A DNA stretch of 64,000 bases from contig WHUB01000013.1 in NCBI GenBank assembly GCA_009377395.1, forward strand, positions 1 through 64,000. Reading direction: 5' to 3'. The position numbers and the translations under genes were made by a program. The stretch is from Actinophytocola sp. (lineage in GTDB: Bacteria > Actinomycetota > Actinomycetes > Mycobacteriales > Pseudonocardiaceae). This document shows, piece by piece, positions 1-64,000 of this stretch; the stretch's first letter is position 1, and each line of letters starts with the position of its first letter. The notes beneath the pieces are model-generated. The model was not told the DNA's origin. It did no database searches and saw only the letters and a list, made by a program, of their open reading frames with translations.

Positions 1-489
1 GCTGATCCGTCATTCGACGTCGTGAGCAAGGTTGACCGCCAGGAGGTGGACAACGCGCTGAACCAAGCCGTCAAGGAGCTGGCGAACCGGTTCGACTTCC
101 GGGGCACCGGCGCGACGGTCAGCTGGACGGGCGAGGAGTCGGTCGTCATCGAGGCCGAGACCGAGGAGCGCGTGCTCGCCGCCGTCGAGGTGTTCAAGGA
201 GAAGCTGATCAAGCGCGGCATCTCGCTCAAGGCACTCGAGGTGGGCGAGCCCGCCGCGTCCGGCAAGGTCTACAAGGTCAGCGGCAAGATCCTGCAAGGC
301 ATCGCGCAGGAGAAGGCCAAGAAGATCGCCAAGTTCATCCGGGACGAGGGCCCGAAGGGTGTGCAGGCGCAGATCCAGGGGGACCAGCTCCGGGTGTCGG
401 GCAAGAAGAAGGACCACCTGCAGGACGTCATCTCGCTACTCAAGGGCGAGGACTTCGGCGTCGCGCTGCAGTTCGACAACTACCGATGA
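1..489 (+). CDS. yajQ: YajQ-family nucleotide-binding protein (start codon just outside window)
   Basis: UPF0234/YajQ family, a small cytosolic protein with two ferredoxin-like RNA/nucleotide-binding folds; some relatives bind cyclic di-GMP, but the actinobacterial role is unsettled. The first in-window codons read [10 protein letters not shown], which follows the initiator Met in typical family members ([11 protein letters not shown]), so only the ATG is probably missing and about 163 residues are complete. An internal GTG at 22 would delete this conserved beginning and is rejected. The C-terminal [19 protein letters not shown] stretch is typical. The TGA overlaps the ATG of the next gene (ATGA), implying translational coupling. 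Confidence 0.93.
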
Positions 490-1367
490 AGGGCATCGTT
501 CTCGCCGGCGGCACCGGGACGCGGCTGCATCCGATCACGCAGGCCGTGTCCAAGCAGCTCCTGCCCGTCTACGACAAGCCGATGGTCTACTACCCGATCT
601 CGGTGCTGATGCTGGCGGGCATCCGCGAGATCCTGATCATCTCGACGCCGACCGACCTGCCGCAGTTCCGCAAGCTGCTCGGTGACGGCCAGCAGCTCGG
701 GCTCGACCTGCGCTACGCGGAGCAGCCGAGCCCGAACGGCCTCGCCGAGGCGCTCCTGATCGGCGCCGACTTCATCGGTGACGACGACGTCGCGCTGGTG
801 CTCGGCGACAACATCTTCTACGGCCAGGGCTTCTCGGCGCGGCTTCGCGACGAGGTCGCCCGGCTCGACGGCTGCACATTGTTCGGTTACCCCGTCACGG
901 ACCCGGAGCGTTACGGCGTCGGGGTGAGTGACGGTGACGGCAAGCTGCTCTCGATCGAGGAGAAGCCGAACAACCCCGGGTCCAATCGGGCGATCACCGG
1001 GCTGTACCTCTACGACAACCAGGTGGTCGACATCGCCCGCTCGCTGACGCCCTCGGGACGCGGCGAGCTGGAGATCACCGACGTCAACCTCGCCTACCTG
1101 CGACAAGGGCGCGCGCGGCTGGTCGACCTCGGCCGGGGCTTCGCCTGGCTGGACACCGGCACTCACGACTCGCTGCTCGAGGCGAGCCAGTTCGTGCAGG
1201 TGCTCGAACACCGCACCAGCGTGCGGATCGCGTGCCTGGAAGAGGTCGCGCTGCGCATGGGCTACATCGACCCGGACCAGTGCCTCGCGCTCGGGCGCAA
1301 GCTCGCCAAGTCCGGCTACGGCGACTACGTCATGTCGGTGGCGCGCTCCGAGGGCGCCGTCGACTGA
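486..1367 (+). CDS. rmlA: Glucose-1-phosphate thymidylyltransferase RmlA
   Basis: Converts glucose-1-phosphate and dTTP to dTDP-glucose, the entry step to dTDP-rhamnose and other dTDP-sugars for cell wall or glycosylation. The N-terminal nucleotide-binding loop [11 protein letters not shown] is followed by [26 protein letters not shown] carries the metal/sugar-phosphate Asp, and [10 protein letters not shown] and the C-terminal [14 protein letters not shown] helix are family-typical. The length of 293 aa is normal. The start overlaps the yajQ stop by 4 nt. rmlB, rmlC and rmlD are not nearby, so the downstream pathway must be encoded elsewhere. It ends convergently against htpX with no spacer. 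Confidence 0.96.
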
Positions 1368-2213
1368 TCACAGCCCGCGCCGCGACATCTCCTCGAGCCG
1401 CTCGATGCGGTCGGCCATCGGCGGGTGCGAGGCGAACAGCCTCGTCAGCGACTCGCCGCTGCGGAACGGGTTGGCGATCATCAGGTGGGACTGCGACACG
1501 ACCCTCGGCGTCGGCGCGAGCGGCGCCGCCGCGGTGCCCTGCTCCAGCTTGCGCAGTGCCGACGCGAGCGCGAGCGGGTCGCCGGTCAGCTCGGCGCCCG
1601 ACTGGTCGGCCTGGTACTCCCGCGACCGGCTGACCGCCATCTTCACGATGCCCGCCGCGACCGGCCCGACGAACATCAGCACCAGCCCGAGGAGCGGGTT
1701 GCCCTCCCGGTTGCCGCCGAACATCGCGATGTAGGAGAGGAACGTCACCACGCTGGCCAGCGCGCCCGCGATCGACGAGACCAGGATGTCCCGGTTGTAG
1801 ACGTGCGACAGCTCGTGGCCGAGCACGGCCCGCAGCTCGCGCTCGGTGAGGATCTCCAGGATGCCCTGGGTGCAGCACACGGCGGAGTTGCGTGGGTTGC
1901 GGCCGGTGGCGAACGCGTTCGGCGCCTGCGTCGGGCTGACGTAGAGGCGCGGCATCGGCTGGCGCGCCGACGTCGCCAGCTCCCGCACGATCCGGTACAT
2001 CGCGGGCTGCTCCGCCTCGGACACCGGTCGCGCGCGCATCGCCCGCAGCGCGAGCTTGTCGGAGTTGAAGTACGCATAGCCGTTCACGCCGAGCGCGATG
2101 AGCAGGCCGATGACCAGTGCGCCTTTGCCAAACACGCTGCTGACACCGATGATGAGGGCGCTCAGCGCGCCGAGCAGCAGCGCGGTCTTGAGACCGTTGC
2201 GATGCTTGTGCAC
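1368..2213 (-). CDS. htpX: Membrane zinc metalloprotease HtpX (M48)
   Basis: Integral-membrane M48 protease for quality control of misfolded membrane proteins. With the chosen GTG start (281 aa) the protein begins [10 protein letters not shown], has two hydrophobic segments near residues 11-50, then the zinc site HELSH at about 133-137 followed by VYNRD, and two further hydrophobic segments around 145-190. A reading frame is open for 30 codons upstream, but GGGAGG sits about 3 nt before this GTG region and known homologues start near here, so the longer start is rejected. htpX lies near yajQ, polyprenyl synthase and menJ homologues in other actinobacteria, consistent with vertical inheritance. 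Confidence 0.93.
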
Positions 2214-2320
2214 GAGCCCTCCCACATTCAGCGAAGCCTCAGTACTGCCCCAGCGGTTCAACGTCTCGGGGCTCAAGCAAGTTCCGTAGCGGTATTCCAC
2301 CATACGGAGTAGCGCTGAGT

Positions 2321-2351
2321 GCAGGACACGGCGGCGTGAACGCAGGACACG
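2321..2351. repeat. Direct repeat GCAGGACACG x2 downstream of the S15 hydrolase gene
   Basis: GCAGGACACG occurs at 2321-2330 and again at 2342-2351, 21 bp apart, in the 141-bp gap between htpX and the hydrolase stop codon. On the minus strand it reads CGTGTCCTGC twice, just after the hydrolase stop. The related GACACGAC sequence forms the stem of the hairpin at 10791-10820. It may be a 3'-end processing or termination element; no function is proven. Confidence 0.45.
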
Positions 2352-2354
2352 ACG

Positions 2355-3863
2355 TCAGGGCACCACCGGGAGCCGGACCGTGACGTCTTCCAGGGACAGG
2401 GCACCGGGGGTGCGGCTGCCGTGGACGGCGAACATGTCGGACGCCGGGCTCACGGTGAGGAACAACGACTGACCCTTGCCGATCCTCGCGGCGACCGACG
2501 GCAGCTCGATGGACCGCCGAGCGCCGAGGTTGATGCTCTCCTCGCGATGCGGCAGCACGTTGTTCTGGATCACCTGCGCGTCGACGGGCGACGTGCCCAC
2601 GCTGAGCGCGAAGAACGCCCTGCCGTCCAGGCCGAGTGCGGTGACCAGCGCGTCGAGGCGCGGGGTGCCCGCGATGGTCAGCGGCCCGTCGGCGATCTTG
2701 ATCGCCTGCGGCGCCCCGGCCACCGTGGTCGTCGTGATGTCCGGCAGCGAGTACTCCGCCGTCGGCGACACCGAGTCGACCGTGAGGCAGTCCCCGCCCT
2801 GGGTCATGAGGTGGTAGCGCCCGAATCCGGGCAGCTCGCGCGGCGCGCCCAGCAGGGTCTCCTGGAAGAACCGCAGCTCGAGTTCGTTGTAGCCGCCCGC
2901 GAGCCGCTCGGAGCAGGCGTCGCCCGCCACCGCGCTCCCGGCCGGCAGGGCGTTCGGCAGCGCGTGGCCGCCGTTGTAGCCGACGAGCATGCTGTTGCGG
3001 CGGGCGCGGTCGGTCAGCGCGCGGTCGAAGTTCTTGATCGCCTGGTCGAGCGGGAAGAGATTGTCGCTGATGCCCTGCCGCAGCAGCACCGGGATGTCGA
3101 GCTTCCGGCCGTGCTCGACGTGGAACTTCGGACCGTTGTTCCGGAAGAAGTCGTCCATGCTGACCGGCCAGTCGCCGGTGGCGGCGCCCTCGGCGAACCC
3201 GGCGTGCACGGTCGAGGTGTGTGCGTCGAGGCCGGCGGCATAGAGCAGGCTGGTCCAGGTGCTGCGCACGACCCGCTGCGGGGCGAGGCTCTCGTTGAGC
3301 GAGTACCAGGTGATCTGCGGCGCGAGCGCGTCGAAGCGGGTGTGCCCGGTTTCCATCAGCTCGGTGAACGCTCCTGCGAACTGGTACCCGCCGCCGTAGG
3401 AGCCGCCGACCGCGCCGAGCACCGGGTCGTTCGGGCCGTCGTGCCGCACCCAGTCCAGCCCGGCGACGTAGTCGATGACATTGATGACGTCCTGCCCCTC
3501 GAACGCCGGGTCCTCCACGTGCGCCTTGCCGCCGCTCTCGCCGAAGCCGCGCTGGTCGATGCTGACCACGCCGAAGCCCGCGTCGAGGTAGCGCTGGAAC
3601 GAGCCCGGCATGCTCGTGCGGCTGCCGCCCCAGCCATGGCTGTGCAGCAGCACCGGCACCCGGTCGTCCTTGCTCGCACCGGCCGGTTTGAACACGCTCA
3701 CGCAGATGTCGACCGGACCGGGCTCGAGCGGGTCCGTCTCGGGCACGCTCGGGATGCACACGTCGACCGGCTGCTGGGAGTCCGCACTCGCGGGCATCGG
3801 CGCGGCGACCGCGATCAAGGCGGCCACCACGATCGTCGAGGCCAGGCTGACAAGGCTGCGCAT
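2355..3863 (-). CDS. Secreted CocE/NonD-type hydrolase (S15 peptidase-like)
   Basis: Predicted exported alpha/beta hydrolase of the X-Pro dipeptidyl-peptidase/cocaine-esterase superfamily; the true substrate is unknown. A Sec signal peptide spans about residues 1-27 (MRSLVSLASTIVVAALIAVA, then PMPASA cleavage). The catalytic domain has HSHGWGGSR (oxyanion region), DQRGFGESGG, and the nucleophile elbow GGSYGGGY with Ser155; YHLMTQGGD and GTPRLDALVT begin the jelly-roll C-terminal domain typical of this family. The length of 502 aa fits. It is divergent from a LysR gene with a 104-bp gap, so that regulator may control it. Confidence 0.85.
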   Translation of the reverse strand: MRSLVSLASTIVVAALIAVAAPMPASADSQQPVDVCIPSVPETDPLEPGPVDICVSVFKPAGASKDDRVPVLLHSHGWGGSRTSMPGSFQRYLDAGFGVVSIDQRGFGESGGKAHVEDPAFEGQDVINVIDYVAGLDWVRHDGPNDPVLGAVGGSYGGGYQFAGAFTELMETGHTRFDALAPQITWYSLNESLAPQRVVRSTWTSLLYAAGLDAHTSTVHAGFAEGAATGDWPVSMDDFFRNNGPKFHVEHGRKLDIPVLLRQGISDNLFPLDQAIKNFDRALTDRARRNSMLVGYNGGHALPNALPAGSAVAGDACSERLAGGYNELELRFFQETLLGAPRELPGFGRYHLMTQGGDCLTVDSVSPTAEYSLPDITTTTVAGAPQAIKIADGPLTIAGTPRLDALVTALGLDGRAFFALSVGTSPVDAQVIQNNVLPHREESINLGARRSIELPSVAARIGKGQSLFLTVSPASDMFAVHGSRTPGALSLEDVTVRLPVVP

Positions 3864-3967
3864 GCCTGCTCAACGACCGTGACGTGAAGAAGATTCGTTG
3901 AACACGGCGTCCTGGACGTGGGACACGACAGTTGCGCTGGGGCGCGCGGATGCCAGAGGGTGTCGCT
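3864..3967. promoter_or_regulatory. Divergent promoter region, hydrolase / lysR
   Basis: This 104-bp region between divergent start codons contains the short palindrome TTCGTTGAA (about 3893-3901), a plausible LysR-type contact site, and a copy of the GGGACACGAC motif at 3917-3926. No confident -10/-35 pair was recognised. Confidence 0.35.
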
Positions 3968-4855
3968 GTGGAGCGCAAACAGCTCGAGTACTTCCTCGCA
4001 ATCGCGAGCCATGGCAGCTTCTCCAGCGCGGCCAGCTCGCTGCGGATCGCCCAGCCCACGCTGTCGTATGCGATCCGGGGGCTGGAGCAGGAGGTCGGCG
4101 CGTCGCTGTTCCGTCGCATGGGCCGGGGCGTGCGGCTGACCCCGGCAGGCGAGGCACTGGTCGGACCGGCGCGACAGGTGCTGCGAGACTTCACCCGGGT
4201 GTTCACCGCGGCGCAGCAGGTCACCGGCCTGATCTCCGGCCGACTCGACATCGTCACCGTCACCACGCTGGCCGTCGACCCGCTGACGGCGTTCGTCGGG
4301 ACGTTCCGCAAGCGCTATCCGGGGGTCGAGTTCAGCATCGTCGACCCGGAGAACGCCGCCGCCGTGATCGACATCGTCCGCCGGGGACAGTGCGAGGTCG
4401 GGCTCACCGAGCACGACGTCTCCGCGCCCGGGCTCGAGGTGCTCAACCTGCCGGAGCAGGAGGTTCTCGCGGTGCTGCCGCCGAGCACGGTGACGACCGA
4501 CGCGCTGTCGCTCGCCGAGCTGTCCACACTGGACGTCGTCACGACGCCGCGCGGCACCACGACACGCAACGTCCTCGACAGCGTGCTCGCGACGACGGGC
4601 ACGCCGCCGAGGATCGCGGTCGAGACGTCGCACCGGGCCGCGATCATCCCGCTCGTCCTCGCGGGCGCGGGCGCCACCCTGCTACCGCGACGCCTCGCCA
4701 GGGACGCGGCGGCGCAGGGTGCGGTCGTCGTCCGGCTCGACCCGCCGCTCACGCGCCGCGGCGTGCTGGTCTGGTCGGCCGACAACCTCTCGTCCGCGGC
4801 GCAGGCGTTCGTCGAGCTGGTCAAGGACTGGCCGAACGACGACACACCCGACTGA
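3968..4855 (+). CDS. LysR-family transcriptional regulator
   Basis: Winged-helix HTH regulator with a periplasmic-binding-protein-like effector domain. The start GTG gives MERKQLEYFLAIASHGSF, the standard LysR opening, with AGAGGG 7 nt upstream; 12 codons of open frame before it lack such support. The HTH lies at about residues 17-36 (SSAASSLRIAQPTLSYAIRG), followed by LEQEVGASLFRR; the effector domain runs from about residue 90. The length of 295 aa is typical. It is divergent from the secreted hydrolase and convergent with the sulfatase (5-nt gap), so the hydrolase is the more likely target. Confidence 0.9.
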   Translation: MERKQLEYFLAIASHGSFSSAASSLRIAQPTLSYAIRGLEQEVGASLFRRMGRGVRLTPAGEALVGPARQVLRDFTRVFTAAQQVTGLISGRLDIVTVTTLAVDPLTAFVGTFRKRYPGVEFSIVDPENAAAVIDIVRRGQCEVGLTEHDVSAPGLEVLNLPEQEVLAVLPPSTVTTDALSLAELSTLDVVTTPRGTTTRNVLDSVLATTGTPPRIAVETSHRAAIIPLVLAGAGATLLPRRLARDAAAQGAVVVRLDPPLTRRGVLVWSADNLSSAAQAFVELVKDWPNDDTPD

Positions 4856-4860
4856 CACGC

Positions 4861-7221
4861 TCACTCGTGCGAGGCCCGGAACCGCTGCCGCTCCTCCTCC
4901 GTCTCGACATCGCTGTACAGGTCGTCGCCGAGATCGACGCGCACCCAGTGCAGCGTCCCGGTGAACTCGTTGTCCACCACCGGATAGTCGTCGGTCACCG
5001 GCGAGGCGCGGTCGAGCCCGACGTCGAAGGTCTCGTCGAAGGCGAAGTAGTATGGGATGGTGGCGTCGACCCGTCCGTCGGCGACCTGCCTGCCGTCGAC
5101 GGACAGCGACGCCGTGCCACCCTTCCCGACACCACCCCCGTCGTAGTCGAAGCCGAGCCGGATCTCGTGCCTGCCGGGCGTCAGCCGCTCCGGCGCGATG
5201 ACCCGGTGCACCGTGAGGCCGAAGTAGTTGTAGGCGTAGGCGGCTCGCCCCTCGTGCACGTACAGCGACCAGCCGCCGAACCGCCCGCCCTGCGCCAGGA
5301 TGACACCCATGCCCCCGCCCGCCGGGATGTCGACCGACGCGGTGAGGGTGTGGGAGCGGTTCTTGACGTTCGGCGCGGTCTCCTCGGTCAGCCGCAGACC
5401 GGCGCCGTGGAAGGTGACCGTGCTGCGGTCACCGAGCAGGTCCAGCCTGCCCGCCTCACGCGGGTTCTCCCGCTCGGTCATCCGGTCGTCGAGCGGGAAC
5501 ACGTTGTACTTGGCCGCCTCGATCAGGAACAGCTGCTGTAGCTCCCGCAGCTTGCCGGGGTGTTCGGCGGCGATGTCGCGGGCCTGGGTCCAGTCCACAT
5601 TGGTGTCGTAGAGCTCCCACACGTCGTCGTCGAAGTACCTGCGACCGCTCTGCACCATCTCCCACGGCGTGCCGTGGCGGGTGACCGCCATCCAGCCGTC
5701 GTGGTAGATGCCGCGGTTGCCGACCATCTCGAAGTACTGCAACCGATGCCGGTCCGGCGCGTCGGCGTCGTTGAAGCTGTAGCGCATGCTGACGCCCTCG
5801 ATGGGCTGCTGCGCCACACCGTCCACAGTGGTCGGTTCGGGGACACCGGCGGCTTCCAGGATCGTCGGCATGACATCGATGACGTGGTGGAACTGGTGCC
5901 GGATGCCGCCGCGCTCGGCGATCCCGTTCGGCCAGTGCACGACGAGGCCGTCGCGGGTGCCGCCGAAGTGGGAGGCGACCTGCTTGGTCCACTGGTACGG
6001 CGTGTTCATCGCCAGCGCCCATCCCACCGGGTAGTGCGCGTGCGTCGTCTCGTCGCCGAGCGCGTCGGCGTTGGCGTTGATGAACTCGGCCGAGTCCGGG
6101 ATGCCGCTGGCGAACCGGTGCTCGTTGAGCGTGCCGCCGAGCCCGCCCTCCGCCGACGCGCCGTTGTCGCCGAGGATGTAGAAGATCAGGGTGTCGTCGA
6201 GGACGCCCATCTCCTGCAGGGCGTCGACGAGCCGGCCCACCTGGTCGTCGGTGTGCTCGGCGAATCCGGCGTAGAGCTCCATCAGCGACGCCGCCGACCG
6301 GCGTTCCGCGTCCGACAGCTCGTCCCAGTGCGGCACGCCCTCGGCCCACGGCGCGAGCTCGGCGTCCTCGGGAACGACGCCGAGCTCCCGTTGCCGTCGC
6401 AGCGTGATCTCGCGTTGCCGGTCCCAGCCGTGGTCGAACCCGCCCTTGTACTTGTCGCGGTACTCCCGGGGCACGTGGTACGGCGCGTGCGTCGCCCCGA
6501 ACGGCAGATACGCGAAGAACGGGGCGTCCGGTTCGAGGGACTGCTGGGTGCTGATCCAGTGGATCGCCCGGTCGACGAGGTCCTCGGAGAGGTGATAGCC
6601 GTCCTCCGGCTTGCGCGACGGCTCGACCGGCGTGGTGCCGTCGAACAGCACCGGGTACCAGTGGTTCATCTCGGCGCAGAGGAAGCCGTAGAAGGAGTCG
6701 AACCCCTCGCCGGTGGGCCAGCGGTCGAACGGCCCGACCGGGCTGACGTCGCGGGCCGGGGTCTGGTGCCACTTGCCGAACGCGCCGGTGCGGTAGCCGT
6801 TGCCGCCGAGCACCTGCGCCAGGGTGGCGGCACTCTTCGGGCGAATACCGCTATACCCCGGCGCGGCGCTGGCCATCTCGGTGGTCACGCCCATCCCGAC
6901 CGAGTGGTGGTTGCGGCCGGTCAGCAACGACTGCCGCGTCGGCGAGCAGATCGCCGTGACGTGGAACCGGGAGTAGCGCAAACCGCCTGCGGCCAGCCGG
7001 TCCGCGGTCGGCATCTCGCACGGCCCGCCGAACGCGCTCGGCGCGCCGAACCCCATGTCGTCGACGAGGACGACGATCACGTTCGGCGCGCCCCGCGGCG
7101 GCCGCAACGGCTGCGCCGGTTGGTGCGGCGGGTCCTGGTCGTGGACGTCGATCGACGTCACCGGCTGTCCTGTCCTGCCCGCGATGGGCAGGTGATGTCT
7201 GCCGCCGTGCGGCTCGCTCAC
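4861..7221 (-). CDS. Type I (formylglycine) arylsulfatase, cytosolic
   Basis: Hydrolyses sulfate esters using a Cys-derived formylglycine. The sulfatase signature ICSPTRQSLLTGRN places the modified Cys at residue 92; VDDMGFGAP (metal-binding Asp pair near 54-55) and LGDNGAS (second metal site) are present. At 786 aa it is the long AtsA-like form with a C-terminal beta-rich domain (LSVDGRQVADG, FDVGLDRASPV). No signal peptide or transmembrane segment is visible, so the substrate must enter the cell. GGAGGG precedes the GTG start. It lies 25 nt downstream of the betaine-type binding lipoprotein, evidently one operon. An aerobic formylglycine-generating enzyme is needed but is not in the window. 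Confidence 0.93.
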   Translation of the reverse strand: MSEPHGGRHHLPIAGRTGQPVTSIDVHDQDPPHQPAQPLRPPRGAPNVIVVLVDDMGFGAPSAFGGPCEMPTADRLAAGGLRYSRFHVTAICSPTRQSLLTGRNHHSVGMGVTTEMASAAPGYSGIRPKSAATLAQVLGGNGYRTGAFGKWHQTPARDVSPVGPFDRWPTGEGFDSFYGFLCAEMNHWYPVLFDGTTPVEPSRKPEDGYHLSEDLVDRAIHWISTQQSLEPDAPFFAYLPFGATHAPYHVPREYRDKYKGGFDHGWDRQREITLRRQRELGVVPEDAELAPWAEGVPHWDELSDAERRSAASLMELYAGFAEHTDDQVGRLVDALQEMGVLDDTLIFYILGDNGASAEGGLGGTLNEHRFASGIPDSAEFINANADALGDETTHAHYPVGWALAMNTPYQWTKQVASHFGGTRDGLVVHWPNGIAERGGIRHQFHHVIDVMPTILEAAGVPEPTTVDGVAQQPIEGVSMRYSFNDADAPDRHRLQYFEMVGNRGIYHDGWMAVTRHGTPWEMVQSGRRYFDDDVWELYDTNVDWTQARDIAAEHPGKLRELQQLFLIEAAKYNVFPLDDRMTERENPREAGRLDLLGDRSTVTFHGAGLRLTEETAPNVKNRSHTLTASVDIPAGGGMGVILAQGGRFGGWSLYVHEGRAAYAYNYFGLTVHRVIAPERLTPGRHEIRLGFDYDGGGVGKGGTASLSVDGRQVADGRVDATIPYYFAFDETFDVGLDRASPVTDDYPVVDNEFTGTLHWVRVDLGDDLYSDVETEEERQRFRASHE

Positions 7222-7246
7222 TGTCGCTCCCTCCCGATGGGTTCTG

Positions 7247-8179
7247 CTATGACGCCGTCGCGGGCTTGCCCGACGCGGTCTTCACGCCCTGCAACCACTC
7301 GTCGATCTGGTCCTGGTTGCTCTCCATCCAGGCCTTGGCCACCTCCGCGGGCGGTTTGCCTTGCTGGCTCACCTGGTTGATCCACTCCGACGCGGTCGCC
7401 TTGTCGACCTTCATCTGGGAGAGGAACTGGGCGACCTCGGGACTCTCCTTGGCGAGATCGGCTCGGGCGGTGACGCGGATCTCACCGGCGCCGGGCCACA
7501 CGTGCTGCGGGTCCTTGAGGTAGACGAGGTCCCACTTGACGTTCATCCAGTGCGGGTTCCAGGCGAGGAAGGCGACCGGCTGCTTCTCCTCGACGCGGTT
7601 GCCGACCTCCGCCAGCATCGCCGACGTGCTCGACTCGACCAGGTTCCAGTCGCCGAGGCCGTACGCGTCCTTCTTGATGGCGTTCAGGATGGTCTCGTTG
7701 CCCGGCGTGCCGGGCTCGATGCCCAGCATCTTCCGGCCGAACGCGTCACCGTTCTCGGCGAGGTCGGCGAACGAGTGGACGTCGTACTTCTCGGCGACGT
7801 AACTCGGCACCGCGGGCGAGTACGACACGCCCTCGACGAGCGTGCCGAGCACCTCGACGTCACCTTCCTTGAGGTGCTCGTTGAATACGCTCTTCTGGCT
7901 CGGCCACCAGTTTCCGAGATAGGCGTCGATATCGCCGGTGGAGAGCCCCTGGGCCCCGATGGGAACCGACACATTCTGGATTGTCACGCTGTAGCCGAGC
8001 TTGGTGAGAACCGACTTGGCGATCTGGTTCTCGACCATCAGGTCTTCCCAGGGCTGCTGCGCGAGGGTGATCTCAGTGTCCTCCGCCGCCGACTCCTGGC
8101 CACCGCCGCCACAGGCGGCGAGCGAGAGCGAGACGAGCGCCGCCGATAAGACGGCCAGTACCCGGTGTCGATGTCGCAT
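7247..8179 (-). CDS. Glycine betaine/choline-type ABC transporter substrate-binding lipoprotein (OpuAC family)
   Basis: Extracytoplasmic binding protein for quaternary ammonium compounds. The lipoprotein signal ends SLSLAAC with lipidated Cys23, followed by a GGGG linker. The OpuAC fold carries the tryptophans typical of cation-pi boxes: QPWEDLM, YLGNWWPSQ, AWNPHWMNVKWD. The length of 310 aa is normal. No permease or ATPase gene is adjacent, so this is an orphan binding protein that must use a transporter encoded elsewhere. Transcribed leftward with the sulfatase 25 nt downstream, and divergent from an IclR regulator. The pairing suggests a sulfated quaternary amine or similar osmolyte as substrate (inference). 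Confidence 0.88.
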   Translation of the reverse strand: MRHRHRVLAVLSAALVSLSLAACGGGGQESAAEDTEITLAQQPWEDLMVENQIAKSVLTKLGYSVTIQNVSVPIGAQGLSTGDIDAYLGNWWPSQKSVFNEHLKEGDVEVLGTLVEGVSYSPAVPSYVAEKYDVHSFADLAENGDAFGRKMLGIEPGTPGNETILNAIKKDAYGLGDWNLVESSTSAMLAEVGNRVEEKQPVAFLAWNPHWMNVKWDLVYLKDPQHVWPGAGEIRVTARADLAKESPEVAQFLSQMKVDKATASEWINQVSQQGKPPAEVAKAWMESNQDQIDEWLQGVKTASGKPATAS

Positions 8180-8368
8180 GAATCGCTTTCCCTTCTATAA
8201 AGAAAGAGTAATAAGCTTCTTCCTGCACAAATTCCGTTACCGTGAAACGCTCACAGTGACACGGGAGGAGAAGGTAATCAATACATATTGAATCGCAACC
8301 GATACCGGTTCCTGATAGCTTTAATAGAAAGTCTCTATACCGTGGAACAGAGGGGAAACACGCCACCT
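8180..8368. promoter_or_regulatory. AT-rich divergent control region, binding protein / iclR
   Basis: This 189-bp stretch is much richer in A+T than its surroundings. Two related inverted elements stand out: TTCTATAAAGAAAG (about 8194-8207) and CTTTAATAGAAAG (about 8319-8331), which read as similar sites in opposite orientation. The palindrome-like AACCGATACCGGTT lies between (8297-8310). IclR proteins usually bind such pairs near their own promoter. GAAGGGAAAG serves as the binding-protein RBS. Confidence 0.5.
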
Positions 8369-9070
8369 GTGACGAGGAAGCTGGAAACGGTCGACCGCGC
8401 GTTGCGGATGTTGCAGGCGTTCGAGCACCCCGGCCAGGAGCTGACCGTGAGCGCGCTGGCGGCCCGGCTCGACCTGCACCGCAGCAACGTCTCACGGTTC
8501 ACGGCAACGCTCGCCGAGCGAGGCTTCCTGGAACGCGCACCGGGCGGCGACGCCTACCGGCTCGGCCCCGAGGTGACGCGGCTCGGGATGCTCGCGATGG
8601 CCGCCCGCGACCTCGTCGCCGACGCGCGGGAGTCGATGCGGCGGCTGGCCGAGCGGACCGGCGAGACGGTGGTGCTCTCGGTGCTGGACAACGGCGAGTC
8701 GCTGAACGTCGCCCAGGTGGACGGCACGCACCTCGTCGGCGCGCGGCAGTGGAGCGGACGCCGGGCGCCGCTCGGAAGCTGTTCGGACGGGAAGGTGTTC
8801 CTCGCGCTCGGCGCCGCCGAGCCGCCGTCCCGGTTACGCGCGGAGCTGACGACGGTGCGCGAACGGGGCTGGGCGGCCTCGCTCGGCGACCTCGAGCCCG
8901 GCCTGAACGGCGTCGCCGCGCCGGTCAGGGACCACATGGGACAGTGCGTCGCGGCGCTGACGGTCTCGGGTCCGGAGTACCGGGTGCCCGAGGACAAGCT
9001 CGGTGAGCTGGCGCGAGCGGTGTGCTCGGCCGCCGACGAGGTCAGCGCGCGGCTCGGCTACTCGACGTAG
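8369..9070 (+). CDS. IclR-family transcriptional regulator
   Basis: Dimeric winged-HTH regulator with an effector-binding GAF-like domain, usually controlling adjacent catabolic genes. The chosen GTG gives MTRKLETVDRALRMLQAF; HTH at about residues 26-48 (LTVSALAARLDLHRSNVSRF); effector domain from about 85 with GSCSDGKVFLA and a C-terminal GLNGVAAPVRDHMG segment. 233 aa. The start is uncertain: AGGGG lies 13 nt upstream, and in-frame GTG (8342) or TTG (8288) codons exist. Divergent from the binding protein-sulfatase operon; its 3' end overlaps the ferredoxin gene by 13 nt on the other strand. Confidence 0.88.
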   Translation: MTRKLETVDRALRMLQAFEHPGQELTVSALAARLDLHRSNVSRFTATLAERGFLERAPGGDAYRLGPEVTRLGMLAMAARDLVADARESMRRLAERTGETVVLSVLDNGESLNVAQVDGTHLVGARQWSGRRAPLGSCSDGKVFLALGAAEPPSRLRAELTTVRERGWAASLGDLEPGLNGVAAPVRDHMGQCVAALTVSGPEYRVPEDKLGELARAVCSAADEVSARLGYST

Positions 9071-9252
9071 ATGGCGCCGGTCGGGCATTCCTGTTCGGCG
9101 AGCGCGAGACGCTCCTCGTCGGCGGCGGCCGGGTCGGCCACCGTGGCGACGCCCTGCTCGTCGTCGAACGCGAACGCCTCGGGCGCGGTTCGGACGCAGT
9201 TGCCGAAGCCGATGCAGATCGACGTGTCCACCCGGACCTCGAGGTCACTCAT
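9058..9252 (-). CDS. Small [3Fe-4S]-type ferredoxin
   Basis: 64-residue single-cluster ferredoxin of the kind that serves P450s and oxygenases. Cysteines: C13 and C19 (CIGFGNC) and C56 followed by Pro (ECPTGAIY). The residue between the first two ligands is Phe where a four-iron protein would have Cys, so a three-iron cluster is expected. GGAAGGAG precedes the ATG. Third gene of the amidohydrolase-Rieske-ferredoxin operon; its ATG lies inside the Rieske gene (8-nt overlap). No P450, oxygenase or reductase partner is encoded nearby. Confidence 0.9.
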   Translation of the reverse strand: MSDLEVRVDTSICIGFGNCVRTAPEAFAFDDEQGVATVADPAAADEERLALAEQECPTGAIYVE

Positions 9253-9622
9253 CGTCGGGCTCCTTCCTTGCTCGGGGCAGGACCACCATGACGTGGTCGT
9301 CCTCGACGACGACCGGGTAGGTGCGCGCCCGCACCGCGGGGTCGGCGACGGCGACGCCGGTCGCGATGTCGAACTCCCAGCCGTGCCACGCGCATCGGAC
9401 GATCTCGCCGTGCCGGCCGTAGCCGAACGAGGCGTCCACCGTGGTCCCGCAGACGGGACCCTCGCACAGCGCGCCGCCCTTGTGCGGGCAGCCGTTGTGG
9501 AGCGCGTAGAAGCTGCCGCCGACGTTGAACACCCCGATGCTGCGCCCGCCGAGCCGGACGATGCGGCGTTCGCCGGGCGGCAGCTCGGACGCGCGGCACA
9601 CCAGGTGACGCTGTCCCCTCAT
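9245..9622 (-). CDS. Small Rieske [2Fe-2S] protein
   Basis: 125-residue Rieske-fold protein resembling ferredoxin components of ring-hydroxylating or nitrite-reductase systems. Cluster ligands are visible as CPH (C45, H47) and CAWHGW (C77, H80), with GGRSIGVFNVGGSFYALHNG before them; the segment between the two ligand pairs is longer than minimal. The start ATG overlaps the upstream amidohydrolase stop (ATGA). It probably shuttles electrons within or alongside the operon-encoded ferredoxin, but the terminal oxygenase is not apparent. Confidence 0.88.
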   Translation of the reverse strand: MRGQRHLVCRASELPPGERRIVRLGGRSIGVFNVGGSFYALHNGCPHKGGALCEGPVCGTTVDASFGYGRHGEIVRCAWHGWEFDIATGVAVADPAVRARTYPVVVEDDHVMVVLPRARKEPDDE

Positions 9623-10707
9623 CGACTCGCCTCGGCGATGCGGTCCCGTGCGGGCAGCCGGTAGACCTCGCGCGCGTTGCCGTCGAGCACCGGCTCGCGC
9701 CACGTCTCGGGCAGCCGGAGGAAGCGCGGGTCCTCGAAGTCCCAGTGCGGGTAGTCGGAGGCGAACATCAGCATGTCCCGCGCGCCGATGTCGTCGAGTG
9801 CGGGCCACAGCGCCTCCGGGGAGCGGGGCTGTTCCAGCGGCTGGGTCGTCATGCGGACGTGGTCGCGCGCGTACTCGCTCGGCAGCCGCCGCAGCCAGGG
9901 CGTTTCCTTGCGCAGCGCGCGGTAGTCCTCGTCGAGGCGCCACAGGATCGGCGGGACCCAGGCGACGCCGCACTCGATCAGGATCAGCCGCGCGTTCGGC
10001 CAGCGCTCGAAGACGCCATGGGCGATGGTGCTGGCGAGGTGCGCCATGCCGGTCTCGCACAGCAGGGCGTGGGTCTCCCAGAAGAACGTGGTGGGGCCGC
10101 ACCCGATGGGGTTGGCGTTGAGCCCGCCCTGGCCGCCGAGGTGGACCGCGATCGGGAGGTCGAACTCGGCGGCGGCCTCCCAGATCGGGTGGAAGAACGG
10201 GTCGCCGTAGGGGCGCTGGGAGCCGCTGGACACCAGCACCTGCACGATGCCGTCGTGATCGCCGAGGCGGCGGATCTCGGCGGCGGCGCCGTGGGGGTCC
10301 TGCGGGGCGACGACGAGCGAGCCCTTCAGCCGCAGGTCGGCCGGGAGCCACTCGTGCACGAGCCAGTCGTTGTAGGCGCTGGTCAGCGCCTGCGCGTAGT
10401 AGGGGTTGGCCAGCGTGGACGCCTCGATGGCCTCGTCGCCGGTCAGGATCGCGTAGTCGACGTCGTAGCGGTCGAGCAGCTGCTCGCGCAGCAGGTCGTA
10501 CTGGGAGCCCGCCGCCGCCCCGGATTCGGGCACCGCGTCGTAGCGCATGAAGCCCTCGGGATGCAGCCACGGCCGGTGCGCGTGCGGGAACGAGCCGCGC
10601 GGGCCTGGGAGCTCACCGCGTTGCAGGTACTCCCGGAACGCGGGCGGCAGGTACGGCAGCAGCACCTCGGCCGAGTGCCAGCTGTTGTGGACGTCGCAGT
10701 CGATCAC
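9619..10707 (-). CDS. Metal-dependent amidohydrolase (amidohydrolase_2 / ACMSD-like)
   Basis: TIM-barrel hydrolase or decarboxylase family COG2159. Visible features: N-terminal metal motif region CDVHNSW, AVHLGGQGG, LIECGVAW, and C-terminal ASDYPHWDFEDPR with the catalytic Asp. The start is set at GTG 10707 because AGGAGG lies 4 nt upstream and homologues open with (M)IDCDVHN; the alternatives ATG 10725 and 10752 fall inside a strong inverted repeat that looks like an operator. 362 aa. First gene of an operon with Rieske and ferredoxin genes, suggesting action on a product of an oxidative pathway (inference); the substrate is unknown. Confidence 0.82.
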   Translation of the reverse strand: MIDCDVHNSWHSAEVLLPYLPPAFREYLQRGELPGPRGSFPHAHRPWLHPEGFMRYDAVPESGAAAGSQYDLLREQLLDRYDVDYAILTGDEAIEASTLANPYYAQALTSAYNDWLVHEWLPADLRLKGSLVVAPQDPHGAAAEIRRLGDHDGIVQVLVSSGSQRPYGDPFFHPIWEAAAEFDLPIAVHLGGQGGLNANPIGCGPTTFFWETHALLCETGMAHLASTIAHGVFERWPNARLILIECGVAWVPPILWRLDEDYRALRKETPWLRRLPSEYARDHVRMTTQPLEQPRSPEALWPALDDIGARDMLMFASDYPHWDFEDPRFLRLPETWREPVLDGNAREVYRLPARDRIAEASR

Positions 10708-10715
10708 GGTGCCTC

Positions 10716-10755
10716 CTGGTGCCATATCGGCAACAGTAGATTGATACGGCACCAG
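10716..10755. promoter_or_regulatory. 13-bp inverted-repeat operator upstream of the amidohydrolase operon
   Basis: CTGGTGCCATATC (10716-10728) and GATACGGCACCAG (10743-10755) are reverse complements at 12 of 13 positions, separated by 14 nt. The element lies 9 nt upstream of the chosen start codon. It is far too long to be chance and most likely binds a dimeric repressor or activator; the IclR protein at 8369 is one candidate but is not adjacent to this promoter. Confidence 0.75.
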
Positions 10756-10790
10756 TGATTCTGGCGGTTCGGCTCAGGCGGTGTCAATCC

Positions 10791-10820
10791 GCGTCGTGTC
10801 GTGAGCGTGGGACACGACGC
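10791..10820 (-). terminator. Hairpin terminator after the ddaH-like gene
   Basis: Perfect 10-bp arms GCGTCGTGTC (10791-10800) and GACACGACGC (10811-10820) with a 10-nt loop, starting 5 nt after the leftward ddaH stop. No U-tract follows, as is usual in high-GC actinobacteria. Confidence 0.7.
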
Positions 10821-10825
10821 AGGGG

Positions 10826-11686
10826 TCAGGCGCGGAGCTCCAGGGTGCAGCACTTGGGGCCGCCGCCTGCCTTGCGCAGCTCTGACATGTCGACGGGGAC
10901 GGGTTCGTAGCCCCGGTCGGCGATCTGCTCGGCGAGCTTCGTCGCCTGCGCGGGCAGCACGACGTTGCGGCCGTCCGAGACGCCGTTGAGCCCGAGCACG
11001 GCGGCGTCGTCGGCACCGGCGATGATCGCGTCGGGGAACATCCGCCGCATCACCCGCAGCGAGCCCTCGGTGAACGCCTCCGGGAAGTAGACGACCTCGG
11101 CCGGTTCGCCGTCGCGCGCCGGCGAGAGCACCAGCACCGCGGTGTCGAGGTGGTAGTAGCGGGGATCGGTCAGCCGCAGCGACACCACGGGCACGCCGAG
11201 CACCTCCTGCGCCTCCGCGTGCGCCTCCGGGGCGGTGCGGAAGCCGGTGCCCGCCAGCAGCACGTCCCCGGTCCAGGTCAGGTCGCCCTCGCCCTCGTTG
11301 ATCTCCTGCGGCATCACGACGTCGCGGAAGCCGTGCTCGGCGAACCAGCGCCGGAAGTGCTCGGCCTCGGCCTGCCGCTCCGGCGCGCGGAACCGGGCGC
11401 CGAGCACGTGGCCGCCGATGACGGTGCCCGAGTTGGCGGCGAACACCATGTCCGGCAGCCCGGGCTGCGGCTCGATCTCCTCGACGGTGTGGCCGAGCCC
11501 CAGGTAGGTGTCACGCAGCCCCTGCCACTGCGCCATCGCGAGGTCGGCGTCGACCGGCTGCGAGGGGTCCATCCACGGGTTGATCGCGTAGCTGACCTCG
11601 AAATACCGGGGTGGGCACATCAAGTAGCTGCGGGTCTCGGGGGTGCGCGAGCGGGATCGTGATGCGGGAAGCGCTACTGCCGTCAT
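10826..11686 (-). CDS. ddaH: Dimethylarginine dimethylaminohydrolase-like amidinotransferase-fold enzyme
   Basis: Member of the arginine deiminase/DDAH superfamily, which hydrolyses guanidino groups (for example methylated arginine to citrulline, or ornithine-pathway intermediates). Conserved features: YLMCPPRYFEVSYAINPWM near residues 21-39, NSGTVIGGHVLGARF, GEGDLTW (132-138), the catalytic His in RYYHLDT (H179), and the nucleophile Cys near the C-terminus (KCC, 279/280). 286 aa. Divergent from an Lrp/AsnC regulator; a similar pair occurs in mycobacteria next to rocD-type ornithine aminotransferase genes, which are absent here. Role in arginine catabolism is inferred; the exact substrate is not determined. 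Confidence 0.85.
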   Translation of the reverse strand: MTAVALPASRSRSRTPETRSYLMCPPRYFEVSYAINPWMDPSQPVDADLAMAQWQGLRDTYLGLGHTVEEIEPQPGLPDMVFAANSGTVIGGHVLGARFRAPERQAEAEHFRRWFAEHGFRDVVMPQEINEGEGDLTWTGDVLLAGTGFRTAPEAHAEAQEVLGVPVVSLRLTDPRYYHLDTAVLVLSPARDGEPAEVVYFPEAFTEGSLRVMRRMFPDAIIAGADDAAVLGLNGVSDGRNVVLPAQATKLAEQIADRGYEPVPVDMSELRKAGGGPKCCTLELRA

Positions 11687-11760
11687 GCCATCGAATCTAG
11701 TCGCGAAGATTTTGCGCCATCAATTGCTTGGCTTGCGTCTTGATCTGCTAAATGTTGCGT
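11687..11760. promoter_or_regulatory. Divergent promoter region, ddaH / lrp
   Basis: 74-bp AT-richer spacer between divergent genes, containing TTTTGCGCCATCAATTGC; likely the autoregulatory and target site of the Lrp/AsnC protein. No exact consensus could be fixed by eye. Confidence 0.5.
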
Positions 11761-12204
11761 ATGAACACCCTCGATCAGCGAATCGTTTCGCAACTGCTCG
11801 GCAACGCCCGCGCCAGCTACGCCGAGATCGGCAAGGTGGTCGGACTGTCGGCGCCCGCGGTCAAGCGCCGGGTCGACCGGATGCTCGACTCCGGCGTGCT
11901 GCGCGGCTTCACCGCCGTGGTCGATCCGCAGGCGCTCGGCTGGGGCACCGAGGCGTTCGTCGAGCTGCACTGCCGGGGCAACGTCCCGCCGTCGCGGATC
12001 AGGGCCCACGTCGAGGCGCTGCCCGAGGTCGTCGCCGCGTACACCGTGATGGGCGGGGCCGACGCGATCATCCACCTGCGCGCGGCCGACATCCACCACC
12101 TCGAAGCCGCGCTGGAACGACTGCGGGCGCTGGACATCGTCGCGAGCACGGTGTCGACCATGGTGCTGTCGACACTGCTCGAACGGCCGCCCATGCCGCA
12201 GTAG
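11761..12204 (+). CDS. Lrp/AsnC-family transcriptional regulator
   Basis: Amino-acid-responsive regulator: N-terminal HTH (about residues 18-40, ASYAEIGKVVGLSAPAVKRR) and C-terminal RAM ligand domain (about 62-140, with VVAAYTVMGGADAIIHLRA). The start ATG gives MNTLDQRIV; an ATG three codons upstream (11752) is equally open and neither has a clear RBS. About 147 aa, normal. Divergent from the ddaH-like gene, which it probably controls in response to arginine or a related amino acid (inference). Confidence 0.9.
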   Translation: MNTLDQRIVSQLLGNARASYAEIGKVVGLSAPAVKRRVDRMLDSGVLRGFTAVVDPQALGWGTEAFVELHCRGNVPPSRIRAHVEALPEVVAAYTVMGGADAIIHLRAADIHHLEAALERLRALDIVASTVSTMVLSTLLERPPMPQ

Positions 12205-12316
12205 ACCGCGCGGATACGATCGCGCCCATGAGGAGTGCTCGCAGGCCCGAATCATCGGACACCATGCTGGCCGACGTTGGATTGACCGCACGGCGTGCCG
12301 CGCTTAAGGAGGCCGC

Positions 12317-13090
12317 ATGACCGCAGAGATCAGGGTGGCTCACGACCGCAACGTCGCCGTCATCACCGTGCACGACCCCGACCGGCGCAACGCGCTCACG
12401 CTGCCGCTCTCCGCCGACCTCGCGGCCGCCGTCGCCGATGCCGAGGCCGACGAGTCGGTCCACGCCGTCGTCGTCACCGGCGCGCCGCCCGCGTTCTGCG
12501 CCGGAGCCGACCTGAGCGCACTCGGCGAGGCCAAGGACGAGGGGCTGCGTGAGATCTACGCCGGGTTCCTCGCGGTCGCCAACTGCACCCTGCCGACCAT
12601 CGCCGCGGTCGGTGGCGCCGCCGTCGGCGCCGGGCTGAACCTCGCGCTCGCCACCGACGTCCGGCTGGCGGGGCCGTCCTCGCGCTTCGATGCCCGGTTC
12701 CTCAAACTCGGTATCCACCCCGGCGGCGGCATGACGTGGATGTTGCAGCACATCGTCGGCCCGCAGACGGCGACCGCGATGACGCTGTTCGGCGAGATCC
12801 TCGACGCCGAGGCGGCCCACGCCGCCGGGCTGGCGCACCGGGTCGTCGACGGCGATCACGACGCGCTCGTCGCGGCGTCGGTCGAGCTGGCCCAGAACGC
12901 GGCGAAGGCGCCGCGTGAGCTGGTGCTCGACACCAAACGCTCGATGCGCACCACCCGCTCGCTCACCGAGCACGCCGACGCCGTCGACACCGAGATCGCG
13001 CCGCAGGTGCGCTCCATCGAGTCGCCGGAGTTCGCGGAACGGCTCGCCGCGATGCGGGCGAAGATCAGCGGCGACAAGCCAGCCAACTAG
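12317..13090 (+). CDS. Enoyl-CoA hydratase/isomerase (crotonase) family protein
   Basis: Crotonase fold, CoA-thioester binding. [11 protein letters not shown] and [13 protein letters not shown] form the two oxyanion-hole turns, and the trimer-forming C-terminal helices follow. In the segment where hydratases carry their two catalytic glutamates I read [11 protein letters not shown] and ATAMTLFGE, with no acidic residue in the first position and Ala/Thr in the second, so hydration activity is doubtful; it may be another crotonase-type activity or a non-catalytic acyl-CoA binder. 257 aa. Excellent RBS AAGGAGG. Its stop codon lies within a KstR-like palindrome. Confidence 0.87.
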
Positions 13091-13102
13091 AACGTGTTCT
13101 AG
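13087..13102. promoter_or_regulatory. KstR-like palindromic operator
   Basis: CTAGAACGTGTTCTAG: 7-bp arms around GT. The inner 14 bp (13088-13101) match the published KstR consensus TnnAACnnGTTnnA at every fixed position. KstR is a TetR-family repressor of sterol/lipid catabolism in mycobacteria and rhodococci. The site overlaps the TAG of the crotonase gene and lies about 195 bp before korA; the sequence from 13103 to 13297 shows no other clear element. Confidence 0.6.
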
Positions 13103-13297
13103 AATAGGCGTCGAGAGTGTCCATCGACTGGAACGAGACGACAGCGGATGGTCACTGATCATCGAACCGAGCTAGCCTCGGTAGTGAACATGAGCACATG
13201 CGCTGGCAGATCGCCAGCGACACCGCCAAGGTGACGAGAAGGCCGAAAACTGTCACCGACGGTGTGAACCGTGCAGAGGAGAGGGACAGCCGCGCCC

Positions 13298-15232
13298 ATG
13301 ACTCGCGAGACAATGGCGTCGCCCGCGAACGGCAAGACCGAGGTCACGAAGCTGGATCGGGTGGTGATCCGGTTCGCGGGTGACTCGGGCGACGGCATGC
13401 AGCTGACCGGGGACCGGTTCACCTCGGAGGCGGCGGCGTTCGGTAACGACCTGGCGACGCTGCCGAACTTCCCGGCCGAGATCCGCGCGCCGCAGGGCAC
13501 GATCCCCGGGGTGTCGTCGTTTCAGGTGCACTTCGCCGACTACGACATCCTCACCCCGGGCGACCGGCCGGACGTGCTGGTGGTGATGAACCCGGCCGCG
13601 CTGAAGTCGAACCTGGCCGATGTGCCGCGTGGCGGCATCCTGATCGTCAACACCGACGAGTTCTCCAAGCGGAACCTGACCAAGGTCGGCTACGAGCAGA
13701 GTCCGCTGGAGGACGGCTCGCTGGAGCCGTACCAGGTGTACGAGGTCGCGATGTCCACCTTGACGCAGGGCGCGCTCGCCGACACCGGGCTGGGCAAGAA
13801 GGACGCCGCACGCTGCAAGAACATGTTCGCGCTCGGGCTGCTGTCGTGGATGTATCACCGGCCGACCGAGGGCACCGAGCGGTTCCTGACCGAGAAGTTC
13901 GCCGCGAAGCCGCAGATCGCGGAGGCGAACCTGCTGGCGTTCAGGGCGGGCTGGAACTACGGCGAGACCACCGAGGCGTTCGCCAACACCTACGAGGTGG
14001 CACCGGCCAAGCTGCCGCAGGGCACCTACCGGCAGATCACCGGCAACCAGGCCTTGTCGTACGGCATCGTGGCCGCGGGCCAGCAGTCGAAGCTGCCGGT
14101 CGTGCTGGGCTCGTATCCGATCACCCCGGCCTCGGACATCCTGCACGAGCTGTCCAAGCACAAGAACTTCAACGTCACCACCATCCAGGCCGAGGACGAG
14201 ATCGCCGGCATCGGCGCCGGGCTGGGCGCGGCCTACGGCGGCTCGCTCGGCGTCACCTCCACCAGCGGCCCGGGGGTAGCGCTCAAGTCGGAGACGATCG
14301 GGCTCGCGGTGATGACCGAGCTGCCGCTGCTGGTCATCGACGTCCAGCGGGGCGGTCCGTCCACGGGCTTGCCCACGAAAACGGAGCAGGCGGACCTGCT
14401 GCAGGCGATGTTCGGCCGCAACGGCGAGTCGCCGGTGCCGATCGTCGCGCCCTGCTCGCCGGGGGATTGTTTCGACATCGCGCTGGAGGCCGCCCGGATC
14501 GCGCTGACGTATCGCACCCCGGTGATGCTGTTGTCGGACGGGGCGATCGCCAACGGCTCCGAGCCGTGGCTGGTGCCGGACGTCGCCGATCTGCCGGACC
14601 TGTCGGTGGAGTTCGCCGCCGAGCCGAATGCCATGGACGGCTCCGACGAGCACTGGCCGTACGTGCGCAACACCGACACCCTGGCGCGCGAGTGGGCGCT
14701 GCCGGGCACGCCGGGGTTGCAGCACCGCATCGGCGGGCTGGAGAAGGCCGACAACCAGGGTCACATCTCCTACGACCCGGACAACCACGACCGCATGGTC
14801 CGGCTGCGCCAGGCCAAGATCGACGGCATCACCGTTCCCGACGTCACGGTGGACGACCCGACCGGCAACGCGCGAGTGCTCGCGCTGGGCTGGGGATCGA
14901 GTTTCGGGCCGATCGGCGCCGCCTGCCGCCGAGTGCGGAAATCCGGGATGGAAATCGCCCAGGCACATCTCCGTCATCTGAACCCCCTGCCGGCCAATCT
15001 CGGTCGCATACTGGAGGAGTACGACACCGTCGTGCTTCCGGAGATGAACATGGGACAGCTCGCGATGGTGCTGCGCTCGCGGTACCTGGCCGACATCCGC
15101 AGCTACACCAAGGTGGCGGGCCTGCCGTTCCGGGCGGCCGAGCTGGCGGAAGTGTTCACCGACATCATCAACGACACCCGACCGGAAGGCAGTGGCGAGA
15201 CCGACCACGTGCTCACGGAGGCCACGGAATGA
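13298..15232 (+). CDS. korA: 2-oxoglutarate:ferredoxin oxidoreductase, alpha subunit (gamma-alpha fusion)
   Basis: Large subunit of the actinobacterial KorAB enzyme, which oxidatively decarboxylates 2-oxoglutarate to succinyl-CoA with ferredoxin as acceptor, bypassing NAD-dependent KGDH. The N-terminal gamma domain (RFAGDSGDGMQLTGDRF, then LPNFPAEIRAPQGT) is fused to the alpha domain (QALSYGIVAAG, GSYPITPASDILHELSKH, TSGPGVALKSETIGLAV). 644 aa from ATG 13298; an in-frame GTG at 13271 is an alternative, and the purine-rich AGGAGAGGG sits 14 nt before the ATG. The stop overlaps an ATG (ATGA) that opens a short frame running to korB. Confidence 0.95.
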   Translation: MTRETMASPANGKTEVTKLDRVVIRFAGDSGDGMQLTGDRFTSEAAAFGNDLATLPNFPAEIRAPQGTIPGVSSFQVHFADYDILTPGDRPDVLVVMNPAALKSNLADVPRGGILIVNTDEFSKRNLTKVGYEQSPLEDGSLEPYQVYEVAMSTLTQGALADTGLGKKDAARCKNMFALGLLSWMYHRPTEGTERFLTEKFAAKPQIAEANLLAFRAGWNYGETTEAFANTYEVAPAKLPQGTYRQITGNQALSYGIVAAGQQSKLPVVLGSYPITPASDILHELSKHKNFNVTTIQAEDEIAGIGAGLGAAYGGSLGVTSTSGPGVALKSETIGLAVMTELPLLVIDVQRGGPSTGLPTKTEQADLLQAMFGRNGESPVPIVAPCSPGDCFDIALEAARIALTYRTPVMLLSDGAIANGSEPWLVPDVADLPDLSVEFAAEPNAMDGSDEHWPYVRNTDTLAREWALPGTPGLQHRIGGLEKADNQGHISYDPDNHDRMVRLRQAKIDGITVPDVTVDDPTGNARVLALGWGSSFGPIGAACRRVRKSGMEIAQAHLRHLNPLPANLGRILEEYDTVVLPEMNMGQLAMVLRSRYLADIRSYTKVAGLPFRAAELAEVFTDIINDTRPEGSGETDHVLTEATE

Positions 15233-15353
15233 CCGCACCAACCCGCTGCTCGACTCGGCCCAGCGAGGGCAGGCCGGAGGTTTGCCCGAGTGGTCGAAGA
15301 GTGAGCAGCGTGATCCCTGGCAACCATGCGGCGTCGAGCAGGCGGGGGTCCTG

Positions 15354-15354
<1 letters not shown>
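15229..15354 (+). CDS. 41-codon open frame bridging korA and korB (doubtful)
   Basis: An ATG overlaps the korA stop (ATGA) and the frame ends in TGATG, sharing a base with the korB start, so it exactly fills the 121-bp spacer. The product would be basic and Ser/Arg/Cys-rich, opening MTAPTRCSTRPSEGRP; it resembles no family I know. In related actinobacteria korA and korB are usually almost contiguous, and korB often opens with MTA, so this frame might be remnant or translational-coupling sequence and not a functional protein. Confidence 0.3.
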
Positions 15355-16412
<1,058 letters not shown>

Positions 16413-16416
16413 CGGC

Positions 16417-16530
16417 GTCGCGAGTCCCGACATCTGGGGTCGCGAGTCCCGAGATCTGGCACGGCCGGAACCCGGGACTCGCGGCACTGGAACCCGGGAC
16501 TCGCGGCACCGGAACCGGGGACTCGCGCGC
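16417..16530. terminator. Multi-arm palindromic repeat between convergent korB and a membrane-protein gene
   Basis: GTCGCGAGTCCCG occurs twice (16417-16429 and 16439-16451), each followed by a GANATCTGG-like tail, and its near-complement CGGGACTCGCG occurs three times to the right (near 16474-16484, 16495-16505 and 16517-16527) within a GGAACC(C/G)GGGACTCGCG unit. Any left arm can pair with any right arm, giving alternative hairpins. The position between converging genes fits a bidirectional terminator. Confidence 0.75.
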
Positions 16531-17666
16531 TACGGCACCCGGCGGAATCCGACGCGCTCGGCGTCGCCGGGAGTGGCGAACCAGACCTCGGGGGTCATGC
16601 CCGCGAACTGGGGTGAGTCCTCGGTGCAGTAGCGCAGCTCCGTCACGCTCGCCTTCACGGTGAACGCCGGATCCGGCTTGCCGCCACCCGGCAACGGCAT
16701 CGCCGACCCCGGCCCGAATGGCCCGGCAGGCACCTCGGCGGCGTCAGCCTGGCCGCTCGCCTGCGCGACCGAGCCCGGCGGCTGCTGTTCACCCTGGCCC
16801 GGCTCGAACAGCGAGCCGCTGCTGCTAACGGAGTCCTGCGGGGTACGCCGCGTCACCGGACGCATCGACGGCTCGATCGGACGCGGCGGCGCGAAGCCAC
16901 CCCGGATTCGGTTCGTCGCACCGCGCCTGCGCTTCGGCAGCCCGGTGACCGGGTCGGTGTCCGGTGCCTCTTCCGCCTCGGGCTGCGCCTCGGTGGGCGC
17001 GACGTCACCGACCGCGTGGCCGTTGTCGCCATGCCCGGCCTCGGGCTCGGGCGGCGGCGACGGCTGGAACAGTCCGCCGGCCTGCGGGTCGGCCATCTGG
17101 CGGTGGTCCAGCATGTGCGAGCCACCGAACTCTGACTGCTCGTAGCCGGACGCGTAGCGCTGCTCGTCCTCTTCCGGGTAGTCCGGCTGGTAGCTCTGCG
17201 GATACTCGCGCTCGAAGTCCTCCGGGTACTGCTGCTCGAGCTCCCGCTGGAAGCCCTGCTGCTCGGGGTACGGCTCCGGGCGCGCGTACTGGGTCGGAGG
17301 CTCCGGCGGCTGCGCACCGGCGGGCGGCGTGCCGGTGCCCTGCAGGCTGTCACGTTCGAGCCAGCGGGTGCGCTCGTGGTGCTCGGCGGTGGCGGGATTC
17401 TGCCCCTGCTGGCCGGGCCATGCCGGCGGCGCGGCGGGCGGCTGCTGGTACGCCGTGCGCGGCGGCCCCGCCGGCTGACCGGGACGCGGCGGCGCCTGCT
17501 GAGCCGGGCCGGACCGTGGCGTCGGGCGGCTGTTGGGGCGTGACTGCTTTTCGAGCTGCTGCGCCCGCTGCTGCGCGGGGCGCACGAGAAGCGCCCAGGT
17601 CAGCACCGCACCCACCACGAACGCGAACAGACTCCAGAACCAGACTTGTCCGAACAATGAGGACAT
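16530..17666 (-). CDS. Membrane-anchored Pro/Gln-rich protein with C-terminal EVWF motif domain
   Basis: Not a characterised protein. The start ATG (MSSLFGQVWFWSLF) is preceded by GGAAGGAG; an in-frame start 20 codons earlier is rejected for lack of RBS. One transmembrane helix spans about residues 6-26, followed by a long disordered segment rich in Pro, Gln and Glu with many Tyr. The last 45 residues (VTELRYCTEDSPQF, then MTPEVWFATPGDAERVGF) resemble the short sunset-type domain found at ends of some actinobacterial surface or channel proteins (tentative). 378 aa. Lies 63 nt downstream of the polyprenyl synthase gene and probably shares the nuo transcript. Confidence 0.7.
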   Translation of the reverse strand: MSSLFGQVWFWSLFAFVVGAVLTWALLVRPAQQRAQQLEKQSRPNSRPTPRSGPAQQAPPRPGQPAGPPRTAYQQPPAAPPAWPGQQGQNPATAEHHERTRWLERDSLQGTGTPPAGAQPPEPPTQYARPEPYPEQQGFQRELEQQYPEDFEREYPQSYQPDYPEEDEQRYASGYEQSEFGGSHMLDHRQMADPQAGGLFQPSPPPEPEAGHGDNGHAVGDVAPTEAQPEAEEAPDTDPVTGLPKRRRGATNRIRGGFAPPRPIEPSMRPVTRRTPQDSVSSSGSLFEPGQGEQQPPGSVAQASGQADAAEVPAGPFGPGSAMPLPGGGKPDPAFTVKASVTELRYCTEDSPQFAGMTPEVWFATPGDAERVGFRRVP

Positions 17667-17729
17667 GTTTCGGATGTCTCCTTCCCGCTGCGGTATGCGG
17701 TCACCCTCCAGGGTGCCGTCCAGCATGGC

Positions 17730-18761
17730 TCAGTGCGTGCGCTCCGCTAGGTAGTCGGTTACTGATTCGCATGCATCCCGTGCAGGTGACGCGGGGAGCG
17801 TCGTCAACTCGGTTCGTGCTCGCTGAGCGTAGTAGGTCAAGGTCTCCCGAGCATGCTTGAGGCCTGTCGAAGCGCGCAACAGCTCCAAAGCTTCGGCGAC
17901 ATCCCCATTCGTGGTCAACGGCGCCCGAAGCAAATCCATCAGTCGAGTGTTCTCTCGATCGTCTTCGAGTGCGTACAGCATCGGGAGTGTCCGGATGCCT
18001 TCCCTCAAATCGGTGCCTTGCGCCTTTCCGAGTTCATCGGATGGTGACGCTATGTCAATGATGTCATCCGAGATCTGGAACGCGATGCCGATCAGCTCGC
18101 CGAAGCTGCGCAGCGCGTCGACGTACGCCTGCCTGGCGCCGGAGAGCATCGCCCCGAACCGCCCCGCCGTCGCGATCAACGACCCGGTCTTCTGCCCGAC
18201 GACGGTCAGGTAGTGCTCGATGGGGTCGTCGCCGTCGCGCGCGCCCGTGGTCTCGCGCATCTGCCCGGTCACCAGCGCGCCGAACGTCTCCGCGATGATC
18301 CGGGAGGGATCCGGCCCGAGATCGGCGACCAGCCGTGACGCGTTGGCGAACAGGTAGTCGCCGGTGAGGATCGCGACGGTGTTGTCCCAGCGCGCGTTGG
18401 CGCTCTTCGCGCCCCGGCGCATGGTGGCCTCGTCCATGACGTCGTCGTGGTACAGCGTGGCGAGGTGCACCAGCTCGACGGCCGCCGCCGCCTTGACCAC
18501 GCCGGTCCTGTCGCCCTCGCCTTTCTCGCCGAACTGCCCGGCCAGCAGCGTGAACAGCGGCCGGAACCGCTTGCCCCCGGCGTCGACTAGGTGGACGGCC
18601 GCATCGCTGATGAACTGCTCGTCGCTGCGAATCACCTCGCGCAGCACGACCTCGACCTCCCCGAGCCCCTCGGCGAGGTCAGTGAGCAGGCCCTCGTCGG
18701 CGATTCGCAGACCTACGGCCGCCTGCAGGTCAGCCACGGCGGGCTGCTTCGCATCAGACAC
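17730..18761 (-). CDS. grcC: Long-chain polyprenyl diphosphate synthase (menaquinone side chain)
   Basis: Trans-prenyltransferase that builds the all-trans polyprenyl (hepta- to nonaprenyl) diphosphate used by MenA. The first Asp-rich motif is YHDDVMDEATMRRG, preceded by GGKRFRPL; the second is QISDDIIDIAS; GQKTGSL is also conserved. 343 aa, normal. Placed 62 nt after nuoN and near men genes, consistent with quinone supply for complex I. Odd: the last 110 or so codons (about 17730-18070) use many A/T-ending and rare codons (ATA, GTA, CTA, TTG), unlike the rest of the gene and its neighbours. Confidence 0.93.
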   Translation of the reverse strand: MSDAKQPAVADLQAAVGLRIADEGLLTDLAEGLGEVEVVLREVIRSDEQFISDAAVHLVDAGGKRFRPLFTLLAGQFGEKGEGDRTGVVKAAAAVELVHLATLYHDDVMDEATMRRGAKSANARWDNTVAILTGDYLFANASRLVADLGPDPSRIIAETFGALVTGQMRETTGARDGDDPIEHYLTVVGQKTGSLIATAGRFGAMLSGARQAYVDALRSFGELIGIAFQISDDIIDIASPSDELGKAQGTDLREGIRTLPMLYALEDDRENTRLMDLLRAPLTTNGDVAEALELLRASTGLKHARETLTYYAQRARTELTTLPASPARDACESVTDYLAERTH

Positions 18762-18823
18762 GGTGCCAGCCTAAAGGTAGCCGCGCCGCCTGCCTACGGC
18801 GGTGCGTTCCGCACGACACCGCC

Positions 18824-20410
18824 CTACGGCGCGAAACCACCCGCGCTCGCCCAGTCCAGCGCGAACGCCGGCAGCACGCCGAGCACGAGCGTCGCCACCG
18901 TGCCGAGCGTGATCGCCGCCGTGGTGAACGCGCCGGGCACGCTGACCGCGGGCCCCTCCGGCGCGGGCTCCGAGAAGTACATCAGCACGACCACCCGCAG
19001 GTAGAAGAACGCGGCGATGGCGCTCGCGACCAACGCGATCACGACGAGCGCCGCGTTGCCGTTGTCGATGGCCGCCGAGAACACCGCGAACTTGCCGATG
19101 AACCCGCTGGTCAGCGGGATACCCGCCAGCGCGAGCAGCAGGAACGTGAACACCCCCGCCACCAGCGGCGACCGCTTCGCCAGCCCGGCCCACGAGGACA
19201 GGTCGGTCGCCTCGCCGTTGGCGTCGCGCACCAGGCTGATCACGCCGAACACCGCGAGCGTGGTGAAGCCGTAGGCGAGCAGGTAGAACAGCGTGGCCGA
19301 CAGCCCGTCCTCGGTGAGCGTCATGGCGCCGACGACGAGGAACCCGGCGTGCGCGATCGAGGAGTAGGCGATCATCCGCTTCAGGTCGCGCTGGGTCAGG
19401 CCGAGGATCGCGCCGATGGCCATGGAGATCACCGCGATCAGCCACAGCGGGATCTCCCACTCCCAGCTCGCGGGCTCGAACGCCACCGTCAGCACCCGCA
19501 GCATCGCGCCGAACGCCGCCACCTTGGTGCAGGCGGCCATGAACCCGGTGACCGGGGTCGGCGCGCCCTGGTAGACGTCCGGCGTCCAGGTGTGGAACGG
19601 GCCGACCGAGCCCTTGAACAGCAGCCCGACGACGACGAGCGCGATCCCGGCGTACAGCAGCGTGTCGGAGCGGTCGGTGCCCGCCGTCGCGGCGGCGATC
19701 GCGCCCAGCTTGACCGACCCGGCGTAGCCGTAGAGCAGCGCGATGCCGTAGAGGAAGAACGCGCTGGCGAACGCGCCGAGCAGGAAGTACTTGACCGCGG
19801 CCTCCTGCGAGAGCAGCCTGCGCCGCCGCGCCAGCCCGCACATCAGGTACAGCGGCAGGCTCAGCACCTCGAGCGCGATGAACATCGTCAGCAGGTCGTT
19901 GGCCGCGACGAACGTCATCATGCCGCCGAGCGCGAACAGCGACAGCGGGAAGATCTCGGTCTGCATCCCGGTCGTGTTCGCCCGCTCGCGGGTCTGTAGC
20001 CCGCCGCCCTGCAACCCGGCCTGCGAGACGAACGCGCCGCCCGGCTCCAGCGAACGGTCCCCGATCATCAGCAGCGAGGCCAGCCCGAGCGCGAGCAGCG
20101 TGCCCCACAGGAACAGCGTCGGCGCGTCGACCGCGATGGCGCCCGCCACCGCGCCGTCCGCCTTGAACGTCGTGACGCCGCCGTCCGGGGCGCCGCTGAG
20201 GTAGGCGCCGAGCGCGACACCGGCGCCGACGACGGCGGCGAGGCTCAGCGTCACCTGCACCGACCAGCGCTGGTGCTTGGGCAGGAACGCCTCGAGCAGC
20301 ACACCGATCGCCGCGGCGCTGAGCACGATCAGGACCGGCATCACGGCGCCGTAGTCGATCTGCGGCATCGGGATTGCCCCGCCCTGCGCGAGGAACTGCT
20401 GCGGCATCAC
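18824..20410 (-). CDS. nuoN: NADH-quinone oxidoreductase subunit N
   Basis: Antiporter-like proton-pumping subunit of the complex I membrane arm. About 14 hydrophobic helices; the signature GPFHTWTPDVYQGAPTPVTGF is followed by the Lys/His-bearing helices of the pump channel. 528 aa. The ATG overlaps the nuoM stop (ATGA). Last nuo gene; 62 nt separate it from the polyprenyl synthase. Confidence 0.97.
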   Translation of the reverse strand: MMPQQFLAQGGAIPMPQIDYGAVMPVLIVLSAAAIGVLLEAFLPKHQRWSVQVTLSLAAVVGAGVALGAYLSGAPDGGVTTFKADGAVAGAIAVDAPTLFLWGTLLALGLASLLMIGDRSLEPGGAFVSQAGLQGGGLQTRERANTTGMQTEIFPLSLFALGGMMTFVAANDLLTMFIALEVLSLPLYLMCGLARRRRLLSQEAAVKYFLLGAFASAFFLYGIALLYGYAGSVKLGAIAAATAGTDRSDTLLYAGIALVVVGLLFKGSVGPFHTWTPDVYQGAPTPVTGFMAACTKVAAFGAMLRVLTVAFEPASWEWEIPLWLIAVISMAIGAILGLTQRDLKRMIAYSSIAHAGFLVVGAMTLTEDGLSATLFYLLAYGFTTLAVFGVISLVRDANGEATDLSSWAGLAKRSPLVAGVFTFLLLALAGIPLTSGFIGKFAVFSAAIDNGNAALVVIALVASAIAAFFYLRVVVLMYFSEPAPEGPAVSVPGAFTTAAITLGTVATLVLGVLPAFALDWASAGGFAP

Positions 20411-21969
20411 TCGTTGCTACCTTCCGTGACGGACACGATGCTCACGGTCTCACCGACCACCGGGTTGACGACGTCGAGCGCGGGCTTGGGATAGAACCCG
20501 AGCCCGATGACGAGCACGACCAGCGGCGTGAGCACGGCGAGTTCTCTCCACGACACATCCCTGATGGTCTTCTTCGCGCCGGTCTCCGGCGCCTCGACCG
20601 CGCCGGGTCCGCCGGCGGCGCCGAGCAGCGCGTCACCGCGCAGCGACCCCTGCATGACCCGCTGGTACAGCCACAGCACGTAGACGGCGGCGAGCACCAT
20701 GCCGACGGTGGCGAACGCGGTGAAGACCGGCTGGGTGTCGAACGAGCCGATCAGCACCAGGAACTCGCTGACGAACGAGTTCGTGCCGGGCAGCGACAGC
20801 GTGGAGAGACCGGCGATCAGGAACAGCCCCGCCAGCAGCGGGGTCAGCTTCGCCATGCCGCCGTACGCGGAGATCGTCGTCGAGCCGCCCCGCGCGATCA
20901 CCATCCCGATCACGATGATGAGCATGCCGGTGGCGAGGCTGTGGTTGAGCATGTACGTCACCGCGCCGACCTGCGCCTGCGTGGTGAACGCGAAGATGCC
21001 GAGCGCGATGAAGCCGAAGTGCGCGATGGAGACGTAGGCGATGAACCGCTTCATGTCCCGCTGGCCCGCGGCGAGGGTCGAGCCGTACAGCACACCGGCC
21101 ACCGCGAGGCCGAGCACCAACGGCGCCAGCTCCTGGCTGGCGTCGGGGAACAGCGGGATGCTGTAGCGCAGGAAGCCGAACGTGCCGACCTTGTCCAGCA
21201 CGCCGACGAGCAGCACCACGACGCCGATCGGCGCCTCCCCGGCCGCGTCGGGCAGCCAGGTGTGCAGCGGCACCAGCGGCGCCTTGATCGCGAACGCGAG
21301 GAAGAAGCCGAGGAACAGCCAGATCTGGGTGGTCAGCGGCGCTTGCGGCACGACCTGGGCCAGCGTCTGCCAGTCGAAGGTGCCCTCGCCGAGCTGGTCG
21401 GCGGCCTGCACGTACGCGCCGATCGCGGCCGCCAGCATGATCAAGCCGCCGAGGAAGGAGTACAGGAAGAACTTCACCGCGGCGTACTGCCTGCTCCTGC
21501 CGCCGTAGCCACCGATGAGGAAGTACATCGGGATCAGCATGATCTCGAACAGCACGTAGAACAGGAAGACGTCGGTCGCGGCGAACACCGCGATGGTCAG
21601 CGACTGCTGCACCAGGATCAGCGACAGGTACCCGCCCGCGCTGCGGCCCTCGGGCAGCTTGTCGGTGACGCCGACCAGCCCGATGATCATCGGCACCAGC
21701 ACGCCGATGACCGCGATCATCAGCAGCGCGATGCCGTCGATGCCGAACGAGATGTGGATGTCGAACGGCGGGATCCAGTCCACGCTGCTCGTCTGCTGCA
21801 GCCGGGCGCCGTCCGGGTCGTAGCTCAGCCACAGCGGCACCACCAGCGCCAGCGTGGCGAGCGAGAACCCGAGCGCCGTCGCCGTCGCGAGCCGGTCGTT
21901 GCCGCGCAGCGGCGCGACGACGGCCGCGCCGACCAGCGGCAGCAGGATGATTGCCAGGAGGATGGTCAT
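20407..21969 (-). CDS. nuoM: NADH-quinone oxidoreductase subunit M
   Basis: Second antiporter-like subunit. The motif [16 protein letters not shown] and the [12 protein letters not shown] helix identify it; 14 predicted membrane helices. 520 aa. Coupled to nuoL and nuoN by 4-nt overlaps at both ends, so stoichiometric synthesis of the pump modules is expected. Confidence 0.97.
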
Positions 21970-23861
21970 GCGAACCTCACCATCAACAGCAGGCCCATCA
22001 GCAGGAACGAGCCCGCCAGCATGGACAGCGCGTAGGAGCGGACGAAGCCGGTCTGTAGCCGCCGCAGCCTGCCGGAACTACCGCCGAGCAACGCGGCGAG
22101 CCCGTTGACGAACCCGTCGACGCCCTTGTTGTCGACGTAGACCAGCGCCCGCGACAGCCAGACGCCCGGCCGGGCGACCAGCGTCTCGTTCAGCGTGTTG
22201 CCGTACAGGTCGTTGCGGGCGGCGCGGACGACGGCGCTCGCCTCGGGGCGTTCGACGGGGGTCTCCTGCCGCCCGACGAACAGCCACGCCAGCAGCACGC
22301 CGAGCGCGGAGATGCCGACCACGACGAACGGGACCACGCTGTGCGAGATGACGCCGTGCTCGGCCTCTTGCAGCTTGCCGAGCGAGGGCGTCAGCCATTC
22401 GGCGAGCTGGTGGTTGAACACGAAGAACGCGCCCGCGCCCGCCGAGCCGATCGCCAGCAGAATCATCGGCACGGTCATCACCGGCGGCGACTCGTGCGGG
22501 TGGAACTCCCTGCCGTCCTCGCTGGTGATCTCGGTCCAGCGCCGCTTGCCGAAGAACGTCATCAGCATCAGCCGGGTCATGTAGAACGCCGTCAGCCCGG
22601 CGCCGAGCACGGCCGCGCCGCCGAACAGCCAGGCACGCCAGGTCTCCTCCTGACCGAACGCGGCCGCGATGATCGCGTCCTTGGAGAAGTAGCCCGCGCT
22701 GAACGGGAAGCCGATCAGCGCCAGGTAGCCGATGCCGAAGGTGGCGAACGTGATCGGCATCTTGCGCCACAGCCCGCCGAACTTGCGCATGTCGACCTCG
22801 TCGTTCATGCCGTGCATCACCGACCCGGCGCCGAGGAACAGCCCCGCCTTGAAGAAGCCGTGGGTGAGCAGGTGCATGATGCCGAGCGCGTAGCCGAACG
22901 GCCCGAGCCCGACCGCGAGCATCATGTAGCCGATCTGGCTGACCGTCGAGTACGCCAGCACCTTCTTGATGTCGTCGTAGGCGCAGCCGATGATCGCCCC
23001 CAGCAGCAGCGTGATCGCGCCGATGACGACCACGGCGAGCTGCGCGTCCGGGTTGGCGTTGTAGATCGGGCTCGACCGCGCGATCAGGTACACCCCGGCG
23101 GTCACCATCGTCGCGGCGTGGATCAGCGCCGAGACGGGCGTCGGGCCCTCCATCGCGTCGGGCAACCACGCCTGCAGCGGGAACTGGCCGGACTTGCCGC
23201 ACGCGCCGAGCAGCAGCAACAGCCCGATCGCGAGCGAGACGCCGGGTTCGACGTCGCCGATCCCGGCGAACACCTCGTCGTAGGACACGCTGCCGATGTT
23301 CTTCCACATCAGGAAGATCGCCAGCGCCAGCCCGACGTCGCCGACCCGGTTCATGATGAACGCCTTCTTGGCCGCAGTCGCCGCCGACGGCTTCCACTGG
23401 TACCAGCCGATCAGCAGGTACGAGGCGAGACCGACGCCCTCCCAGCCGAGGTAGAGCGAGACGAAGTTGTCACCGAGCACCAGCACCAGCATCGCGGCGA
23501 CGAACAGGTTGAAGTAGCCGAAGAACCGCCGCCGGTCGGAGTCCTCGGACATGTAGCCGATCGCGTAGATGTGGATCAGCGAGCCGACCCCGGTGATCAG
23601 CAGCACGAAGACGAGCGACAGCGCGTCGATCCGCAGCCCGATGTCGACCTGGAGGTCGCCGGCGGGCAGCCACGAGTACAGCGTGACGTCCTCCGGCTCG
23701 CCGTTGCTGGTGAAGAACAGCGCGAGGCCGTAGGCGAACGACGCGAGCACGGTCGCGCAGCCGAGCAGGTGACCCCAGGCGTCGGTGCGCCTGCCCCCCG
23801 CCAGCAGGATGAGCGCGCCGAGCGCCGGGAAGGCGACCAGCAGCCATGACGATGCGATCAC
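21966..23861 (-). CDS. nuoL: NADH-quinone oxidoreductase subunit L
   Basis: Distal proton-pumping subunit with the long lateral helix at its C-terminus. Motifs: [40 protein letters not shown], and [14 protein letters not shown]. 631 aa. GTG start with TAGGAG upstream, 10 nt after the nuoK stop; this is one of the few nuo junctions without overlap. Confidence 0.97.
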
Positions 23862-23871
23862 GTGGGTTCTC

Positions 23872-24171
23872 CTAGTACTTCAGCAGGTTCGTGTCGTCCA
23901 CGGACGCGGATCTCCTGGCACGGAAGATCGCCATGATGATCGCGAGTCCGACGACCACCTCTGCCGCGGCGACGACCATGACGAAGAACGCCATCACCTG
24001 ACCGTCCAGCTCGCCGCTGACCCTGGCGAAGGTCACCAGCGTCAGGTTGACCGAGTTGAGCATCAGCTCGATGCACATGAACACGACGATCGCGTTGCGC
24101 CGCACCAGCACGCCGACCGCGCCGACCGCGAACAGCAGCGCGGCCAGCAGCAGGTAGTAGGTGGGGGTCAA
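23872..24171 (-). CDS. nuoK: NADH-quinone oxidoreductase subunit K
   Basis: Small three-helix subunit of the membrane arm. The two conserved membrane glutamates on the proton path are E35 ([11 protein letters not shown]) and E71 ([10 protein letters not shown]). 99 aa. The start is a rare TTG that overlaps the nuoJ stop (TTGA); it aligns with the normal family start, and no ATG or GTG gives a better length. Confidence 0.96.
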
Positions 24172-25040
24172 GTCCGCTCACCCTCCTGTTCGCTCTCCCC
24201 GCCGAGCAGCGCGCGGGCGTCATCGTGCGAGTCCCCGGCGCCGAGGACACGCTCGTGTTCGGCGATCAGCCGGGCGGTGTTGGTGGACTCGATCAGCTCG
24301 GACAGCGACTCCGGCGCGATCGAGCCGTCCGGCAGCAGCGCCGGGGTGGCGACCGAGTTGCCGGTGGCGAACACGCCCGGCCCCGGCGCGGGCGAGCGCC
24401 GCTTGTACTCGCCTCGGAACCGCGCCTCGACCAGCTCCCGCTGGCTGCGCTTCGGCCCCTCGCGGCGGTCGCGGTAGGCGAGCACGATCCCGGCGAGCGC
24501 GGCCACGATCAGCAGCGCCGCGGTCAGCTCGAAGGCGAACAGGAACTCGGTGAAGATCAGCCTGCCGAGTCCGCCCGCGCCGCCGCCGGTCGCCGGGTCG
24601 TACGGGTTGGGCGGCGCCTCGGCGGGCACGCTGACCAGCGACGGCGCCAGCACGCCGACCAGCAGCGCGGCGAACCCGACGCCGAACAGGGCGGCGAGCA
24701 GCCGCTGCCCGCGCAGCACCTCGACCATCGAGTCCGCGCTGTCCCTGCCCGCCATCATCAGCACGAACAGGAACAGCATCATCACCGCGCCGGTGTAGAC
24801 GATGATCTGGGTGAAGCCGAGGAACGGCGCGCTCTGCAACAGGTAGAGCACGCCGAGGCAGAGCATCGTCAGCACCAGCCACAACGCCGAGTGCACGGCG
24901 TTGCGCACGAAGATCATGCCGAGGCCACCGGCCAGCGCGAGCGGGCCGAACACCCAGAACGCGAGCGTCTCGCCGGTGCCGACGACCTCCTGGCCACCCT
25001 GCTGTGCCAGCAGCATCGACGCCTGGGAGAAGGACGTCAC
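24168..25040 (-). CDS. nuoJ: NADH-quinone oxidoreductase subunit J
   Basis: Five-helix membrane subunit: [19 protein letters not shown], then [20 protein letters not shown] with the pi-bulge region. At 290 aa it is longer than most bacterial NuoJ (160-200) because of a polar C-terminal tail of about 90 residues containing [10 protein letters not shown]-like charged sequence and ending [11 protein letters not shown], as in other actinobacteria. GTG start overlaps the nuoI stop (GTGA). Confidence 0.95.
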
Positions 25041-25597
25041 TGGATCGCCTCCTCCTTGCTCGTCTCGACCGTCTCGCCCTGCGGCACACCCCGGCCGCGA
25101 GCCAGCTCGGGACCCTGCATGTAGTAGTCCTGCTCGTTGTCGCCGAGCCGCATCGGGTGCGGCGGCTCCTCCATGCCGGGCAGCAGCGGGGCCATCAGGT
25201 CTTCCTTGGTGTAGATCAGCTTCTGCCGGTCGTCGTCGGCGAGCTCGTAGAAGTTGACCATCGTCAGCGACCGGGTCGGGCAGGCCTCGATGCACAACCC
25301 GCAGCCGATGCAGCGCAGGTAGTTGATCTGGTAGTCCATGCCGTACCGCTCACCCGGCGAGTAGCGCGCCTCCTCGGTGTTGTCGCCGCCCTCGACGAAG
25401 ATCGCGTCGGCGGGGCAGGCCCAGGCACACAGCTCGCAGCCGACGCACTTCTCCAGCCCGTCCGGGTGCCGGTTGAGCTGGTGGCGGCCGTGGTAGCGGG
25501 GCGCGCTCGGGTAGAAGTCCTCCGGGTACTGCTCGGTGACGACCTTCTTGAACATGGTCGAGAAGGTGACGCCGAATCCCTTCAGCGCATCAAACAT
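25037..25597 (-). CDS. nuoI: NADH-quinone oxidoreductase subunit I
   Basis: Peripheral-arm subunit carrying clusters N6a and N6b. Two [4Fe-4S] motifs: C51-C54-C57-C61 ([12 protein letters not shown]) and C96-C99-C102-C106 ([12 protein letters not shown]). 186 aa. Its ATG lies 8 nt inside the end of nuoH. The acidic C-terminal tail (about residues 140-186) is typical of actinobacteria. Confidence 0.97.
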
Positions 25598-26930
25598 CGT
25601 CGGCCTCCTTGCTGGTGGTGGCGCCCGCGCCGACCTCGGTCCGCTTGCGCCTGCGCTCCTCCTTCTCGAACGCGGCCTGCCGCGGCGTCAGCTTGGGCAC
25701 CTCGAGGTCGAGCGGCGGCAGCGGGTAGTCGCCGCCGGTCGTCGGCACCCCGTCGTCCTCCTCGGCGCGGCGCTCCGGAATCAACAGGCTCAGCAGCACG
25801 ATCAGCAGGATCGCGACCGCACCGAAGATCACCTTCTGGCCGGTGGTGACGTCGGTCGACGTGTTGATGGCCCGCACGCCCGCGATCATCACGATCCACA
25901 CCAGGTTGGCGGGCACCAGCACCTTCCAGCCGAGCCGCATGAACTGGTCGTAGCGGAACCGGGGCAACGTGCCGCGCAGCCAGATGTAGAGGAACAGGAA
26001 CAGCAGCATCTTGCCGACGAACCACAGGATCGGCCACCAACCGGTGTTGAGCACGCCGCCGCCGATCGCCGACAGCGGCCACGGCGCCATGTAGCCGCCG
26101 AGGAACAGCGTCGTCGCGAAGCCGGCGAGCACGACCATGTTGACGTACTCGGCGAGGAAGAACAGCGCGAACTTCAGCGAGCTGTACTCGGTGTGAAAAC
26201 CGCCGACCAGCTCCGACTCCGCCTCGGGCAGGTCGAACGGGGCGCGGTTGGTCTCCCCGACCATCGACACCACGAAGATGAGGAAGCTCGGCAGCAACAG
26301 CAGCGCGAACCAGCCGTTCCGCTGGGCGTCGACGATCTCGCCGGTCGACAGCGACTGCGCGTACAGGATGACGGCGACGAGCGAGAGCCCCATCGCGATC
26401 TCGTAGGAGATCACCTGCGCCGCCGACCGCAGCGCGCCGAGCAGCGGGTACGGCGAACCGGACGCCCAGCCGCCGAGCACGATGCCGTACACGCCGATCG
26501 CCGACGCCGCGAGCACGACCAGCACGCCGACCGGCAGGTCGACCAGCTGCAGGAAGGTCGGCTCGCCGAAGATCGACACCTGCGGGCCGAACGGCAGCAC
26601 CGAGAACGCCACGAACGCGGGCGTCGCCGAGATCACCGGCGCCAGCCAGTACACCTTGCGGTCGGCGCCGTCCGGGATGATCTCCTCGGCGAACGCGAGC
26701 TTGATGCCGTCGGCCAGCGACTGCAGCCAGCCGTTCGGGCCGACCCGGTTCGGGCCGGTGCGGTGCTGCATCCGGGCGACGACCTTGCGCTCCCAGTTGA
26801 TCATGAACAGGGTCATCAGCACGCCGAAGCCGAACAGCGCGACGACCTTGATCAGGATGAGCCAGATCGGGTCGTCGGCGAGGACGTCCGCCCGGCTCAG
26901 CGGCTGCGCCTGCGCGAGGTAGCTGGTCAT
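25590..26930 (-). CDS. nuoH: NADH-quinone oxidoreductase subunit H
   Basis: Quinone-site membrane subunit at the junction of the two arms. Hallmarks: [21 protein letters not shown], the [18 protein letters not shown] loop and [20 protein letters not shown]. 446 aa with a charged C-terminal tail of about 70 residues. The ATG overlaps the nuoG stop (ATGA); a 29-codon upstream open frame runs into nuoG and is ignored. Confidence 0.97.
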
Positions 26931-29404
26931 CGGGCACCTCCGGACAGCGTCACGCTCGCACCATGGCCCGCGCCAAGCGCGCTCCTGATCGACTCGGGCG
27001 ACCGCGCCGGCGCCCACACCACGTCGTCAGGCAGGTCGGCGAATTCCACCGGCAGCGTCAGCGCGCCGCGCTCGGTGCTGATCGTCGCCTGCTCCCCCGC
27101 CGTGACGCCGTGCCGCTCGGCGGTCCCCCGCGACAGCCGCAGCACCGGCCGCCGTGCGGTGTCGGCCATATGCGGCTCCTCCACCTGCAACGACGCGTTG
27201 TCGATGAGCTGCCGCCAGGTGGCGAGGCGAACCGTGCCGTCGGGCGTCTCGGTCGCCGTCGCGGTCGCCGTGACGGCGTCCGCCGCCCGCCGGGTTCCCG
27301 TCCCGGCACGGGTGCGGTCGTAGTCCGCGTACGCCGATCGCGCGGTCTGGGTGAACAGGTCGGCGTCCATCTCGACGGCGAGGGTGTCGAGCACGCGGCA
27401 GTCAGGCAGCGCGCCGGTGCCGTCGAGCGTCACCGTGAACGGCCGCTCCCGGCCCTCCCAGTCGACGAAGGTGCCGGTCTTCTCGTCGACCGGCGCGATC
27501 GGCAGCACCACGTCGGCGTGCTCGGTGACGGCGCTCGGCCGCATCTCGAGGCTGAGCACGAACCCGGCCATGGCCAGCGCGTCCCGCGCGGCGGCCGGAT
27601 CGGGCAGGTCGTCGGGGTCGACGCCCGCGACGACGAGCGCGTCGAGCTCGCCGGACGCCGCGGCGGCCAGCATGGCGGCGGTGTCGCGGCCCGGCTCGGC
27701 GGGCAGCGTGCTCGCGTCGAGACCCCAGGACGTCTCGGCCGCGCGACGGGCGTCGGCGTCGGTGACCGGCGCCCCGCCCGGCAGCAGCGTCGGCACCGCG
27801 CCCGCTTCCAGCGCGGCTCGGTCCCCCGCCCGGCGCGGCACCCAGGCCACCCGGGCGCCGGTGCGCTCGGCCAGCCGCGTCACGGCGGCGAACAGCCCCG
27901 GCACCTCGGCGGCGCGGTCACCGACGAGGACCACCGCGCCCTCGCTCGACAGCGCGGCGTCGAGGTCCTTGGCGTGGTCGGCGATGCCGTCGACGGCGGC
28001 CGCCTCCCCGCCCGGCGGGCAGGCCAGCAGCTCGCCGAAAGTCTTGCGCACCGAGGTCGTCGTCCACTGTCCGATGTGGAACACCTTGGTGCCCTTGTCG
28101 CGGGCGGCCTTGCGCAGCCGGAGGAACACGATCGGCGACTCGTCCTCCGGCTCGAACGCGACGCACAGCACGGCGGGCGCCCGCTCGATGCTCGCGTAGC
28201 TGACGTGCTCCGGCGTCGTGGTGACCACCGAGGCGGCGAGGAAGTCGAGCTCCTCGGCGGAGTGCGGCCGGGCGCGGAAGTCGATGTCGTTGCTGCGCAA
28301 CGCGATCCGGGCGAACTTGCCGTAGGCGTAGGCGTCCTCGAGGGTCAGCCTGCCGCCGGTGAGCACCCCGGCGCCGTTGCCGTCGCGGGCGGCGACGAGC
28401 GCGTCGGCGGCGCGCCGCAGCGCCTCGGTCCAGGACGCCTCGACCAGCTCGCCGGAGTCGTCGCGCACCAGCGGCTTGCGGATGCGGTCCTTCGCGGTGG
28501 CGTAGCGGAACGCGAACCGGCCCTTGTCGCAGAGCCATTCCTCGTTGACGTCCGGGTCGTCACCGGCGAGGCGGCGCATCACCTTGCCGCGCCGGAAGTC
28601 GGTGCGCATCGCGCAGCCGGACGAGCAGTGTTCGCACACGCTCGGCGAGGACACCAGGTCGAACGGCCGCGAGCGGAACCGGTACTGCGCGCTGGTCAGC
28701 GCGCCGACCGGGCAGATCTGGATGGTGTTGCCCGCGAAGTAGCTCTGGAACGGCTTGCCGCTCGACGTCTTCGACGCCATGTCGAGCACGTCGGCCGTCT
28801 CGGCGGTGCCGATCTGCTGATGCACGCCGCGTTCCAGCAGCTCGATGAACGGGTCACCGGCGATCTGCTCGGAGAACCGGGTGCAGCGCTGGCACAGCAC
28901 GCAGCGCTCCCGGTCGAGCAGCACCTGGCTGGAGATCGGCAGCGGCTTCGGGAAGGTGCGCTTGGTGTCGACGAACCGAGACGTCGACCTGCCGTGCGCC
29001 ATGGCCTGGTTCTGCAGCGGGCACTCGCCGCCCTTGTCGCAGATCGGGCAGTCGAGCGGGTGGTTGATGAGCAGCAGCTCCATCACACCCTCCTGCGCCT
29101 TCTCCGCGACGGAGGAGGTCCGCTGCGTCTTGACGACCATGCCGTCGGCGACGGTGATGGTGCACGACGCCTGCGGCTTCGGCATCGGACGGCCGTTCAT
29201 CTCCACCTCGACCAGGCACTGCCGGCACGCGCCCGCCGGGTCGAGCAGCGGGTGGTCGCAGAACCGCGGGATGACGGTGCCGAGCCGCTCCGCGGTGCGG
29301 ATGAGCAGCTCGCCCTGCGGTGCGATGACCTCCTCGCCGTCGACGACCAGCTTGACGTGGCCCTCCGGCACCTCGGTCTCGGTTTCCTCCGGTGCGATGG
29401 TCAT
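26927..29404 (-). CDS. nuoG: NADH-quinone oxidoreductase subunit G
   Basis: Largest peripheral subunit. [2Fe-2S] N1b ligands C49, C60, C63, C81; N4-type motif H115, C119, C122, C128 ([17 protein letters not shown]); a further four-Cys set around CVLCQRC; and the CEHCSSGC...C motif for the distal N7 cluster, which is kept in this lineage. A molybdopterin-oxidoreductase-like domain follows. 825 aa. Overlaps nuoF by 4 nt. Confidence 0.97.
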
Positions 29405-30696
29405 GCGGTTGTTCCCACCAACTCAGGCTCGGACTGCTTGGCCTTGTTGTCCTCGCACAGCGCGAGGAACTCGTCGCGGAAGTACTTGATGCCGCTCTCG
29501 ATCGGGCTGACCGCGCCGTCGCCGAGGGCGCAGAACGACCGGCCGAGGATGTTGTCGCAGACGTCGAGCATGGTGTCGATGTCCTCCTCGGTGCCCCGGC
29601 CCTCGACCATGCGCTCGAGCACCTGCGCGAGCCAGAAGGTGCCCTCGCGGCACGGCGTGCACTTGCCGCAGGACTCGTGCTCGTAGAACTGCGTCCACTT
29701 CATCACGGCCCACGGCACCGACACCGTCTCGTTGAACACCATGATCGCGGTGGTGCCGAGCATCGACCCGGCCTCGGCCGCGCCCTCGAAGTCGAGCGGG
29801 ACGTCCAGGTGGTCGGCGGTGAGCAGCGGCGTCGACGACCCGCCCGGGGTCCAGAACTTGAGCGGGACGCCGTCCTTCATGCCGCCCGCCAGCTCCAGCA
29901 GCTCCCGCAGCGTGGTGCCGAGCGGGGCCTCGTACTGGCCCGGCCGCTCGACATGGCCGGAGACGGAGTAGATCTTCGGGCCGGGTGACTTCTCGCTGCC
30001 CATCTCGCGGAACCAGTCCGAGCCGCCGTTGACGATGAACGGCACCGACGCGATGGTCTCGACGTTGTTCACCGTGGTCGGCTTGGCGTAGAGCCCCGCC
30101 GCCGCCGGGAACGGCGGCTTCAGCCGGGGCTGGCCCCGGCGGCCTTCGAGCGAGTCGAGCAGCGCGGTCTCCTCGCCGCAGATGTAGGCGCCCGCTCCGG
30201 CGTGCACGACGATGTCGAGGTCGAAGCCGGAGCCGAGGATGTCCTTGCCCAGGTACCCGGCGTCGTAGGCCTCCCGCACCGCCGCCTGCAGCCTGCGGAT
30301 GCAGTGCAGCACCTCGCCGCGCACGTAGATGAAGCAGTGGTGCGCCCTGATCGCGTACGACGCGATGATGCAGCCCTCGATCAGCGAGTGCGGGTCGGCC
30401 ATCATCAGCGGGATGTCCTTGCAGGTGCCCGGCTCACCCTCGTCAGCGTTGATCACCAGGTAGTGCGGCTTGTCCTCGTTCTGCGGCATGAACGACCACT
30501 TCACGCCCGCCGGGAAGCCCGCGCCGCCCCGGCCGCGCAGACCGGCGTCCTTGATCAGCGCGACGATCTGCTCTTGCGGCTTCTTCAGCGCCTTCTTGAC
30601 GGCGGTGTAGCCCTCGAGCTGCTCGTACGTCGACAGCCGCCAGGAGTTCGGCGACAGCCAGCGCTTGGTGAGCACCGGCGTGATCGGATCAGCCAT
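29401..30696 (-). CDS. nuoF: NADH-quinone oxidoreductase subunit F
   Basis: NADH-dehydrogenase subunit with FMN, NADH site and cluster N3. LRGRGGAGFPAGVKWSF binds FMN/NADH, GAGAYICGEETALL follows, and ESCGKCTPCREG plus a later Cys (GRSFCALGDG) ligates [4Fe-4S]. ATG 30696 (MADPITPVL) has GAGGAGG-like RBS; the 11-codon extension upstream is rejected. 431 aa. Starts 8 nt inside nuoE. Confidence 0.97.
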   Translation of the reverse strand: MADPITPVLTKRWLSPNSWRLSTYEQLEGYTAVKKALKKPQEQIVALIKDAGLRGRGGAGFPAGVKWSFMPQNEDKPHYLVINADEGEPGTCKDIPLMMADPHSLIEGCIIASYAIRAHHCFIYVRGEVLHCIRRLQAAVREAYDAGYLGKDILGSGFDLDIVVHAGAGAYICGEETALLDSLEGRRGQPRLKPPFPAAAGLYAKPTTVNNVETIASVPFIVNGGSDWFREMGSEKSPGPKIYSVSGHVERPGQYEAPLGTTLRELLELAGGMKDGVPLKFWTPGGSSTPLLTADHLDVPLDFEGAAEAGSMLGTTAIMVFNETVSVPWAVMKWTQFYEHESCGKCTPCREGTFWLAQVLERMVEGRGTEEDIDTMLDVCDNILGRSFCALGDGAVSPIESGIKYFRDEFLALCEDNKAKQSEPELVGTTA

Positions 30697-31411
30697 GGTT
30701 CGCCTCCTCGTCGCGCATCGCGGGGGCAACCCAACCCCGTTCCTGCGCGAGCCTCGCCCCGCGCAGGGTCTCCTCGGCGGCCGACGGGCCGTCGACGTCG
30801 GTGGTGAACTGCTCCTCGTCCGGGAAGAACCCGGCGAGCTGGAGTTCGACCGACTTCAGGTCGGTCAGCGGCGCGCCCCGCGTCGGCTGCGGCCGCTCCC
30901 CCTTGCGCAGCGCGTCGACCAGCTCGACGGCGCTCTGCTCGGTCTGGTTGTCGAAGTACTCGTAGTTGACCTGGAGCACCGGCGCGAGGTCGCAGGCGGC
31001 GAGGCACTCGGCGTGCTCCAGCGTGATCGAGCCGGTCTCACCCGGCGTGCCCGCGGTCTGCTCGTGGCCGAGCGGCGTGCCGTTCTCGCCGAGGTGCTCG
31101 GCCAGCTTCGCGTAGATCGCGTCGCCGCCCATCGCCGCGCACAGCGTGTTGGTGCACACGCTCACCAGGTGCTCGCCGCAGGGCCTGCGCTTGTACATGG
31201 TGTAGAAGGTGGCGACCGCGCTGACCTCGGCCTCGGAGAGGTCGAGCTGCTCGGCGCAGAAGGTAATGCCCTCCTGGCTGACGTAGCCCTGCACCGACTG
31301 CACCAGGTGCAGCAGCGGCAGCAGCGCCGAGCGCGACTCCGGGTAGCGGCCGATGATCTCGGCCGCCTTGACGTGGCTGTCGGCGTCGAACACCTCGGTG
31401 GACTCGGTCAC
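30689..31411 (-). CDS. nuoE: NADH-quinone oxidoreductase subunit E
   Basis: Thioredoxin-like [2Fe-2S] (N1a) subunit; ligands in [14 protein letters not shown] and [14 protein letters not shown] 31411 was chosen over GTG 31420 because GGGAGG is 8 nt upstream of the former but abuts the latter, and 31411 gives the GTGA overlap with nuoD. 240 aa, with an actinobacterial C-terminal extension of about 60 residues. Confidence 0.96.
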
Positions 31412-32877
31412 CGGTCGCACCCTCCCATCACGGGGTCGAGCGAGGCCACGGCCGCGATCACGTCGGCGACCATGCCGCCCTCCGACATCGCTGGCATGGA
31501 CTGCAAGTTCACGAAGCTTGGGTCGCGCACGTGGACCCGCATCGGCCGGGTGCCACCGTCGGAGACCATGTGATAGCCGAGCTCACCGCGCGGCGCCTCC
31601 ACGGCGGCGTACACCTGGCCCGGCGGCACGCTGAAGCCCTCGGTCACCAGCTTGAAGTGGTGGATCAACGACTCCATCGACTGGCCCATGATCTTGCGAA
31701 CGTGTTCGAGCGAGTTGCCCATACCGTCCGAGGAGATCGACAGCTGCGCTGGCCAGGCGATCTTCTTGTCCTCGACCATGACCGGGCCGGGTTCGAGCTT
31801 CTTGACCGCCTGCTTGATGATCCGCAGCGACTGGTGGATCTCCTCCACCCGCAGCAGGTAGCGGGCGTAGCCGTCGGCCTCGTGCGCGACCGGGACGTCG
31901 AACTCGTAGTCCTCGTAGCCGAAGTACGGCTCGGTCTTGCGCAGGTCCCACGGCAGTCCGGCCGACCGCAGCACCGGCCCGGTGACGCCGAGCGCGAGGC
32001 AGGCGTCCACCGGCAGGTAGCCGATGCCCTGAAGCCGCTGCTGCCAGATCGGCTGCCCGGTGAGCAGCTTGTCGTAGTCCGGCAGCCGCTTGTCCATGGT
32101 CTTGACGAACTCGTCGATCTTCTCGGGCGCGTCGGTCGGCAGGTCCTGCGCGATACCGCCGGGCCGGATGAAAGCGTGGTTCATCCGCAGCCCGGTCAGG
32201 AACTCGAGCAGGTGCAGCGCCTCCTCACGCTCCCGGAACCCGGCCGTCATGCCGGTCAGCGCGCCGAGCTCCATGCCGCCGGTGGCCAGCGCGACCATGT
32301 GCGAGCTGATCCGGTTGATCTCCAGCAGCAGCACCCGGATGACCTGCGCCCGCTCCGGCACCTCGATGCCGAGCAGCTTCTCGACGCCCATGCAGTAGGC
32401 CGCCTCGTTGGACAGCGGCGCGAGGTAGTCCATCCGCGTCACGAACGTGACGCCCTGGGTCCAGGTGCGGTACTCGGTGTTCTTCTCGATGCCGGTGTGC
32501 AGGTAGCCGATGACCGACCGCAGGTCGGTGACGGTCTCGCCCTCCAGCTCGAGCACCAGCCGCAGCACGCCGTGCGTCGAGGGGTGCTGCGGGCCGAGGT
32601 TCATGACAATCCGCTCGTCACCGCCGACCTCGGACATCACGTCGTCCCAGTCGCCACCGGTGACGGTGTAGACCGGACCCTCCGTCGTCATCCGCGCGGC
32701 GGCGGGCGGCTGGCTGTCCGCACCGTTCTCGGTGGTGTCGGTACCGGTGGTCGCGTTCGAAAGCCTGTCCGTCTCGCTCTGTGTCGATCGGGCCGTGCTC
32801 GCTTCGCTGCGCGCGTCCGGCCGTTCGCTCGACGGGTGGCCTCCGTTGTGGTCGCCCATCGCGTCCGTCTCGCTCAC
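31408..32877 (-). CDS. nuoD: NADH-quinone oxidoreductase subunit D
   Basis: 49-kDa subunit forming the quinone-binding cavity with NuoB. Core motifs: [43 protein letters not shown] and the C-terminal [12 protein letters not shown] 32877 overlaps the nuoC stop (GTGA) and gives 489 aa with a Ser/Thr/Glu-rich N-terminal extension of about 62 residues; ATG 32691 ([12 protein letters not shown]) would remove it but lacks an RBS. Separate nuoC and nuoD genes, not a fusion. Confidence 0.96.
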
Positions 32878-33662
32878 GAGTACGCCCTCCGCTGGTCCGG
32901 TGGTGGGATCTCGGCGCCCTTGTACTCGACCGGGATGCCGCCGAGCGGGTAGTCCTTGCGCTGCGGGAAGCCGTCCCAGTCGTCGGGCATCAGGATCCTG
33001 GTCAGCGCGGGATGGCCGTCGTAGACGATGCCGAACATGTCGTAGGCCTCGCGCTCGTGCCAGTCGGCCGTCGGGTAGACGTCGACGACCGACGGCACGT
33101 GGGGGTCGTCGACGTCGAGGGTGACCTCGAGCCGGATCCGGCGCCGGTAGGTCATCGACAGCAGGTGGTAGACCGAGTGCAGCCGCTGCGGCACGTCGGG
33201 GCCGTAGTCGACGCCGGAGATCGAACTGCACATCTCGAACCGCAGCCCGGCGTCGTCGCGCAGCGTCCGGCAGACGTCGACGATCCGCTCCCGCTGCACG
33301 TAGAAGGTGATCTCGCCCCGGTCGATGGTCACCTGCTGGATCGCGCTCGACTCGATGTCGTTGTCGGCGAGCGCGGCGAGGAACTCGTCGGCGAAGTCGT
33401 CGAACCAGCCGCCGTACGGCCGTTCCGCGGCGGGCGGGGTGTAGGCGGGCAGCCGGAGTCCGCCGTAGCCGGAGGTGTCGCCGGTGCCCCGGACGCCGAA
33501 CATGCCGCGGCGCTCCCGGCCCGCGACGACGGCTCGGGCGGGCTCGGTGCCGTACGGCTCCAGGCCGGCGCCCGGCCGCTCCGCGCTCGACTGAGTCTCG
33601 CCGGTGCGCGGCTCGGCGTCGTCCTGACTCGGTGTGGTGGTGGGCTCGTCAGATTCGGTCAC
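32874..33662 (-). CDS. nuoC: NADH-quinone oxidoreductase subunit C
   Basis: 30-kDa peripheral subunit. The family domain lies in residues 80-245 ([16 protein letters not shown], then [19 protein letters not shown] and [17 protein letters not shown]). The first 75 residues are a disordered acidic, Pro- and Gly-rich extension. 262 aa. GTG start with GAGGAG upstream, 7 nt after the nuoB stop. Confidence 0.96.
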
Positions 33663-33669
33663 GCCAGCG

Positions 33670-34311
33670 TCAGCGCTCCTCTAGCAGTTGCAGCGGGATG
33701 GTTCTGCTGCGCTTGCCTTCCACCTCGTTGGGCGGGACGGTCCGCAGCCGCTCGTCACGGGTCTTGGCGGAGGCGTGGGCGACGGACGACGGCGGCAGCG
33801 CCAGCTCCTCGCCCTGCTCGGCCTTGAGCCTGGCACGAGCCGGGCCGAGCGGCTCGTGCTTGATCTTCTCGTGCAGCTTCATGATCGCGTCGATCAGCAT
33901 CTCGGGCCGGGGCGGGCAGCCGGGCAGGTACATGTCCACCGGCACGATGTGGTCGACGCCCTGCACGATGGCGTAGTTGTTGAACATGCCGCCGGACGAG
34001 GCGCAGACGCCCATCGCGAGCACCCACTTGGGCTCGGACATCTGGTCGTAGATCTGCCGCAGCACCGGCGCCATCTTCTGGCTCACCCGGCCCGCGACGA
34101 TCATCAGGTCCGCCTGCCGCGGCGAGGCGCGGAAGACCTCCATGCCGAACCGGGAGAGGTCGTAGCGGGGACCGCCGGTGGTCATCATCTCGATGGCGCA
34201 GCAGGCCAGGCCGAACGTCGCGGGCCACAGCGAGGACTGCCGCGACCAGTTGGCCAGCTTCTCGACGCTGGCGAGCAGGATGCCGCTCGGCAGCTTCTCT
34301 TCAAGCCCCAT
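33670..34311 (-). CDS. nuoB: NADH-quinone oxidoreductase subunit B
   Basis: Holds terminal cluster N2. Ligands are the tandem cysteines in [11 protein letters not shown] and those in [10 protein letters not shown] and [10 protein letters not shown]. 213 aa, with a charged actinobacterial C-terminal tail of about 45 residues. Starts 15 nt after the nuoA stop. Confidence 0.97.
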
Positions 34312-34326
34312 GCCAGGCTCCTCCGA

Positions 34327-34722
34327 TCAGTCCCATTCCAGGCCCCCTCGTGCCCACTCGTACACGTAGGGAATCGTGATCGCGATGATGAAGATCGTGA
34401 CGGCGATGAAGCCGAACATCCCGACCGCGTCCGCGGCGACCGCGTAGGGGTAGAGGAACACCATTTCGATGTCGAACAGGATGAACAGCATCCCGGTCAG
34501 GTAGAACTTCACCGGGATCCGGCCGCCGCCCGCGACCGGGTTCGGCGACGCCTCGATGCCGCACTCGTAGGGCTCGCTCTTGGCCCGGTTGTAGCGCCTC
34601 GGCCCGACGAACGGCGCGAGCGCGACCGAGAACACGGCGAACCCGAACGACAGCGCGAGCAGAAACACCAGCGGCAGGTAGGCGTCGAGCCCGCCCGAAG
34701 CTGCGATCCCCGGCATGACCAC
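34327..34722 (-). CDS. nuoA: NADH-quinone oxidoreductase subunit A
   Basis: Three-helix membrane subunit. The quinone-site loop YECGIEASPNP and FDIEMVFLYPYAV are diagnostic. 131 aa from GTG 34722, with GGAAGGA 7 nt upstream; ATG 34716 is a possible alternative. First gene of the 14-gene operon; two Rex-type operators lie 28-78 nt upstream of the start codon. Confidence 0.96.
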   Translation of the reverse strand: MVMPGIAASGGLDAYLPLVFLLALSFGFAVFSVALAPFVGPRRYNRAKSEPYECGIEASPNPVAGGGRIPVKFYLTGMLFILFDIEMVFLYPYAVAADAVGMFGFIAVTIFIIAITIPYVYEWARGGLEWD

Positions 34723-34749
34723 ACCCGTCCTTCCGTGATGAGGCCGGTT

Positions 34750-34767
34750 TTGTGAAATCCTTCACTA
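34750..34767. promoter_or_regulatory. Rex-type operator 2 upstream of nuoA
   Basis: TTGTGAAATCCTTCACTA, one mismatch from TTGTGAA-N4-TTCACAA. Lies 33 bp (about three helical turns) from the perfect site, on the start-codon side. Binding here would block the nuo promoter. Confidence 0.7.
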
Positions 34768-34782
34768 GCGTCGGCACCGACG

Positions 34783-34800
34783 TTGTGAAGGGCTTCACAA
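34783..34800. promoter_or_regulatory. Rex-type operator 1 upstream of nuoA (perfect palindrome)
   Basis: TTGTGAAGGGCTTCACAA matches TTGTGAA-N4-TTCACAA at all 14 fixed positions. Rex senses the NADH/NAD+ ratio and represses respiratory genes, including nuo in Streptomyces. A possible promoter on the minus strand uses TTCACA in this site as -35 and TAGTGA in operator 2 as -10, 16 bp apart. Confidence 0.85.
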
Positions 34801-34934
34801 GGCTTTGGTGCGCAGTCTAGGACCCACATCACGTTCTTGTCTGCGGGGGATGGTCAACAGCGGCCGCCTGGACCGGCATCGCTCCTGCTCGCGCGCGAAT
34901 TCCCTGCTGAGAGGGGTCACCGAGGCGTGATTGT

Positions 34935-34953
34935 TACTGTTCTCACAACAGTA
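34935..34953 (-). terminator. Hairpin after menJ
   Basis: TACTGTT and AACAGTA arms with a 5-nt loop (CTCAC), 13 nt beyond the leftward menJ stop and followed by A/T-richer sequence. It probably ends the men transcript and insulates the nuo promoter. The rest of 34801-34966 shows nothing else clear. Confidence 0.6.
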
Positions 34954-34966
34954 GGTAACGCTCGGT

Positions 34967-36268
34967 TCAGCGTGGCGAGGGCGCCAGCCGGGACGCGGCC
35001 GCGATGATGCGGTCCACTGCGTCGCCGCCCCGGTGGTCGTAGCAGCCGGAGAGCCCTTTGTATATCAACGGGATCAGCCGGTTGACGCGCAGCCCGTACC
35101 GGGTCGCCGTGCGCATCACCTTCGGGTTGCCGATCGCCTTGGCGAAGACGTTGCCGAGCCGGTAGTAACCGCCCATCAGCTCGGACAGCGCGAGCGGGTA
35201 CGCCTCGAGCGCACGCTCGCGCGACGGACCTGCGGGGCGGGCGAGCGCCTGCACCACGCATTCGGCCGCGACCTGGGCCGACTCCATCGCCGCCGAGATG
35301 CCCTCGCCGTTGAACGGGCTGACCATGCCGCCCGCGTCACCGAGCAGCAGCAGGCCGTCGCGGTAGTGCGGGGTGCGGTTGAAGCCCATCGGCAGCCCGG
35401 CGCCGCCGATCTTGCCGACCGCGTTCTCCTCCCGGAAGCCCCACTCCTCCGGCGTCGAGTCCAGCCAGGTGCGCAGCAGCGCGCGGTAGTCGGTGTTCCG
35501 GAACGCCTTCGACGTCGACAGCATGCCGAGGCCGACGTTGACGGTGCCGTCGCCGAGCGGGAACGCCCAGCCGTAGCCGGGCAGCAGCCTCGGGTTGGCG
35601 GGGTCGCTGCGGTCCCACAGCTCGAGGTGGCCCTCGATGTAGGGCTCGGCGTGGCGCGGGCTCTTGTAGTAGCGGCGCACCGCGACGCCCATCGGGCGTT
35701 TGTCGTTGCGGTCGATGCCGACGCTGCGCGCCAGCCGCCCCGACACGCCGTCGCAGGCCAGCACCAGCGGCGCCCGGTAGGTCACCGGCGTCTTGTCGGG
35801 GCCCGCCTTCGCCGTGACCCCGACGACGCGGCCGGTGCGGTCGTCGGTGACGGCGCCCGTGACGGACGTCCGCTCGTACAGCCGCGCGCCCGCCTTCTGC
35901 GCGGCCTGCGCGAGCAGCTGGTCGAAGTCGTCGCGGGTGCGGGACACGCCGTAGGGCGGATAGCTGGCCAGGTCGGGCCACGGCAGTTCGAGCGTGATGT
36001 CGCCCGCCAGGATCCGCAGCCCGGTGCTGTGCACCCAGCCGGCTTCCTCGCGGGTGTCGATGCCGAGGTCGATGAGCTGCTTGACGCCGCGCGGGGTGAG
36101 CCCGTCGCCGCAGACCTTCTCCCTCGGGAAGGACGTCTTCTCCAGCAGCAGCACGTCGAGGCCCGCGCGAGCGAGGTAGGTCGCTGCCGTCGATCCCGCT
36201 GGTCCGGCGCCGACGACGAGAACGTCGGCGTCCTCTTCGGGCGTGCGGCGGCTCGGCGTCTGGCTCAT
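34967..36268 (-). CDS. menJ: Menaquinone reductase (geranylgeranyl-reductase family flavoprotein)
   Basis: FAD-dependent enzyme that saturates isoprene units; the mycobacterial homologue MenJ reduces one double bond of the menaquinone tail. The dinucleotide fold DVLVVGAGPAGSTAATYLA lies at about residues 15-33, followed by EKVCGDGLTPRGV, and GLLLLGDAGGMVSPFNGEGI with the FAD-ribityl Asp. 433 aa from ATG 36268; an in-frame GTG three codons upstream is possible. Runs 29 nt downstream of menG in the same direction. An archaeal-lipid or chlorophyll-type role is unlikely in this setting. Confidence 0.92.
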   Translation of the reverse strand: MSQTPSRRTPEEDADVLVVGAGPAGSTAATYLARAGLDVLLLEKTSFPREKVCGDGLTPRGVKQLIDLGIDTREEAGWVHSTGLRILAGDITLELPWPDLASYPPYGVSRTRDDFDQLLAQAAQKAGARLYERTSVTGAVTDDRTGRVVGVTAKAGPDKTPVTYRAPLVLACDGVSGRLARSVGIDRNDKRPMGVAVRRYYKSPRHAEPYIEGHLELWDRSDPANPRLLPGYGWAFPLGDGTVNVGLGMLSTSKAFRNTDYRALLRTWLDSTPEEWGFREENAVGKIGGAGLPMGFNRTPHYRDGLLLLGDAGGMVSPFNGEGISAAMESAQVAAECVVQALARPAGPSRERALEAYPLALSELMGGYYRLGNVFAKAIGNPKVMRTATRYGLRVNRLIPLIYKGLSGCYDHRGGDAVDRIIAAASRLAPSPR

Positions 36269-36297
36269 GTCCGACACTCTACGGGGATGGTCTTGTG

Positions 36298-36984
36298 TCA
36301 GGGCTTGGTGGCGCGGTGCACGGCGACGACGCCGAAGGTGAGGCTCAGCCACTCGACGTCCTGCCAGCCCGCGCTCGCGATGATCTCGCCGAGCTCCTGC
36401 TGGTCCGGCCAGGCCGCCATCGACTCGGCGAGGTAGGAGTAGGCGTCCGGGTTGGACGACCTGCGCTTGCCGAGCCAGGTCAGCGCGCGCATCAGCACCT
36501 TCTGGTGCAGCAGCCGGATCGGGCCGAATGGCGGCGTCGACACCTCGCAGACGACCAGCCTGCCGCCCGGCTTGACCACGCGGGCGATCTCGGTCAGCGC
36601 CGCCTTGGTGTCGACGAAGTTGCGCAGCCCGAACGCGATCGTGACGGCGTCGAAGCTGGCGTCGGCGAACGGCAGCCGCAGCGCGTCGGCGGCGACCATC
36701 GGCACCCGGCGGTGCCTGCCGCTGCGCAGCATGCCGAGCGAGAAGTCCGCCGCGACGCACCAGGCGCCCGCCTGGCCAAACTCGACCGTCGACACGCCGG
36801 TTCCCGCGGCGAGGTCGAGCACCCGCTCGCCGCGCCGCGCGTCGAGGACCTTGCCGGTGGTGATGCGCCAGCGGCGGTCGAACCCGAACGTCATGACCGA
36901 GTTCGCGCGGTCGTAGCCGCTGGCGACGTCGTCGAACATGGCGGCGACGTCGCGGGGGTCCTTGTCGAGGCTCGCGCGGGACAT
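36298..36984 (-). CDS. menG: Demethylmenaquinone methyltransferase
   Basis: SAM-dependent C-methylation of demethylmenaquinone, the last ring step. UbiE/MenG signatures: [33 protein letters not shown] (SAM motif I), and [14 protein letters not shown]. 228 aa, full length. Upstream of menJ and 37 nt after the M28 peptidase gene on the same strand. Confidence 0.95.
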
Positions 36985-37021
36985 GCGGATCAGCCTAGTC
37001 GGGACCGTCCGCAGCAGGCAC

Positions 37022-39586
37022 TCAGCGCCTGCGGGGCACCGTCACGATCGCGACGTTGGAGGGCGCGGTCCGCACGTGCTCGCCGAAGACGGCCAGCACC
37101 CGGTAGCCGTACTCGCCCGGCTTGCGACCGGCGACGGTGAACGACTTCGTCGCGGCGTCGGTGCTGCCGATCTCGGTGAAGTCGCCGGTGGTCAGCCGGA
37201 TGTCGTCGACGTACCAGCCCATCCGGTAGACGTTGACGAACTGCGCGTCACCGAGGTCGTACACGAACCGCAGCCGGATGGTCTGCCCGGCGAACCGGGT
37301 CAGGTCGGCGCGTCTGCGCTCGAAGGCGGGCGCGCTCGACTCGAACGGCTCCTCCTGCACGGCCATGGTGTCGCGGTCCCGCTCGTCGCGGCCGAGCGAG
37401 TCGACGATCTGCCAGCTCTCCCCACCGTCGTTCGAGACCTCGACGCGGCCGCTGTCGTTGGCGTCGTTGGCGAAGTCCGACCAGTAGCTCAGCTCGGCCG
37501 AGTCACCCCTCGGCAGCGTGATCGGCGCGCCGAAGGTCACGACCGACTCGCCGTCGTTGGGGCCGGCGCCCGGCGTGTGGCTCGCCCGCCCGACGCCGGT
37601 GTAGAACGACGTCGGCGCCGAGTGCGACAGGTTGCCCCGGTTCTTCTGGCTGCCGGAGTCGGACAGCTGCCAGCCGTCGATCGCGGCGTTCGTCGGCGCG
37701 CTGACCTGCCAGGCGTCCAGCGAGGCCGCGTCGTCGTCGAGGTGGATGAGCGCGTCCCGCGCCTCCTCGACCACATAGCCGGTCACGCCCTCGGCCTCGT
37801 GCTGCCAGGTGAGGTCGAACATGCCGTCAGCGTCGGTCGCCGGGGCGGACAGCATGGGAGGTTCGAAGCCGATCGGGAGGACGGTGATCGGCACCGTCAT
37901 GGTGTCGCGGGCGTCGATACCCCGGACGGTCAGCGTGGCCTGGTACACGCCCGGCTTGGTGTAGACGTGGTCGAGCGTGCGGCCGGTGCCGCTGGTGCCG
38001 TCGCCGAAGTCCCACCGGAAGCGCAGCGCGGACGGATCGACCAGCTCGCGGCTACCGATCGAGGCGTACTGGTACGAGCCCGCCGCGTCGAAGCTGACCG
38101 GCTTGCCCGCCGTCGCCTCGTTCGGCAGCGCCTCGAAGTAGGCCACCACGTCACCGTCGGCGACCGGGGTGCCGCTGCCGACGTCCGGTTGGAGCATTCC
38201 CCACGCGAGCAGGTGAGCGCACATCTCCATGCCCTTGATCCAGCCCTCGGACATGCTGCCGTCGAGCTGGCCGGTGTATCGGTTGAGCGTCTCCAGGTTG
38301 TCGTTCGGGGTGTGCAGGATCGCCAGCCCGTCCGGATTGCCCGCCGAGCCGTCGCTGCTCGGGCCGGTGATCTCCGGGCCGGGGTTGAGGAACGGGATAC
38401 CCAGCACCTCGAAGTTGCGCCAGTCGCTGGTGAACAGCTGCGGGCGGCCGGTGCCGATGATGACGTCGTTGCCGATGTCGGCCGGGGTGTCCGCGTCGGC
38501 CTCGCTGGTGGCGACGAAGATCTCGCGCTGCTCGCCGTCGACGGCGAGGGTGTCGTCGAGGTGCTCGAACACCTCCTCCACCAGCTGCGGGGCGCGCTCG
38601 TTGAACGCCTCGATCCGGGCGGTGTCACCGGGCACGGCCGCCGGGTCGGCGATCTGGATGCCGAGGTCCACCCGGTCGGCGGGATTGCCGAACCGGAAGG
38701 CCGGGTAGCCGCCCGCGCACGGGTCGGTGTTCCAGTAGGAGCGGACCTTGTTCTCCTGGCCGGGCACGATGTTGTTGGTCGCGTAGTCGAGCGAGCCGAG
38801 CGTGCCGGACTCCTCGCCGTCCCACGGGATGAACTTCACCGTGGCCGCCGGGCGGGTGCCGGTCGCCCGCCAGTAGTCGGCCATGATCTTGGCCATCCGG
38901 ATGACCTGGGCGTGTCCCTCGGCGGAGTCCCACGCCGACGCCGGGCCGTCGTTGGTCTGGTCGAAGTGCCCGGAGACCAGCACGGTCTCCTCCGGGTGCT
39001 CGGCGCCGGGGACCACGGCGGCGACGTTGATCGCCCTGCCGCCCAGGGTGTTGCCGCCGACGCCGGGGTCCTCGACCTCGAACTCGTACTCGTGGATGGT
39101 GACGCCGAAGTCGCCGAGGACCTGCCGCATCGTCTCCCCGAAGTACTCGACGTACTCGAGCTGGTGGTTCGGGCACACGCCCGGCATCAGCGCCGGGTTG
39201 CCGGGGCGGGCGATCGGGTCGCTCGGCTGCGCGCAGTACCCGTGGCGCGGGTCGCCGCCGTTGCCGTACGGGTCGTCGGCGCTCTGGTCGTCGGACTGCC
39301 GGTAGGGCAGGCACAGCACCTCGAAGACGTTGCTGTCGTAGGCGTTCCAGGTGCCGGAGGGGTTGAACGTCAGCAGCCGCTGGTCACCGGAGATCTCCGC
39401 GCAGCCGGTGTCGGCGGGCGGCAGCGGGTGGCCCGGCGCGAAGTGACCGATCGGCGCATAGTCCATCAGCGAGACGTCCGGTGCGACCGAGGGCGGGGGC
39501 GACGCGACGGCCGGAGCCGCGGCCACGGCAGCAGCGAGCAGGGCGAGAACGGACAGCTGGCTGACGGCGGCTCGACGGCGTCGCAT
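37022..39586 (-). CDS. Secreted M28-family metallopeptidase with PKD domain
   Basis: Predicted exported zinc aminopeptidase. Signal peptide about residues 1-29 ([19 protein letters not shown]). Metal and catalytic residues appear as SGHFDQT (H207), WDSAEGH (D220) and [11 protein letters not shown] (E258/E259). A PKD module spans about 500-580 ([28 protein letters not shown]), followed by a C-terminal beta-sandwich with the repeatable [14 protein letters not shown] and GWYVDDIRL elements. 854 aa. GAGGAGTC precedes the ATG. It interrupts the men cluster and its link to quinone metabolism is unclear. Confidence 0.88.
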
Positions 39587-39682
39587 GGAGACTCCTCACC
39601 GCCCGGCGGACCCGGGCAGACAGGACAATCTTTCAACTTCACCAACGAGGCATGAAGCGAACGGATACCGGGATCCGGAAAA

Positions 39683-40114
39683 TTACGACGTTCCCGCGCG
39701 GCGGCGCAGCCACCACAGCAGCGGGGCGGCGGCGAGCCAGGTGATCGCGATGGTGGTGCCGACCGGCAGGAAGGCGAGGGTAAACGACCGGCCTGCGACG
39801 CGGACCAGGTTCGGGTCGGTGACGTCGTACTCGACGTGCACGAGCTGCCCCTCGGTGAGGCCGTCCGGGTAGAGCACGCCGTCCTGCGAGATGTGCACCG
39901 CGCCGTCCGGCGTCTCGAACCGGACGATCGTGCGGTCCCAGCCGACCCACAGCACCTCTGCGTTGGCGGTGCCGAGGTGAGAGTCGATCGCGGCGTCGTT
40001 GCGGTAGGCGGCGAGCAGCAGCACCAGCACCAGCAGCGTGAGCAGCCCGGCGACGCCCAGCACGGCCCGGCTCGCGAGCTGGGCTCGCCGCCGCTGCCGG
40101 GTCAGGACTGTCAC
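39683..40114 (-). CDS. DUF3592-type two-helix membrane protein
   Basis: Function unknown. GTG start gives MTVLTRQRRRAQ, a transmembrane helix at about 17-37, an extracytoplasmic beta-rich domain (AEVLWVGWDRTIVRFETPDG, then VHVEYDVTDPNLVRVAG) and a second helix at about 115-135 ending in LRRRAGTS, the arrangement of DUF3592. 143 aa. It starts 11 nt after the menD stop and is probably cotranscribed; a membrane protein next to menD occurs in mycobacteria as well. Confidence 0.8.
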   Translation of the reverse strand: MTVLTRQRRRAQLASRAVLGVAGLLTLLVLVLLLAAYRNDAAIDSHLGTANAEVLWVGWDRTIVRFETPDGAVHISQDGVLYPDGLTEGQLVHVEYDVTDPNLVRVAGRSFTLAFLPVGTTIAITWLAAAPLLWWLRRRAGTS

Positions 40115-40125
40115 GCCTGAGAAGG

Positions 40126-41811
40126 CTACTGACCCCCGCTCAACGCACGGGAGACCGCGTCGCGGAGCTTGGCGTGCAGGTCCCGGCGAGCGTCGCGCTC
40201 GATCTTGACCTCGACCACCCGCAGTCCCTCGGGACGTCGCAGCGCGGCGCGCAGCTCGTCGCCGCTCGTCACCAGCGTGTGCGGCACGCCGTAGCCGGCG
40301 CACAGCGCGCCGATGTCGGCGCCGTGCGGGGTGCCGAACACCCGCTCGAAGCTGCGGCTGTGCTGCTGTTCGCCCTGTTCCAGCAGCGAGAAGATGCCAC
40401 CGCCGTCGTCGTTGACGACCACGATCGTCAGATCGGGACGACGTTCGAGCGTGCCGGTCAACAGCCCGTTGCTGTCGTGCAGGAAGGTCAGGTCGCCGAG
40501 CAGCGCGTACGACGGCCCGGCGTGCACCAGTGCCGCGCCGACGGCGGCCGACACGGTGCCGTCGATCCCGGCGACGCCCCGGTTGCGGTGCACCACCAGA
40601 TCCGGCCGCACCGGCCCCGCCGCGAGCGCGATGTCGCGAGCGGGGTTGGACGAGCCGACCACGAGCAGCGAGCCCGGCGGCAGCGCGGCGACGACGTCGG
40701 CGGCGACCGCGGGCCCCGATGGCCACGGCTCATCGGCGAGCGCGGCGGCGACGGCGCTGCGGGCGGCGGCGTCGGCGGCCCGCCAGCGCTCGAGCCACTC
40801 CGGGTCGGCAGGCTTGGTCGGCTCGGCGAACCACTGCCCCACCTGCCGGACGTTGTGGGCGGGCGCCGGCCAGTCGGTGTCCGGCCGGACCAGCAGCACC
40901 TCGACGTCGGCGTCGGCGAGCAGGCCCTGGATCTGGCGGAACACCGTCGGCCGTCCGATGCACAGCACCTGCTCCGGCTTGTGCGCGGCGACGAACTCCG
41001 GCACCGCCAACAGCCAAGCGCCGCTGGTGATCGCCGAGTCGCCGGACACCCCGGCGCCGCCGGTCTCCGCGATCAGCGGCCAGCCGTTGGCCTCGGCCCA
41101 CTCGGCGGCGGCGGCGACCCCGGAGTCGCAGGCTACGACGAGCCCGGTGCGGGTCGACGGCACCACGAACGCGGGCAGCGCGCCGTAGTCGGGCAACTCG
41201 GTCCAGCGCTGGCCGTTGGGCCTGCCGTCGAGCGGCTCGCACCAGACGTCGGCGTCCGGCCCGACGTCGGGCACCAGCGGCTCCCGGAACGGCACGTTGA
41301 GGTGCACCGGGCCGGAGCGCCACTCGCCGTAAGCGGCGTTCCAGGCCCGGCAGACCTGGCTGCGCCAGTAGGCGTTCTGCCCGGTGTGGTCGTCGGCGAT
41401 TGCCAGCTCGTTGAAGTAGCGCACCGCGTCGCCGTAGAGCCGGTCCTGGTCGATGACCTGGTTCGCGCCAGCCGCGCGCAGCTCGGGCGGCCGGTCGGCG
41501 GTCAGCACGATCAGCGGCACCCCGGCGCGGTCGGCCTCGAGCACGGCGGGGTGGAAGTTCGCGGCGGCGGTGCCGGAGGTGCAGACCACGACGGCAGGAC
41601 GTCCGGTGCGGGCGGCAATGCCGAGCGCGAGGAAGGCGGCGGAACGCTCATCGATCCTGACGTGCAGACCGACCCGGCCCGCCTCGGCCGCGTCGAAGAA
41701 CGCCATGGCCAGCGGCGCGTTGCGGGAACCGGGGCACAGCACCACGTGCGACACGGTGTTGCGCGCCAACTCGTCGACGAGCACCCTCGCCTGCGCTGTC
41801 GACGGGTTCAC
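40126..41811 (-). CDS. menD: SEPHCHC synthase MenD
   Basis: TPP-dependent enzyme that joins 2-oxoglutarate-derived succinic semialdehyde to isochorismate in menaquinone synthesis. Start region MNPSTAQARVLVDELARN; LCPGSRNAPLAMAF; TPP/Mg motif LLGDLTFLHDSNGLL followed by VVVNDDGGGIFSLLEQG. 561 aa, normal. Divergent from menB with a 57-bp spacer; the DUF3592 gene follows downstream. Confidence 0.96.
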   Translation of the reverse strand: MNPSTAQARVLVDELARNTVSHVVLCPGSRNAPLAMAFFDAAEAGRVGLHVRIDERSAAFLALGIAARTGRPAVVVCTSGTAAANFHPAVLEADRAGVPLIVLTADRPPELRAAGANQVIDQDRLYGDAVRYFNELAIADDHTGQNAYWRSQVCRAWNAAYGEWRSGPVHLNVPFREPLVPDVGPDADVWCEPLDGRPNGQRWTELPDYGALPAFVVPSTRTGLVVACDSGVAAAAEWAEANGWPLIAETGGAGVSGDSAITSGAWLLAVPEFVAAHKPEQVLCIGRPTVFRQIQGLLADADVEVLLVRPDTDWPAPAHNVRQVGQWFAEPTKPADPEWLERWRAADAAARSAVAAALADEPWPSGPAVAADVVAALPPGSLLVVGSSNPARDIALAAGPVRPDLVVHRNRGVAGIDGTVSAAVGAALVHAGPSYALLGDLTFLHDSNGLLTGTLERRPDLTIVVVNDDGGGIFSLLEQGEQQHSRSFERVFGTPHGADIGALCAGYGVPHTLVTSGDELRAALRRPEGLRVVEVKIERDARRDLHAKLRDAVSRALSGGQ

Positions 41812-41868
41812 CGGGTGGCCCCGCTGCTGCGATCACTGGCTGTCGGCACACGGCATATCCTCCCAGAC

Positions 41869-42792
41869 ATGTCAGCCACCCCAGTGTCCGAACTGTTCGA
41901 CCCCTCCGCGTGGGAGGCGGTCGACGGGTTCGACTTCACCGACATCACCTACCACCGCTCGACCGAGAGCCGCTCCGGCAAGCGGGTGCTCCGGGTTGCC
42001 TTCAACCGCCCCGACGTGCGCAACGCGTTCCGCCCGCACACGGTGGACGAGCTGTTCCGGGCGCTCGACCACGCGAGGATGTGCTCCGACGTCGGAGCCG
42101 TCCTGCTCACCGGAAACGGCCCGTCCGCCAAGGACGGCGGCTGGGCGTTCTGCTCCGGTGGTGACCAGCGTATTCGCGGCAAGACGGGATATCAGTACGC
42201 CAGCGGCGAGACGTCGGACACGGTGGACCCAGCCAGGGCGGGCAGGCTGCACATCCTGGAGGTGCAGCGACTGATCCGGTTCATGCCGAAGGTCGTGATC
42301 TGCGTGGTTCCCGGCTGGGCGGCGGGCGGCGGGCACTCGCTGCACGTGGTGTGCGATCTCACACTCGCCTCGGCCGAACATGCTCGGTTCAAGCAGACCG
42401 ACGCCGACGTCGGGTCGTTCGACGGCGGGTTCGGCTCGGCGTACCTGGCCAAGATGGTCGGGCAGAAGTTCGCGCGGGAGATCTTCTTCCTCGGCCGGGA
42501 GTACGACGCCGAGCAGATGCACGCGATGGGCGCGGTCAACGCCGTCGTGCCGCACGCCTCGCTCGAGAAGGTGGCGCTGGAGTGGGCGTGGGACGTCAAC
42601 GGCAAGTCGCCGACCGCGCAGCGGATGCTGAAGTACGCGTTCAACCTCGTCGACGACGGGCTCGTCGGGCAGCAGCTGTTCGCGGGCGAGACGACGCGGC
42701 TGGCGTACATGACCGACGAGGCCGTCGAGGGCCGCGACTCCTTCCTGCAGCGGCGAGAGCCGGACTGGTCGGAGTACCCGTACTTCTACTGA
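41869..42792 (+). CDS. menB: 1,4-dihydroxy-2-naphthoyl-CoA synthase MenB
   Basis: Crotonase-fold enzyme closing the naphthoate ring from o-succinylbenzoyl-CoA. Diagnostic elements: AFCSGGDQRIRG, PGWAAGGGHSLHVVCDLTLAS, KQTDADVGSFDGGFGSAYLA and the C-terminal EGRDSFLQRREPDWSEYPYFY-type ending (read in parts). 307 aa from ATG 41869; the upstream open frame is antisense to menD. Ends 7 nt inside vapC on the opposite strand. Confidence 0.96.
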   Translation: MSATPVSELFDPSAWEAVDGFDFTDITYHRSTESRSGKRVLRVAFNRPDVRNAFRPHTVDELFRALDHARMCSDVGAVLLTGNGPSAKDGGWAFCSGGDQRIRGKTGYQYASGETSDTVDPARAGRLHILEVQRLIRFMPKVVICVVPGWAAGGGHSLHVVCDLTLASAEHARFKQTDADVGSFDGGFGSAYLAKMVGQKFAREIFFLGREYDAEQMHAMGAVNAVVPHASLEKVALEWAWDVNGKSPTAQRMLKYAFNLVDDGLVGQQLFAGETTRLAYMTDEAVEGRDSFLQRREPDWSEYPYFY

Positions 42793-43205
42793 CCCGGCAG
42801 GTCGTACACCCGGCGCGCGGCGACGTCCGCGAGGTGACGGGCTGCCGTCGCGAAGTCGTTGTCGTCGTGGAGGACGACCAGCCCCCGGATCGCGGCCGTC
42901 GCGCACACGAGCAGGTCGACGAGGGAGAACGCGCGGTGAACTCCGGCCCTGACCAGCCGGTGCTGCGCCGCGTCGACCCACGACCAGACGGTTTTCGGTA
43001 CCGGCACATCCGGGTACAACGCGGCGAACATCTCGGTCATGTCGTCGTACTCGTCGCGATCGCGCGCGCTGCGGCGGAACTCGGCGCGCTGCGGATGACA
43101 GGAGCCGACGACCCGGCCGGCGAGCACGTCCGCCCACGCGGCACGGACCTCGTCATCGCGCAGCACGCGCCACAGTCCCGACGAGTCGATGAGGTACCGG
43201 ATCAC
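42786..43205 (-). CDS. vapC: PIN-domain ribonuclease toxin VapC
   Basis: Toxin of a type II VapBC pair; PIN nucleases cut RNA with Mg2+. The acidic active site is visible: D7 (YLIDSSGLW), E42 (QRAEF), D97 (SLVDLLVCA) and D114-D117 (LHDDNDF). 139 aa. The GTG start overlaps the vapB stop (GTGA). Inserted between menB and glmS, with its 3' end overlapping menB by 7 nt. Confidence 0.9.
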   Translation of the reverse strand: MIRYLIDSSGLWRVLRDDEVRAAWADVLAGRVVGSCHPQRAEFRRSARDRDEYDDMTEMFAALYPDVPVPKTVWSWVDAAQHRLVRAGVHRAFSLVDLLVCATAAIRGLVVLHDDNDFATAARHLADVAARRVYDLPGQ

Positions 43206-43423
43206 GCCGTGGGGTTCTTGTCCGCGTCACGCAGCCGCCGCCAGCCGTCGTAGTCCCAGTCGCGGGCGGCGGCCGCGTAGCGCTCGAGGTCCTCGATCCG
43301 CCGGTGACGATCCGCGTACTCGCGCAGCGCGAGGTTCACGGTCTCCTTCTTCGTCTTCGCCCCGGACAGCCGCATGGCTTCGGTGAGGGCGTCCTCGTCG
43401 AGGTCGATCTGGGTCACCGTCAC
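43202..43423 (-). CDS. vapB: VapB-type antitoxin
   Basis: Ribbon-helix-helix antitoxin: MTVTQIDLDEDALTEAMRLS, then KTKKETVNLALREYADRHRR (the KKETVN pattern is typical of VapB), with a C-terminal toxin-binding tail rich in Trp/Arg/Asp. GTG 43423 has GGAGG 6 nt upstream; 10 upstream codons are rejected. 73 aa. Expected to bind its own promoter with VapC. Confidence 0.88.
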   Translation of the reverse strand: MTVTQIDLDEDALTEAMRLSGAKTKKETVNLALREYADRHRRIEDLERYAAAARDWDYDGWRRLRDADKNPTA

Positions 43424-43447
43424 GGCGCACCTCCGGATGTATGCCAT

Positions 43448-43464
43448 GTACATCCGAATTGTAC
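43448..43464. promoter_or_regulatory. vapBC operator-like inverted repeat
   Basis: GTACA (43448-43452) and TGTAC (43460-43464) with a 7-nt spacer, 25 nt upstream of the vapB start, in a locally AT-rich spacer. VapBC complexes typically bind such short inverted repeats. Confidence 0.5.
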
Positions 43465-43475
43465 TCCACCAACAT

Positions 43476-45302
43476 CTACTCCACCGTGACGCTCTTGGCC
43501 AGGTTGCGAGGCTTGTCGATGTCGCGGCCGAGCCGCAGCGCGAGGTGGTATGCGAACAACTGCAACGGGATGGTCAGCAGGATCGGGTCGAGCTCCGGCG
43601 TCGCGCTCGGCACCCGGATCTCGGCGTCGGCCAGCCCCGGGGGCAGCTCGGCGTTGGTCACCGCGATCACCGGGCCGCCGCGCGCCTTGATCTGCTCGAT
43701 GGTGCCGATGTTCTTGGCGAGCAGCTCGTCGTCGGGCACCAGCACCACCGACGGCATGGTGGCGTCGATCAGCGCGAGTGGCCCGTGCTTGAGCTCCGAC
43801 GCCTGGTACGCCTCGGCGTGCACGTAGGAGATCTCCTTCAGCTTCTGCGCGCCCTCCCGCGCCGCGGGCCAGCAGCGGACCCGGCCGATGAAGAACATCC
43901 CGCGCGCGTCGCGGAACCGGTCCGCGACCTCAGCGATCTGGTCTTCGGTCGCCAGCACCTCGGCGATGCGCTCCGGCATTTTCGACAGCGCCGCGACGAT
44001 CCGGCCACCGTCGGCCACGGAGAGGTCCCGCACCCGCCCGAGCAGCAGCGCGAGCAGCGCGAACGACACGCTCATGCTGGTCACGGCCTTGGTCGACGCG
44101 ACGGACACCTCCGGGCCCGAGTGCAGCAGCACGCCGTGGCCGCACTCCCGCGCGATCGCGCTGCCGACCACGTTGACGACACCCATGACCTGCCCGCCCT
44201 TGCGTTGCAGCTCGCGCACGGCGGCGAGGGTGTCAGCCGTCTCGCCGGACTGGCTCACCGCCACGTAGAGCGTGTCGCCGTCGATCACCGGGTTGCGATA
44301 GCGGAACTCCGACGCCGGTTCGGCGTCCGCGGGCAGCCGCGCCAGCTCCTCGACCAGGTTCGCGCCGAGCTGGCCCGCGTAGTACGCCGAGCCGCAGCCG
44401 AGGAACTTCACCGCACGCACCGACCGCAACGCCCGCGCGTCGAGGTTGATGCCGCCGAGCCGCGCGGTGGAGAACCGCTCGTCCAGCCTGCCGAGCAGCG
44501 CCCTGCGGATCGCCTCCGGCTGCTCGAACATCTCCTTGTGCATGAAGTTCTCGTAGCCGTCGAGCTGGAAGTCCGCGTCGTCGACGTCCACTGTGGTCGG
44601 TGACTTCGCGGTGCTGTGCGCCTGCAACGTGCTGGTGCGGTAGTCCTCGGCGGTGAGCGTCGCCAGCTCGCCGTCGTCGAGGTAGACCACGCTCTGCGTG
44701 TAGCGGACCAGCGCGGCGACGTCGGACGCGACGAACATCTCGCCGTCACCGACGCCGAGCACGATCGGGCTGCCGTTGCGCGCGACGACCAGCTCGCCCG
44801 GCCTGCTCGCGTCCATGACCACCAGCCCATAGGCGCCGCTGACCTGCCGCAACGCCGTGCGCACCGCCTGCTCCAGCGACTCGGCGCCGTCCTCGAACGC
44901 CGCCGCGACCAGGTGCGCGATGGCCTCGGTGTCGGTGTCCGACGCGAAGCTGACCCCGTCCGCGGCGAGCGAGGCCCGCAGCTCGTCGGCGTTCTCGATG
45001 ATGCCGTTGTGGACGACGGCGATGCGCCTCGCCGCGTCGAGCTGCGGGTGCGCGTTGGCGTCGGTCGGCTCGCCGTGGGTGGCCCAGCGGGTGTGGGCGA
45101 TGCCGGACGTCGCGGGCAGCCCGTCACCGACCAGCTCCCGCAGCTCCCCGACCCGGACGGCCGCCTTGGTGACCTTGAGCCGCCCCCGATGCGGCACCGC
45201 GATGCCCGCCGAGTCGTAGCCGCGATACTCCAGCCGGTGCAGTCCCTCCAGCAGGATCGGTGTCGCTTGCCTGCCGCCGACATACCCGACGATGCCGCAC
45301 AT
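43476..45302 (-). CDS. glmS: Glutamine:fructose-6-phosphate aminotransferase (isomerizing)
   Basis: Makes glucosamine-6-phosphate for peptidoglycan and, in this group, mycothiol-type sugars. N-terminal glutaminase with nucleophile Cys2 (MCGIVGYVG), HTRWATHGEPTDANAHP and NGIIEN; SIS isomerase domains from about residue 290 (FLGCGSAYYAGQLGAN, then SQSGETADTLAA) and 460; C-terminal DIDKPRNLAKSVTVE is the sugar-binding tail. 608 aa. GGGAGG precedes the ATG. Actinobacteria usually keep a glmS near glmM and ribosomal genes, so this may be a second copy (inference). Confidence 0.95.
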   Translation of the reverse strand: MCGIVGYVGGRQATPILLEGLHRLEYRGYDSAGIAVPHRGRLKVTKAAVRVGELRELVGDGLPATSGIAHTRWATHGEPTDANAHPQLDAARRIAVVHNGIIENADELRASLAADGVSFASDTDTEAIAHLVAAAFEDGAESLEQAVRTALRQVSGAYGLVVMDASRPGELVVARNGSPIVLGVGDGEMFVASDVAALVRYTQSVVYLDDGELATLTAEDYRTSTLQAHSTAKSPTTVDVDDADFQLDGYENFMHKEMFEQPEAIRRALLGRLDERFSTARLGGINLDARALRSVRAVKFLGCGSAYYAGQLGANLVEELARLPADAEPASEFRYRNPVIDGDTLYVAVSQSGETADTLAAVRELQRKGGQVMGVVNVVGSAIARECGHGVLLHSGPEVSVASTKAVTSMSVSFALLALLLGRVRDLSVADGGRIVAALSKMPERIAEVLATEDQIAEVADRFRDARGMFFIGRVRCWPAAREGAQKLKEISYVHAEAYQASELKHGPLALIDATMPSVVLVPDDELLAKNIGTIEQIKARGGPVIAVTNAELPPGLADAEIRVPSATPELDPILLTIPLQLFAYHLALRLGRDIDKPRNLAKSVTVE

Positions 45303-45316
45303 GTGGTCCTCCCTCG

Positions 45317-45595
45317 TTAGCCGTAGACGATGCGCCGCAACTGGCGCTCCGTCACCTCGCCCGCGCCGACCGGCCGCTGCGCCAGCTCCGCCGCGAGCTG
45401 CGTCCACACCTCGGCGTTCTTGCGCCCCCTGCGGCGCAGCTCGGCGTGCCGCCGCCGCACGTACTGCTCCCGCGTCTCGCCGTAGTAGGCGATGACGTCG
45501 GCGATCACGCGCGCCGCGACGTTCTCCGGCAGCCCGGTCGTGCCCGCGACGTGGCGGACGAGGTCCTCCGGCAGCCCGGAGTCGTAAGCGGACAC
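45317..45595 (-). CDS. Conserved small protein of unknown function
   Basis: 92 aa, unrecognised. Predicted largely helical and basic in the middle: YYGETREQYVRRRHAELRRR, then ending ERQLRRIVYG. GTG start with GAGG upstream. It lies 14 nt upstream of glmS in the same direction and is divergent from menE. A comparable small gene lies beside menE in mycobacteria, so it is likely real, but the function is unknown. Confidence 0.7.
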   Translation of the reverse strand: MSAYDSGLPEDLVRHVAGTTGLPENVAARVIADVIAYYGETREQYVRRRHAELRRRGRKNAEVWTQLAAELAQRPVGAGEVTERQLRRIVYG

Positions 45596-45638
45596 AACGG
45601 ACAGCCTCGCACCCGGACAGCGGCTTCAGCAAGTTTCT

Positions 45639-45654
45639 TGCCCGATTTCGGGCA
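45639..45654. promoter_or_regulatory. Palindrome TGCCCGATTTCGGGCA between divergent genes
   Basis: 7-bp arms TGCCCGA and TCGGGCA around TT, midway in the 97-bp gap between the small protein gene and menE. It could be an operator shared by both promoters. Confidence 0.45.
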
Positions 45655-45692
45655 GGGTCGAGTTCCATCTCACGGCGACGCACAATGGCCGG

Positions 45693-46802
45693 GTGCGAGT
45701 GGTGACTGTCGACGGCACGCCGGAAAGCGTCCGAGAGCTGCGCGCGGCGCTGGCCGCCGCGCTTGACGGCGGCCAGCCGGTGCTGCCCGTCGCACCCGGT
45801 GCCGGCCCGCCGCCGACGGCGGCACCCACCAGCGCCGCCGTGGTGATCAGGACGTCCGGCTCGACCGGGACGCCGAAGGACGTGCTGCTGTCGGCCGGGG
45901 CGCTGACCGCGTCCGCGCGGGCCACCCACGACCGGCTCGGCGGCCCCGGCCACTGGCTGCTCGCGACGCCGGCGCACTACGTCGGCGGCCTCCAGGTGCT
46001 GGTGCGGTCGCTGCTCGCGGGCACCGAGCCCGCGGTGCTCGACCTGTCGGACGGCTTCCAGCCCGAGGCGTTCGCACAGCTCACGAAGGCCCTGCCCGCC
46101 GACGGCCCGCGCTACACCGCACTGGTGCCCACCCAGCTCGGCAGGCTGCTCGACGCCGGGCAGGCGGCCGCGACCGCCTCGTTCGACGCGATCGTCGTCG
46201 GCGGCGCCGCGCTGCCCGCCGAGCTGCGGCGGCGCGCCGAGGACGCCGGCATCCGGCTGGTCAGCGCCTACGGCATGAGCGAGACGTCGGGCGGCTGCGT
46301 GTACGACGGCGTCCCGCTCGACGGCGTGCGGGTGTCGACGGACGGCGGCCGGGTGCGGCTGGCCGGGCCGGTGCTCGCGGACGGCTACCTCGGGGACGAC
46401 GCCGCGACGGCCGAGGCGTTCCGGGACGGCTGGTTCCACACCAGCGACCTGGGGCGCATCACGGCCGACGGGCGGCTCGAGGTGGTCGGCCGGGCCGACG
46501 ACGTGATCAACACCGGTGGCGTGAAGGTCCCCGCGAGCGCTGTCGAGGACGCGCTGCGCGGTCACCCCGGCGTGGCCGACGCCTGCGTCGTCGGCGTGCC
46601 CGACCCGGACTGGGGCGAGGCCGTCGTCGCCGCCGTGGTGGCCGCCGGCCAGCACGTGCCGTCCGAGGGCGAGCTGACGGCCCACGTCAAGACCGCCCTT
46701 GGCGCGGCGTCAGCGCCCAAGCGGATCCGATTCCTACCCGAGCTGCCGCTGCGCGGACCCGGCAAGCCCGACCGCGACGCGGTGCGCCGGATGCTCCGGT
46801 GA
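45693..46802 (+). CDS. menE: o-succinylbenzoate--CoA ligase MenE
   Basis: Adenylate-forming enzyme activating o-succinylbenzoate for MenB. AMP-binding core RTSGSTGTPKDVLLS, the YGMSETSGGCVYDG motif, WFHTSDLG and the hinge/catalytic Lys near KPDRDAVRRML. At 369 aa it is the short actinobacterial form lacking much of the N-terminal subdomain. Overlaps menA by 4 nt (GTGA), so the two are coupled. Confidence 0.94.
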   Translation: MRVVTVDGTPESVRELRAALAAALDGGQPVLPVAPGAGPPPTAAPTSAAVVIRTSGSTGTPKDVLLSAGALTASARATHDRLGGPGHWLLATPAHYVGGLQVLVRSLLAGTEPAVLDLSDGFQPEAFAQLTKALPADGPRYTALVPTQLGRLLDAGQAAATASFDAIVVGGAALPAELRRRAEDAGIRLVSAYGMSETSGGCVYDGVPLDGVRVSTDGGRVRLAGPVLADGYLGDDAATAEAFRDGWFHTSDLGRITADGRLEVVGRADDVINTGGVKVPASAVEDALRGHPGVADACVVGVPDPDWGEAVVAAVVAAGQHVPSEGELTAHVKTALGAASAPKRIRFLPELPLRGPGKPDRDAVRRMLR

Positions 46803-47686
46803 AGAATGCCCGCATGGCAATGATCACCGCATGGGTGCAGGGTGCGCGGCCGCGCACCCTGCCCAACGCCGTCGCCCCGGTCGTCGTCGGCGCCGGAGCC
46901 GCCGCCGAGCTGGGCGGGTTCTCCTGGCTGCGCTCGGCGCTGGCGCTGCTCGTCGCGCTGGCGCTGATCGTCGGCGTGAACTACGCCAACGACTACTCCG
47001 ACGGCGTGCGCGGCACCGACGACGCTCGCGTCGGTCCGCTACGGCTGGTCGCGTCGGGCACCGCCGAGGCGAGGTCGGTGCTGGCCGCGGCGCTGAGCTG
47101 CTTCCTGCTCGCCTGCATCGCCGGGCTCGCGCTGGTGATCCTCAGCGGCGCGTGGTGGCTGCTCGCGGTGGGGGCGCTTTGCGTCGGCGGCGCGTGGTTC
47201 TACACCGGCGGACGGCGTCCGTACGGCTACGCCGGGTTCGGCGAGGTCGCGGTGTTCGTGTTCTTCGGCCTCGCCGCCGTTCTCGGCACCGTCTACGTCC
47301 AGGCGGGCGGCCTCAGCCTGCTCGCGCTGGGCGGCGCGGTCGCGGTCGGCTCGTTCTCGTCGGCGGCGCTGCTGGCCAACAACCTGCGCGACATCCCGAG
47401 CGACACCGACGCGGGCAAGCGCACGCTCGCGGTGCGGCTCGGCGATCTGCGCACCCGGCGGCTGTACCTCGCGCTGGTGGTGCTGCCGTTCGCGGTCACC
47501 ATCGCGATGGCGGTCGCGCTGCCGCCGCTGCTGCTGGCCAGCGTCACCGCGCCCGCCCTGATCCGTCCGGTGCGCGTCGTGCTCGGCCGGGCGACCGGTC
47601 GCGCGCTCATTCCCGTGCTCGCCGACACCGGACTCGCGCTGCTGCTGTGGGCGGTGATCACCGGCGCGGTGCTCGCGGCGGCCTAG
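46799..47686 (+). CDS. menA: 1,4-dihydroxy-2-naphthoate polyprenyltransferase MenA
   Basis: UbiA-superfamily membrane enzyme attaching the polyprenyl tail made by the synthase at 17730. Asp-rich motif [15 protein letters not shown] and second motif [22 protein letters not shown]; eight to nine helices. 295 aa from GTG 46799 (coupled to menE); ATG 46814 is the alternative and gives the common [18 protein letters not shown] opening. Converges with the Cds1-like gene with 4-nt overlap. Confidence 0.95.
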
Positions 47687-48750
47687 AAGCGTCCGGTCGC
47701 CAGGAACGACTCCAGCCGCTCGCGGTGCGGCGCGAGGTCGAGGCCCTGCTCGGCGATCCAGCCGTCGTCGTAGTAGGTGTGCGCGTACCGCTCGCCGCCG
47801 TCGCAGACCAGCGTCACCACGCTGCCGGTGCGGCCCTCGGCCAGCATCCGCGCGATGAGCTGGAACGCGCCGTAGAGGTTGGTGCCGGTCGAGCCGCCCG
47901 CCCAGTGCCCGGTCTTCTCCCGCAGCAGCCGGATCGCGGCGAACGAGCCCGCGTCGGGCACCGGCAGCATCTCGTCGATCACGCCGGGCAGGAACGACGG
48001 CTCCACCCTGGGCCGCCCGATCCCCTCGATCCGCGACGGCATGCCGGTGCAGTAGTCCATCGCGCCGGTGCGCCACGCCTGGTAGAAGGACGAGTTCTCC
48101 GGGTCGACGACCGCAACGCGGGTGGCGTGCCGCCGGTAGCGCACGTACCGGCCCAGCGTCGCGCTGGTGCCGCCGGTGCCCGCGCCGACGACCACCCAGG
48201 ACGGCACCGGGTGCCGCTCCTGGCGCAGCTGCGCGAAGATCGACTCGGCGATGTTGTTGTTGCCGCGCCAGTCGGTCGCCCGCTCGGCATAGGTGAACTG
48301 GTCGAGGTAGTGCCCGCCGCACTCGGCCGCGAGCCGCTCGGCCTCGGCGTAGATCTCCGGCGGCCGGTCGACGTAATGACAGCGCCCGCCGTAGAACTCG
48401 ATCAGCTCTATCTTCTCTTTACTCGTGCCGCGCGGCACGACGGTGACGAAGTCGAGCCCGAGCATCCGGGCGAAGTACGCCTCCGAGACCGCCGTCGACC
48501 CGCTCGACGCCTCGACCAGCACGGTCCGGTCGCCGATGTCGCCGTTGACCAGGCCGTACAGCAGCAGCGACCGGGCGAGCCGGTGCTTGAGCGAGCCGGT
48601 CGGGTGCACCGACTCGTCCTTGAGGTACAGGTCGATGCCCCACTCCGGCGGCAGCGGGAAGACGTGCAGATGTGTGTCGGCGCTGCGGTTGGCGTCGGCG
48701 TCGATGATGCGCACCGCCTCGTCGACCCAGGCGGGATCGGGACGGCTCAC
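47683..48750 (-). CDS. cds1: PLP-dependent Cds1-like cysteine desulfhydrase / cysteine-synthase fold
   Basis: Fold type II PLP enzyme resembling mycobacterial Cds1, which releases sulfide from cysteine. Lys55 in HPTGSLKHR is the PLP lysine, with [13 protein letters not shown] (phosphate/amino acid loop), [14 protein letters not shown] (PLP phosphate loop), and [15 protein letters not shown] near the end. 355 aa. The GTG start overlaps the DUF4229 gene (GTGA). Activity is inferred by family; a synthase is the alternative. Confidence 0.83.
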
Positions 48751-49058
48751 CCCTCGGAGCCCTCCACCGCGTTGGGATCGCGGTCGCCGCGCAGCTCGGC
48801 GCGCAGGCGTTCCTTCTCGGCTTTACGTCGTTCTCCCCTGACGGCGAGACCGGCGGTGACCCGCGTGGCGAGCCTGCGGAACAGCAGCAGGCCGAGCGGG
48901 AAACCGCCGACGATGGCGATGATCAACGCGACCGGCAGCGGCACCTGCGCCAGCACGAGCAACGCGGTCACGAGGGCAACGAGCCCGAACCGGGCCAGCA
49001 GGTACAACGCCAGGTCGGCACCGAAACGATCGTTGGTCCGTTCACTCACAAAAGACAA
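48747..49058 (-). CDS. DUF4229 small membrane protein
   Basis: 103 aa with two transmembrane helices (about 17-38 and 42-62: [36 protein letters not shown]) and a charged cytosolic tail ([19 protein letters not shown]). Matches the DUF4229 pattern found beside menA in many actinobacteria. Translationally coupled to the PLP enzyme gene. Function unknown. Confidence 0.82.
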
Positions 49059-49334
49059 CGTTACGCTTGGCCCACCCGGGTTACGTACCCCCGGACCTGC
49101 CGGTATGGTGCGGGTTCCGCAGGTTGCGGCCGCATGCGGGGAAACTCCGTGAGGGCAGGACCGGCGCCTAACGCCCGATTCGTGCCCTTACCTCCGCTTT
49201 ACTATCACCCAAGCGTTCGAGTACCTGGCGTGACTGGTGCAATGATTATGGTGATATTCGCCCATAGTGGGCGTCCGTATGCCGCACGCACGTCATGCGG
49301 GGATTGTAGCGAAAGTCGTGAAGGAGGCTCGAGG
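49059..49334. promoter_or_regulatory. Long leader and promoter region of bldC
   Basis: 276 bp without a gene, separating DUF4229 and bldC starts. AT-rich tracts at about 49193-49211 and 49240-49265 are probable promoter sites; a small stem CGCCCA-TAG-TGGGCG lies at 49259-49273 within the likely 5' untranslated region. AAGGAGG serves bldC. Confidence 0.5.
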
Positions 49335-49550
49335 ATGACAGCAACAGTGCCTCAAACGGGGGGACGTCTGCTCACCCCTGGCGAAGTGGCATCCCTGTTC
49401 CGTGTCGACCCCAAGACCGTGACCAGGTGGGCGGCCGCAGGGCGCATCGGATCGATCCGTACGCCGGGCGGGCACCGCAGGTTCCGTGAGGAAGAGGTCA
49501 ACGAGCTCCTCGCGAAGCTGACGACGGAAGCGACCGACCTGGTCGAGTAA
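49335..49550 (+). CDS. bldC: MerR-like developmental regulator BldC
   Basis: Small DNA-binding protein that controls morphological development in Streptomyces and binds DNA as head-to-tail multimers. Conserved core: LLTPGEVASLFRVDPKTVTRW, then IGSIRTPGGHRRFREEEV (winged HTH, recognition helix about 26-34). 71 aa. AAGGAGG upstream. The open frame continues upstream, but BldC homologues start here. Monocistronic: a long hairpin follows the stop. Confidence 0.95.
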   Translation: MTATVPQTGGRLLTPGEVASLFRVDPKTVTRWAAAGRIGSIRTPGGHRRFREEEVNELLAKLTTEATDLVE

Positions 49551-49573
49551 AGCCGGGCCCGTTCACCGAGCCC

Positions 49574-49636
49574 GGCATCGAGCCGAAGACGGCAGGGTGT
49601 GCCGCGAGCACCCACCTGCCGCCTTCGGCTCGATGC
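49574..49636 (+). terminator. Long hairpin terminator after bldC
   Basis: GCATCGAGCCGAAG pairs with CTTCGGCTCGATGC, then after one A-C mismatch seven more pairs follow (CGGCAGG with CCTGCCG), giving a stem of about 22 bp and a 19-nt loop. It starts 23 nt after the bldC stop; followed by ATTTA. Confidence 0.88.
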
Positions 49637-49639
49637 ATT

Positions 49640-49716
49640 TACCAAGAAGACCGAAAGCCGGTCGACTGGCACACTCGGCTGACCTGCCAGTCGGCTTGGT
49701 TTCGGTCGGATTGGTA
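49640..49716. repeat. Large imperfect palindrome U (left copy of an inverted pair)
   Basis: Self-complementary arms in order: TACCAA, 3-nt internal loop, GACCGAAA, loop, GTCGACTGGCA, apical loop, TGCCAGTCGGC, loop, TTTCGGTC, loop, TTGGTA. The inverted partner at 49991-50071 has the same layout with compensatory changes. Lies between the bldC terminator and the 59-residue ORF. Confidence 0.85.
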
Positions 49717-49798
49717 TCTACCAGCGCCTTACACACATCTCAGCTCCGAGGGCTACGCTCGGGGTTAGGAACTTCTGCCCGCCACGGAAGGAGCGAGA

Positions 49799-49978
49799 AT
49801 GCTCTACCTGCTTGCCGTTGTCGGCGCGGTGACGATCGCGGTGCTGCTGTGGCGCGTGTACAGCTCCGAGCGCGTCGGGATACCCGACACCCGGCGACAC
49901 GTCGCACCCGATGACGACCCCGATTTCCTGCGCAAGCTCGGCGAGCAGCAGCGCAAGAAGCGCGACGAGGACGAGTAG
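49799..49978 (+). CDS. 59-residue single-pass membrane protein
   Basis: MLYLLAVVGAVTIAVLLWRV forms an N-terminal membrane helix, followed by a charged tail (PDDDPDFLRKLGEQQ, ending RKKRDEDE). GGAAGGAG is well placed before the ATG and codon use is typical of the genome, so it appears to be a real gene despite its size. Function unknown. It is bracketed by two large inverted palindromes and converges with the MinD-like ATPase gene. Confidence 0.75.
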   Translation: MLYLLAVVGAVTIAVLLWRVYSSERVGIPDTRRHVAPDDDPDFLRKLGEQQRKKRDEDE

Positions 49979-49990
49979 CCGAGCCAGTAG

Positions 49991-50071
49991 ATACCAATCC
50001 GACCGGAAGTAATCCTGACTGGCAGGCAAGGCCAAGGATGCCAGTCGGCTTACTTCCGGTCTTCTTGGTAT
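49991..50071. repeat. Large imperfect palindrome D (right copy, inverted)
   Basis: ATACCAA, 3-nt loop, GACCGGAAGTAA, loop, CTGACTGGCA, apical loop, TGCCAGTCGG, loop, TTACTTCCGGTC, 3-nt loop, TTGGTAT. Its reverse complement aligns along its whole length with the copy at 49640-49716. Situated between convergent genes, 12 nt after the small membrane gene and 2 nt from the ATPase stop; could serve as a bidirectional terminator. Confidence 0.87.
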
Positions 50072-50073
50072 GC

Positions 50074-51279
50074 CTACTGCCCCGAGAAGCCGTCCGCGAC
50101 GGCGGCGCCGAGTTCGAGCAGCTTGGTGCGGGTGTGTTCCTGCAGTCGGTCCAGCTCGATCTCGGCCCCCTCCTCGAGGTGCGGGTCGAACGGGATCTGA
50201 CACACCGCCCGCATCCGCGCCGCGAAGTGCGCCTCGAGCTTGTCCAGATCGACCGAGCCCGCCCTCGGCCGCACCGAGTTGATCACCGCGACGGAGCGCT
50301 TCACCAGCTCGCCGTAGCCGTGCGCGTCCAGCCAGTCCAGCGTCGCCGAGGCGCTGCGGGCGCCGTCCACCGAGCCGGACGAGACCAGCACGAGCTGGTC
50401 GGCCAGCTCCAGCACGCCCTTCATCGCCGAGTGCATCAGCCCGGTCCCGCAGTCGGTGAGCACGATGTTGTAGAAGTGCTCGAGCAGGTCGACCGCGCGC
50501 CGGTAGTCGTGCTCCGAGAACGCCTCCGACACCGCCGGGTCCTGCTCGCTGGCCAGGATCTCCAGCCTGCTCGGCCCCTGCGAGGTGTAGGCGCGGATGT
50601 CGCTGTAGCGCGTGATGCGATCGGCGTCGCGCAACAGGTGCCGCACCGTCGCCGTCGTCTCCATCGGGATCTTCTGTGACAGCGTGCCCCGGTCGGGGTT
50701 GGCGTCGACGGCGACGACCCGGTCACCGCGCAGCGAGGCGAACGTCGAGCCGAGCGTCGTGGTGGTGGTCGTCTTGCCGACACCGCCCTTGAGGCTGAGC
50801 ATCGCGATCTTGTAGCAGCCCCGCAGCGGCTGGTTGACCCGCATGACCAGGTCGCGCTGCCTGCGGTCCTCCGCGCTCTCGCCCGGGTTGATCAGATGAC
50901 CGCTCGCGACGTAGACGGCCTTGCGCCAGCCGGACTGCGGCCGCCGCTTCACCGGCCGGATCAGCTGCGCCGACGCGAGGTCCCCGGTCGGCCCGGCGGT
51001 GTGCCTGCCGCGCCTCGGCCGCTGCTGGTGGGGCGGTGGCTGCGGCGGCATCTGGTAGTGCGGGCCGAGCGGCGGCAGCGGCTGCTGCGCCCGCGGCGGC
51101 TGTGGCGGATACGGCTGCTGCCCCGGCACGACGGGAGGGACCTCGTTGTGGCCGACCGGCTGCGCCTGCGGCGCCGCGTGCTGGCCGTGGGTCGAGGGAA
51201 AGGGGTGTGAGTCGGTGCGGCCGTCACCCGGAACCTCGCCGACGTCATCGGCGCTGACTTCGTCGTTCGGCTCGCTCAC
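50074..51279 (-). CDS. MinD/ParA-like ATPase with proline-rich N-terminus (ESX-associated type)
   Basis: Deviant Walker A KGGVGKTTT at 164-172 (signature Lys164, catalytic Lys169), preceded by the conserved QRDLVMRVNQPLRGCYKIAM linker; VAVDANPDRGTLSQ and VLTDCGTGLMHSAMKG follow. Residues 1-110 are disordered and rich in Pro, Gln and His, the layout of EspI-like proteins of type VII secretion. 401 aa from GTG 51279 (AGGAGG upstream). No ESX genes lie in the window, so its secretion link is inference; chromosome or polar positioning is the alternative. Confidence 0.85.
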   Translation of the reverse strand: MSEPNDEVSADDVGEVPGDGRTDSHPFPSTHGQHAAPQAQPVGHNEVPPVVPGQQPYPPQPPRAQQPLPPLGPHYQMPPQPPPHQQRPRRGRHTAGPTGDLASAQLIRPVKRRPQSGWRKAVYVASGHLINPGESAEDRRQRDLVMRVNQPLRGCYKIAMLSLKGGVGKTTTTTTLGSTFASLRGDRVVAVDANPDRGTLSQKIPMETTATVRHLLRDADRITRYSDIRAYTSQGPSRLEILASEQDPAVSEAFSEHDYRRAVDLLEHFYNIVLTDCGTGLMHSAMKGVLELADQLVLVSSGSVDGARSASATLDWLDAHGYGELVKRSVAVINSVRPRAGSVDLDKLEAHFAARMRAVCQIPFDPHLEEGAEIELDRLQEHTRTKLLELGAAVADGFSGQ

Positions 51280-51446
51280 TCCGGTCCTCCTGTGTGTCGC
51301 TGGGCACGGCGAATGATCAGCACGGCCCACCAGCAACGACGGTAGTCGTCAGGTGGCCCCGGTGCATGCGCCGCCACCTGCATGGCGGCATGAGCAGGAC
51401 AAAACGCAGCGCTGCCGTATGCTGGCACGAACCGGAAGGGGTGCTG

Positions 51447-51998
51447 ATGGCACAGCCTGCTTACCAGTTCCCGGACTACTGGACCGAGGCTGACCTGGAC
51501 TCGTTGCCGGATGACGGGCACCGCTACGAGATTCTCGACGGGAGCCTACACATAACTCCACTGGCCGACGGCTACCACCAGAGCATCGGACTCGCTCTGG
51601 CCGTGCTGCTACGCACCGCCGCGCCGTCCGGCTGCCGGGTGCTGCCGGAGCTGGGCGTTCGCGTGCCCGGCGGGAACTTCGTGCCGGACCTGGTCGTACT
51701 CGAGCCGGGCGCGGACCTCGGTGCGACCTGGCACGATCCGCAGCAGATCGCGCTGGTCGTCGAGGTGGCGTCCCCGTCGACCGAGGTCAACGACAAGACC
51801 AGCAAGGCCTTCAAGTACGCCGAGGCAGGTATTCCCGCGTACTGGCGGGTCGCGCGAGACGGCACGATCACCGTGCACGCCCTCGTCGACCAGGGGCAAT
51901 ACGGCATCGTGACCACCGTCAAGCCCGGCACCACGTGGACGGCCAGCCTCCCGTTCCCGGTCACGCTGGAACCCGACGCCCTGGTGGCCGACTTTTAG
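51447..51998 (+). CDS. Uma2-family (DUF820) endonuclease-fold protein
   Basis: Uma2 proteins share the PD-(D/E)XK nuclease fold and are common in actinobacteria and cyanobacteria; their function is unproven. Core: VPDLVVLEPG (Asp), ALVVEVASPSTE (Glu), DKTSKAFKYAEAGIPAYWRV (Lys). ATG 51447 has GGAAGGGG upstream; the longer open frame from 51294 is rejected. 183 aa. A likely -10 TATGCT lies about 51417. The 51280-51446 gap otherwise holds only this promoter and the inverted repeat CATGCGCCGCC...GGCGGCATG. Confidence 0.85.
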   Translation: MAQPAYQFPDYWTEADLDSLPDDGHRYEILDGSLHITPLADGYHQSIGLALAVLLRTAAPSGCRVLPELGVRVPGGNFVPDLVVLEPGADLGATWHDPQQIALVVEVASPSTEVNDKTSKAFKYAEAGIPAYWRVARDGTITVHALVDQGQYGIVTTVKPGTTWTASLPFPVTLEPDALVADF

Positions 51999-52004
51999 CC
52001 GTGG

Positions 52005-53012
52005 TCAGACGCCGGCGTAGGAGTGCAAGCCCGCGGTGACCAGGTTGATGAAGAACAGGTTGAAGATGATGACCGCGAAGCCGGCGACGTTGACCCACGC
52101 GGCCGGCTTGCCGCGCCAGCCCGCCGTGGCCCTGGCGTGCAGGTAGCAGGCGTAGACGACCCAGGCGACGAAGGCGACCGTCTCCTTCGGATCCCAGCCC
52201 CAGAACCGGCCCCATGCCGCCTCGGCCCAGATCGCGCCGCACAGCACCCCGAAGGTGTAGATCGGGAAGGCGAGCACGGTGGTGCGGTAGGAGATCCGGT
52301 CGAGCACCTCGCGGCCCGGCAGATGTCCCGACAGCTTGGCGAACCGCGCCGGGTTCGCCTCGTGCGCGTCCCGTACCAGGTAGAGCATGCTGGCCACCCC
52401 AGGCACGAGGAACATGCCCGACGCGACGATCGCCGCCGTGACATGGATCGCGAGCCAGTACGACTGCAACGCGGGCTGCACCGGCGCCGCCGTCACGTAC
52501 AGCGCGGTGCCGCCGAGGAACAGCAGGATCACGACCGGCAGCAGCACGAACACCGACAGATGCCGCACCGAGGGATACTTGCGCAGCACGACGAGCCAGG
52601 TGATGACCGCCATCAGGCAGACGGCCATGATGTACTCGTACATGTTGCCCCAGGGCACACGGCTGGTCGCCAGCCCGCGCAGCACCAGCGCCGACAGGTG
52701 CAGCAGCCCGCCCAGCACCAGCAGCGAGACGCCCATCCGGCCGAACCGGGCGGCCCGCGCGATCGACTTCTTCGCCGACGGCGTCAGCGACGGCGGCTCG
52801 GGGGTGTCGGTTCCCTCGGCTGCCTCGGCCGATCCGCCGACCGAGGCGCCGACGAGCTCGCGCCGTCGTACCGCAGTGCGCTCGGCGCGCAGCCGCCCCA
52901 CGCGGCCGAACGACTGCTCGACGGCGAAGAACATCATCGCGACCACGTAGATCAGCGTCGCTGTGTTGTACGACCAGTCGCTGAAGCGCGACAACGTCTC
53001 GTCAATCGGCAT
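52005..53012 (-). CDS. ccsB: Cytochrome c biogenesis protein CcsB (CcsA/ResC-type)
   Basis: Haem-handling half of the System II synthetase. The tryptophan-rich WWD-type motif GRFWGWDPKETVAFVAW and flanking helices with conserved His (IHVTAAIVASG; HARATAG) are visible; 8 helices. 335 aa. Its ATG shares a base with the resB stop (TGATG). Last gene of the leftward hemL-ccs operon. Confidence 0.94.
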   Translation of the reverse strand: MPIDETLSRFSDWSYNTATLIYVVAMMFFAVEQSFGRVGRLRAERTAVRRRELVGASVGGSAEAAEGTDTPEPPSLTPSAKKSIARAARFGRMGVSLLVLGGLLHLSALVLRGLATSRVPWGNMYEYIMAVCLMAVITWLVVLRKYPSVRHLSVFVLLPVVILLFLGGTALYVTAAPVQPALQSYWLAIHVTAAIVASGMFLVPGVASMLYLVRDAHEANPARFAKLSGHLPGREVLDRISYRTTVLAFPIYTFGVLCGAIWAEAAWGRFWGWDPKETVAFVAWVVYACYLHARATAGWRGKPAAWVNVAGFAVIIFNLFFINLVTAGLHSYAGV

Positions 53013-54610
53013 CAGGAACTCCTCGTGTCCTGGTCGAGCAGGTCGGCGGCGGTGTTCTCGAACTCGTCGCCGTAGCCCGCCTGGTCGGTTCGCGCCAGCC
53101 CACCGACCTCGACAACGGTACGGCCCCCAGCCTCGCCGCCGGTCGCAGGGGCCACCCGGACCCACACCCGCCGTCGCTTGACGAGCAGCGAGAGCACGAG
53201 CCCGACCAGCATCGACACCGCGAACCCGAGCACCCACACCTGCGTCGGGTCGTGGGAGACCTGCAACGACACCCAGCGCTGCACGCCGTCGAACCTGACC
53301 TTGGTGCCGTCGTCGAGCGTGACCGACTGGCCGAGTCGCAGGTTCTCCCGCTCCACCCGCTCCAGCGCGCCCTTCGCCACCATCGACCGGTCGATGGAGA
53401 AGATCGACTGGCCCCGGCCGGAATCGAGGCCCAGGTCGCCGCGCATGATGTCGACGGCGACGGCGGGCTGGGTCAGCACCGGGCCGGCGGAGGTGAGGAT
53501 CTTGCCGCTGAACGCGGCGGTCGGCGCGAACAGCCCGGTGACCGCGAGCTGCTTGTTCCTGCGCTTCTCCGGGTCCGAGATGCCAGGCGGGTCGAACTTC
53601 GTCGCGCCGCTGGACAGCAGCGTCGTCGGATCGACCGGCTGCCACTGCGTCGTCTGGGTCCGCGTCTCGCCGTTCGGGAAGGTCACCGTGAACACCGGCG
53701 AGAAGCCGTGTCCGAGCAGGTACACCCGGTCGCCCACGGTGCGCAGCGGCTCGTTGACCTCGAGCTGGTACGGCCGCCAGGTGCCGGAGGTCAGGTCGGC
53801 GCCGGACGAGTACTCGATGTCCGCCGTGTACCGCAGCGGCTGGCCGAGCGGGGTGTAGGTCGGCGTGAAGTGGTTGACCTTGACGCAAAACGGGGTCAGC
53901 TCGGTGCCGTCGATCCGCAGCCCCGGCTGGAACGAGTCGTAGGCGTAGATGCCGGAGTTGCAGAACTGCGAACCGTCGGCGTGCACGATGACCTGGCCCT
54001 CGTAGGTGTACATCTTGCCGAGCGCGAACGAGATGATCAGGGCGAGGATCGCGAAGTGGAAGATCAGGTTCCCGGTCTCGCGCAGGTAGCCCTTCTCGGC
54101 GCTGATGCTGCGCCTGCCGTCACCCTCGTCGTGCTCCGTCTTGCGCCAGCCCCGCAGCCGCGAGCGTGCCGCCGCGAGCACGTCGTCCGCGCTCGACGTC
54201 ACGGTGCCGCCCGCGTGGTGCGGCAGCCGCGCCAGGTTGCGCGGGGTGAGCACCGGCCTGGCGCGCATCGAACGCAGGTACTCGACGCTGCGCGGCACCA
54301 GGCAGCCGACCAGCGAGACCATCAGCAGCAGGTAGATCGCCGAGAACCACACACTGCTGTAGACGGTGAAGAAGCCGAGCTGGTCGAGCAGCTCGCCCCA
54401 CCAGCCGTGCTGGGAGATGTACTGCTGCACCTTCGGCTCGTTGAGCGAGCGCTGCGGCAGCATCGCGCCCGGCATCGCGGCCACCGCGAGCAGGAAGAGC
54501 AGGATCAGCGCGGTGCGCATCGACGTGAGGCCGCGCCAGGTGTTGCGGGCGAGTGCCAGCGCGCGCCGCGGCGGGGTCGAGCGGTAGCCGGGTCCGTCCT
54601 CCGATGTCAC
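53012..54610 (-). CDS. resB: Cytochrome c biogenesis protein ResB
   Basis: Partner of CcsB; exports haem and presents apocytochrome. Four helices: LILLFLLAVAAMPGAMLPQ near 40, another near 95, LIFHFAILALIISFALGKMY near 180, and a C-terminal one (LGFAVSMLVGLVLSLLV) before a cytosolic tail; the large extracytoplasmic domain lies between helices 3 and 4. 532 aa. GTG start overlaps the ccdA stop (GTGA). Confidence 0.94.
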   Translation of the reverse strand: MTSEDGPGYRSTPPRRALALARNTWRGLTSMRTALILLFLLAVAAMPGAMLPQRSLNEPKVQQYISQHGWWGELLDQLGFFTVYSSVWFSAIYLLLMVSLVGCLVPRSVEYLRSMRARPVLTPRNLARLPHHAGGTVTSSADDVLAAARSRLRGWRKTEHDEGDGRRSISAEKGYLRETGNLIFHFAILALIISFALGKMYTYEGQVIVHADGSQFCNSGIYAYDSFQPGLRIDGTELTPFCVKVNHFTPTYTPLGQPLRYTADIEYSSGADLTSGTWRPYQLEVNEPLRTVGDRVYLLGHGFSPVFTVTFPNGETRTQTTQWQPVDPTTLLSSGATKFDPPGISDPEKRRNKQLAVTGLFAPTAAFSGKILTSAGPVLTQPAVAVDIMRGDLGLDSGRGQSIFSIDRSMVAKGALERVERENLRLGQSVTLDDGTKVRFDGVQRWVSLQVSHDPTQVWVLGFAVSMLVGLVLSLLVKRRRVWVRVAPATGGEAGGRTVVEVGGLARTDQAGYGDEFENTAADLLDQDTRSS

Positions 54611-55392
54611 AGTGGCAGCTCCGTGTTGGAGACGAAGGCGGCGCGCAGCCAGCCGACCATGTCCCCCCACAGCCCGGTGACCAGCAGGATCCCGACGACC
54701 AGCAAAAGCCCGCCGCCCGCGAGCTGCACCGCGCGGCCGTTGCGGCGCAGCCAGCCGGTCGCCCGCACCGCCCAGCCGGCGCCGAAGGCGATCAGCACGA
54801 ACGGCAGCCCGAGGCCGATGCAGTAGACGACGACGAGCAGGAAGCCGCGCGCCGCGGTGCCGCCGGTCGAGCTGGCGATGGCGAGCACGCCCGCCAGCGT
54901 CGGGCCGATGCACGGCGTCCAGCCGAGCGCGAAGATGCCGCCGAGTAGCGGGGCGCCCGCGACGCCGATGCGCGGCACGGCGTGGATCCGGACGTCCCGT
55001 TGCAGCATCGGCACCAGCCCGAGGAACACCAGCGCCATGGCGATCGTCAGCACGCCGCCGACGCGTTCGAGCAGCTCCTGGTTGACGAGCAGGATGTCGG
55101 CCAGCCACACCAGGCTGCCGACGGTGGCGGCGAACACCGCGGTGAACCCGAGCACGAACAGTCCCGCCGCGCCGACGACCCGGTACCGGCCCTTCGCCTT
55201 GCCCCGCTTGCCGGTCTCGGCCGCGTCGACGGCGGGTGCGTCGGCCCCGACGAGCGCGGCGAGGTAGGCGAGATAGCCGGGCACGAGCGGCACGACGCAC
55301 GGCGAGGCGAACGAGATCGTCCCCGCGAGCAGCGCGAGACCGGCCGCGAGCAGCAGCGGGCCGGTCGTCGCCAGCTCGGTGATGGAGTCCAC
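54607..55392 (-). CDS. ccdA: Thiol:disulfide transporter CcdA
   Basis: Six-helix protein carrying electrons from cytosolic thioredoxin across the membrane for apocytochrome reduction. The paired cysteines lie in FASPCVVPLVPGYLAYL (helix 1) and LGWTPCIGPTLAGVL (helix 4). 261 aa. GTG start, 29 nt after resA; coupled to resB. Confidence 0.95.
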   Translation of the reverse strand: MDSITELATTGPLLLAAGLALLAGTISFASPCVVPLVPGYLAYLAALVGADAPAVDAAETGKRGKAKGRYRVVGAAGLFVLGFTAVFAATVGSLVWLADILLVNQELLERVGGVLTIAMALVFLGLVPMLQRDVRIHAVPRIGVAGAPLLGGIFALGWTPCIGPTLAGVLAIASSTGGTAARGFLLVVVYCIGLGLPFVLIAFGAGWAVRATGWLRRNGRAVQLAGGGLLLVVGILLVTGLWGDMVGWLRAAFVSNTELPL

Positions 55393-55421
55393 GCGGTTCA
55401 GGGTAGGCAGTGACGCACGTC

Positions 55422-56012
55422 CTACCGCTGCCGGGCGGCGGGTTCGCGGGCGAGGTCGCGCACCACCGGCAGCAGGTCCTCCTCCAGCAGCGGCTTGAGG
55501 AAGACGGTGGCGACGCGGTGCTGCCGGTCGAGCACGATCGTCGACGGCACGATGTTGCGCGGGTAGCCCTTCAGCGCGAGCAGCGAGCGGCCGGGCGGAT
55601 CGAAGATCGACGGGTAGGTCAGTCCGCGGTCACGCATGAAGTCCTGCGACACGGTGCGGGAGTAGTCCCGGACGTCGATGCCCAGCACCACGACGCCCTC
55701 GTCCTTGGTCTTCTCGTAGACCCGCTGCAACTCGGGCGCCTCGGTGCGGCACGGCCCGCACCACGTGCCCCAGATGTTGATCACGACGACCTTGTTCTCG
55801 AAGTCCGCCGTCGAGAGGGTCTTGCCCTCGTGCATCAGGTCGCTTCCGGCGAGCTCGAGCGGCTGCCGGTCGGCACCCTTGTAGTGGATGGTCGTCTTGC
55901 CGCCGGGCGAGACGAAGGTGAACTCGCTGCCCCTGACGACGGCGTCCTCCCCGGTGGTGCAGCTCGTCAGCGCGAGCAGCGCCGCGGCGACGAGGGCCAC
56001 CCAGCGCATCAT
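55422..56012 (-). CDS. resA: TlpA/ResA-like thioredoxin lipoprotein
   Basis: Extracytoplasmic thiol reductase receiving electrons from CcdA. Lipobox LLALTSC gives a lipid anchor; the active site is NIWGTWCGPCRTEAP, followed by VVVLGIDVRDY and the cis-Pro region NIVPSTIVLD. Two consecutive ATGs (56012 and 56009) are possible starts; GAGGGG is better spaced for the second. About 196 aa. Overlaps the phosphatase gene. Confidence 0.94.
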   Translation of the reverse strand: MMRWVALVAAALLALTSCTTGEDAVVRGSEFTFVSPGGKTTIHYKGADRQPLELAGSDLMHEGKTLSTADFENKVVVINIWGTWCGPCRTEAPELQRVYEKTKDEGVVVLGIDVRDYSRTVSQDFMRDRGLTYPSIFDPPGRSLLALKGYPRNIVPSTIVLDRQHRVATVFLKPLLEEDLLPVVRDLAREPAARQR

Positions 56013-56638
56013 GCGCCCCTCACTTTCGGATCGGTGTGACCCGCCGGCTCGCAGTAGTCGATGCCGACCAGCGTCTCGCCGTCGAAGACGAGGCTGGTCA
56101 GCGAGGCGAGCGAGCACTCCCGGTGGCGCGGGTCGTGCCACAGCGGCCGCGCCTCGAGGAACCGCCGCAGCGTCCAGATCGGCAGCTGGTGCGACACGCA
56201 CACCGCCTCGTGCCCCTCGGCGGCGGCCCGCGCCCGGTAAGCGGCGCCGAGCATCCGGCGCGCGACCTCCCGGTACGGCTCGCCCCAGGACGGCAGGAAC
56301 GGGTTGCGCAGCTTCGACCAGTGCCTCGGGTGCCGCAGCACCCCGTCGCCGACCGAGATCCGCAGCCCCTCGAACCTGTTCTCCGACTCGATCAGCTGCT
56401 CGTCGGTGGCGACGTCGAGCCGGTGTGCCGCCGCGATCGGCGTCGCCGTCTCCTGCGCCCGCTGCAACGGCGACGCGACGACGTGCGCGAGGTCGTGGTG
56501 CGCCAGGGTCTCGGCGACCGTGATGGCCTGCCGCATGCCCTGCTCCGACAGCTTGTACCCGGACATCCGTCCATAGAGGACACCGTCCGGGTTGTAGACC
56601 TCGCCGTGCCGGAGGAAGTGCACCACGGTCCGGGTCAT
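56009..56638 (-). CDS. Histidine phosphatase family protein
   Basis: Phosphoglycerate-mutase-like phosphatase: catalytic His11 in [17 protein letters not shown], second His in [16 protein letters not shown]. 209 aa. Its ATG overlaps the hemL stop (ATGA) with GGAGG inside hemL. The same hemL-phosphatase-TlpA order exists in mycobacteria, so the link to haem/cytochrome biogenesis is conserved, but the substrate is unknown. Confidence 0.9.
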
Positions 56639-57930
56639 CTCGTCGCCTCCGCTGCCGCCCGCGCCGCGCGCGGCAGCGCCGCCTCGATGCGCTCGAACGC
56701 CGCGTCGTCCATGGCCGAGTTGACGAACCACGCCTCGAAGGCGCTTGGGGGTGGGTAGACGCCCTGTTCGAGCATGGCGTGGAAGAACGGCGCGAACCGG
56801 AACGTCTCGGCGGCGGCCGCCCCGGCGTAGTCGTGCACCGGTCCCTCGCTGAAGAACACCGAGACCAGGTTGCCCGCGTACTGCACCGTGTGCGCGACGC
56901 CTTCCTTGCTCAGCGCGTCGCCGAGCAGGGTGCCGAGCCGCTGCGCGTTGGCGTCGAGCGCGCGGTAGACGTCCGCGTCGGCGTTGCGGAGCGTGGCGAG
57001 CCCCGCCGCGACCGCGACCGGGTTCCCGGCGAGCGTGCCCGCCTGGTACACCGGGCCGCTCGGCGCGAGCGAGGCCATCACGTCGGCGCGGCCGCCGAAC
57101 GCGGCGGCGGGCAGCCCGCCCGACATGACCTTGCCGAAGGTGTAGAGGTCACCCGCGACGCCGTCGATGCCGTACCAGCCGGACGCGGACACCCGGAAGC
57201 CGGTCATCACCTCGTCCATGATCAGCAGCGCGCCGTTGTCGGCGGCGAGTTGCTTGAGCTCGGCATTGAAGCCGTCGAGCGGGGCGATGGCGCCCATGTT
57301 GCCCGCGGCGGCCTCGGTGATCACGGCGGCGATCTCGCCGTCGTTGTCGGCGAACGCCTTGCGCACCGCGTCGGCGTCGTTGTACGGCAGCACGATGGTG
57401 TCGGCGGCGGACGCGCCGGTGACGCCGGGCGACTTCGGCAGGCCGAGCGTCGCGACGCCGGAGCCCGCCTCGGCGAGCAGCGCGTCGACGTGGCCGTGGT
57501 AGCAGCCCGCGAACTTGATGATCTTGCTGCGGCCGGTGAAGCCGCGCGCCAGCCGGATCGCGCTCATGGTGGCCTCGGTGCCGGAGTTGACCAGCCGCAC
57601 CGACTCGACCGGCGCCACCCGCTCGATCAGCGCCTCCGCCAGCTCGACCTCGCCCATGGTCGGCGTGCCGAACGACAGCCCGGCGGTGGCGACCGAGCGC
57701 ACCGCGTCGACGACGGCGGGGTGCGCGTGGCCGAGGATCATCGGCCCCCAGGACGAGACCAGGTCGACGTAGCGGTTGCCGTCGGCGTCACGCAGGTACG
57801 CGCCGTCACCGGCGACCATGAACCGGGGCGTGCCACCGACCGCGCTGAACGCGCGCACGGGTGAGTTGACGCCACCGGGCGTCACCGCCGTCGCGCGATC
57901 GAACCATGCCTGCGACTGCTCGAAGCTCAT
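56635..57930 (-). CDS. hemL: Glutamate-1-semialdehyde 2,1-aminomutase
   Basis: PLP enzyme making 5-aminolevulinate, the tetrapyrrole precursor. [10 protein letters not shown] near the start, [25 protein letters not shown], and the PLP lysine K267 in [17 protein letters not shown]. 431 aa. First gene of the leftward haem/cytochrome c operon. hemA and other haem genes are not in the window. Confidence 0.96.
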
Positions 57931-57960
57931 GCTCGCAGTCTCCCAGGCTGGCGGCTCGCC

Positions 57961-59193
57961 CTAACAAGCGAGGTCGGCCAGCACGCTCGCCAGCGCGTCG
58001 GTGCCCGCCAGGCAGTCCACGTCCTCGGCATGTTCCTCGGGCGAGTGGGAGACGCCGGTCGGGTTCCGCACGAACAGCATCGCGGTAGGGACACCGGCCG
58101 TGGCCAGGACCCCGGCGTCGTGGCCCGCCGCCGTCGGCAGCAACGGCGCCCGGTCGAGCAGCGTGGCGATGCCGTCCCGCAGCGCCGGGTCGAAGGTCGT
58201 CACCGGGGTGTAGGACTCCGAGGTGACCGCGACGCCGACGCGGTCGGCCTCACCGGAGGCGGTCGCGGCGGCGCCGATGTCGGCGACGAGGTCGTCCAGC
58301 GTGGCCTCGTCCCGCGCGCGGGCGTCGAGCCAGCCGGTGACCGCGGACGGGATCGCGTTGGTGCCGTTGGGGTCGATCAGCACCCGGCCGAAGGTGGCCC
58401 GCGCGTCGCGGCTCGCCGCCGCGGTGCGTGCCGCGAGCACCGTGCCCGCGAAGGCCTGCATCGGGTCGCGGCGGTCCTGCGGCAGCGTGGTGCCCGCGTG
58501 GTTGGCCTCGCCGGTGAAGTCGAACCGCCAGCGGCCGTGCGGCCAGATCGACGTGGCGACGCCGACCGATCGGTCGAGATCGACCAGCCCTCGTCCCTGT
58601 TCGACGTGCAGCTCGACGAACGTGCCGATGCGCGCGAGCGACTCGTCGTCCCGGCCGAGCGCGCCGTGGTCGACGCCCGCCTTGGTCAACGTCTCGGCGA
58701 GGGTGAGGCCGTCGTCGTCGCGCAGCGCGAGCGCGCGCTCGCGGCCCAGCTCGCCGGTCATCAGCCGTGATCCGATACAGGCGACGCCGAACCGGGCGCC
58801 CTCCTCGTCGCTGAAGGCGACGACGGCGATCGGCCGGGACGGCCGCACGCCGCGCAGCCGCAGCAGATCGATGGCCGCGAACGCGGAGACGATCCCGAGC
58901 GGGCCGTCGTAGGCACCGCCGTCCGGCACGGAGTCGAGGTGGCTGCCGGTCACGATCGCGCCGGGACCGGGCGAGCCCCACCATGCCCACAGGTTGCCGT
59001 TGCGGTCCCGCTCCACGTCGAGGCCCCGTGACTCCGCCTGGCCGCGGAACCACTCCCGGCACTGCATGTCGGCGTCCTGCCAGGCGAAACGCCGGTAGCC
59101 GCCGGTCGCGCCGTTCCGGCCGATCGGCAGCAGCGACGTCCACAACGAGTCGAAGCTCGATGCCCCCGGGTCCGACTGCGCCGGGACGTTCAC
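57961..59193 (-). CDS. M20-family amidohydrolase (allantoate / N-carbamoyl-L-amino-acid hydrolase type)
   Basis: Binuclear-metal amidase. Metal ligands: TGSHLDSVPDGG (His, Asp), YDGPLGI (Asp), FSDEEGARFG (Glu-Glu), ELHVEQG (His), and the dimer/substrate His in NHAGTTLP; a distal His in AGHDAGVLA completes the set. GTG 59193 with AAGG 8 nt upstream gives 410 aa; the open frame before it overlaps lacI. 64 nt downstream of lacI and 30 nt upstream of hemL. Allantoate amidohydrolase-like enzymes also appear in actinobacterial hut clusters, so an N-carbamoyl- or N-formyl-glutamate substrate is plausible. Confidence 0.87.
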   Translation of the reverse strand: MNVPAQSDPGASSFDSLWTSLLPIGRNGATGGYRRFAWQDADMQCREWFRGQAESRGLDVERDRNGNLWAWWGSPGPGAIVTGSHLDSVPDGGAYDGPLGIVSAFAAIDLLRLRGVRPSRPIAVVAFSDEEGARFGVACIGSRLMTGELGRERALALRDDDGLTLAETLTKAGVDHGALGRDDESLARIGTFVELHVEQGRGLVDLDRSVGVATSIWPHGRWRFDFTGEANHAGTTLPQDRRDPMQAFAGTVLAARTAAASRDARATFGRVLIDPNGTNAIPSAVTGWLDARARDEATLDDLVADIGAAATASGEADRVGVAVTSESYTPVTTFDPALRDGIATLLDRAPLLPTAAGHDAGVLATAGVPTAMLFVRNPTGVSHSPEEHAEDVDCLAGTDALASVLADLAC

Positions 59194-59219
59194 GCGCTCA
59201 CCTTCCCCCACCGATGAAT

Positions 59220-59230
59220 TGAAACTTTCA
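59220..59230. promoter_or_regulatory. Palindrome TGAAACTTTCA before the M20 gene
   Basis: 5-bp arms TGAAA/TTTCA around C, 27 nt upstream of the M20 start. GAAA-n-TTTC palindromes are common targets of RpiR-type regulators, one of which is encoded at 61981. Confidence 0.4.
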
Positions 59231-59231
59231 T

Positions 59232-59256
59232 AAGTCTGCTGTCGTGAATCAGACTT
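59232..59256 (-). terminator. Short hairpin directly after lacI
   Basis: AAGTCTG and CAGACTT with an 11-nt loop, 1 nt after the lacI stop in its direction. It could be a weak terminator or an extra operator for the M20 gene. Confidence 0.4.
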
Positions 59257-59257
59257 G

Positions 59258-60271
59258 TCAAGCTGGCGGCGGCCCGACCGAACCGCGCGGCCTCGACTCC
59301 GGGGTGAGCACCTTGCGCCGCCTGCGCTTCCCGGTGTCGATGGCGGCGACGACACGCTCCACAACGGACTCGACCAGGGCGAAGACGTCCCAGTGGAAGG
59401 TCGACAGCGGCGGAGTGAGCAGCCGGGACACCGGGTGGTCGTCGTAGCCGAGCACCGAGACGTCGGCCGGGATCGCGAGGCCCAGCTCGCTCGCGGCGGC
59501 ATAGACGCCGTAGGCCATGGAGTCGGCGAAGCAGAACATCGCGGTCGGGCGGTGATCGACGTCGAGCGCCTTGCGGGCGACGGCGGCGGCGCCGTCGAGG
59601 TCGTGCGGGCACGGCAGCAGCCGCACGCTCAGCCCCAGCTCGGACGCGACGCGCTGCACGATCTCGGCGGCGGGCCGGTCCGGCGTGGACGGCAGGCCCG
59701 GGGTGAGCACGACGACGTCGCGATGGCCGGCCGATGCCAGCGTGCGCAGCGCCTCGGTGACGCCGACGACGTTGTCGAACACCACCTCGGCCACCGTCGC
59801 GGCGCCGGGCAGGCTGTCGCTGATCGAGAGCAGTACGACCCGCCTCGCCACCTCGGCCCAGTGCCGGGATCGCGGGTCGACCGGGATCGTGACGATGGCG
59901 TCGACCCGCTGGTCGACGAGCCGCTTGGCGAGCGCTTCCTCCCGCTCGGGGTCGCCGGCCGAGTCGACGATGAGCGCGTGCCGCCCGGCTTCGAGCAGGC
60001 TCCTGCCGAGCGCTCCGGTGATCGCCTGCTGCCACAGGTCTTCGAGCGAGCTGGCGATGACCCCGACGGTGCCAGTCCGCCCGCTGGCCAGCGCCCTGGC
60101 GATGGGGTCGACCTCGTAGCCGAGCCGCCGCGCCGCGGCCCGCACCCGCTGCTGCGTCTCCTCCGGCACCTGGATACCGCGCAGCGCGTAGGACACCGCT
60201 GCCGTGGACAGGCCCGTCTCGGCGGCGATGTCCTTCAGCGTCGGGCGCTTGCGGTGCTCCGGCACCAGCAC
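59258..60271 (-). CDS. LacI-family transcriptional regulator
   Basis: HTH at about residues 10-32 (PTLKDIAAETGLSTAAVSYA) with hinge helix (DPIARALASGRTGTVGVI); periplasmic-binding-like effector domain to the end (GYDDHPVSRLLTPPLSTFHWD). 337 aa. GTG start with GGGGG upstream. Divergent from the amidohydrolase-dioxygenase pair, with three operator-like sites between, so it likely controls itself and that pair. Confidence 0.92.
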   Translation of the reverse strand: MLVPEHRKRPTLKDIAAETGLSTAAVSYALRGIQVPEETQQRVRAAARRLGYEVDPIARALASGRTGTVGVIASSLEDLWQQAITGALGRSLLEAGRHALIVDSAGDPEREEALAKRLVDQRVDAIVTIPVDPRSRHWAEVARRVVLLSISDSLPGAATVAEVVFDNVVGVTEALRTLASAGHRDVVVLTPGLPSTPDRPAAEIVQRVASELGLSVRLLPCPHDLDGAAAVARKALDVDHRPTAMFCFADSMAYGVYAAASELGLAIPADVSVLGYDDHPVSRLLTPPLSTFHWDVFALVESVVERVVAAIDTGKRRRRKVLTPESRPRGSVGPPPA

Positions 60272-60298
60272 AGATTACCCCCTTGACACCCGCTTCGG

Positions 60299-60336
60299 TG
60301 AAGCGCTTCAATTAAGCGGTTCAGTGAATCGGTTAA
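60299..60336. promoter_or_regulatory. Three tandem LacI-type operators
   Basis: TGAAGCGCTTCA (60299-60310, perfect palindrome), TTAAGCGGTTCA (60312-60323) and TGAATCGGTTAA (60325-60336) follow the pattern TGAAnCGnTTCA with at most one mismatch and repeat every 13 bp. The central CG is the LacI hallmark. TTGACA at 60283-60288 is a candidate -35 on the plus strand whose -10 would lie in the first operator. Confidence 0.8.
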
Positions 60337-60459
60337 CCTGTCGGACTATTCACCAAGTGAGCTGGCGGGACCCGGCCCGTCGGGGCGGGTGAGGCTCGCT
60401 GCGGCCAGCGCACGCCAAGGTGAATAGGGCCGACTTTTCGAATGACACGGAGGTGTGCG

Positions 60460-61407
60460 GTGGCTCAGCCCGCGGTGGTCGACGTGCACCAGCACGTGTG
60501 GCCGGAGCGGTTCGTCGAGGCCCTGCGCGCCCGCGTGCGACCACCCCGGCTCGCCGGCTGGACACTGCTGCTGACCGGCGAGCCGCCGTACGACGTGGCG
60601 CCGGACGACCACGACACGGCGAAGCGGGCCGCGCGCGAGGCCGACGGCGGCGCCGACCTGGCGCTGGTGTCGTTGTCCAGCCCGCTCGGCATCGAATGGC
60701 TCCCGCCGGACGACGCGGCGCCACTGCTCGACGCCTGGCACCGGGGCGCGGTCGAGCTGCCCCGCCCGTTCCGCCCGTGGGCCGCCGCGAACGTCCTCGA
60801 CCCGGCGACCACGCCGCTGAAGGACGCGCTCGACCTCGGCTGTGTCGGGTTGCAGCTCCCGGCCGACGCGATGGCCACACCCGCCGCGCTCGACCACGTC
60901 GCGCCGCTGCTCGCGCTCTGCGAAGAGCGGTCCCGGCCGGTGCTGGTACATCCTGGCCCCGCGGCCGTGGACGCCTCGGCGGCACTGCCGGGCTGGTGGG
61001 TTCCGGTCGTCGACTACGTCGCCCAGCTCCAGGCCGCCTGGTGGGCATGGCACGCCGCCGGGCGGACGCTGTTTCCCCGGCTGCGCATCTGCTTCGCCGC
61101 CTGCGCCGGGCTCGCTCCCGTCCACCACGAGCGGCTGGTCGCCCGGGGCGGCCGGTTCTCCCGCATCGACCCGGACGTCTTCGTCGACACCTCGTCGTAC
61201 GGGCCGAGAGCACTGGACGCGGTCATCCGCGTGCTCGGCATCGACCCGATCGTCTTCGGCAGCGACCGGCCCTACGCCGAGCCCACCGACCCGGACCTGG
61301 GCGACGCCGCCACCCACGCCATCCGATGCGCCAATCCGCAACGACTCCTGGAAGGAGATTCCCGTGGCCATGCCGTCACCCGCGCAGGAAACCATCCCCG
61401 CACGTGA
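60460..61407 (+). CDS. Metal-dependent amidohydrolase (amidohydrolase_2)
   Basis: TIM-barrel hydrolase: metal motif VVDVHQHVWPERF (D-x-H-x-H), VLVHPGPAA, FGSDRPYAEPTDP (catalytic Asp), and ANPQRLLE near the end. GTG 60460 has GGAGG 6 nt upstream and gives 315 aa; an ATG six codons earlier is rejected. Its last 44 nt overlap the following dioxygenase gene. Substrate unknown; the LacI operators upstream suggest induction by a catabolite. Confidence 0.85.
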   Translation: MAQPAVVDVHQHVWPERFVEALRARVRPPRLAGWTLLLTGEPPYDVAPDDHDTAKRAAREADGGADLALVSLSSPLGIEWLPPDDAAPLLDAWHRGAVELPRPFRPWAAANVLDPATTPLKDALDLGCVGLQLPADAMATPAALDHVAPLLALCEERSRPVLVHPGPAAVDASAALPGWWVPVVDYVAQLQAAWWAWHAAGRTLFPRLRICFAACAGLAPVHHERLVARGGRFSRIDPDVFVDTSSYGPRALDAVIRVLGIDPIVFGSDRPYAEPTDPDLGDAATHAIRCANPQRLLEGDSRGHAVTRAGNHPRT

Positions 61408-61930
61408 CGCCGTCCCGGTGGCCGAGGTCGCCGGCGAGCTGTCGCCCGGCGACCTGCCCGGCCGCGAACTGAGCACGCACGAGCTGCGCGCGCTCGCCGC
61501 GGCCATCGCGGCCCGGCCGGACTCGTGGCACGCCGAGCTCGCCTTCGACGACGACGAGCGTCACTTCGTCTCACTGCACCGGGACGCCCACGTCGACGTG
61601 TGGCTGGTGTGCTGGACACCGGAGAACGACACCGGCTGGCACGACCACGACATCTCCTCCGGCGCCGTCGCGGTGGCGCGCGGCGCGCTGGTCGAGCACA
61701 ACCTCGCCGTGGCCGGGACCGGGGTGCGGACCGACGTCGAGGCGGGCCGCGTCTTCTGCTTCGGCCCCGACCACATCCACCGCCTGACCGGCCGCGACCA
61801 CGGCACCGTGTCCGTCCACGCCTACTCGCCGCCGCTGTGGCGGATGGGCCAGTACGCCGTGACCCGGAGCGGCGTGCTGCGGCGGGTGTCGGTGTCCTAC
61901 GCCGACGAACTGCGCCCGATCGACGGGTAG
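61364..61930 (+). CDS. Cysteine-dioxygenase-like cupin (thiol dioxygenase)
   Basis: Mononuclear Fe(II) cupin: TGWHDHDISSGAVAVARG carries two His ligands and GPDHIHRLTG the third, with SVHAYSPPLWRMGQY typical of the CDO family. Adds O2 to a thiol sulfur (cysteine to cysteine sulfinate in characterised members). GTG 61364 has AAGGAG 6 nt upstream; 188 aa. It begins inside the amidohydrolase gene (44-nt overlap), so the two must be expressed together. Another small thiol could be the true substrate. Confidence 0.87.
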   Translation: MAMPSPAQETIPARDAVPVAEVAGELSPGDLPGRELSTHELRALAAAIAARPDSWHAELAFDDDERHFVSLHRDAHVDVWLVCWTPENDTGWHDHDISSGAVAVARGALVEHNLAVAGTGVRTDVEAGRVFCFGPDHIHRLTGRDHGTVSVHAYSPPLWRMGQYAVTRSGVLRRVSVSYADELRPIDG

Positions 61931-61980
61931 CCGGCTCGGCTGATCCTCTTCTCGGGCCGGGATGCTGCATACTGTCATTC

Positions 61981-62844
61981 ATGACCGCGGCCGATGACTC
62001 GATGCCAGGCAGCCTGGACGAAGGTCTGCTCGGGCTGCTGGAGGGGCGTCATCTGTCGCCCGCGCAACGTCGCATCGCGCAGTACATGCTCGACAACCTG
62101 CCTGAGTCGGTCTTCCTGTCCAGTGTGGAGCTGGCCGAGCGCGCCGGGGTGAGCCAGCCGTCCGTGACGAGGTTCGCGACCGCGCTCGGTTTCAGCGGCT
62201 ACCCGGATCTGCGCAAGAAGTTGCAGCCGCTCGCGGTGCGGTCGAACGGCCGCGAGCCGCAGCCGGACGGCAACGAGTTCCAGGCCGCCATCGACACCGA
62301 CATCCGGCGGCTCGAGTCGCTGCGCGCCGAGCTGGCCAACACCGACACCCTGATGCGGGTGGGGCGCTCGCTCGCCGGGTCGGTCCCGCTGCCGCTGCTC
62401 GGCCTGCGCATCTCGTCGTCGATCGCGCAGTCCTTCGGCTACCGCGCCAAGCGGGTGCACCCGGACGTCCGGGTCATCACCCGGGGCGAGGTGGTCTTCG
62501 ACGAGCTGCTCCGGGCGAAGCAGTCGGGGGCGAGCTGGCTGCTCGCGTTCGTGCTGCCGCGCTACCCGGTCGCGGCGGTCGAGGCGCTGGACTACGCCAA
62601 GAGCATCGGACTGCACTGCGCGATCATCACCGACCGCCCGCTGGTGCCGTTCGCGCACTACGCCGACGAGCTGCTCACCTCGGGCGTCAACGACCGGTTC
62701 GTGTTCGACTCGCACGCCTCCCCGCTGATGCTGTCGATGCTCGTGCTCAAGGCGCTCGTCGACGCGAAGCCGCAACGCGCGCAGCGGCGGCTGGAGGAGT
62801 TCGAGCGGATGGTGCGGTCGGCCAAGATCTTCGTGCCCGAGTAG
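61981..62844 (+). CDS. RpiR-family transcriptional regulator
   Basis: N-terminal HTH_6 domain (LSPAQRRIAQYMLDNLPESV, then LAERAGVSQPSVTRFATALGF) and C-terminal SIS domain (ISSSIAQSFGYRAKRVHPD), which lacks the clear sugar-phosphate Ser/Thr loop of classical members. 287 aa. The upstream gap is 50 bp; CATACTGTCATTC just before the ATG could be a -10 for a nearly leaderless mRNA. Convergent with the lyase gene (4-nt gap). Confidence 0.9.
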   Translation: MTAADDSMPGSLDEGLLGLLEGRHLSPAQRRIAQYMLDNLPESVFLSSVELAERAGVSQPSVTRFATALGFSGYPDLRKKLQPLAVRSNGREPQPDGNEFQAAIDTDIRRLESLRAELANTDTLMRVGRSLAGSVPLPLLGLRISSSIAQSFGYRAKRVHPDVRVITRGEVVFDELLRAKQSGASWLLAFVLPRYPVAAVEALDYAKSIGLHCAIITDRPLVPFAHYADELLTSGVNDRFVFDSHASPLMLSMLVLKALVDAKPQRAQRRLEEFERMVRSAKIFVPE

Positions 62845-62848
62845 CGGC

Positions 62849-64000
62849 CTACGGCGCGAGCCGGTCCAGCAGCGCGCCCGCGATCTCGACGTCCTGGCCC
62901 AGCGGCCGGTCCTCATTGTCCGGCGGCAGCGCCGACGCGGCCAGCTCGAACGCCGCCCGCACCGGGATGTCGGGCAGCTCGGCCGCCCGCATCCGCAGCG
63001 CCCGGACCGCCGCGACCAGCTCGCAGCCGAGGATGATCCGGTACGCGTCCGCCGTGTCGCCCAGCTCCTGCGCCGCATGGCTGGCGAAGCTGGCGTGGTC
63101 CTCCATGCCCCGGGAGATGACGACCGTGCCGGTGGTCAACGGCGTCAGGGCCGACCGCAGCTTGGCGAGCGCGTCGTGCGCGACGTACTCCAGGATCATG
63201 ATCCCGGAGCTGCCCGCCGGTCCCGCCGCGAGGAAGGCGGGCTGCCCGGTGAACTCCGGCTCGACGAGGTCGCCGAGCCGGGCGACCGAGAGCTGGGCGG
63301 TCTGGTGGGCGGCGACCCTGGCGTGGTCGAGGCTCAGCGCCAGCGCCGCCAGGTGGAAGTTCCCGTGATGGAAGACGTCTTGCGCGGGCAGCGACACCAG
63401 CGGGTTCTCCGCGGCGGCGTTGATCTCGACGGTGAGCACCCGTGCCAGCGAGCTCATCGCGTCGAGGGCGGGACCGTGCACCTGGGGGAACGCCCGCAGC
63501 CCGAACGGATCCTGCAACCTGCCCGGCGCGGGGACGGCGCCGCCGTCGATGCCGAGCAGCCCGCGCATCGTGGCTGCGCAGGTGAGCTGGCCGGGATGCG
63601 GCCGGGCGGCGTGGACCTCGGGCGCGTACGCCTCCCAGGAGCCGCCCAGCGCGAGGAACGACAGCGCCGTGACGACCTGCGTGATGTCGATCAGCCGGGC
63701 CAGCTCGACGTACCCGAGCACGGCCTCCGCGACGGTCAGCGCGTTGCTGCTGATGAAGGCCAGCGCGTCGCCGCTGTCGAACGCCACCGGGGCGACCTGC
63801 CCGCTGCGCCACGGCTGCGCGCCGGTGAGCGTCAGCGCGGTCCCGGCGAGCGCGGCGAGGTCGCCGGTGCCGACCGCGCCGTAGCGGTGCACGGCGGGCA
63901 CCGCGCCCGCGACGAGCGACTCGCACAGCGCGTCGACGACGAGGGGTGAGACGCCGGAGCCGCCCGCGCAGAGCTGGTTGAGCCGCACGATGAGCATCGC
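62849..64000 (-). CDS. Aromatic amino acid (histidine) ammonia-lyase-like protein, 5' end outside window
   Basis: Fold of HAL/PAL lyases: QDPFGLRAFPQVHGP, FHHGNFHLAAL and SRGMEDHASF correspond to canonical active-site segments (QDxYSLR, GGNFH, QEDHVS). In canonical enzymes Ala-Ser-Gly inside GSVGASGDLAPL cyclises to the MIO cofactor; here the segment reads YGAVGTGDLAALAG, one residue shorter before GDL and with Thr in place of Ser. Roughly 90-110 N-terminal residues lie beyond the edge. A standard MIO-dependent HAL is therefore doubtful. Neighbours are a thiol dioxygenase, amidohydrolases and RpiR. Confidence 0.85.
   Translation of the reverse strand, partial: AMLIVRLNQLCAGGSGVSPLVVDALCESLVAGAVPAVHRYGAVGTGDLAALAGTALTLTGAQPWRSGQVAPVAFDSGDALAFISSNALTVAEAVLGYVELARLIDITQVVTALSFLALGGSWEAYAPEVHAARPHPGQLTCAATMRGLLGIDGGAVPAPGRLQDPFGLRAFPQVHGPALDAMSSLARVLTVEINAAAENPLVSLPAQDVFHHGNFHLAALALSLDHARVAAHQTAQLSVARLGDLVEPEFTGQPAFLAAGPAGSSGIMILEYVAHDALAKLRSALTPLTTGTVVISRGMEDHASFASHAAQELGDTADAYRIILGCELVAAVRALRMRAAELPDIPVRAAFELAASALPPDNEDRPLGQDVEIAGALLDRLAP

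Follow-up and report, generated by a model that had tools for sequence, protein, structure and literature searches.

Two hairpins, inverted relative to each other, lie on either side of a short open reading frame in the 64,000-nucleotide stretch of DNA analysed here (the window). Are they the ends of one small transposon, paired signals in RNA, or separate arrivals at neighbouring sites? The comparisons described below indicate that they are probably independent insertions of a non-autonomous, GTAG-tagged mobile palindrome of about 90 nt, which is dispersed in the Haloechinothrix group and in a few genomes elsewhere in the order. We read the element as a mobile palindrome because it is present in many intergenic copies, because corresponding sites are filled in some genomes and empty in others, because only one side carries a conserved tail, because most copies have kept a mismatched internal loop, and because insertion appears to be nearly simple.

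Two hairpins around a small host gene

The features of the locus are given below. G001 (Haloechinothrix halophila), G002 and G003 are the other three genomes of the genus.

49335–49550, + strand: bldC-family regulator gene (NF033787 above cut-off), upstream of element 1
49575–49636, + strand: separate hairpin 3′ of bldC, with a stronger fold, terminator-like by position, kept in G001–G003
49640–49729, − strand: element 1, a GTAG-tagged palindrome (palindrome part 49640–49716, tail 49717–49729)
49799–49978, + strand: small host ORF of 59 aa, with a hydrophobic N-terminus and a charged (Lys/Glu-rich) C-terminus
49979–50070, + strand: element 2, a GTAG-tagged palindrome (tail 49979–49991, palindrome part 49992–50070)
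50074–51279, − strand: ParA/MinD-like ATPase gene, whose stop codon adjoins element 2 (start as called by the codon-usage gene caller written for this analysis)

An earlier note, made from the sequence alone, had described related, inverted and strongly folding hairpins around the small ORF, and this description holds. On the + strand the two folds gave z-scores of −6.4 and −7.1 against dinucleotide shuffles, none of 200 shuffles being equal, and on either strand z was about −5 to −7 relative to shuffled sequence. The differences between the stems of the two copies are likewise genuine and largely still paired; in the comparison of copy 1 with copy 2, 40-nt arms were 80% complementary and 29-nt arms 86%. 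Copy 1 (49640–49716) also contains internal mismatches, absent from the earlier note, and both copies share a 3 × 3 mismatched internal loop close to the base of the stem. The limits could be refined, as conserved sequence extends past the palindrome on one side only, in a tail of about 13 nt ending GTAG-A. An Rfam scan of the window gave no match over the curated threshold, and the matches at 49500–50150, to microRNA precursors, were all sub-threshold.

The elements lie very close to their neighbours. Element 1 starts 3 nt past the strong bldC hairpin, and element 2 begins immediately 3′ of the stop codon of the small ORF. A copy in G003 (L114:2514) likewise sits just beyond a GC-rich inverted repeat. 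The product of the small ORF had no Pfam or NCBIfam match above cut-off, and the ORF was found beside bldC in G001, G002, G003, G011 and G030. It is an ordinary host gene of 59 codons and not cargo.

Dispersed copies and empty sites

In the genome that contains the window (4.69 Mb in 622 contigs), an exact pattern found nine copies and a looser pattern 13, and reversed-pattern controls found none. The earlier note had suggested looking for further copies with a covariance model. A model built from nine copies detected 31 distinct places in this genome (55 matches over both strands), 29 of them in addition to the two window hairpins, and more in relatives. In a set of 60 genomes including this one, nine had matches: all four of the genus, G011, G030, G008, G020 and G045. 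An even draw from the order gave matches in six of 298 genomes, again including this one, indicating a patchy spread; the copy numbers from that search, which scored 13 candidates per genome, are lower bounds. A Kutzneria MAG also carries a copy. With a single H. halophila copy and an exact 19-mer as queries, no match was obtained in phages, plasmids or viral contigs.

For closer study we used 95 copies from five genomes: 30 from the genome of the window (G000), 23 from H. halophila, 22 from G003, 17 from G011 and three from G030. G002, G008, G020, G045 and G293 stand outside this set, and the G003 and G011 matches were fetched in part. The consensus of the GTAG strand is 5'-C[T/A]GTGCCGGTAG-A-TACCAA-TCC-GACC...GGTC-TTC-TTGGTA-3'. 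Nearly all copies are about 90 nt long, and GTAG is exact in 77 of the 95. The element is polar: the tail is conserved at one side only, and its two outer ends do not form an inverted repeat. Most copies have a mismatched internal loop, a few have it paired (G002:C138, G293:C39), and the inner stem and loop vary from copy to copy. Both G008 matches (L018, L026) are of a short 52-nt form from which most of the inner stem and loop has gone. The copy at G002:C138:3599 (L207:3599) is a near-perfect palindrome, in which the loop triplet has given way to bases complementary to the other arm.

Additional matches to the tail were of several kinds. Those at G002:C138:3599, G293:C39, C26 and C37 belong to full hairpins, the one at G000:C22 to a copy interrupted by a gap, and those at G003:C532, G002:C30, G002:C138:2278 and G011:C10 to degraded or partial copies; the genes beside these extra matches were judged by eye from translations. 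At G001:C1:414613 (L156, about 9600) there is a left half-element, after which the ten bases of its outer end, TACTGGGCCG, occur a second time. This half-element was considered as an autonomous parent and rejected; it resembles a deletion remnant, as between short repeats. The best identity between copies within one genome was 96%, in H. halophila, where 10 of the 23 fetched copies fall within about 0.4 Mb of a 5.55-Mb contig (G001:C1:2168138–2543527; loci L070, L071, L076, L079, L081 and L082).

Orthologous sites were found both filled and empty. The site of element 1 is filled in the genome of the window and in G002, and empty in G001 and G003. Element 2 is present in the genome of the window only, G001, G002 and G003 being without it, and in G011 and G030 bldC and the small ORF are present without either element. 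Another copy in the genome of the window (L053) corresponds to empty sites in G001 and G002, and one G003 copy to an empty site in the genome of the window. Empty sites, which the earlier note had proposed to look for, were thus obtained for element 1, L053 and the G003 copy; when 11 loci of the genome of the window were examined together, base-level resolution was reached at L053 only.

Since the two sites have been filled independently, and the ORF with its neighbours is conserved where the elements are missing, the pair represents two separate insertions beside a host gene. The hairpins behave as small non-autonomous mobile DNA, and to this extent the earlier note is supported; its 432-bp unit with terminal repeats is not. 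Copies are dispersed elsewhere without the ORF, the very observation that the note had named as speaking against a unit, and close pairs elsewhere surround unrelated genes, namely a serine dehydratase with an NAD-binding protein, a 2-hydroxyacid dehydrogenase, and a zinc-binding dehydrogenase (close pairs in G001 and in contig C88 of the genome of the window; five bracketed proteins were checked in Pfam and the rest by eye). A single 432-bp transposon with the hairpins as its terminal inverted repeats would account for the inverted arrangement of the two copies, but with the ORF free of elements in G001, G003, G011 and G030, and beside element 1 alone in G002, its probability is practically nil; the unit is refuted by the orthologous sites and the dispersed copies. 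A would-be composite transposon is thereby replaced by a dispersed palindrome family.

Pairing, insertion ends and candidate movers

We examined pairing in an alignment of 79 copies (A6), obtained from the 95 by removing 16 with scores of 38.7 to 68.2, some equally weak copies being kept. RNAalifold returned only four pairs from this alignment, and hence a hand-written structure of 29 pairs was counted. In this structure 85.3% of cells were paired, compared with 77.8% in a shuffled control, which kinship among copies inflates, and 20–45% when the structure was slid, a control in which a structure written from the same copies is favoured. Double changes were present in 22 of the 29 pairs (15.5 in shuffled alignments). 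Covariation of the stems is thus seen across the family.

Orthologous copies gave a different picture. In five orthologous copy pairs, scored with the family structure, 101 stem pairs were unchanged and 27 were paired in one copy only; three were compensated, four had changed on one side with pairing kept, five were unpaired in both copies and five were gapped. Unrestricted folds gave a like picture, with compensated, one-sided and broken pairs numbering 5, 9 and 27 or 2, 10 and 32. Four of the five orthologous copy pairs are low-scoring and their copies are probably old. The earlier note had concluded from the covarying stems that selection acts on the structure; the covariation stands, but selection on the structure in place does not agree with 27 broken pairs against three compensated and four one-sided pairs kept. 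Because stems covary across copies yet orthologous copies mostly decay, folding seems to matter during spread, and pairing looks, from these alignments, to be needed for spreading rather than for a function in place.

The covariation could instead reflect mostly template switching between the arms, that is, quasipalindrome correction, for which no fold is needed. Homogenisation of arms by this route is described in passages of PMC8604942, and in the copy at G002:C138:3599 the whole left loop triplet has changed from TCC to GAA, which complements the right arm exactly. As the main source of the covariation, however, we consider it rather unlikely: in orthologous copies decay is commoner than homogenisation, and the mismatched loop, which correction should have erased, has been kept in most copies. 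Template switching is compatible with a mobile palindrome and may add to its covariation.

Insertion ends were compared with empty sites. The joined flanks of the filled site equalled the empty site in length at two of the three, element 1 and the G003 copy, with 2, 2 and 4 mismatches in 24–25 nt, and at L053 the joined flanks were one T shorter than the empty site in both relatives. A TA duplication was at first read from the empty sites, which fit a duplication and a TA carried by the element equally well. This reading was weakened by the lack of association between left and right: the end dinucleotides match in 33 of the 95 copies, compared with 31.7 expected by shuffling, and among the 25 best copies TA is found on the left in nine and on the right in 23. 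The T at the right end forms a pair with an inner A, and in 10 of 79 copies the two bases have changed jointly. As the end dinucleotides are unassociated and the right-end T co-varies with the inner A, we favour a near-simple insertion that would involve no target duplication.

The same observations bear on a classical miniature inverted-repeat element of the kind of RUP, Correia and ERIC, moved by an IS630-type DDE transposase, with TA as a 2-bp target duplication. The empty sites suit this explanation as well as they suit an element-borne TA, and IS630-type DDE_3 matches were obtained in four of six genomes searched (G000, G001, G003 and G030). The size of the element, its intergenic placement and its in-frame stops recall ERIC and RUP as described in passages of PMC2229807 and PMC2759123: ERIC, RUP and Correia (NEMIS) elements are imperfect palindromes of about 100–155 nt between genes, with TA at both ends (PMC2229807), and ERIC gives its neighbours C-terminal tails or stops (PMC2759123), as the element does. 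In structure the element differs from these families: its two outer ends are not inverted copies of each other, and the test of association between the end dinucleotides lends no support to a TA duplication. Moreover, G002 and G011 carry copies and gave no DDE_3 match, and 10 DDE_3 loci contained scattered matches to the blunt end (2–3 mismatches) and none to the tail motif. With left TA in so few of the best copies and the joint changes at the right end, we judge movement by a DDE enzyme unlikely.

The mobile palindrome most likely acts as a folded single strand, to judge by analogy. One strand of the element would fold into the hairpin, and an enzyme that reads the structure would join it beside T-A/G, a dinucleotide for which there is a loose preference, in the manner of REP and IS200/IS605-type single-strand elements; pairing would matter while a copy spreads and decay after it has landed. 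IS200/IS605 transposons have hairpin ends and a short target, and can be likened to the element in this respect. In passages of PMC2817692 they are also described, in agreement with the element, as lacking both true terminal inverted repeats and a larger target duplication. An IS200/IS605 transposon has two ends with cargo between them, whereas the element has a single hairpin.

The likeness to GTAG REPs extends further. In passages of PMC2817692 and PMC3733652 these are described as extragenic and dispersed, with covarying stems, an unpaired GTAG at one end of the palindrome (E. coli, Stenotrophomonas; GTAG-1 to GTAG-24) and, in some families, a mismatch within the palindrome, all of which the element shares. 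In the same passages REPs are 20–40 nt long and usually number more than 100 copies, whereas the element is about 90 nt long and numbers tens; the 52-nt form in G008 comes close to REPs in length. The element also differs in a conserved C[T/A]GTGCCG before GTAG and, over all copies, in not lying mainly below coding regions. The element is best read as a REP-like, GTAG-tagged mobile palindrome of larger size; searches of an open-access library turned up no description of it, and within that literature the family is new.

Passages of PMC2817692 and PMC3733652 name RAYTs as the presumed movers of REP elements. None of 12 genomes with element matches, some of them weak, had a match to the RAYT model NF047646 over cut-off, and one (G030) had a weak match; in a control set the model scored over cut-off in one of 14 genomes. 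The Y1_Tnp domain (PF01797) was absent from six of eight relatives searched, H. halophila included. The genome of the window has one Y1 gene, beside an ORF read as TnpB, and no match to GTAGATACCAATCC was present nearby within four mismatches; the G002 counterpart of the Y1 gene is an IS200/IS605 transposase (NCBIfam). A RAYT or Y1 transposase as the present mover was rejected, neither having been found in most carriers, and no partner gene was found near element copies. The mover may have been lost, or may be of another type. It is possible, though doubtful, that Actinomycetota harbour a folded single-strand family with REP-like signals (GTAG and a mismatched stem) that is moved by neither a known RAYT nor a known IS200/IS605 transposase but by some other enzyme, and that inserts without target duplication beside T-A/G. 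If REP-like signals are moved here by something other than a RAYT, GTAG palindromes would be tied to Y1 transposases less closely than thought.

Placement relative to genes

In the five genomes, none of the 95 copies lay within a called gene, defined as one running more than 20 nt past both element ends (genes were called with our own codon-usage script); 71% of the TA dinucleotides in the copy-bearing loci are coding. Neighbouring genes were convergent at 18 copies, divergent at 20 and co-directional at 57. The genome of the window alone leans towards gene ends, with nine convergent and two divergent arrangements, and 21 of its neighbouring genes point at the blunt side of the element compared with nine that point away; the other genomes lack the first tendency and, taken together, the second. 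Over all 95 copies, 54 genes point at the blunt side and 41 away. No T-run follows the stems.

The earlier note had offered paired terminators or RNA processing sites as a further explanation, and this distribution does not bear them out. More generally, the hairpins might be an RNA element that selection keeps at gene ends and duplication spreads, either a terminator or an RNase III/E processing site. They are very stable, their stems covary, genes end inside them in 24 cases, and the bias in the genome of the window is of the expected kind. That bias disappears in the full set of copies, however; the U-tract of an intrinsic terminator is missing, pairing is lost in orthologous copies, and bldC already has a conserved hairpin of its own. 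We consider such a role highly improbable.

For a mobile palindrome, copies inside genes would be lost and copies at gene ends would survive, with up to a quarter of the survivors now apparently supplying the stop codon of a neighbouring gene. In the 24 cases among the 95 copies in which a called gene stops inside the element, the family adds a short C-terminal tail, for example YQEDRK, to a host protein whose frame enters the element. The C-terminus of a shikimate kinase (Pfam) in H. halophila is encoded by an old copy (L071:2464–2943), and the aligned gene of G003 (L124) likewise ends inside its own copy of the element.
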